DNA of 32,891 bases from a virus. Each line of letters starts with the position of its first letter. Within the stretch, counting starts at the first letter, position 1. Location: positions 1 to 32,891 of IMG/VR virus record IMGVR_UViG_3300046468_001408. One strand, written 5' to 3'. The notes below the pieces were generated by a model. The model was not told where the DNA came from and did no database searches. It worked only from the letters and a program-made list of their open reading frames with translations. Both the position numbers and the translations under genes were made by a program. Shown piece by piece: positions 1 through 32,891 of the stretch.

Positions 1-7
1 TGTTGAT

Positions 8-196
8 ATGTTTGAGTTTAAATTCAAGTTTGATGAACCTGAGTGTGTTACATTTCGGTTTGACGGTTCATTGGACGAATACTTAAACGGTGTATTTCGG
101 TGCAGGTTTGTGACTGGTCGAAGAGGTCCTTTTGGTTGCTCTTTTGGGTGTTTTGATTTGTTATGGGTAAAACATTTAAACACGGAGGGAAAATAA
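8..196 (+). CDS. small hypothetical protein
   Basis: A 62-residue protein that I do not recognise. The N-terminus alternates aromatic and charged residues (FEFKFKFDEPE), as in a beta-strand, and there are three cysteines in the second half. The start lies at the window edge, so a Shine-Dalgarno cannot be judged and the true start might be further left. Its TAA stop shares one base with the ATG of the next gene (TAATG), the usual sign of translational coupling in this phage. The place just before the portal gene fits a small accessory gene between terminase and portal. The chance that it is spurious is real. Confidence 0.45.
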   Translation: MFEFKFKFDEPECVTFRFDGSLDEYLNGVFRCRFVTGRRGPFGCSFGCFDLLWVKHLNTEGK

Positions 197-393
197 TGAT
201 TAAACAAGAATTTGATGGTGGAAGCTGGGAGGGGCTGGAGTTAGACAAATGGAAAGACGGAATAAAGTATGATGTAGTGAGTAAATGTTTCGTGCATGAT
301 CTTGTCCACAGGCCTACCGAAGAAGAATTAGAGTTAAGAAAAAGAGCGGAGGCTTTGGAATACCTATGGATAGGCCATTATCTAATTGATTAA
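196..393 (+). CDS. small hypothetical protein
   Basis: A 65-residue acidic protein of unknown function. I chose the ATG at 196 over an in-frame ATG at 163 because GGAGGG (184-189) lies 6 nt before it, and because the upstream stop overlaps it as TAATG. The sequence has a middle rich in Trp, Lys and Asp and a helix rich in Glu and Arg (EEELELRKRAEALEYLW). There is no signal peptide or membrane segment. It is followed by a 94-nt gap before the next strong ribosome site. Confidence 0.6.
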   Translation: MIKQEFDGGSWEGLELDKWKDGIKYDVVSKCFVHDLVHRPTEEELELRKRAEALEYLWIGHYLID

Positions 394-487
394 TAACAGC
401 CCATTTGGGAGCATATTGTAAAAGTCAAAAATAAGCTGTTCTAAAATGTTACACTGTTGTTATTAAAATATAACAGGAGTAAAAAGA

Positions 488-868
488 ATGAAAACTATCT
501 TTTTGTGGCTTAAGGCATTAGGTTTGTGGTTATTGGTAAAAGAAAATAGGAATATGGGGATTGCATACACTAAAAAAGCCCTTGTTGTTATAGATTTATT
601 CTCAAAAATGACTAAAACTACTAAGGATGACGCAATAGCTGCTTATTTAGTTAAAAAAATCGATCAGGTTGCCAAAATAAATGGGCAATCTGATGAGCAA
701 GTTATTCAATATGCTGCTGATGCGGTGACTTCAATTAGTAAAGGCGATTTAAAAGACGTTGTTGTGAAGTACGAGGGCAGCAAGATTAAAGTTGGTTTTA
801 AGAATGTTACTGCTGGCTACAACCCTAAGAATGGCAGCCTAAGTCTTGAATATAGCAAATCTTTATAG
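488..868 (+). CDS. hypothetical protein with hydrophobic N-terminus
   Basis: A 126-residue protein preceded by a strong Shine-Dalgarno (CAGGAGTAAAAAGAATG). Residues 1-17 are hydrophobic (FLWLKALGLWLL) and could be a membrane anchor. The middle is helical and rich in Lys and Asp, and the C-terminus looks like beta-strands (VVVKYEGSKIKVGFK). An alternative start at 548-556 would remove the hydrophobic part, but its ribosome site is poorer. It ends 8 nt before the portal start. I do not recognise the family, and holin is only one of several possibilities. Confidence 0.65.
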   Translation: MKTIFLWLKALGLWLLVKENRNMGIAYTKKALVVIDLFSKMTKTTKDDAIAAYLVKKIDQVAKINGQSDEQVIQYAADAVTSISKGDLKDVVVKYEGSKIKVGFKNVTAGYNPKNGSLSLEYSKSL

Positions 869-876
869 AGTGAGCC

Positions 877-2244
877 GTGCCTTTTTTTACTGACCCAATT
901 AAAAATCTGAATCCGTTTAAAAAATCAGCAACCCCAGGTTCAAAAACAGCAACCAACGAGGATAGTATATTTAGACAGTTATTGAGAGGTGGCCAAAATG
1001 ACGGCTACTCGCTGTACAAAAATGTTGCCCCTATTGGTCATGCTGTTGACATGATTGCAGAAAAAGTATCTCAATTACAGCCAGTTGTTGTAGATCGCAA
1101 CAATGTTGTTGTCGATGGTGGTGTTGATATATATAGTTTATTAAGAAAACCAAACGCTGTACAACGCTACTCAGAATTCATGATGCAGTTAGCAACAGAT
1201 TTTTTAATTTATAACAACGCTTATGTGCATCTATCAAACAACACAAAATACAAATCGAAATATATAACACCTGTTTGCGATAGGACAGTTACAATTACAG
1301 AAACAGATGGGGTTAGGAATTACATAGTAAATAACACAGGTTTTTATTCTTCTATTAACGGATTGTATGTACAAAAGTATAACGAAAATGACGGACGCAT
1401 TGTTGGGGCTAATAATCTGGGCGAGTTAATCCATATCAAGGGGTATTTGGGGCAAAATGAAACAAAGGCAACGTCTAAACTGTTAGCACTGGCTCAAGAT
1501 GCTCAAATTGTTGAAAAATCATTGTTACAAGTCGCGTCGTTCCTAGATCGTGGATACTCTGGGTCAGGTATCCTGCAAACAAACTTTAAAAATACAGATA
1601 AATTTGAAAGGTTTAAGAAGGATTTAAGCAATTACTATACAGGGGCGCAAAACGAAGGGCGTATGATGGCGTTGAATGGAACCGAGGTTGCATTACACAT
1701 GCATAACAACCGAAGCAACAAAGATATGCAAGCAAATGAAAACAAAGAGCAGTCTAAAATGGCAATCTATCAACGATACGATATCCCAGAGCCTTTGGTA
1801 AACTCAGGGTCTCAAACTTACAATAACTATCAAACCGCCTTATACGCTTTATACGAAAATGCGGTTTTCCCAACATTCAACGCAATTTTTGACGCAATAT
1901 CTGAATCGTTTATAACCAGAAATATTTTAAAACCAGAATATCGAATAACGTGCGACTCGTCAAAGGTCTCAGCAATGAAGCTAAGAGAAGCAGAAGAGGT
2001 CAGAATGCTTAAATTGGCTAATGCTCTAACTGTAAACGAAATGAGAAGCCGCCTCGGATATGAAAAATTAAAAGAACATGGTGATGAAGTATACCGACCG
2101 ATGTCTGAAATACCAATAAGCCAAGACCCATATTCGGATCAAGGAACAAAAAAAGAGTGGATAGACCAAATCAAAGCACTAGATGGACAATATTCAGATG
2201 ATTACCTAAACAGCTTGTGGAATGAATACAACGGAAAAAAATAA
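877..2244 (+). CDS. portal protein, HK97 family
   Basis: The portal forms the dodecameric ring at the capsid vertex through which DNA is packaged and ejected, and to which the neck docks. The 455-residue length, the N-terminal region that runs past a hydrophobic helix (AVDMIAEKVSQL, about 55-68) and YSLLRKPN, and the C-terminal part with MKLREAEEVRMLKLANALTVNEMRSRLGYE all fit phage_portal (HK97 gp3-like). The start is GTG at 877, since the first in-frame ATG comes only after about 55 residues; another GTG lies just upstream at 870 in a different frame. The 3' end overlaps the minor head gene by 23 nt, which suggests coupling. The identification rests on sequence pattern plus position before a MuF-like gene and a protease. 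Confidence 0.9.
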   Translation: MPFFTDPIKNLNPFKKSATPGSKTATNEDSIFRQLLRGGQNDGYSLYKNVAPIGHAVDMIAEKVSQLQPVVVDRNNVVVDGGVDIYSLLRKPNAVQRYSEFMMQLATDFLIYNNAYVHLSNNTKYKSKYITPVCDRTVTITETDGVRNYIVNNTGFYSSINGLYVQKYNENDGRIVGANNLGELIHIKGYLGQNETKATSKLLALAQDAQIVEKSLLQVASFLDRGYSGSGILQTNFKNTDKFERFKKDLSNYYTGAQNEGRMMALNGTEVALHMHNNRSNKDMQANENKEQSKMAIYQRYDIPEPLVNSGSQTYNNYQTALYALYENAVFPTFNAIFDAISESFITRNILKPEYRITCDSSKVSAMKLREAEEVRMLKLANALTVNEMRSRLGYEKLKEHGDEVYRPMSEIPISQDPYSDQGTKKEWIDQIKALDGQYSDDYLNSLWNEYNGKK

Positions 2245-3055
2245 TAGAGCAAAGCGAAACCTAGCGCTTAAGCTTGCATTAGAAAAAACATTCACACGTG
2301 AGCTGGTTTCGTATTTTGAAAACATAAGAAAAGATGTTGTTTCATTTTATACTGCGACTGGGTTGCTAATTAATGCTGATATATATCAAAAGCAAACAGA
2401 GGATATGCTTGAAAGGCATTATAAGCGTGTTATAAGGAATTTTATCAATGAGGGCAGGTATTCATATAGGAAAAGTCTGGAAGTTAAAGGAATTGAGTAT
2501 AAGCAAGAGCAGGAAGATGAAGATGAAAAGATAAAGGCCACGTCTGTATTAATAGCATTGGCGTTTGTAGAAACAATCCTGCAAAAACGAGCATCGCAGT
2601 TAATAGAGACGACTAGTGATAATGTTAAAGATACTGTTAAGCGGGCAACTGAAAAGGCTGGGGAGTCTGGCACTAAAATTAACGAAGAATTTAACAAGGG
2701 TTTAAATCGTACATTTAAGGGACGGCAAGCTATGATAGCGTTGACAGAGACCCAGTTTATGGCTGAACGTGCTAAAAATATTGAGGCATCGGTAATATCT
2801 AGGAATGGGAATGTTGACCCTAGCAGTATTAACGATGGTATTGTTGTGGGCAACCCAGATGTCAAGAAGGAATGGGCTGCTGTTTTGGATGAAAAAACAA
2901 GGTTTAGTCATGCAGTAGCTGATGGGCAGGTTAAGGGTATAAATGACCCGTATATTGTGAACGGTGAATATATGATGTACCCTGGCGATACAAGCATGGG
3001 GGCATCGCTTGAAAATATTATAAATTGTCGGTGCAGTAGTCTATATGGTGTATAA
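2222..3055 (+). CDS. phage head morphogenesis (MuF-like minor head) protein
   Basis: This is a minor head protein of the SPP1 gp7 / Mu gpF type, 277 residues. The diagnostic part is the C-terminus: a segment ending in EKTRFSHAVADGQ (about 223-235), then GEYMMYPGD and a final NCRC (268-271). This is the conserved MuF pattern of (D/E)-TR--H, PGD and a cysteine pair. The N-terminal two thirds are helical and rich in Lys and Glu. The start overlaps the portal 3' end. Proteins of this family enter the procapsid with the portal and may be ejected with the DNA. There is no C-terminal toxin fusion. Confidence 0.88.
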   Translation: MNTTEKNNRAKRNLALKLALEKTFTRELVSYFENIRKDVVSFYTATGLLINADIYQKQTEDMLERHYKRVIRNFINEGRYSYRKSLEVKGIEYKQEQEDEDEKIKATSVLIALAFVETILQKRASQLIETTSDNVKDTVKRATEKAGESGTKINEEFNKGLNRTFKGRQAMIALTETQFMAERAKNIEASVISRNGNVDPSSINDGIVVGNPDVKKEWAAVLDEKTRFSHAVADGQVKGINDPYIVNGEYMMYPGDTSMGASLENIINCRCSSLYGV

Positions 3056-3065
3056 TGGAGTGAAA

Positions 3066-4109
3066 ATGGAAAGCAAAAACTTAGAATATAAAAATCTGTC
3101 GTTTGAAATAAAAGAGTTTAACAATGATGATCCTGATTGTTTTTATTTTGAAGGATATGGATCAACCTTTGGGAATATTGACCGTGGGAACGATGTTGTA
3201 GTTAAAGGGGCATTTGCTGAAAGCTTAAAAGAACAAATGCCTAAGTTGTTGTGGCAACACAAAATGGATATGCCTATAGGTATATTTACAGACGCTTACG
3301 AGGATGCTAAAGGCCTTTACGTTAAAGGAAAGATGCCAAGGGATGATAAATTTGTTTCTGAGCGTGTTATTCCACAAATGAAAGTAGGGTCTATCAATGA
3401 TATGTCTATTGGTTTTTCAATTAAAGATGCTGGCTATGAAAAACACAATGGGGATAGCGTCCGAATGATTAAATCTGTTGATTTGTTTGAGGTTTCGTTG
3501 GTTACTATACCCATGAACCCAGAGGCAGCTATTACAAGTAAGGCATTCACCCCATTCCAAGACAGCTTGTCTATTTACGAAAAAGAGTATACATGGGTAC
3601 CGTCTGAAGCGTTAGAGCGTGTTCAAAAAGAATTGCCAATAGACCAGCAAAAAACGGCGTTCTTATTTTATGACGAGAAAAAACAAGAAGGGGCGTACCA
3701 GATTGCCGATATTGTTGATGGTGAATTACAAATAATTCCTAAAGCGTTGTTTTTGGCTAGTGCAGCGATTAAAGGTCGCAAATCAGTAGATGGTATTGAT
3801 GATATTAGCGTGGCTATTGAGTCAATCAATAAGTATTATGACAAGATCGATGGAGTTGATAGCCCATTGCAAAAAAACATGGTTCAACAGTTTGAGCAAT
3901 TTGGGCATATCAAGGATGCATCTGACTTTTTGAAAGCATACGGATTAAGCAACCAAGAAGCTACTGCGTTTTTAGCCTGTGTTAAAAAAATTCAAGACAA
4001 AAAAGATATTGCCGACAAAATTATTGACGCTGAAAAGAAAGCATCTGAAACTTTGTTGTCAGAAATAAAATCGAGTTTGCAAAATATACAAGAAAAAATA
4101 AAAGATTAA
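3066..4109 (+). CDS. HK97-type prohead serine protease with C-terminal extension
   Basis: This maturation protease (peptidase U35 / S78 fold) cleaves the scaffold or delta domain of the capsid protein and itself. A likely catalytic triad can be read: His65 in LLWQHK, Ser114 in NDMSIGF and Glu142 in LFEVSLV, with spacing like HK97 gp4 (about 65/115/146). The start at 3066 is preferred over 3045 because TGGAGTG lies 4-5 nt upstream. The protein has 347 residues. The protease part takes about 160, and the rest is an extension with an alpha/beta segment (FLFYDEKKQ to NKYYDKI) and a lysine-rich helical tail. Such extensions often act as scaffold; that role is inferred. Confidence 0.9.
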   Translation: MESKNLEYKNLSFEIKEFNNDDPDCFYFEGYGSTFGNIDRGNDVVVKGAFAESLKEQMPKLLWQHKMDMPIGIFTDAYEDAKGLYVKGKMPRDDKFVSERVIPQMKVGSINDMSIGFSIKDAGYEKHNGDSVRMIKSVDLFEVSLVTIPMNPEAAITSKAFTPFQDSLSIYEKEYTWVPSEALERVQKELPIDQQKTAFLFYDEKKQEGAYQIADIVDGELQIIPKALFLASAAIKGRKSVDGIDDISVAIESINKYYDKIDGVDSPLQKNMVQQFEQFGHIKDASDFLKAYGLSNQEATAFLACVKKIQDKKDIADKIIDAEKKASETLLSEIKSSLQNIQEKIKD

Positions 4110-4117
4110 AAACGGGA

Positions 4118-4142
4118 AGGAGTAAAACTATGAAAGTAAAAA
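4118..4142 (+). repeat. 25-bp repeat of a translation start region, copy 1
   Basis: The sequence from AGGAGT through the ATG and the first codons (MKVK) is identical over 25 bp to 6607-6631, in front of the 87-residue gene. The two genes are otherwise unrelated. This suggests that the membrane-protein insert arrived with, or recombined at, a copied ribosome site. Confidence 0.8.
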
Positions 4143-4711
4143 ATATGTCTGATAGTAACGAAAAATCAAAAGAGCTTTTAAGACAAGCTGAATTACGTAT
4201 AAAAGGAATACTTGAATTTTCAAGTGAGCTAGACAACAAAATTTTCAAGCTATTAGCATTAACAACCGCAATATCATCTGTTTTAGTTTTTTTTCTTATA
4301 AATCAGCATAGTACATTTACTAATAAGAATTTATTGTTTTCTTTGATTTTTGCTCTTGGCATTATATCTTTTGCAACATTTTCTTTGTTAATGGCAATTA
4401 AGCCATCTGAATATAAGGGGTTAGGGTTGCCACTGAGTGAATTTGAGGACGAGAAATCACTCGATGAAATAATTCAAAGAGCAAAAGATCGATATGATAC
4501 CCGTTTTAACAGGAACAGGGCTTTGAATGATAAAAAATCTAAGTGGTTAAAAAGCTCTATTACGCTATTAGCTATGATGCCGATTGTAACGGGTGGGTTT
4601 TATCTAACCCTAAAATCCCTTTGTGTCCCAGTTCCCGTCATCGCCGTCTTTTGGGTAATCTTTACATTTTGCGCTCATTTTAGTGCATCAAGGGATAATT
4701 TTGTTATTTAA
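4130..4711 (+). CDS. multi-pass membrane protein, moron (PycTM/SLATT-like topology)
   Basis: A 193-residue protein inserted between protease and capsid genes, which are normally adjacent. It has an N-terminal amphipathic helix (ELLRQAELRIKGILEFSSELDNK), two membrane segments (about 38-58 and 67-90), a charged soluble helix (about 107-140, with RFNRNRALNDKKSKW), then two more hydrophobic segments (about 142-161 and 166-184). A soluble helix, a TM pair and another soluble helix is the layout of the 2TM effectors of bacterial antiphage systems (PycTM, SLATT). I see this as topology and general pattern only, not a proven homology. In a phage it could act in superinfection exclusion. It has a strong ribosome site (AAGGAGTAAAACTATG). 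Confidence 0.85.
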   Translation: MKVKNMSDSNEKSKELLRQAELRIKGILEFSSELDNKIFKLLALTTAISSVLVFFLINQHSTFTNKNLLFSLIFALGIISFATFSLLMAIKPSEYKGLGLPLSEFEDEKSLDEIIQRAKDRYDTRFNRNRALNDKKSKWLKSSITLLAMMPIVTGGFYLTLKSLCVPVPVIAVFWVIFTFCAHFSASRDNFVI

Positions 4712-4734
4712 TTTAAAATATTGGCAAAAAATTA

Positions 4735-4743
4735 TGCTATATT
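4735..4743 (+). promoter_or_regulatory. possible extended -10 promoter before the capsid gene
   Basis: TGCTATATT matches the extended -10 pattern (TGn plus TATATT). No good -35 is found 17 bp upstream. It lies in the 132-nt gap between the membrane-protein insert and the capsid gene, and would give a leader of about 95 nt. A local promoter would separate capsid expression from the insert. Confidence 0.35.
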
Positions 4744-4843
4744 AAATATCATAGATTTGTCAATACTCGAAATGAGTTATCTATCGCAATGAATAGAGCA
4801 TAATCAATTTTGTTGTTTTGTTAGATAATTACAGGAGTAAAAA

Positions 4844-6079
4844 ATGAGTGTAGAAATGAAAACTACCGAACAGGGAGCTAATGCTGAGCTAAGTGCGGTA
4901 TTAGAAGGGTTGAAAAGCATCGAAGGTGCAACTGGTGAGCAAAAATCTAAGGTTGAAGCCATCTTTTCGGATATTATGCGTTTTGAAGAGAAAAACAAGG
5001 AGTTGACGTTAAGTGCCGCCGAGACCGCTAAGGAATTAAAAGCGGCTCAAGAGCGTTTAGAGACTTTAGAATTATCCGTTTCTCAGAAGTCTATAGGGTC
5101 TTCTGATTATAAAGAGTCTCCGGAGTATAAGGCTTTGAACTTGGCTATGAAAAATGGGTTGTCGTGGGAACAACACTTAAATGCTGAGCAGAAGTCGTTG
5201 TTGCGCACAGACGTTGGTACTAGCGGCGGTTTTTTAGTCCCAGACGCAATTGATGCTAAGATTCGGTCAAAAATCACAGAGGTTAGTGATATTCGGCGAC
5301 TTGCCGATGCTTCAACGGTAACTACTAAAAGCCTTTCTGTAGTGATTGACGGTGAAGCCCCTTATGCACCATTCGAGGGTGAAACAGAGTCGGGGAAACA
5401 AGTTGGGCTTGACGCTGAAGAGGAAACTGTCACCCTATATAGCCAGCGTTCTGTCGTAAAGCTTACGGATGAGCAAATAAATTTTACGCCAACTGATATG
5501 GTTAGCCACATGGAAAAAAAGGTTGTTCGTGGTTTTATAGCTGGTGAAGGCAATGGGTTTTTAAATGGTACAGGAGTCAAAATGCCAAAAGGTGTGTTGA
5601 AGACTGCTAGTGTACCTACATACGAAACTGCTGCAGCTAATAAATTATCGTTTACCGATGTGGTGGATTTAAAGGGCGAGTTAAAAAAGTCTTACCATTC
5701 TAACGCTGTTTATTTCATGAGTCCAAAAACTTACGTTAAATTAAGACTAGAATTAGAAACTGGCGGGAACGGATTGTTTTGGAAGCAAAATAGCGATGGG
5801 CCAAATACGATTGATGGCACGTCTTATGTGCTTATGCCCGACATGGCTGATGTAACAGGGTTGACGGGGCAATCAGCGTTGGCTGCTTCTGGGGACATCG
5901 TTGTTGGGCTTGGTGATTTCTTCACAGGATATCAAATACTAGACCTTGAGGGTACCAAGTTGGTCATAAACCCATACAGCCAAGATTCCGAGGCTATTAT
6001 TAAATACACTTGGAAGCGATGGCTGACTGGCCAAGTGCAAATGCCTGAAGCCTTTGCATTGTTAAAAATCAAAGCTTAA
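4844..6079 (+). CDS. major capsid protein, HK97 fold
   Basis: This is the 411-residue HK97-type shell protein. Residues 1-85 form a charged coiled coil (KNKELTLSAAETAKELKAAQERLETLEL), the delta domain that acts as internal scaffold and is removed by the protease. The mature part probably starts near the SLLRTDVGTSGGFLVP segment, a hallmark of the family. Later landmarks are RRLADAST, the E-loop region with APFEGETESGK, and FLNGTG. The start has a clear ribosome site (CAGGAGTAAAAAATG). It is followed by a strong stem-loop. Neighbours (protease upstream, connectors downstream) agree with this call. Confidence 0.95.
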   Translation: MSVEMKTTEQGANAELSAVLEGLKSIEGATGEQKSKVEAIFSDIMRFEEKNKELTLSAAETAKELKAAQERLETLELSVSQKSIGSSDYKESPEYKALNLAMKNGLSWEQHLNAEQKSLLRTDVGTSGGFLVPDAIDAKIRSKITEVSDIRRLADASTVTTKSLSVVIDGEAPYAPFEGETESGKQVGLDAEEETVTLYSQRSVVKLTDEQINFTPTDMVSHMEKKVVRGFIAGEGNGFLNGTGVKMPKGVLKTASVPTYETAAANKLSFTDVVDLKGELKKSYHSNAVYFMSPKTYVKLRLELETGGNGLFWKQNSDGPNTIDGTSYVLMPDMADVTGLTGQSALAASGDIVVGLGDFFTGYQILDLEGTKLVINPYSQDSEAIIKYTWKRWLTGQVQMPEAFALLKIKA

Positions 6080-6095
6080 TAGAATTATTGTTATA

Positions 6096-6115
6096 CCCCA
6101 CGTTTATTCGTGGGG
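6096..6115 (+). terminator. stem-loop after the capsid gene
   Basis: CCCCACG and CGTGGGG form a 7-bp GC-rich stem with a TTTATT loop, 17 nt after the capsid stop. It is followed by CAATTTAGG rather than a true T run, so it may be a weak terminator or an element that stabilises the abundant capsid mRNA 3' end. Confidence 0.65.
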
Positions 6116-6134
6116 CAATTTAGGAGATTAAAAA

Positions 6135-6539
6135 ATGGATTATGATTTAAAGAGTTCTATCGATCCTGTAGTTGGGCTAAACTTTGGGGCTATTGCGACA
6201 GACACTACGACTGTTGGTAATATTATTGGTTCAGTAGGTTTCGGTTCGTTGGTATTCACTTTAGTAACCGGAACCGTAACTGACGGTGACTATACGCTTG
6301 TTATTGAGCATGGTGATGAACCTGATTTATCTGATGCAACTACAGTAGCTGCTACAGACCTTATTGGCGGACTACCATCATTCACGGCTGATACTGACGA
6401 CAATTCGGCCAAGTCTGTTGGTTATGTAGGGAAAAAACCATATGCTCGACCTAGTATCGTATCAGCTAATACTACTAGCGGTGCTTTTATTGGTGTGGTT
6501 GCTGTCAAAGGCCATGCTCTAAGCAAACCTACTGCTTAA
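6135..6539 (+). CDS. probable capsid decoration / stabilising protein
   Basis: A 134-residue beta-rich protein directly after the capsid gene. Its C-terminal pattern (VGYVGKKPYARPSIVSANT, then GAFIGVVAVKGHALSKPTA) is typical of small proteins found in this position in many HK97-type phages, often annotated hypothetical or head decoration. Residues 1-60 are rich in Thr, Val and Gly with no signal peptide. It has a good ribosome site (TAGGAGATTAAAAAATG). The role is inferred from position, and a structural role in the tail or neck is not excluded. Confidence 0.75.
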   Translation: MDYDLKSSIDPVVGLNFGAIATDTTTVGNIIGSVGFGSLVFTLVTGTVTDGDYTLVIEHGDEPDLSDATTVAATDLIGGLPSFTADTDDNSAKSVGYVGKKPYARPSIVSANTTSGAFIGVVAVKGHALSKPTA

Positions 6540-6549
6540 TATAATTAAG

Positions 6550-6558
6550 TGGTATAAT
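6550..6558 (+). promoter_or_regulatory. possible extended -10 promoter
   Basis: TGGTATAAT is a perfect extended -10 (TGn plus TATAAT) in the gap between the decoration-like gene and the next gene. No -35 is visible at 17 bp. The start point would be about 6565, just before the hairpin at 6576-6595. Confidence 0.45.
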
Positions 6559-6575
6559 AGAGGGGAATATATCAA

Positions 6576-6595
6576 GGTGGCTGTCAAAGGCCACC
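6576..6595 (+). terminator. hairpin with T-rich tail
   Basis: GGTGGC and GCCACC pair over 6 bp around an 8-nt loop and are followed by ATTTTATTATT, a terminator-like arrangement. The loop and 3' arm sequence (GCTGTCAAAGGCCA) repeats 14 bp of the end of the preceding gene (6501-6514), so the hairpin may derive from a partial duplication. It lies inside the leader of the next gene, so it could also be an attenuator. Confidence 0.5.
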
Positions 6596-6606
6596 ATTTT
6601 ATTATT

Positions 6607-6631
6607 AGGAGTAAAACTATGAAAGTAAAAA
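6607..6631 (+). repeat. 25-bp repeat of a translation start region, copy 2
   Basis: Identical to 4118-4142, from the Shine-Dalgarno AGGAGT through the start codon and the first codons of the 87-residue gene. Confidence 0.8.
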
Positions 6632-6882
6632 TTTTGCAAGACTGCATGTTTAATGTTAATGGCGAAAACATATCATTTACAAAGGGTGCAATTATTAATT
6701 CGTCACAAAAGTTTGCTAGCGTTAGGCAGGCTATGTTTATGCTTGGGTATGCTGAGGCTATAGAGGTAGACAATCCAACAAAAAAAACATTAGTAAAAGA
6801 AAACAAGGCTGTTCAATCAGAAAGATTGGAAACAAAAGTGGAGAAAGTAAAAAAGGTTGTTAAAAAGGCAATTAAGAAATGA
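6619..6882 (+). CDS. small hypothetical neck-region protein
   Basis: An 87-residue protein of unknown function between the decoration-like protein and the connector. The start at 6619 is set by AGGAGTAAAACTATG. A start at 6577 would read through a hairpin that has no ribosome site. Residues 1-50 look like a compact alpha/beta unit (MKVKILQD, then ISFTKGAIINSS and FMLGYAEAIEV). The last 30 residues are very lysine-rich (KVEKVKKVVKKAIKK), which suggests contact with nucleic acid or an acidic partner. It overlaps the next gene by ATGA. Confidence 0.75.
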   Translation: MKVKILQDCMFNVNGENISFTKGAIINSSQKFASVRQAMFMLGYAEAIEVDNPTKKTLVKENKAVQSERLETKVEKVKKVVKKAIKK

Positions 6883-7436
6883 CTATAGAATACAAGCGGA
6901 TTGGTAAGATTGAGAAAAATATAATTTCGTTAGACCAAGTCAAGGATTTTATACGATTATCCGGCGATGCCGAAAACTCAATGATTCAATTACTTATTGA
7001 TGCAGCGACAAAAAACGCTGAGGGCATTATGGGGTTAGACTTGCTAACAACTACGTATGAGTGTTACAGACGATCTTTTTACGGAGATTTAACTTTACGA
7101 CGTGCGCCTTATCAATCCCTTGTATCTATTGAATATTTAAAAAACAAAGTATACACAACACTAGATTTATCTGAGTACAAGCTATCAGACGGGGGCGTTT
7201 ATGGCATTATTGAGCAAATTGAAGCCCCTAGTGTAGATGGTGATGTAAAAGGGGTTAAAATCACGTTTAAATCGGGCTATGGTGATAATGCATCGGACGT
7301 TCCGGCTGATATTGTCATGGCGTTGCTACAGACCGTTCATTACTGGTATGATAACCGCGGAATATGTGGTTGCCCTGATGTGGCTAACGAGATTTATAGC
7401 CAGTATAGAATAATTGATGTATCTTATGAATTGTAA
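6879..7436 (+). CDS. head-tail connector, HK97 gp6-like
   Basis: A 185-residue protein of the Phage_connect / gp6-like adaptor type, which forms a ring below the portal. Typical features are the N-terminal LDQVKDFIRLSGDAENSMIQ, helical AATKNAEGIMGLDL, the RRAPYQSL strand turn, and the C-terminal helix with ADIVMALLQTVHYWYDNR. The start overlaps the previous stop (ATGA). The location between capsid genes and the next joining protein matches the HK97 order gp6-gp7-gp10. Confidence 0.85.
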   Translation: MTIEYKRIGKIEKNIISLDQVKDFIRLSGDAENSMIQLLIDAATKNAEGIMGLDLLTTTYECYRRSFYGDLTLRRAPYQSLVSIEYLKNKVYTTLDLSEYKLSDGGVYGIIEQIEAPSVDGDVKGVKITFKSGYGDNASDVPADIVMALLQTVHYWYDNRGICGCPDVANEIYSQYRIIDVSYEL

Positions 7437-7803
7437 ATCTGAAATCCCGGTTAAAAGTTTGAACCAAAAAGCCATCGTGCAAACACGGGCTATGGTGGGG
7501 TCTCATTTTGGCGTAACGGATTTAGCCGAGCAGTTTCTTGATTTAAGCGTTTTGTGGGGCAGGTTTGAAACGGATAAAAAAGGCTATCAGTCATTTGGTG
7601 GTGCTGGCATATCAGAATCTATTACTCATGTGTTTACGACACGATATACAAGCGTTATTACAGTTACTGATCAAGAATGGCTGTTGTATGATGGTGTGCG
7701 CTATAAAGTTGATAAGATTGAAAATATCAACGAGGAAAAGAAGTTTTTGCGATTATATTTAATTAGGCAGGGGAGTTCAGAGTTACCGGCTAACGATGGC
7801 TAG
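7426..7803 (+). CDS. head-tail joining protein (gp7 / SPP1 gp16-like)
   Basis: A 125-residue protein that resembles the phage head-tail joining (stopper) family: an N-terminal beta-strand (AIVQTR), a segment with VLWGRFET and FGGAGISESITHVFTTRYTSVITVTDQEWLLYDGVRYKV, and a C-terminal strand with EEKKFLRLYLIRQ. The pattern of W-R-E, H-F-R and a YDG-x-R-Y-x-V strand is characteristic. The start is unsure, because ATG 7417 and TTG 7414 are also in frame and none has a clear ribosome site. The 11-nt overlap with the connector suggests coupling. The 3' end overlaps the next start. Confidence 0.8.
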   Translation: MNCKSEIPVKSLNQKAIVQTRAMVGSHFGVTDLAEQFLDLSVLWGRFETDKKGYQSFGGAGISESITHVFTTRYTSVITVTDQEWLLYDGVRYKVDKIENINEEKKFLRLYLIRQGSSELPANDG

Positions 7804-8224
7804 TATAAAATTAGATCGGAGGGGTAAAAAAACTGTATTTAAAATTAAACAAATGCCAAAAGAGAGCAGGCGAGCAATGCGTCACGCTTTATATTTATCT
7901 GGCAGGCTACTACGTAAAAGTGCTAGTGAATCTATTTTAAAAAAGAAATTCGGGCGTACCTACAGGTATAAAGGTAGAAGGATTAAAGCTAGTCAAGCTG
8001 GCGAAGCATGGGCAAACAGAAGCGGAAAAGCACGAAGGGGATTATCGTTTAGGGTTCAGGGGGGAAACCGTTTGTACTTTGAAAACAGTGTTGATTATGT
8101 GGAATACCTAGAGGATAAAGCATCTTTAAATCGTCCAGCGATGTGGTTGGCAATAGAAAGTAATGCGGATAAGATTTTTAGGAATATAGAGCAGGCAATA
8201 GACAGTGTTTTTGGTATCAAATAA
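7796..8224 (+). CDS. tail completion / neck protein, HK97 gp10-like
   Basis: A 142-residue basic protein. The N-terminal helix (KESRRAMRHALYLSGRLLRKSASESI) followed by a basic loop and the C-terminal segment NRLYFENSVDYVEYLEDKASLNRPAMWLAIE fits the HK97 gp10-like family (tail completion or minor tail protein). The closing motif, a Y-x-x-x-L-E region then R-PAM, is the strongest part. The start is inside the previous gene, whose stop overlaps it by 8 nt. It is the last gene of the head-neck run before the accessory block. Confidence 0.78.
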   Translation: MASIKLDRRGKKTVFKIKQMPKESRRAMRHALYLSGRLLRKSASESILKKKFGRTYRYKGRRIKASQAGEAWANRSGKARRGLSFRVQGGNRLYFENSVDYVEYLEDKASLNRPAMWLAIESNADKIFRNIEQAIDSVFGIK

Positions 8225-8429
8225 ACACGCTTGCTTTTGGGCGTTTTTAGGCATGTTGCTTTTGTTTGGATGCCCAAAATTTATAAGTATATTTATTGCG
8301 TTATTTTTTTTTATTATTATTAATTTCTATCAATTTATAGCAATTTTAGCTATATTGTATGTGGCATCTAGGCTTTTTTTAAAGAAGATGAAAAAACCAG
8401 ATATTCATATTTATTCTATGCTTGACTAA
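8205..8429 (+). CDS. possible small membrane protein
   Basis: A 74-residue frame from GTG 8205, or 58 residues from ATG 8253. It is almost wholly hydrophobic, with two to three possible membrane segments (FWAFLGMLLLFGC, ISIFIALFFFIIINF, FIAILAILYVASRLF) and a positive tail (KKMKKPD). Ribosome sites are weak for both starts. The stop lies inside the -35 of the methyltransferase promoter. Membrane peptides coded by AT-rich DNA can arise by chance, so I keep the confidence modest. If real it could be a holin-like or moron protein. Confidence 0.4.
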   Translation: MFLVSNKHACFWAFLGMLLLFGCPKFISIFIALFFFIIINFYQFIAILAILYVASRLFLKKMKKPDIHIYSMLD

Positions 8430-8450
8430 TTGTTATTGATAATATACAAT
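8422..8450 (+). promoter_or_regulatory. sigma70 promoter, cassette copy A (methyltransferase)
   Basis: TTGACT, 17 bp, TACAAT. The spacing is optimal and each box is one base from the consensus. The cassette continues through an approximately 37-nt leader to AAGGAGTTAAAGG before the ATG at 8488. Nearly the same sequence occurs at 10264 and, more diverged, at 10415. Confidence 0.85.
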
Positions 8451-8487
8451 ACATATAGTTTGATTGTTTAGCATAAGGAGTTAAAGG

Positions 8488-9252
8488 ATGGAATTAAACA
8501 AAATACACAATGAAAATTGCTTTGATACAATGGCAAAGATGAAGGATAACTTTATAGACTTAACGGTAACTTCACCACCTTACGACAACCTCAGAAAATA
8601 CAAAGGTTATTCTTTTGATTTTGAAAGCGTAGCGAAAGAACTTTACAGAACTACAAAAGAAGGCGGTGTAGTTGTTTGGAACGTAAGCGATAGCACAGAC
8701 AAAGGAAGTGAAAGCGGAAGTAGTTTTAAACAAGCGTTATTTTTTATGGAATGCGGTTTTAAATTACATGATACAATGATATGGATAAAAGATGGTGGTG
8801 GTGCAGTAGGTAGCAATAAATGTTACACACAAAACTTTGAATATATGTTTGTTTTTGCAAAAGGCACTATTAATACTTTTAATTTGATTTATGATAAACC
8901 AAATAAATCTTTTGGAAAAGATAAAAGCGGAGTAGGCAGAAGAACAAAAGAAGGAGAGCATAAAATAGAAAAAAGAAAACCATCTAAGGAATTTAGCAGA
9001 AGGAATAACTATTGGTACATAGCACCACAAGCAGGAGAGCATCCAGCGGTGTTCCCTGATAAACTTGCTAGAGACCATATACTTAGTTGGAGTAATGAAG
9101 GTGATTTAATTTACGACCCTTTTATGGGAAGCGGAACAACTGCAAAGATGGCTAAATTAAATAACAGAAATTACATCGGAAGTGAAATATCAAAAGAATA
9201 TTGTGATATAGCAGAGAAGCGATTGGATAACGCTGTTATAACATATAATTAA
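8488..9252 (+). CDS. DNA (N4-cytosine/N6-adenine) methyltransferase, beta class
   Basis: A 254-residue methyltransferase of the N6_N4_Mtase family. The catalytic motif IV is TSPPY (28-32) and precedes the SAM-binding motif I, DPFMGSGTT (210-218), which is the beta-class order. TSPPY is more usual in N4-cytosine enzymes, whereas N6-adenine enzymes mostly have DPPY, so N4mC is the first guess. The target recognition region would be the variable middle (about 120-185). No restriction gene is adjacent, so this is probably an orphan enzyme that protects phage DNA from host restriction. Its own promoter and position mark it as a moron. The start has AAGGAGTTAAAGGATG. Confidence 0.92.
   Translation: MELNKIHNENCFDTMAKMKDNFIDLTVTSPPYDNLRKYKGYSFDFESVAKELYRTTKEGGVVVWNVSDSTDKGSESGSSFKQALFFMECGFKLHDTMIWIKDGGGAVGSNKCYTQNFEYMFVFAKGTINTFNLIYDKPNKSFGKDKSGVGRRTKEGEHKIEKRKPSKEFSRRNNYWYIAPQAGEHPAVFPDKLARDHILSWSNEGDLIYDPFMGSGTTAKMAKLNNRNYIGSEISKEYCDIAEKRLDNAVITYN
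9227..9241 (+). repeat. 15-bp direct repeat flanking accessory genes, left copy
   Basis: ATAACGCTGTTATAA, within the last codons of the methyltransferase gene, is identical to 10956-10970 just before the tail gene at 10988. The core is also an inverted repeat (ATAAC-GCT-GTTAT). Confidence 0.7.
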
Positions 9253-9255
9253 AAA

Positions 9256-9336
9256 ATGGATATGTTCTTGGTTTCTATATTGATTTCTATATTATCAATA
9301 ATAATATCATTTCATAGTTTAGATGTTCTAGGGTGA
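9256..9336 (+). CDS. 26-residue single-span membrane peptide
   Basis: A short frame that starts 3 nt after the methyltransferase stop. It codes for MDMFLVSILISILSIIISFH and six more residues, almost a pure membrane helix with a polar C-terminus (HSLDVLG). The ribosome site is poor (AATTAAAAAATG), so expression would depend on read-on from the methyltransferase gene. It has the same length as the membrane peptide at 10329. It could be a phage microprotein, but a chance frame in AT-rich DNA cannot be excluded. Confidence 0.35.
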   Translation: MDMFLVSILISILSIIISFHSLDVLG

Positions 9337-9361
9337 GAGAAAGGGTGGATAAGTTAAATTC

Positions 9362-10267
9362 ATGAGTTGCGGAAAAGAAAAAAGCCTTTTTGAAATACAA
9401 AAAGATATAGAAAGGATTAAGGGGAATGACCCAGAAAAAACGCTAGATGTTTCACAATCGGTTTTTAAACGGTTAGATATTATTGCAGAGTCTATATTTT
9501 TACCGGATTATATGTTTAATGAATTTGAAGATCATTTTAATTTATTGCAGCTTTTTACAGAATGTTGTGGACACTTGGGAGTTGATTTTATAAAAAGACT
9601 TTGCAGTGCTTTTTGCCAGCCAAAATATACAGAATTGCACAAAGATATCACATATTTGTTTTTAATTAAGTATATTATTGATGACAGACCTTGTTTTATA
9701 AAAGAAAATAAAGTTTGGAAAAGTTTAAGAGTATTTCATGAGAAGAGGATGTTATTTGTGGCTGATTGGTTCATTAGAGAGCATGTTAGTTCTACTGACA
9801 GGGAGTTTAAAAATGGAGTGTCAGCATCACATTTGGAATTAAAATTAGAGGTAAGGAAACATCTTTATAAAATCCGTGTTGGGAAAGCTAAACAGAGGGT
9901 TGATATACATGGGAGTGAATTAAGGTGTCCTTATGATCTTGGATGGTTGATTCAAACACAAAAAAACGAAGGGTTTGTTAAGTTTGGCATTGACGCTGGC
10001 CTTAGTCTTATGGAAAATGAGCTGAAGCCATTTTTAGACGAGGTTAAAGACTGGCATGATATGATTGAAAGCCCCGCTTACGGAAACAATGGGGTTTGTG
10101 TAACAAAATACGATGTTGTCTATGAAGAATATTTTGTTCAAAAATGTCTAGAAATTGTTCGAGAGTGGGATTGGAGCCTTTTTGAAGACTGTCCAGACTT
10201 AAACTTTGGCATGAGTGATATGCCTAATAATCGATACCCTTCAATACCCAGAATTGTTTGGCCTTGA
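9362..10267 (+). CDS. hypothetical protein in accessory block
   Basis: A 301-residue soluble protein that I do not recognise. It is helical and rich in aromatic residues and cysteines (FTECCGHLGVDFIKRLCSAFC, about 62-83), with a basic middle (RKHLYKIRVGKAKQRVDIHGSELR) and a Trp- and Asp-rich end (REWDWSLFEDCPDLNFG). There is no signal peptide and no clear enzyme motif. AAAGGGTGG lies about 12 nt before the ATG. It follows the methyltransferase and membrane peptide, probably on the same transcript, and its TGA stop overlaps the next promoter. Host takeover or anti-defence roles are open guesses. Confidence 0.75.
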   Translation: MSCGKEKSLFEIQKDIERIKGNDPEKTLDVSQSVFKRLDIIAESIFLPDYMFNEFEDHFNLLQLFTECCGHLGVDFIKRLCSAFCQPKYTELHKDITYLFLIKYIIDDRPCFIKENKVWKSLRVFHEKRMLFVADWFIREHVSSTDREFKNGVSASHLELKLEVRKHLYKIRVGKAKQRVDIHGSELRCPYDLGWLIQTQKNEGFVKFGIDAGLSLMENELKPFLDEVKDWHDMIESPAYGNNGVCVTKYDVVYEEYFVQKCLEIVREWDWSLFEDCPDLNFGMSDMPNNRYPSIPRIVWP

Positions 10268-10292
10268 CTAATTGTTATTGATAATATATAAT
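10264..10292 (+). promoter_or_regulatory. sigma70 promoter, cassette copy B (26-residue peptide)
   Basis: TTGACT, 17 bp, TATAAT: only one mismatch to the full consensus. The first 25 bp are identical to copy A at 8421, and the leader and ribosome site (ACACAAGGAGTTAATTATG) match copy C. The -35 includes the stop codon of the upstream gene. Confidence 0.9.
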
Positions 10293-10328
10293 AGATATAG
10301 TTTAATTGTTTAACACAAGGAGTTAATT

Positions 10329-10409
10329 ATGGATTATGGTTATTTTATTTTATTTGCTGCTATTGCACTCGTTGGTTTTCTGATTGTAGAAGCAAGTAAG
10401 TATCATTGA
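10329..10409 (+). CDS. 26-residue membrane microprotein with its own promoter
   Basis: An open frame of 26 codons from ATG 10329 with an excellent ribosome site (AAGGAGTTAATTATG) and its own near-consensus promoter. The peptide is MDYGYFILFAAIALVGFLIV followed by EASKYH: one membrane helix, a short aromatic N-terminus and a short polar C-terminus. A dedicated promoter and Shine-Dalgarno for such a short frame argue that it is truly expressed. Single-span phage microproteins often modulate host membrane enzymes, lysis timing or superinfection. The exact job cannot be read from sequence. The next copy of the cassette begins 6 nt after its stop. Confidence 0.75.
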   Translation: MDYGYFILFAAIALVGFLIVEASKYH

Positions 10410-10414
10410 ATGGC

Positions 10415-10443
10415 TTGAATAGTTTTTATTAGCGTGATACGCT
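10415..10443 (+). promoter_or_regulatory. sigma70 promoter, cassette copy C, with operator-like inverted repeat
   Basis: TTGAAT, 17 bp, TACGCT. The -10 is weak, but the spacing and the whole downstream leader match copies A and B. AGCGT-GAT-ACGCT (10431-10443) is a perfect 5-bp inverted repeat over the -10, which looks like a repressor site that is absent from A and B. Confidence 0.7.
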
Positions 10444-10479
10444 AGCTATAGTTTGATTGCTTAACACAAGGAGTTAATT

Positions 10480-10956
10480 ATGTATGCTTATTTTTATATT
10501 GATAAAGATGATAATTTGGTAGAATGTGATCGTGATACTTATAAAAAATGGGAGTTCTCGCTTAATACCACACGGAAACCTTTGTTTTTTTATATAAAGG
10601 ACAGGAATGTTTGTGTTGAATGTCCTGTGCTTGAGTTATATGGCAGTTTGATCGATAAGTATGGTGATGGGTTTGTTGTGCGGGAATCTGAATTTTCAGT
10701 ACAAGAAAAACACTACACTATACTGACTGAGATATATGAAACCTATTGTGTTGAAGATGATGATGATAGCCATAGGGGATTTTATGGTTATTACCCAGCA
10801 TTTTCAACAATTGTTAGATGTCTTTCTAATGGGGATTTTGTTGGGAAGGCGTTTAAGCTCACAGATTGCCCAAATTATGGGCTAGAAAAGGCAATAGAGT
10901 ATCACGAGTCTATTATTTTGGACATTGTTTCTGGGAAGGATCTGAAATATATATAA
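10480..10956 (+). CDS. hypothetical acidic protein in accessory block
   Basis: A 158-residue acidic protein of unknown family. It begins with a beta-strand pair (MYAYFYIDKDDNLVECD), has several cysteines, and carries an acidic cluster EDDDDSH in the middle followed by an aromatic run (RGFYGYYPAF). The C-terminus is helical. It has its own promoter copy C and the ribosome site AAGGAGTTAATTATG. Small acidic phage proteins with their own promoters include DNA mimics and anti-restriction factors; this is a possibility only. Its stop is followed directly by the 15-bp repeat and the promoter of the next tail gene. Confidence 0.8.
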   Translation: MYAYFYIDKDDNLVECDRDTYKKWEFSLNTTRKPLFFYIKDRNVCVECPVLELYGSLIDKYGDGFVVRESEFSVQEKHYTILTEIYETYCVEDDDDSHRGFYGYYPAFSTIVRCLSNGDFVGKAFKLTDCPNYGLEKAIEYHESIILDIVSGKDLKYI

Positions 10957-10970
10957 TAACGCTGTTATAA
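10956..10970 (+). repeat. 15-bp direct repeat flanking accessory genes, right copy
   Basis: ATAACGCTGTTATAA, identical to 9227-9241. It overlaps the extended -10 of the downstream gene, and its 13-bp inverted-repeat core (ATAAC-GCT-GTTAT) could serve as an operator here. Confidence 0.7.
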
Positions 10971-10981
10971 TGTAGTATTAT
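10963..10981 (+). promoter_or_regulatory. extended -10 / leaderless-type promoter for the gp37-like gene
   Basis: TGTTATAAT (10963-10971) is a perfect extended -10. A second hexamer, TATTAT (10976-10981), ends exactly 6 nt before the ATG at 10988. There is no Shine-Dalgarno before this ATG, so the transcript may be leaderless or have only a few leader bases. Confidence 0.5.
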
Positions 10982-10987
10982 ATATGC

Positions 10988-12094
10988 ATGAACCTAAGTG
11001 AATTAGTCACTCATGTGCAAAGCATACTGCCCTTATACAACAATAGTCTTAGCGTATCCAAGCCAATAACAGATTTAACGAAATCCGGCAATGATGTTAC
11101 GGTTTCGTGTATACAACACGGATTATCAGTTGGCGACAATGTGTTGCTATCTGGTGTAAAGACAGTTGTCCAAATAACAGATATAACTACTGTAAACGGA
11201 GTCGCTACTGCTACTTGCGCTACAGATCACGACTTATCATACCCGTATATAAATAAAGTCAATATGTCATCAACAATAAGTGAATACAATGGTGACAAGA
11301 GAATTACAAGCGTGCCAAGCTCAACTACATTTACGTTTAATGTCACAGGATCGCCAGCGCAAGGAACAGGAACATTGCACACCTTCCATTCTATTGGATT
11401 TAATGGCTGGCATGAAATCACAGCGGTTTTAGACGCAAATAAATTTCAATTTACCTTTAATAATGATCGATTGACAGCTGGCTCTGGCTCTGACATGAAA
11501 CTTGTGACAGGGTTGCAGATTTCAGCAGTGGCAACGCTTGAACGAGCTATAAAATTGTATACAGATAAGAAAATCAATACACCGTTTTTATTTGTTGTTC
11601 CAGAAGGGTCTGATGCATCAGCAGACAGGAACACCCAGAATGATGCAAATAGCGAGACAACGTCAACGGAGCAATTTTATTTAAAGTTGGTAAATAATTT
11701 TTCGTTTTATTTATTTGTTCCAACAGTTAATGAGTTGACAGGTAGTAAGGCTATAGATTTGGCGTTTAACATTTTACCGTCATTGTATAAAACTGTCGCT
11801 GGGTATCGACCAAGCACATTTTTTCAAAACACAAGCAACACGCTAATGGTTCCATTGGGTCATTGGGCAATTAGTTATAACGATGCGTATCTTGTTTATT
11901 CATACAGTTTTGAAACAACTGAAACTATATTAAGCACGCAAACAGCAAATTATTCGCAGGATACAAGCCAGTTTATGTATAATTCTGGGGATACATACAC
12001 AAATACTGAAACTGTAGCATTTAGGAGTTTTGAGAATGCATTCCAAAATGACAATTCCGAAAATGTAAAAGATAATAATTTTAATTTGTTGTGA
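10988..12094 (+). CDS. tail protein at the Mu gp37 position, with nested beta-domain insert
   Basis: A 368-residue protein directly before the gp38/DUF2635 gene, where Mu has gp37, so a tail terminator or completion role is likely. Residues 1-28 and about 160-330 would be the conserved part (AVATLERAIKLYTDKK, TPFLFVVPEG, GYRPSTFFQNTSNTLMVPLGHWAISYND). Residues 29-157 are an insert of small beta domains of the HGL/GD/SG/YNG/FTF type. One copy (about 65-130) seems to be inserted inside another (29-60 plus 136-157). The tail is rich in Asn, Ser and Thr. The gene lacks a Shine-Dalgarno. Confidence 0.7.
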   Translation: MNLSELVTHVQSILPLYNNSLSVSKPITDLTKSGNDVTVSCIQHGLSVGDNVLLSGVKTVVQITDITTVNGVATATCATDHDLSYPYINKVNMSSTISEYNGDKRITSVPSSTTFTFNVTGSPAQGTGTLHTFHSIGFNGWHEITAVLDANKFQFTFNNDRLTAGSGSDMKLVTGLQISAVATLERAIKLYTDKKINTPFLFVVPEGSDASADRNTQNDANSETTSTEQFYLKLVNNFSFYLFVPTVNELTGSKAIDLAFNILPSLYKTVAGYRPSTFFQNTSNTLMVPLGHWAISYNDAYLVYSYSFETTETILSTQTANYSQDTSQFMYNSGDTYTNTETVAFRSFENAFQNDNSENVKDNNFNLL

Positions 12095-12100
12095 TATAAT
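12092..12100 (+). promoter_or_regulatory. extended -10, leaderless-type promoter for the gp38-like gene
   Basis: TGATATAAT is a perfect extended -10. The hexamer ends 7 nt before the ATG at 12108, so transcription would start at or next to the start codon. No Shine-Dalgarno is present. Confidence 0.5.
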
Positions 12101-12107
12101 CGATTGT

Positions 12108-12323
12108 ATGAAATTAAAATTAAACAGAAATCTAGCATTGCATGAAGCAGGTGATATTGTAGAGGTTGAAGCGGTAGATGGCGTACCAGTTAATAGCTAC
12201 TGGCGCAAACGATTAAACGATGCTCAATTTGATAATTGTGTAGAAATAATTGAAGAGAAAAAAAATGTTCGTAAAAAAATTGCAAAAGATGAAAAAAATG
12301 AGGTATTAAATGACAGTCAGTAA
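12108..12323 (+). CDS. Mu gp38-like protein (DUF2635)
   Basis: A 71-residue protein that matches the short DUF2635 tail protein found between gp37 and the sheath gene in Mu-like phages. The recognisable part is GDIVEVEAVDGVPVNSYWRKRLNDAQFDNC (about 16-45): a short strand, then the W-R-x-R-L-x-D-A motif and a cysteine. The C-terminus is a charged lysine-rich tail. The gene overlaps the sheath gene by 14 nt. It has no ribosome site and sits immediately after an extended -10. Confidence 0.82.
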   Translation: MKLKLNRNLALHEAGDIVEVEAVDGVPVNSYWRKRLNDAQFDNCVEIIEEKKNVRKKIAKDEKNEVLNDSQ

Positions 12324-13860
12324 CCCTATTATTAACATAACCAAGGCACCAGCAGAGCAGTCAATTAGCAATGCTCCACAAAAGGTGTTGATCGTTGGCC
12401 AGCAAACAGGTTCAGTTTACACAAGTGGTTCTTTGGTTGAAAGTATTGGCAATGCTAATATTGAGATTGGGAATTTTGGGAAGGGGTCTCAGGTTGCTGA
12501 AATGGTTAAGGCGTTTAAATCAGTAAACCAAGTCACTCGATTGGATGTTATCCCATTAGATGACAACGGGGCAGGGGTTCAGGCTACTGGCTCGGTTGCG
12601 TTTTCTGGGACAGCTACAGAAGCCGGAGCGTTGGTTGTGTCGATTGGCTCACGGATTAACCATAAATACAGTATATCTATTGCATCAGGAGCCACGGCAA
12701 CAGAAATCGGGGATGCATTAGTTGCTTTGATTAATGCTGATTCTCACAATATTGTTTCAGCATCTAACACAACTGGAACGGTAACATTGACAGCTAACAA
12801 TTCTGGTACATACGGCAATGGAATTGGTTTAGAGGTAAAAGGAATTGTTGGTGGAGTTACGCCAAGTGTCACGGCTATGACAGGCGGTGCGACTGACCCA
12901 GTATTGACTGGATTGTTTGATGTAATTGGTGAAACACGATACCAAACTATTGTTTTCCCTGGAAACTACGATGTAACAGTTGTTGCGGATACTCATGCAA
13001 GCACAACTTCATTTCTAGACCCACGTTGGAATGAAGACAATGCAATCCTTGATGGTGTTTGTGTAATATCGAAAACAGATACATTATCTAACCTAAAAGC
13101 ATTCTTGAATTCTAGGAACTCACAGTCATTGATTGTTAATGCACAAGAAGTTGTAAATGATACGCTGTATAAAGGATCGTCTGTATTTGAATTAGATGAT
13201 GTGATTGCTGCACAAATTGGGGCTGTTAGGTCATTAAGGCTTACTGATGGCGCCAATATAGCACAGCTTGTTATTGCTTCAAATTTAGACGCTAGAGGGG
13301 GGACGCACATAGCGTCATTGCCTTACATGAACACCCCTTTATCGTTGCCGGTTGTTGATACTGGGAAGGGGTGGTCTAAGTCTGAGCGGGCTGAAATCAA
13401 TGCTGCTGGTGGGTTTGTTGTTGGAAACAACGTGGCTGGAAATGGTGTTATTCTTGGGCAGGTATACACAACCTATAAAACTGATGTGGCTGGGAATGTA
13501 GACAAAACATACCAATTCTTAAACAACGTGGATGTGACATCTGCTGGTGCAGAGTTTATTTTTAATAACTTGAAATCAGCCTATAGTCAAAGTCGGTTGA
13601 CTGATGGTGCGTTGGTCACTGGGTATAACATGGTAAATGAGAATGTGATCCGTGGCAAGCTAGTAGAGCTGTACAACATTTTGTCCGGCGAAGGATATTT
13701 GCTGTATCGAGCAGGCGAAGAAAATATTAAGTATTTTGTGGACAACCTAACAATTAGCCTAGACTTGTTAAACGGAAAGGCTACTAGCACAGCTAAAGTA
13801 CCGCTTGTTTCTCAGTTACGAAGACTTGATTTAGTGTTACAATCAGTATTTAATATATAG
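12310..13860 (+). CDS. tail sheath protein, Mu gpL-like
   Basis: The 516-residue sheath subunit that contracts around the tube to drive injection. The N-terminus (a polar start, then APQKVLIVGQQTGS) and the middle with SGTYGNGIGLEVKG and MTGGATDPVL are typical of Mu-like sheaths. So is the FPGNYD and WNEDNAILDGVCVISKTDT region, and the C-terminal domain with REEL-like helices and SQLRRLDLVLQSVFN. The length fits the family (about 480-520). The start has GAGGTATTAAATG. It is followed after 9 nt by the tube gene, as expected. Confidence 0.94.
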   Translation: MTVSNPIINITKAPAEQSISNAPQKVLIVGQQTGSVYTSGSLVESIGNANIEIGNFGKGSQVAEMVKAFKSVNQVTRLDVIPLDDNGAGVQATGSVAFSGTATEAGALVVSIGSRINHKYSISIASGATATEIGDALVALINADSHNIVSASNTTGTVTLTANNSGTYGNGIGLEVKGIVGGVTPSVTAMTGGATDPVLTGLFDVIGETRYQTIVFPGNYDVTVVADTHASTTSFLDPRWNEDNAILDGVCVISKTDTLSNLKAFLNSRNSQSLIVNAQEVVNDTLYKGSSVFELDDVIAAQIGAVRSLRLTDGANIAQLVIASNLDARGGTHIASLPYMNTPLSLPVVDTGKGWSKSERAEINAAGGFVVGNNVAGNGVILGQVYTTYKTDVAGNVDKTYQFLNNVDVTSAGAEFIFNNLKSAYSQSRLTDGALVTGYNMVNENVIRGKLVELYNILSGEGYLLYRAGEENIKYFVDNLTISLDLLNGKATSTAKVPLVSQLRRLDLVLQSVFNI

Positions 13861-13869
13861 GAGCGAGAT

Positions 13870-14256
13870 ATGGCAACAAGTTTAGTCGGTGGACAATTAT
13901 TTATTAATGACGAAGCAGTATCTATCCAAGGGAACAGCTTGCGTATGAAAGATGGTTCTGGGGATAAGGTTGTTATCCCACAGGTTTCTGGAACGTCTGT
14001 AGACGTGGTTGAAGCGGTGGATTACACAACAGCCAAAAGCATGGTTGCATTTGATTTGTTATCAACTGTTGAAAATGAAGCCTTGGTTCGTGGGTGGAAG
14101 TCTAACGGACTCGGTAACGTGATTAAATATGTTGCATCTACTGGGGTTACTAAAGTGTTTCAAAAGATGTGTTTGTATACTGACCCTGAAATTAATGTTT
14201 CATCTGATGGCTCTATAGCTATAGAATTTGAAGGCTCGCAAGCGGTTACAGCTTAA
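13870..14256 (+). CDS. tail tube protein, Mu gpM-like
   Basis: A 128-residue tube subunit that stacks as hexameric rings inside the sheath. It starts with GGQLFINDEAVSIQG and has the strand-rich core with VEAVDYTTAKSMVAFDLLSTVEN, and ends with SSDGSIAIEFEGSQAV. Size and order (sheath, tube, chaperone, tape measure) agree. The ribosome site is strong (AGGAGCGAGATATG). Confidence 0.9.
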   Translation: MATSLVGGQLFINDEAVSIQGNSLRMKDGSGDKVVIPQVSGTSVDVVEAVDYTTAKSMVAFDLLSTVENEALVRGWKSNGLGNVIKYVASTGVTKVFQKMCLYTDPEINVSSDGSIAIEFEGSQAVTA

Positions 14257-14313
14257 TGCGAGCATTACAGCGCATACTAGATTCAGTAGCATTTAAAATA
14301 TCTAATATTATTA

Positions 14314-14343
14314 TTGATATTATACTAATTATTATGTTATACT
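14314..14343 (+). promoter_or_regulatory. promoter candidate before the tail chaperone gene
   Basis: TTGATA (14314-14319), 18 bp, then TATACT (14338-14343) preceded by TGT, so both a -35 and an extended -10 are present. This lies in the longest gene-free stretch (14257-14437), which also holds a weak hairpin (AAGAC-TAA-GTCTT, 14375-14387) in the predicted leader. The rest of the stretch shows no clear feature. Confidence 0.5.
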
Positions 14344-14437
14344 TAAATCTGGCATAATAAATTTAAACCTATAAAAGACTAAGTCTTGATTTATTATGTT
14401 CAAATAGATTAATCGTAGTTAGTACAAAGGATATAAA

Positions 14438-14908
14438 ATGAAAGAATTTTTTGAATATACTTTAAAAACACCAATAAAAATATCTAAAAATGGTGAATAT
14501 ATAGATGCGTCCGATGTTATGGTTTATGCCCCACGTCCACGAGATAAGTATAAGCTGTTAAAGTTAGAAGCTGATTTGAATAATGCTTTTTTGTCTGTTT
14601 GTAATAAGATAACTGGTCTAAAAATTATTGATGAGAAAAATGGTGATGCAGAAAACGATGCCCAAAAAAACCAGGATGATGAGTATGGTAGAGGGGGGTT
14701 GATTCTTCGGTTCGCTGATGGCGAGACAATCAGTTCTGTTATTTATCATTTGGAGCAAGTTTTTTTAGCTGGTACAGAAGATAAGCCTACGATAACTATT
14801 GGTGAAGTTCAAATGAAAAAGGTGCATTTTGACGATGGTTTGGATTTATCTGATTTAAAAGCGTTAGCTGGGAGGTATGCTGACCATTTTTTGTCGCTGG
14901 GGTTTTAA
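14438..14908 (+). CDS. tail assembly chaperone, short form
   Basis: A 156-residue protein before the tape measure, the place of Mu gp41. It is acidic and helical (PRPRDKYKLLKLEADLNNAFLS, LSDLKALAGRYADHFLSLGF). Tail assembly chaperones coat the tape measure while the tube polymerises and are absent from the mature virion. The reading frame carries a slippery heptamer near its end, so a second, longer product is expected. The start has AAAGGATATAAAATG. Confidence 0.85.
   Translation: MKEFFEYTLKTPIKISKNGEYIDASDVMVYAPRPRDKYKLLKLEADLNNAFLSVCNKITGLKIIDEKNGDAENDAQKNQDDEYGRGGLILRFADGETISSVIYHLEQVFLAGTEDKPTITIGEVQMKKVHFDDGLDLSDLKALAGRYADHFLSLGF
14887..14893 (+). other. -1 ribosomal frameshift site (T TTT TTG)
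   Basis: The heptamer T TTT TTG is in register with the reading frame (CAT TTT TTG), five codons before the TAA at 14906. A -1 shift enters a frame open from 14884 that runs to 15117, overlapping the tape measure start. This is the arrangement of lambda G/GT and of many other tail chaperone pairs. Confidence 0.85.
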
Positions 14909-15117
14909 ATAACAAGCCTAAATTTTTATTTACTGATTTTGAGAATTTGTTTAATTTAACTCTTGAGGATGTCATCGTTTACATGATGGGGCATAATTTC
15001 ACATATTCTGAATTAATAGATATGAATATGGGGGAGTTATTGTTGTATAATAAAAGGATAAATATTAGTGTCGAAAAAGAAAATCGAGAAATAGAAAGGC
15101 AATCAAGAAAGCGATGA
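14893..15117 (+). CDS. frameshift extension of the tail assembly chaperone (gp41/42-like T domain)
   Basis: These 74 codons are read only after the -1 shift and give a fusion of about 226 residues. The extension reads VAGVLNNKPKFLFTDFENLF and continues with a helical acidic region (LEDVIVYMMGHNFTYSELID, GELLLYNKRINIS) and a charged tail with RKR. This is coding-like and has no convincing start of its own. The stop TGA overlaps the tape measure ATG. In lambda the T domain contacts the tape measure and recruits tube subunits; the same role is inferred here. Confidence 0.82.
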   Translation, partial: VAGVLNNKPKFLFTDFENLFNLTLEDVIVYMMGHNFTYSELIDMNMGELLLYNKRINISVEKENREIERQSRKR

Positions 15118-16709
15118 AGTCAATTAGTTATTTGCTTGAAATTAAAGATAAATTCAGTAGAAACCTGGGCAGGTTTGGGGTATCTGTCATGAGGGTTACA
15201 AAATCTGTTGCTAGGTTAAACACTGCGTTGAGAGTAACTACAAACACGGTTAGGGGGTTAAGGGTTTTAGGTGGCGGATATGGGAGTGGTGCAGGGTTTC
15301 TGCTTGGAGGATATTTTTCGTTAAAGTCATTTGCTGATTTTGAAACGGCTTTATATAAAGTTGCTAAAACAGCTAATATTGATGTCGGGTCGGCTTTGGA
15401 TTCTATGGGGGTTAAATTTAAAAATTTATCTAAAGATATGCCAAATACTGCTGAGGAGTTGGCTTTAGTGGGGGCTTCTGCTGCCCAATTAGGCGTTCGT
15501 GGGGAAAAAAACATATTAAAGTTTTCAAAAACAATGGGAATGTTAGAATCTGCGACAAATGTTTATGGTGAAGAAGGTTCGTCTCAATTAGCCAGATTGG
15601 TTAATGTGGTTGGTGGTGACATTGATAATATTGATAGGTATGCATCAGCATTAACTCATTTGGGGAACACAAGTGCTGCGACAGAGAGGGAGATATTGAG
15701 GTTTGCAACCGATATGGCATCAAGATCGCAAGCGTTTAACATAAGTGGGCAAGATGCTATGGGGCTTGCTGCTGCGTTTAAGAGCGTTGGATTACAAAGC
15801 GAGCTTGCGTCTGGGGCTGTTTCTCGTGTATTGGGAGTTATGAACGAAGCTATCTATTCTGGTGGGGATGCTTTGGTTATTATGTCAGCAATTAGTGGTA
15901 AGACCCAGGAGCAATTAAAAAAGGATTTTGAAACGGATGCCGTTGGTGCGTTGGTCTCACTCGGTGATTCTGTTCATGACTTGGAAGGTAAAGGGGTTAA
16001 TTTAACAAAAGCTTTAAACTACTTAGGGTTGGAAGGGTTAAGAGACAAGGTTGTTATGACAACCTTAGCTAAGCAGATTGATTTGGTAAAAGAATCAATG
16101 GCTGCGTCTAATAAAGAATTTATTGAGAATAAGGCTTTGTTAAAAGAATATGGCGTTCAAACCCAAACCCTTACGAATAGAACAAAAACGGCTTATGGAG
16201 CGTTTAAATTAGTGCTTATTGCTATCGTTGACAAGCTGGATGATAAACTTAAATCTTTTATCGACAAAGCAAAAGACAAACTTGTTGAACTAGCTGATTA
16301 TATAGAAAAAACTCCACTTTCAGACATTGCTGTTGAATTTGGTAAAAAAATTAAAGAATCCCTAATTTGGGCTTTTGATTCTGTAAAGCCATATGTTGTG
16401 GAGATGATGGAATTTGCTATAAAGGCATTTGGAAATGCAGCAAAGAATGTTATGATGAATTACATAGGTATTGATTCGTATTTTAAAAAATACAAGTCTG
16501 ATATGGCAACAGCGTTTGTTGGAGGAATGACAGGTCAAGGCAGTGTTTCTAAGACAATGTTTGGTACTCCACGCACACAATCTCAATCAGTTGAATTAAA
16601 TGGAAACATAACTGTATCAGCCGATAAAAATAGTAAAGTGTCGACTAGCAACTTTGGATTCTCTGGCAATCGTGGTCGCATTCTGCAAACAGTTGGGGCT
16701 ACGCAATAA
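15114..16709 (+). CDS. tail tape measure protein
   Basis: A 531-residue protein that sets tail length. The phage_tail_TIGR01760-like core is clear: FADFETALYKVAKTANID, MPNTAEELALVGASAAQLGVRG, ILKFSKTMGMLESATNVYGEEG and SGQDAMGLAAAFKSVGL. A coiled helical region follows (about 330-430). Basic N-terminal residues and a Gly-rich hydrophobic segment (about 48-70) are also usual. At about 0.15 nm per residue the tail would be roughly 80 nm, short for a myovirus. The start overlaps the chaperone frameshift product by ATGA. Confidence 0.92.
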   Translation: MKSISYLLEIKDKFSRNLGRFGVSVMRVTKSVARLNTALRVTTNTVRGLRVLGGGYGSGAGFLLGGYFSLKSFADFETALYKVAKTANIDVGSALDSMGVKFKNLSKDMPNTAEELALVGASAAQLGVRGEKNILKFSKTMGMLESATNVYGEEGSSQLARLVNVVGGDIDNIDRYASALTHLGNTSAATEREILRFATDMASRSQAFNISGQDAMGLAAAFKSVGLQSELASGAVSRVLGVMNEAIYSGGDALVIMSAISGKTQEQLKKDFETDAVGALVSLGDSVHDLEGKGVNLTKALNYLGLEGLRDKVVMTTLAKQIDLVKESMAASNKEFIENKALLKEYGVQTQTLTNRTKTAYGAFKLVLIAIVDKLDDKLKSFIDKAKDKLVELADYIEKTPLSDIAVEFGKKIKESLIWAFDSVKPYVVEMMEFAIKAFGNAAKNVMMNYIGIDSYFKKYKSDMATAFVGGMTGQGSVSKTMFGTPRTQSQSVELNGNITVSADKNSKVSTSNFGFSGNRGRILQTVGATQ

Positions 16710-17167
16710 TGGCTAACCCTAAACAGGCATCGTGGCGTGGGGCACCCTTTTATTACCGTGGAAGTACAGAGCAACGAGGGTTTAAAACGGTTCAGCATCT
16801 TTATCCAGGGTCTAATAACTTCAAGATTGAGCAAATGGGGAAGATGCCTAAACAGTTTACTATTTCAGCGCAAATTGATGACGATAATAGAGATGTTTTA
16901 GATGCTGCTTTAAACGCAAGCGGTTCGGGAATTTTGTCCCATCCAAAATACGGAAACTTTACAGCAAAGGTTACGACATACACAAAGAGCGACTCTATCG
17001 ATAAGTATGGGCTGTATGACTATTCGATAACATTTGTTATTGAATTTGGTTTATTTTCACCTTCTCTTTCAACATTGACTACATCGGGAATTAGTGCGTT
17101 GCGATCTTTTGGTGTAACTAAAATATCCTCGTACGCAAAATCTTCTTTGGGTAGGTTTGGGTTTTAG
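16709..17167 (+). CDS. DNA circularisation / gpN-like protein, N-terminal part
   Basis: A 152-residue protein that matches the N-terminal domain of Mu gp43 (N; DNA_circ_N). It has SWRGAPFYYRGSTEQRGFKTVQHLYPGSNNFKIEQMGKMPKQFTISAQI, with the W-G-x-F and the Y-P-G and G-K/R-P turns. In Mu-like phages this baseplate/tail protein is one chain of about 450 residues, while here it stops at residue 152 and the C-terminal part is in the next frame. The start overlaps the tape measure stop by one base (TAATG). Confidence 0.8.
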   Translation: MANPKQASWRGAPFYYRGSTEQRGFKTVQHLYPGSNNFKIEQMGKMPKQFTISAQIDDDNRDVLDAALNASGSGILSHPKYGNFTAKVTTYTKSDSIDKYGLYDYSITFVIEFGLFSPSLSTLTTSGISALRSFGVTKISSYAKSSLGRFGF

Positions 17168-17168
17168 T

Positions 17169-17876
17169 ATGGCGTTAAAAGGTATTTTAAAAAACAACGT
17201 GACATATTTACTAGCCGACAGGCTTAATTTGTTGATCGATACTATGCGTAAGGCTATTGTTAAGATTGAAAATGAAAATAACAGCGATTTTAACGCTATT
17301 GCAAATGATATGAATGGGAGGATGTTTTCTGTTGTGGCAAACAATGATGTTGGTGAGGCATTGGGGTTTTTATTTGATTCATACAATAAGGTTGGTAGGG
17401 ATTTTAAAAGTAAATATTTATTAAACGTAGAGTTGTTTGGGTTTGGTAATGGGATAGCAAACATAGAGTCTAGCCAGATTGGAACGGAATTGATAAAGTC
17501 AATCAATTTGGTTATTCAAAGCATGAATTTATTATATGCGTATGATAACGCTGTTAATATAACTTATGAAAACAAGGTGGGGCTAGACAATGTGGCTCGG
17601 CAATTAAGTAATGAGTATGTTGTGGTTTCTGATAATCCTCTAGCGGATTCGGATTCTAGACTGGCTATGTTAGAAATAAAGACTGCCGTTATAAGGTTCT
17701 TTTCGACTTTAGAATTAAAAGATTTGACTACCTACACGACTGATTTAATGCCAAGCAGTGTATTGGCATATAGTTTGTATGGGGACTCATCTAAAAACTC
17801 TGAAATAGTAGACCTAAACGAAATTTCAAACACTGGGTTTGTTGAGGGCAGTCAAACTGTTACCGAGGCTGTTTAA
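17169..17876 (+). CDS. gpN-like protein, C-terminal part (separate frame)
   Basis: A 235-residue protein whose end (MPSSVLAYSLYGDSSKNSEIVDLNEISNTGFVEGSQ) is the usual C-terminus of Mu gp43-like proteins. It begins with ATG 17169, one base after the stop of the N-terminal part (TAGTATG), in the +1 frame. The same frame is open a little upstream to about 17157. It is therefore either a natural two-gene version, a coupled pair, or one gene with a 1-nt indel. Nothing in the C-terminal part looks decayed. The stop overlaps the gp44 start as TAATG. Confidence 0.75.
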   Translation: MALKGILKNNVTYLLADRLNLLIDTMRKAIVKIENENNSDFNAIANDMNGRMFSVVANNDVGEALGFLFDSYNKVGRDFKSKYLLNVELFGFGNGIANIESSQIGTELIKSINLVIQSMNLLYAYDNAVNITYENKVGLDNVARQLSNEYVVVSDNPLADSDSRLAMLEIKTAVIRFFSTLELKDLTTYTTDLMPSSVLAYSLYGDSSKNSEIVDLNEISNTGFVEGSQTVTEAV

Positions 17877-19069
17877 TGGGCTTTAAAACTAAGGCTAGTA
17901 ATTTTATTGATAAGGTTTTTGGGAAGGATATAGTTGTTGAAATAAATGGGGTTGCTTATTCAAATTTTTTATCGGTTAATGTTTCTAGGTCGCTAGAAAC
18001 TGTTTGTAATGAGTTTGAGTTTTCTGGGACTGTTGAAAAGCTTGAGGATTTCCCAATTTCTTTAGGCGATTCAGCTGTTATTTTTTTCCACGGCGTTTCG
18101 GTTGTGGATGGGTATGTTGAAACTATAGTTTCTCAATATAGTAATGATGGTCATACAGTGGCTGTATCTGGGCGTGACAGGACTGCTGATATAGTGGATG
18201 GGTCGGTGTTTCAGCCATTAATAATTAATGGAGATATAAAGTTAAAAGCATTGCTGGATAAATTGTTAAAGGAAAACGGAATAACAGATATTGATGTGAT
18301 TGATTTGGCAAGCCCTGATGGCTTCACTAAAAAGGATCAGGTAAATATTGACAGGGGTGCAAATTTGTTTGATGTTGTTGATAAATATTGTTCAATGCGT
18401 CAAGTTTTAGCGACTACTGACGGCCTTGGGCGGTTAGTGATTACAAGAGGTGGCGTTGAGTCTATAAAGTATTCTGACAAGATAATCCATATTGCAAACC
18501 AGCTCCAGTCTGGTGAAAATAACGTGTTAAATGCATCAAAGAGCCAAACACAATTAAATCGGTATAACAAGTATATAGTTCAGTGTCAAGAAGGTGATAT
18601 CACTGCTTTTTTAGACGAAATAAAATCAGTTTCGGGAGATGACAATCTACTGGCTTTAAATGAGGGAATCGCTTTTGACCCAGATGGGATTAGGGATAGC
18701 AGGACATTGGTAATCGTAGGAGAGTCCCTTGGTAATGCGGAAGTGGCCAAGGATAGAGCCAAGTGGGAAGCGTCTGTTCGTAGGGCAAGAAGCTTTGAAT
18801 ATACTTGTAGTTTACAAGGGTTTTTGGTAGATAAAACAAAGGTTTGGTCTCCAAATTCGTTGGTTCGTGTAACAGATGAACGGTTAGACATTGATGATGA
18901 CTTGCTAATTCGAGATGTTTCGTTTTTATACGATTTAAACAACGGGAGTATTACAGAATTAACGCTTGTTCAAAAAGATGCTTATGATCCACAACCTAAT
19001 GTTGACGAAGTGCTTGTTGGTTCGTTTTTAGATGCTATTCAAAAAGCTAGGGGCGGTGAAAGTCAATGA
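17876..19069 (+). CDS. baseplate hub protein, Mu gp44 (P) / late control D-like
   Basis: A 397-residue hub protein (phage late control D fold, related to T4 gp27 and VgrG N-terminus) on which the spike sits. Recognisable parts are VEINGVAYSNFLSVNVSRSLETVCNEF, the GRDRTADIVDGS motif (about 100-112), LKALLDKLLKENGI, and VDKYCSMRQVLATTDGLGRLVITR. The C-terminal ILIRDVSF-type strand and GSITELTLV segment are also typical. The start is coupled to the previous stop. Part of this C-terminus is duplicated as a fragment at 22435-22503. Confidence 0.9.
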   Translation: MGFKTKASNFIDKVFGKDIVVEINGVAYSNFLSVNVSRSLETVCNEFEFSGTVEKLEDFPISLGDSAVIFFHGVSVVDGYVETIVSQYSNDGHTVAVSGRDRTADIVDGSVFQPLIINGDIKLKALLDKLLKENGITDIDVIDLASPDGFTKKDQVNIDRGANLFDVVDKYCSMRQVLATTDGLGRLVITRGGVESIKYSDKIIHIANQLQSGENNVLNASKSQTQLNRYNKYIVQCQEGDITAFLDEIKSVSGDDNLLALNEGIAFDPDGIRDSRTLVIVGESLGNAEVAKDRAKWEASVRRARSFEYTCSLQGFLVDKTKVWSPNSLVRVTDERLDIDDDLLIRDVSFLYDLNNGSITELTLVQKDAYDPQPNVDEVLVGSFLDAIQKARGGESQ

Positions 19070-19614
19070 GTGTTTTAAACAAAATTCGGTCATTGTTTAA
19101 ATTTGGGTATGTATCCAATATTGGTGGCGATGAAGGCAATCTGCCGGAGTCACAGTTTATATATCATGGGCAAGCCAAAGATATTGTTACTATATATCCT
19201 TATGGGTTTTCTGCCAATGCACCCAGTAAAAACATGGCTGTTATTGTAAATATGGGGACTACAGATCAAAAGATAGCATTTACAGCATCTGGGCTTGATA
19301 GGTTTAAAAATTTAAAAGGGGGTGAGGTTGTTGTTGGCAATTTTGTTACTGGCGATTTTGTTAAATTTAATTCTGAACAAAAAATAGAGGTGGTTTCTGG
19401 CGGTTCTGTTGATATCACAGCCCCAGCGATTAATGTTAATGGGGGAACGGCTATAACAGGAGATGTAACAGTGTCTGGGGGGCTAACAGTTAGTGGTGAT
19501 ATAACAGGCGGCAGCGTCACTGGGGGAACCGTTTCAACAACTGGTGGTATTGACTTGGATACACATACGCATTTTGTGTCTAGCGCACCAGGTAATTCAA
19601 ATCCACCGCAATAA
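19066..19614 (+). CDS. baseplate spike protein, Mu gp45 (gpV)-like
   Basis: A 182-residue trimeric membrane-piercing spike. The N-terminal part is the OB-fold region (GYVSNIGGDEG, FSANAPSKNMAVIVNMG). From about 125 a repeated GG/GD/VSGG sequence (TAITGDVTVSGGLTVSGDI) builds the triangular beta-helix. Near the end DTHTHF holds His167 and His169, the HxH motif that binds a metal ion at the apex in P2 gpV and related spikes. It overlaps the previous gene by ATGA. The chain ends in a short Pro-rich tail. Confidence 0.9.
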   Translation: MSVLNKIRSLFKFGYVSNIGGDEGNLPESQFIYHGQAKDIVTIYPYGFSANAPSKNMAVIVNMGTTDQKIAFTASGLDRFKNLKGGEVVVGNFVTGDFVKFNSEQKIEVVSGGSVDITAPAINVNGGTAITGDVTVSGGLTVSGDITGGSVTGGTVSTTGGIDLDTHTHFVSSAPGNSNPPQ

Positions 19615-19616
19615 TG

Positions 19617-19622
19617 TATAAT
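19617..19622 (+). promoter_or_regulatory. -10 element, leaderless-type, for the 85-residue gene
   Basis: TATAAT ends exactly 6 nt before the ATG at 19629, immediately after the gp45 stop. TG stands directly upstream but without the usual one-base spacer. No Shine-Dalgarno is present. Confidence 0.4.
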
Positions 19623-19628
19623 TAATGT

Positions 19629-19886
19629 ATGGATAATATATACGGCCAAAGTTTGAGTAGTATATCGTTTGCAAATTCTGTTGTGAAACAAAACAAGGCT
19701 TGGTTAAATAGATCAGGGATTAGTGAGCAAGTGAATCAACAAAGAGTAAACGCAAACTATACACTTAACGCAATGGCTGAGCAGCAATCTAGCACAGCGT
19801 GGGGCAAGAAAACCAAGGATAAAGATTATTTGCGATTAAAAGTTGACCATGTGGATATAAGCAAGGAATCTAGTAAAAGTGAATGA
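19629..19886 (+). CDS. small hypothetical protein between spike and gp46
   Basis: An 85-residue soluble protein without a recognised family and with no counterpart in the Mu gene order. It is polar, rich in Ser, Asn and Gln (MDNIYGQSLSSISFANSVV, VNQQRVNANYTL), with a charged C-terminus (KKTKDKDYLRLKVDHVDISKESSKSE). It could be a small baseplate part or an insert. There is no ribosome site, while TATAAT lies 6 nt before the ATG. The 3' end overlaps the start of gp46. Confidence 0.65.
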   Translation: MDNIYGQSLSSISFANSVVKQNKAWLNRSGISEQVNQQRVNANYTLNAMAEQQSSTAWGKKTKDKDYLRLKVDHVDISKESSKSE

Positions 19887-20325
19887 TATTTATTTAGCCA
19901 AAAATAGCGATGGTATTTACGACATCTCATTTTCTGGTGGTGATTTTAAAAAAACACAGGGGCTTGACACAGCCATTATTAACAGCTTAAACATTGACCA
20001 GAGAGCCGAAGCATCAGAGGTTATGACCCCACAAAATAGGCGTGGTAATATAATTGATGAATTAAACGATCAAAATGATTTTCAAATAGGTTCAAAGCTA
20101 TGGTTGTTGTCCCAAAAAAGGGCAAACCAAGAAACGGTTTCGTTAGCTGAATCTTATGCATCCGAATGCTTGCAATGGCTAGTCGATGACGGAATCGCTG
20201 AAACTGTTATAGTGTCTGGTATATTAAAAAACGACAATATAATTTTATCAATTACAATAAAACAAAGTGACGGGACTACGTTTAGCAAGTCTTATAATTT
20301 ATGGTCTAAAACAACAATAGCATAG
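19879..20325 (+). CDS. baseplate protein, Mu gp46-like (GP46)
   Basis: A 148-residue wedge protein related to T4 gp25 / P2 gpW. It has the characteristic N-terminal GGDFKKTQGLDTAIINSLNIDQRAEASEV (about 20-48), then NRRGNIIDELN, the KLWLLSQKR helix and ASECLQWLVDDGIAE. The start is GTG 19879 with AAGGA upstream, overlapping the previous gene by 8 nt. It pairs with gp47 in the baseplate wedge; order 45-46-47-48 is retained. Confidence 0.88.
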   Translation: MNDIYLAKNSDGIYDISFSGGDFKKTQGLDTAIINSLNIDQRAEASEVMTPQNRRGNIIDELNDQNDFQIGSKLWLLSQKRANQETVSLAESYASECLQWLVDDGIAETVIVSGILKNDNIILSITIKQSDGTTFSKSYNLWSKTTIA

Positions 20326-20333
20326 GTGAATAT

Positions 20334-21872
20334 ATGAGTTTATCAATACCAAGTTCTCAACAAATATTCGAGAGAATTAACACAGATATTATTAATGAAT
20401 TAAATGAATTAGACCCGTACTTACGAACAAGTTTTATTCGTGCAATTAATGCTGCCGATTCTAAGGCGTTTTATGAGTTGTATCAAACAGTTCAGCAAAT
20501 GATTGACCTGTATTACAATCCAACTGGTGAGTATTTGGACAAATTCGCTGCTGAGTATGGATTGACACGCAATCCTGCAACGCTGGCAACTGGAAACATT
20601 GTTTTTACCGGCACAGATACATCAGTAATTCCAGTATCTACACAAGTCACGTCTGATGACGGCAATATTTACCAAACAACTACTGCCGGAACAATAACAT
20701 CCACAACATTAACCATATCATCATTGACACGATCTGGAAGCACGGCAACAGCCACGACATCAGGCAGTCACGGGCTGGCATCATCGTTAAGCGTTGTTAT
20801 ATCTGGGGCTAATGAAACTGAATACAACGGGACGCATGTAATTAATGTGACTGGGCTAACCACATTTACATATTCAATTGCAACAACGCCCACCACTCCA
20901 GCCACAGGGACGATCCAAGGCGATATTGATTATGCGAATGTAGCGGTTACATCAATAGAGTATGGAGCAAGCCAGAACAAAGATGCTGGGGCAAGCCTTG
21001 GTTTAGCAAGCCCCATATCTGGTGTCAATGCAACAGCTTATGTGGATTTTAGCGAGATCGCTGGAGGCTCTGACGTTGAAAGCGATGATGATTTTAACAC
21101 ACGTTATATTTTTAGACGACAAAATTTACCAGCAAACTTTAATAAAACCGACATAATCCAGCAAGCTAAGCTTATTAATGGCGTTACTAGAGTGTGGGTT
21201 CAAGGAGCAGGCGAGTTCGATTCATCGATAACAGCAACTGGTGTCACACGAAATGGCGATTATATGGCTGTATTTAATAAAGCAGCGCATGGGCTATACA
21301 ATGGGCAGGCAATAACTGTAACAGGGGCTAATGAGGCTGAATACAACGTGGTACAAAAAAAGATATTGAAAATAGATGCTGATAATTTTGGGTATTTAGT
21401 TAGTGGCACACCGTCAACACCGGCAACTGGGACTATTGTTGCAAGTTTCCCAGTAGCTGCACTTGGGCAGGTTCGTGTCTTTTTTGTTCGGGATAATGAT
21501 GCATCAATTTTTCCAAGTGCTGGGGAAATCACAGATGTTTATAATAAAATACTAGAAATAAAGCCATCCACAATGAGCGCAAGTGATGTTATTGTGGATG
21601 CGCCAACAGCTGTGACAGTCAATTTTACATTTTCAGCAATTACACCAAACACCGCTGCAATGCAAACAGCAATTAAAAGTGCATTGACTGATTATTTTAA
21701 TTCGTCAGCTAATCTAGCAACGGATATGCGAACTATTGATTACAATTCGGTTATTAACAGCGTAGTTGATTCTGGGGGCAACCAGTTAAAATCATTTACA
21801 CTAACAAGCCCAACAACTGATGTAACGGTCGGGGCTAGTTCGTTAGCGGTTCTAGGAACGGTAACATTTTAA
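20334..21872 (+). CDS. baseplate J-like protein, Mu gp47, with two inserted beta domains
   Basis: A 512-residue wedge protein of the Baseplate_J family (T4 gp6, P2 gpJ). N-terminal helices (residues 1-75), the ATLATGNIVFTGTD region and the C-terminal segments ADVIVDAPTAVTVNF-like and TAIKSALTDYFN are family features. Mu-type gp47 has about 350-380 residues. Here two copies of a 65-75 residue beta domain (about 129-196 and 298-370) account for the excess; both contain HGL, SGAN/TGAN, EYN and PATGTI. Such domains are probably exposed decorations. The ribosome site is AGGTGAATATATG. Confidence 0.9.
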   Translation: MSLSIPSSQQIFERINTDIINELNELDPYLRTSFIRAINAADSKAFYELYQTVQQMIDLYYNPTGEYLDKFAAEYGLTRNPATLATGNIVFTGTDTSVIPVSTQVTSDDGNIYQTTTAGTITSTTLTISSLTRSGSTATATTSGSHGLASSLSVVISGANETEYNGTHVINVTGLTTFTYSIATTPTTPATGTIQGDIDYANVAVTSIEYGASQNKDAGASLGLASPISGVNATAYVDFSEIAGGSDVESDDDFNTRYIFRRQNLPANFNKTDIIQQAKLINGVTRVWVQGAGEFDSSITATGVTRNGDYMAVFNKAAHGLYNGQAITVTGANEAEYNVVQKKILKIDADNFGYLVSGTPSTPATGTIVASFPVAALGQVRVFFVRDNDASIFPSAGEITDVYNKILEIKPSTMSASDVIVDAPTAVTVNFTFSAITPNTAAMQTAIKSALTDYFNSSANLATDMRTIDYNSVINSVVDSGGNQLKSFTLTSPTTDVTVGASSLAVLGTVTF

Positions 21873-22432
21873 TGAGTATTAAAAAATACACAACTACTGA
21901 ATGGGTGGGTTTTTTAAACCATTTTTTACCAAACGGTGAAGCATTTGTTGCTAAGTATGTAGAAGGGACAAATCTTAGGGCATACCAAAAAGCTAAGAGC
22001 CAAGAATTTAAGCGTTTTGGAGATTTTATATCAGATTTAATATCAGAGGTGCTTCCAAGCACATCAATTAACTTGGTGAGCGAATGGGAGAGTTATCTGG
22101 GGATTCCGGACAACTGTATACCGTTGGCAACGACATTACAGGAACGCAGGGATAATGTAATCCTTAAACTTACATCATTGGCTTATCAAACTGAACAGCA
22201 TTTAGTTGATTTGGCGGATGCATACGGTTTTACAATCACATTTAGCTTGTCAACAGGCTTTAATTATACGCTTCCATTTGTTTTGAACAATGAAGAAAGG
22301 TCGTTATTTTTGATAAGGGGCAATTTTTCAGCAAATCCAGACAAGGCTGCTGTTTTCCAATGTTTGATAAAAAGTTTGATACCAGCAAATAAAACAGTAG
22401 TCTTTCAAGAGTCGTTGGTGATACCCTTTTAA
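21872..22432 (+). CDS. baseplate/tail protein, Mu gp48-like (DUF2313)
   Basis: A 186-residue protein of the YmfQ / gp48 family, last in the Mu baseplate cluster. Diagnostic features are HFLPNGEAF near the N-terminus (P-x-G-x-A/F), the LVSEWESYLGIPDNCIPLATTLQERRDNVILKL block (about 69-101), and ADAYGFTITF. It links baseplate to fibres. The start overlaps the gp47 stop (TAATG). Confidence 0.9.
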   Translation: MSIKKYTTTEWVGFLNHFLPNGEAFVAKYVEGTNLRAYQKAKSQEFKRFGDFISDLISEVLPSTSINLVSEWESYLGIPDNCIPLATTLQERRDNVILKLTSLAYQTEQHLVDLADAYGFTITFSLSTGFNYTLPFVLNNEERSLFLIRGNFSANPDKAAVFQCLIKSLIPANKTVVFQESLVIPF

Positions 22433-22434
22433 TC

Positions 22435-22503
22435 AAAGATGTTTGTTTTTCATATAGCGTAGATCAAGGAAGTATTACAGAATTAACAGTCGTAGTGTGG
22501 TAA
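22435..22503 (+). pseudogene. remnant of a gp44 (P)-like gene 3' end
   Basis: The segment reads KDVCFSYSVDQGSITELTVV followed by VW and a stop. It is closely similar to the gp44 C-terminus (RDVSFLYDLNNGSITELTLV, about residues 345-364). At the DNA level 17 nt (22471-22487) are identical to 18947-18963. There is no start codon or 5' part, so this is a leftover fragment, probably marking the recombination junction between the baseplate and fibre modules. Confidence 0.75.
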
Positions 22504-22525
22504 AATTTGGATAAGGAATTAAAAA

Positions 22526-29504: not shown

Positions 29505-30065
29505 ATGGCAGAGTTAAAAGTATTTAAAGAAACAGCGTTGCCAGGAACGCTAGAAGCAAACAGTGTTTATTTAATTAATCCGGCAGGTCAATCGACTTAT
29601 GTGGAGGTGTATGTAACAGGCACGTCAGCTTCAACAGTGCGTCGAATGATTAAAGAGAGCGATATTCAAGCGATGATTAACACAGCTATTTCTGGGATTA
29701 CTGCTGTTGAGGTTGTTGCAGATATTGCGGCCAGAGATGCTTTATCGCTAGCTGACAACGCAGTTGTTTTAGTTTTGGATGCGAGTTCTGATTCTTCAGT
29801 GAATAGCGGAGCAGCTACTTATATCTACAGTGATGCTTCAAGTTCGTTTGAAAAAATAGCTGAGTATGAAAGTATGGACTTAGCTATCAACTGGGCTGAC
29901 ATTCAAAACAAACCAACGTCAAGCGTGGCTGATATTGATGATGCGGTGGCTAAAAAACATACTCACGCCAATAAAACGCAGCTTGACAAGGTAGGCGAGG
30001 ACGGGAACGGATACTTTACCTACAATACCCAAAATTATGTAGTTGCAGGAATCACAGGATGGTAG
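29505..30065 (+). CDS. tail fibre-type protein
   Basis: A 186-residue protein. The N-terminal unit (KVFKETALPGTLEANSVYLI, then YVEVYVTG and TVRRMI) is paralogous to the start of the next, larger fibre. The C-terminal part has NWADIQNKPTSS and HTHANKTQLDKVGEDGNGY, motifs common in fibre shafts. The ribosome site is AAAGGGAGCATAAAAAATG. It probably forms part of the second adsorption complex, either a short fibre or an adaptor for the larger one. Confidence 0.78.
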   Translation: MAELKVFKETALPGTLEANSVYLINPAGQSTYVEVYVTGTSASTVRRMIKESDIQAMINTAISGITAVEVVADIAARDALSLADNAVVLVLDASSDSSVNSGAATYIYSDASSSFEKIAEYESMDLAINWADIQNKPTSSVADIDDAVAKKHTHANKTQLDKVGEDGNGYFTYNTQNYVVAGITGW

Positions 30066-30072
30066 TTTTTAA

Positions 30073-31971
30073 ATGGCTTTAATTTCAATTTATAAGGTTG
30101 TTTCAAGCGTTCCCTCAAGTTTAGACGCTAATGCCTTGTATTTGGTAAGGACTGGGGCAGGGTTTGACTTGTATGTATCCGATTCGACAGGCAGTGTTGC
30201 TTATCAAATAAATTCAAGCGGGGCATTGTTAAACGTCGTTGAGGACACAACACCACAGCTTGGAGGTGATTTGGATTTAAACGGCAATGATATTACTGGG
30301 ACTGGCAATATTAGCATTGCCGGTGAGATTGAAGCTGATATCCATATTGGTTCGCTTAGGGGTGAGATCCAATTTAAGGCAAAGGCTGGGGAGGCATTAA
30401 CTAAAGGCGATCCGGTGTATATTAGCAGTTATGACACCGTTGGTAATACACCAATTGTTGCAATAGCAGATGCCAACGATTCAGCAAAGATGCCGTGTTT
30501 TGGCCTTGCGAATGAAAGCGTGTCTTTAAATGCATCGGTTAATGTGGTTATATTTGGCACACTTTCAGGGCTTGATACAAGCAGTTTCAGTTTAGGGGAT
30601 ACCTTGTATATATCAAATACTGGGACACTTACTAATTCCAAGCCAACAGGGGAATCGTCTTTAATTCAAAACATAGGGAAGGTTCAGCGTGTTGACAATT
30701 CATCTGGGTCAATAAAGGTTGGTGGTGCTGGCCGGACAAACGATGTTCCAAACCTTGACCATGGCAATGTTTTTATCGGAAACGCAAGCAATCAAGCTGA
30801 AACGAGGGGGCTTACATTAGATGATATTGAAGAAACACCAACAAACAAGCATTTTACATCTGGTGATGAATCAAAATTAAATGGAATTGCAGCAGGAGCA
30901 GAAGTTAATGTAAATGCCGATTGGAACGCTGTTAGTGGGGATGCACAGATACTTAACAAGCCAGCAACAATTACAAGTGCGGAGCAAGCTAAACTAGGGA
31001 ATATATCAATTACACAAGCGGTAGACTTAGACGCAATGGAATCTAATGTCGAAGTAAATAACGCTAAAATAAGCAATGCAACGCATACAGGTGATGTGAC
31101 AGGCTCAACAGACTTAACAATTTCAGATGAAGCGGTAACTAATCCTAAAATGGCACATGTTGCGACTGGGACTGTTAAAGGTAGAGCAACGGCAGGGACA
31201 GGCGATGTAGAGGACTTAGACATTGATACAACGTTGAAATCAGCTTTAAACTTAAGTAAAACAGACGTTGGGTTGGGGGCTGTTCCAAATACAGATTGCA
31301 CGGATGCTTCAAATATTTCAAGTGGGACATTAAGCATAAATCGATTGCCAAGTGGGATAAACGCTGACCAAGTTGACGGACTAGAGGCAAGTCAATTTTT
31401 AAGATCAGATGTGGGCGGTACGCTTAACGGAGATTTAACGCTCAGCCCGACCCAGGGCTATTATGTAAGAAACAATGCTAATGTTTTTCACGGCACAAAC
31501 TCTACTGACGTCACCCCAACCCCAACTGACACCGCTTACTATGCCATTTTCGATAGCACACCTGTTACGAATACCGATATCTACAGTTACATAGCCCCAA
31601 CAGCGTCAAGTAACACAGGTGTTCAATTGCTTCAAGCGGGCAAATACAAAGTATCTTATACTCTAAATTGGCAAAATGCCAGCTACACCAATAGGACCAA
31701 TTTTTATACTTCATTAGTGAAACATTCGAGTGCTATAACCCCAACAGAAACAGAGCTGGCTGGATCACGCAGTTTTGGGTACGCAAGACATTATAATTAC
31801 ACTGCGTTCGCAACAACAACAAATGTGACAGTGATTGATGTTGCAGCTAACGAGTTTATAAAATGCAAAACGCAAGTTTCTAAAAATGGTATCGCTTTTT
31901 ATGATAACTTTACTGGCTTGGCATACCATATAAATAGTTCGATAGTAATTGAGTTTTTAGGGTCTATTTAA
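30073..31971 (+). CDS. large tail fibre protein with C1q/TNF-like tip
   Basis: A 632-residue fibre. Residues 1-50 match the attachment unit of the preceding gene (VPSSLDANALYLVRTG, DLYVSDSTGS). Shaft motifs follow: GGDLDLNGNDITGTGNISIAG, GDESKLNGIAAGAEVNVNADW with ILNKP, and DQVDGLEASQFLRSD (about 440). The C-terminal 160 residues (about 470-632) look like a C1q/TNF-type jelly roll: AYYAIFDSTPV, LLQAGKYKVSYTLNWQN, NEFIKCKTQVSKNG and IVIEFLGSI. This is the likely receptor-binding head. The ribosome site is weak. Confidence 0.85.
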   Translation: MALISIYKVVSSVPSSLDANALYLVRTGAGFDLYVSDSTGSVAYQINSSGALLNVVEDTTPQLGGDLDLNGNDITGTGNISIAGEIEADIHIGSLRGEIQFKAKAGEALTKGDPVYISSYDTVGNTPIVAIADANDSAKMPCFGLANESVSLNASVNVVIFGTLSGLDTSSFSLGDTLYISNTGTLTNSKPTGESSLIQNIGKVQRVDNSSGSIKVGGAGRTNDVPNLDHGNVFIGNASNQAETRGLTLDDIEETPTNKHFTSGDESKLNGIAAGAEVNVNADWNAVSGDAQILNKPATITSAEQAKLGNISITQAVDLDAMESNVEVNNAKISNATHTGDVTGSTDLTISDEAVTNPKMAHVATGTVKGRATAGTGDVEDLDIDTTLKSALNLSKTDVGLGAVPNTDCTDASNISSGTLSINRLPSGINADQVDGLEASQFLRSDVGGTLNGDLTLSPTQGYYVRNNANVFHGTNSTDVTPTPTDTAYYAIFDSTPVTNTDIYSYIAPTASSNTGVQLLQAGKYKVSYTLNWQNASYTNRTNFYTSLVKHSSAITPTETELAGSRSFGYARHYNYTAFATTTNVTVIDVAANEFIKCKTQVSKNGIAFYDNFTGLAYHINSSIVIEFLGSI

Positions 31972-31987
31972 AAAAAAGGAGAAAAAA

Positions 31988-32224
31988 ATGAGCTTAGAGC
32001 AAAATAAAAATAATGTTGAATTAAAAGAGCTTTATAGCAATGTTTTAGAAGCGGGGAAGGATTTTGATAATTTATCTGAATTACTAGATCAAGTTACCGA
32101 GAAGGTAAAATTGAAATTAAAATCGAGGATTGAATCGCTACGGCTAAACAGTCAATACGAATCGCAGGCAACGGCTGAGGAAAAATTAAAAATAGATTCT
32201 TGGTACGATTCGGTAAATTCATAA
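31988..32224 (+). CDS. small coiled-coil protein after the fibre
   Basis: A 78-residue helical, charged protein (ELKELYSNVLEAGKDFDNLS, LKLKSRIESLRLN), with the strong ribosome site AAAGGAGAAAAAAATG 16 nt after the fibre stop. The position suggests a fibre chaperone or a small fibre cap. No family is recognised. Confidence 0.72.
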   Translation: MSLEQNKNNVELKELYSNVLEAGKDFDNLSELLDQVTEKVKLKLKSRIESLRLNSQYESQATAEEKLKIDSWYDSVNS

Positions 32225-32228
32225 TGAC

Positions 32229-32251
32229 AGATATTGTTTTAGTCAATATCT
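32229..32251. terminator. stem-loop at the convergent gene end
   Basis: AGATATTG and CAATATCT form an 8-bp stem around a 7-nt loop (TTTTAGT). It lies between the rightward fibre operon and the leftward gene, with the latter's TAA stop in the loop. There is no long T run on either side, so termination strength is uncertain. Confidence 0.5.
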
Positions 32252-32825
32252 AAGTCGTCACCATCTTTATCAATAAACCCAGTCATTAAATTTGCAAGTT
32301 CATCTTTTCCAGCACAGGCAAACTTATTGGCTTGCGTTACCTCTACCGATAGGGCATAAAAGAATATCGTTCAGCCTCTGGATCATTCATAGAGCATACA
32401 ATATCAAGCGGCTTTTTATTATCGATTTGTTCTAGCAGTTGCTTTTTAATTTCTTCTGTCAAATATCTTTGATAACTCCCCACAGAAACGCTGTTTGCCG
32501 TGATTCCACCAGATTGGTTATAAGAAGTCACACTTACAGGCCTTTGTTCTGCATTACAATGCTTCTGCATGCCTAGTTTCTTTTTAATAATTGAGCCAAT
32601 TTTTAAAAATCCCGCAATAGCATGACACGACATTATAAATAACCCTAGAGTTGTTGCTATTATTGCAATAGGCCAACCAACGTATTGTGAAAATAATTCA
32701 AGATATCCTTTTAAAAAACTTAATACAGATAGTATTATTGACAAAATAAATACCCACATCTTTTTCTCAAAAAGTAAAGAGCCCCATTCCAAAGCAGATT
32801 TGATTTTACCCAAATTTTTAAACAT
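32239..32825 (-). pseudogene. two-TM protein gene, apparently frame-broken
   Basis: The frame from 32825 codes for 160 residues and ends at 32343 (AERYSFMPYR). In the -1 frame the coding pattern continues (ALSVEVTQANKFACAGKDEL, then NLMTGFIDKDGDDLDID) to a TAA at 32239. One extra T in the TTTT run (32358-32361 on the plus strand) would restore a protein of about 195 residues. It has two membrane segments (about 23-38 and 51-74), then a soluble part with NQSGGITANSV, a phrase common in TM-linked phage and bacterial proteins. The break could be a real mutation or a sequence error. Confidence 0.65.
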
Positions 32826-32831
32826 CTAATA

Positions 32832-32848
32832 ATCATACTATACCTCCT
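32832..32848 (-). promoter_or_regulatory. start region of the leftward gene: two competing signals
   Basis: On the minus strand TATGAT (32832-32837) ends 6 nt before the ATG at 32825, the leaderless pattern. AGGAGG (32843-32848) instead serves an ATG at 32836 in another frame, 6 nt downstream. Only a 1-nt indel in the T run at 32815-32819 would join that start to the main frame. Confidence 0.4.
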
Positions 32849-32891
32849 AAAAACCATCAATTTAATTATGCTAATGGGATAATTGCCTAAA

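What the first reader, a model, noticed from the sequence alone, without database searches (positions are those of the whole stretch)
8421..10482. Three copies of one promoter-leader-RBS cassette drive separate accessory genes
Copies A (8421-8487), B (10263-10328) and C (10414-10479) each have a -35, exactly 17 bp, a -10, then a conserved leader and AAGGAG before the ATG. A and B are identical for 25 bp across the -35 and spacer. They precede a methyltransferase, a 26-residue membrane peptide and an acidic unknown. Each looks like an autonomous moron unit, and the duplication of the control cassette suggests growth of this island by copying it.
Basis: seen in the sequence. Interest (0 to 1): 0.68.

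Follow-up and report, generated by a model that had tools for sequence, protein, structure and literature searches.

The report
Shuffled early-promoter cassettes in phage genomes
Three near-copies of one promoter-and-leader sequence in this phage belong to a control cassette that recurs throughout a family of uncultured phages, in front of both its replication genes and an exchangeable set of accessory genes, and it appears to be a preferred join where accessory genes are swapped.

Summary
The three cassettes are real; none is expected by chance. A and B have good sigma-70 promoters and share 26 identical bp. Copy C keeps the leader and ribosome site, but its promoter is decayed (TTGAAT-17-TACGCT). 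They sit in an accessory island between a neck gene and a tail-proximal gene that overlap, with no island, in a distant relative. Related uncultured phages carry the cassette before many genes: several island genes, small membrane proteins, DUF4116 proteins, and early genes (replication initiation, Erf annealing protein, YqaJ nuclease, SSB). The invariant part is AGTTTGATTGTTT, 6 or 8 nt after the -10, at the predicted transcription start. It is 93% identical between lineages whose promoter spacers are 41% identical. The best promoters of the operon leading to the portal gene lack it. Homology breakpoints fall in the leader/RBS, one relative is an A-promoter/C-leader hybrid, and B is an A-type cassette in a new place. 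So copying and exchange are supported. "Autonomous moron expressed in lysogens" is only partly supported: no terminators, lysogeny unproven, promoter class of early genes. Best reading: a phage-wide early promoter plus start-site element, adopted by accessory genes and spread by homologous recombination. Closest known kinds: T4 PeSLs, mycobacteriophage Start-Associated Sequences.

The parts
8421..8487 (+). Cassette A: -35 TTGACT 8422-8427, 17-bp spacer, -10 TACAAT 8445-8450, core TATAGTTTGATTGTTTA 8454-8470, SD AAGGAG 8475-8480; the stop codon of the upstream ORF (8205-8429) lies inside it
   Evidence: homology with relatives L033, L038, L060 and L041 ends at 8482-8483, at the RBS
10263..10328 (+). 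Cassette B: -35 TTGACT 10264-10269, -10 TATAAT 10287-10292, core TATAGTTTAATTGTTTA 10296-10312, SD 10317-10322; the stop codon of ORF 9362-10267 lies in the -35 box
   Evidence: 1 of 49 positions different from the site-A cassette of L009
10414..10479 (+). Cassette C: decayed promoter (TTGAAT 10415-10420, TACGCT 10438-10443), intact core TATAGTTTGATTGCTTA 10447-10463, SD 10468-10473
   Evidence: intact orthologues in L009 and L060
8488..9252 (+). DNA N6/N4 methyltransferase behind cassette A; not found at this site in the relatives compared
   Evidence: Pfam PF01555 5.6e-45; PADLOC orphan methyltransferase 1.8e-94; relatives in other phages lack the cassette
9362..10267 (+). 301-aa accessory protein of unknown function (MSCGKE family), without its own cassette; also in L033 and L060
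   Evidence: no Pfam, PHROG or PADLOC hit
10329..10409 (+). 26-aa hydrophobic ORF behind cassette B
   Evidence: not shown to be translated
10480..10956 (+). 158-aa acidic protein (MYAYF family), the most constant gene of the island, 69-92% identical in relatives
8205..8429 (+). Small membrane-protein ORF that ends inside cassette A; aligned with the 88-aa ORFs of relatives
7796..8224 (+). Left flank of the island: neck/tail-completion protein
   Evidence: PHROG 5, 3.4e-05; overlaps the right-flank gene directly in L037
10988..12094 (+). Right flank of the island: conserved gene upstream of the tail sheath gene

Best explanation
The cassette is this phage family's early-type transcription unit head. 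It consists of a near-consensus sigma-70 promoter with a 17-bp spacer, a conserved start-site element (AGTTTGATTGTTT, beginning at the predicted +1) and a strong Shine-Dalgarno site. It drives the early replication and recombination genes. Accessory genes lodged in the late region have adopted it, which should make them expressed early and independently of the late operon. The cassette has been copied within genomes. Because its copies are short blocks of near-identical DNA at gene starts, they act as places where homologous recombination, probably by the phage-encoded Erf annealing protein and YqaJ nuclease, replaces the gene behind the promoter. Shown here: the sequences, their distribution, the gene contexts, the breakpoints and the hybrid cassettes. 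Inferred: promoter activity, early timing, recombination by Erf/YqaJ, and the role of the start-site element, which I think is most likely a recognition site for a phage regulator acting at the start site, less likely a purely translational leader.
For: Promoter-first scan: 21 of 24 distinct TTGAC/-10/SD/start sites in these phages carry the core with 0-2 mismatches. Site-first scan: of 22 distinct exact AGTTTGATTGTTT sites, 21 have a promoter of at least 9/12 just upstream and all have an SD; among promoters of at least 9/12 the element starts 6 or 8 nt after the -10 in 36 of 39 sites. Core 93% identical between the island and late-region classes, promoter spacer 41%. Cassettes precede small ORF + Erf (PF04404 3.3e-39), small ORF + SSB (PF00436 2e-21), YqaJ nuclease (PF09588 2.5e-26), ParB-like genes, the replication-initiation operon (PHROG 270, 4e-21; variant core) and a leftward 95-aa gene. 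L062, one of these early-region contigs, shares a tail-fibre gene with the window, 72% identical. The top-scoring promoters of the operon leading to the portal gene (four 12/12 sites in L014, L018, L021, L060) lack the core. Exchange: relatives' homology ends at window 8482-8483, at the RBS of A; L029 matches C only from 10447, the first base of the core, and has an A-like promoter upstream; L033 and L041 start at 10452, L005 at 10470. B differs by 1 of 49 positions from L009's site-A cassette and carries the TGATAATATA variant that in the island class is seen otherwise only in A. The same promoter drives MTKQEI in L033 and MYAYF in L009 and L060.
Against: No expression data. The window itself lacks the early region; the early-region contigs are separate uncultured contigs of the same family. 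Some loci were fetched by the core motif itself, which inflates its apparent conservation; the promoter-first scan and the gene-fetched loci reduce but do not remove this. The breakpoints are few, and phylogenetic dependence reduces the independent events to about four. Cassette C is decayed, so the third unit may not work alone. A 12/12 promoter in the window (minus strand, 27771) lacks a good core (4 mismatches).
Confidence: 0.66

Rival explanations
1. Moron model: autonomous cassettes expressed from the prophage, independent of all phage regulation.
For: Own sigma-70 promoters, island absent in relative L037, lower G+C.
Against: No terminators; the same cassette drives replication and recombination genes, which should be silent in a lysogen; lysogeny of these phages not shown.
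Confidence: 0.2
2. Translational leader: the conserved 5' UTR (U-rich, unstructured, before a strong SD) is kept for efficient ribosome loading, like the Start-Associated Sequences of cluster K mycobacteriophages or the T7 gene 10 leader (the latter from memory), and has no regulator.
For: The element lies in the predicted 5' UTR shortly before the SD; part of the leader persists in L004 and L034 where the promoter is lost; no consistent RNA structure.
Against: Exact base identity rather than mere U-richness; the conserved part is next to the start site while the part next to the SD varies; it also occurs once without promoter or SD in the early control region (L118:3208, L119:1228).
Confidence: 0.3
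3. The element is an operator for a phage repressor or activator, like the asymmetric, transcription-oriented operators/stoperators of cluster A mycobacteriophages, so that accessory genes are co-regulated with early genes. (This is the version of the best explanation that I favour for the element itself.)
For: Fixed place at the start site with 6 or 8 nt spacing; asymmetric and oriented; present at the promoter of a leftward gene beside a small HTH-like ORF and once without a promoter in that region.
Against: No regulator identified; the HTH match is below Pfam's cut-off; no conserved dyad in the spacer.
Confidence: 0.4
4. Site-specific, integron-like insertion of genes at the core by a recombinase.
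For: Some genes are flanked by the core on both sides (MTKQEI in L033, the 26-aa ORF here), and breakpoints lie in or just after the core.
Against: No recombinase gene found beside the island; whole promoters are copied too; breakpoints spread over about 35 bp; Erf-type homologous recombination suffices.
Confidence: 0.04
5. Chance or convergent similarity of AT-rich promoters.
For: A+T-rich genome with many promoter-like matches (36 found, 24 expected).
Against: 0 of 100 shuffles reach even one leader match; recurrence before different genes in many contigs.
Confidence: 0.005

Closest known systems
PeSLs of T4-type phages (Arbiol et al. 2010, doi 10.1093/gbe/evq006; Comeau et al. 2014, doi 10.1093/gbe/evu129; titles seen in the reference lists of PMC4177764, PMC4503421 and PMC5931544; full texts not held, description partly from memory)
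   Same: Repeated promoter cassettes in accessory regions that mediate modular shuffling of genes.
   Different: No stem-loop terminator here; the conserved part is a start-site leader; an unrelated phage family.
Start-Associated Sequences (SAS/ESAS) of cluster K mycobacteriophages (PMC3203893)
   Same: A short asymmetric conserved sequence just upstream of many gene starts of different families, across related phages, function unknown.
   Different: Different sequence; here it is tied to a consensus sigma-70 promoter and lies at the predicted transcription start; no long inverted repeats.
Morons (Juhala et al. 2000; Cumby et al. 2012; use of the term in PMC7067206)
   Same: Extra genes with their own promoter between genes that adjoin in a relative; deviant base composition.
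   Different: No terminators; promoter class shared with replication genes; lysogen expression not shown.
Intergenic promoter repeats of halovirus HF2 (PMC8707807)
   Same: Near-identical intergenic repeats that carry promoters, conserved across a virus genus.
   Different: Archaeal promoters; no role as gene-exchange joints is stated in the abstract (only abstract and outline read).
Operators/stoperators of cluster A mycobacteriophages (PMC9283540)
   Same: Asymmetric short sites throughout the genome, oriented with transcription, including at promoters.
   Different: No repressor known here; the sites are almost all at promoter starts, not in promoterless gaps.

Membership tests
Moron | Gene inserted between genes that are adjacent in a relative | tested here: met
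   In L037 the two flanking genes overlap by 4 bp with no island
Moron | Own sigma-70-type promoter | tested here: met
   A 10/12 and B 11/12; C fails at 7/12
Moron | Own factor-independent terminator | tested here: not met
   No credible terminator after any island gene in the window or in L033
Moron | Different base composition | tested here: met
   25-34% G+C against 37-43% in nearby genes
Moron | Expressed in the lysogen | not testable with these tools
   No expression data; lysogeny not shown
T4 PeSL | Promoter of the early class, repeated before different genes | tested here: inconclusive
   Shared with replication/recombination genes; timing itself not measured
T4 PeSL | Associated stem-loop terminator | tested here: not met
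T4 PeSL | Gene exchange at the cassette | tested here: met
   Breakpoints and hybrid cassette
Start-Associated Sequence of cluster K | GGGATAGGAGCCC consensus | tested here: not met
   The element is AGTTTGATTGTTT
Start-Associated Sequence (as a kind) | Conserved asymmetric sequence just upstream of starts of unrelated genes | tested here: met
Repressor operator/stoperator | Bound by a phage repressor | not testable with these tools
   No regulator identified; weak HTH candidate only

The most novel reading that the evidence does not exclude
A previously undescribed start-site element (AGTTTGATTGTTT at +1) is read by a phage-encoded regulator, DNA- or RNA-binding, and places all early genes and all cassette-borne accessory genes in one regulon; acquiring the cassette is how a new gene joins that regulon and becomes exchangeable.
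Probability: 0.35. Interest if true: 0.68.

Novelty: new variant of a known kind. Interest (0 to 1): 0.52.

Why it matters
How phages attach newly acquired genes to a working control signal, and why some gene joints are exchange points, is mostly inferred from T4-type and lambdoid phages. Here one standard promoter-plus-leader is seen before early genes and before a changing set of accessory genes at several sites, with intermediates: intact, hybrid, half-lost and decayed cassettes. This makes promoter capture and exchange directly testable. The conserved start-site element is also a simple tag for finding accessory genes in this phage family.

Tried and rejected
A dyad operator in the -35/-10 spacer: attractive in single sequences, but not better than column-permuted controls overall (P 0.77) or in the island class (P 0.82); it stood out only in the 4-sequence early-region class, P 0.003. 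Conserved RNA structure of the leader: no consistent fold (z -2.4, +1.8, -0.7, -0.1) and no Rfam match. The methyltransferase carrying the cassette with it from elsewhere: among 52 viral relatives none has a convincing cassette in front of it. The 26-aa ORF 10329-10409 as a remnant of the MDL protein family: no DNA similarity above shuffles; ORF 9256-9336 is only suggestive. IHF site or T7 gene 10 leader: partial resemblance noted by eye, not tested. First genome scan with the leader pattern: no bacterial genome hits. Island genes MYAYF and MSCGKE against GenBank phages: no match.

Full report
Observation. The window is a 32.9-kb uncultured tailed-phage contig (virus record) with a portal protein, a neck-type protein and a contractile-tail sheath. 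The leader pattern occurs three times, against none in 100 shuffles. A and B share 26 identical bp and have good sigma-70 matches. C has the leader and SD but a decayed promoter (7/12).

Island. The three cassettes lie between gene 7796-8224 and gene 10988-12094. In a distant relative (L037; 47% identical in the left gene) these two genes overlap with nothing between them. In closer relatives the interval holds different sets of genes. L029: cassette-MYAYF only. L009: membrane ORF, cassette-MDL, cassette-MYAYF. L005: membrane ORF, cassette-MTKQEI, MYAYF. L060: membrane ORF, cassette-MDL, MSCGKE, cassette-MYAYF, another methyltransferase. L033: membrane ORF, cassette-MDL, MSCGKE, cassette-MTKQEI, half leader-MYAYF. 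L038 and L041: similar with deletion scars. Window: membrane ORF, cassette A-methyltransferase, 26-aa ORF, MSCGKE, cassette B-26-aa ORF, cassette C-MYAYF. In several cases the stop codon of the upstream ORF lies inside the cassette.

Distribution. Pattern scans and gene-based fetches of IMG/VR relatives gave cassettes before at least 15 gene families. Besides the island genes, these are small membrane proteins (MDFE), MSENAF, and DUF4116 repeat proteins (PF13475). In the early region they are small ORF + Erf, small ORF + SSB, a YqaJ nuclease, ParB-like genes, the replication-initiation operon with a variant core, and a leftward 95-aa gene. One such contig, L062/L118, carries the window's tail-fibre gene (72% identical) and reaches the early genes within about 1.3 kb, so the early region probably lies just beyond the right end of this window. 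L011, 99.7% identical to the window over 3.4 kb, shows a further cassette about 714 bp beyond the left end, before a DUF4116 gene whose tail is at window 8-196.

Control against circularity. Starting from promoters and not from the core, 21 of 24 distinct strong promoters with SD and start codon carry the core with 0-2 mismatches. Starting from AGTTTGATTGTTT, 21 of 22 distinct exact sites have a promoter of at least 9/12 just upstream, and the element begins 6 or 8 nt after the -10. Exact AGTTTGATTG is otherwise nearly absent: about 0.04 expected per 10 kb, one promoterless site conserved in L118 and L119. The best promoters of the operon leading to the portal gene are perfect matches but lack it. 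It is therefore a mark of a promoter class, not of every promoter.

Conservation. The 17-bp promoter spacer is 41-43% identical between the late-region class and the other two classes (70% between the island and early-region classes), while the core is 88-93% identical in all comparisons. Ascertainment by the core inflates the latter figure for some loci.

Exchange and copying. BLAST blocks between the window and relatives end or begin in the cassettes: 8482-8483 (RBS of A; L033, L038, L041, L060), 8470 (L009), 10447 (first base of the core of C; L029), 10452 (L033, L041) and 10470 (L005). L029 has an A-like promoter joined to a C-like leader and gene, so it is a hybrid. B sits where relatives have the C-type promoter or nothing, yet differs by only 1 of 49 positions from L009's site-A cassette and has the TGATAATATA variant that in the island class is found otherwise only in A, so it is a copy of an A-type cassette. 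The same C-type promoter serves MYAYF in L009 and L060 but MTKQEI in L033. The family encodes an Erf-type annealing protein and a YqaJ nuclease. [quoted passage not shown] That they act here is inference.

Mechanism. Most likely the cassette is an early-class promoter with a start-site element, taken over by accessory genes. Whether the element acts on transcription (operator) or on the mRNA (leader) is open. Its tight place at the start site, its exactness, its presence on the leftward promoter and at one promoterless control-region site lean to an operator; its place in the 5' UTR before a strong SD keeps the leader view alive. The spacer-dyad idea failed.

Host. One bacterial genome hit: a 17.5-kb contig in a Legionellaceae MAG (L060). 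No host genes were recognised in the 14.7 kb read, so the host link is weak. Lysogeny is not shown.

Known kinds. It works like T4 PeSLs (exchangeable promoter cassettes) but lacks their stem-loop. It resembles cluster K Start-Associated Sequences (PMC3203893) but has another sequence and is promoter-linked. It meets three of the moron criteria and fails the terminator one. I file it as a new variant of a known kind.

Noticed in passing
window 4130-4711 (+): A 193-aa ORF with hydrophobic, membrane-like segments interrupts the protease-capsid region; all compared relatives that span it break homology at about 4097-4728. Weak PADLOC PycTM match (0.003). A second accessory insertion, without the cassette.
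   Followed up: partly
window 5139-5886 (+): Homology to most relatives breaks inside the capsid gene, as if the central part of the capsid protein had been exchanged.
   Followed up: no
window 25517-26020 (-): ImmA/IrrE-like (capP-like) peptidase gene; a close relative sits in a different place in L014 (6655-7158), so it moves between sites.
   Followed up: partly
window 27771-27743 (-): Perfect 12/12 sigma-70 promoter (TTGACA-17-TATAAT) on the minus strand without a good copy of the core (4 mismatches).
   Followed up: partly
window 8-196 (+): Tail of a DUF4116-family gene cut by the window's left end; L011 shows the whole gene with its own cassette.
   Followed up: yes
L118:3208 and L119:1228: Core element without promoter or SD, followed by a conserved inverted repeat around CTAG, between a small HTH-like ORF and the replication operon.
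   Followed up: partly
L014:1-1915, L013:610-2610, L117:6592-9501: Tandem arrays of DUF4116 repeat genes just upstream of the terminase gene, variable between relatives.
   Followed up: no
window 10429-10445: A 7-bp inverted repeat (TTAGCGTGATACGCTAG) has replaced part of the spacer and -10 of cassette C.
   Followed up: partly
L060:12313-13074: A different DNA methyltransferase lies in the same island after MYAYF, without a cassette.
   Followed up: no
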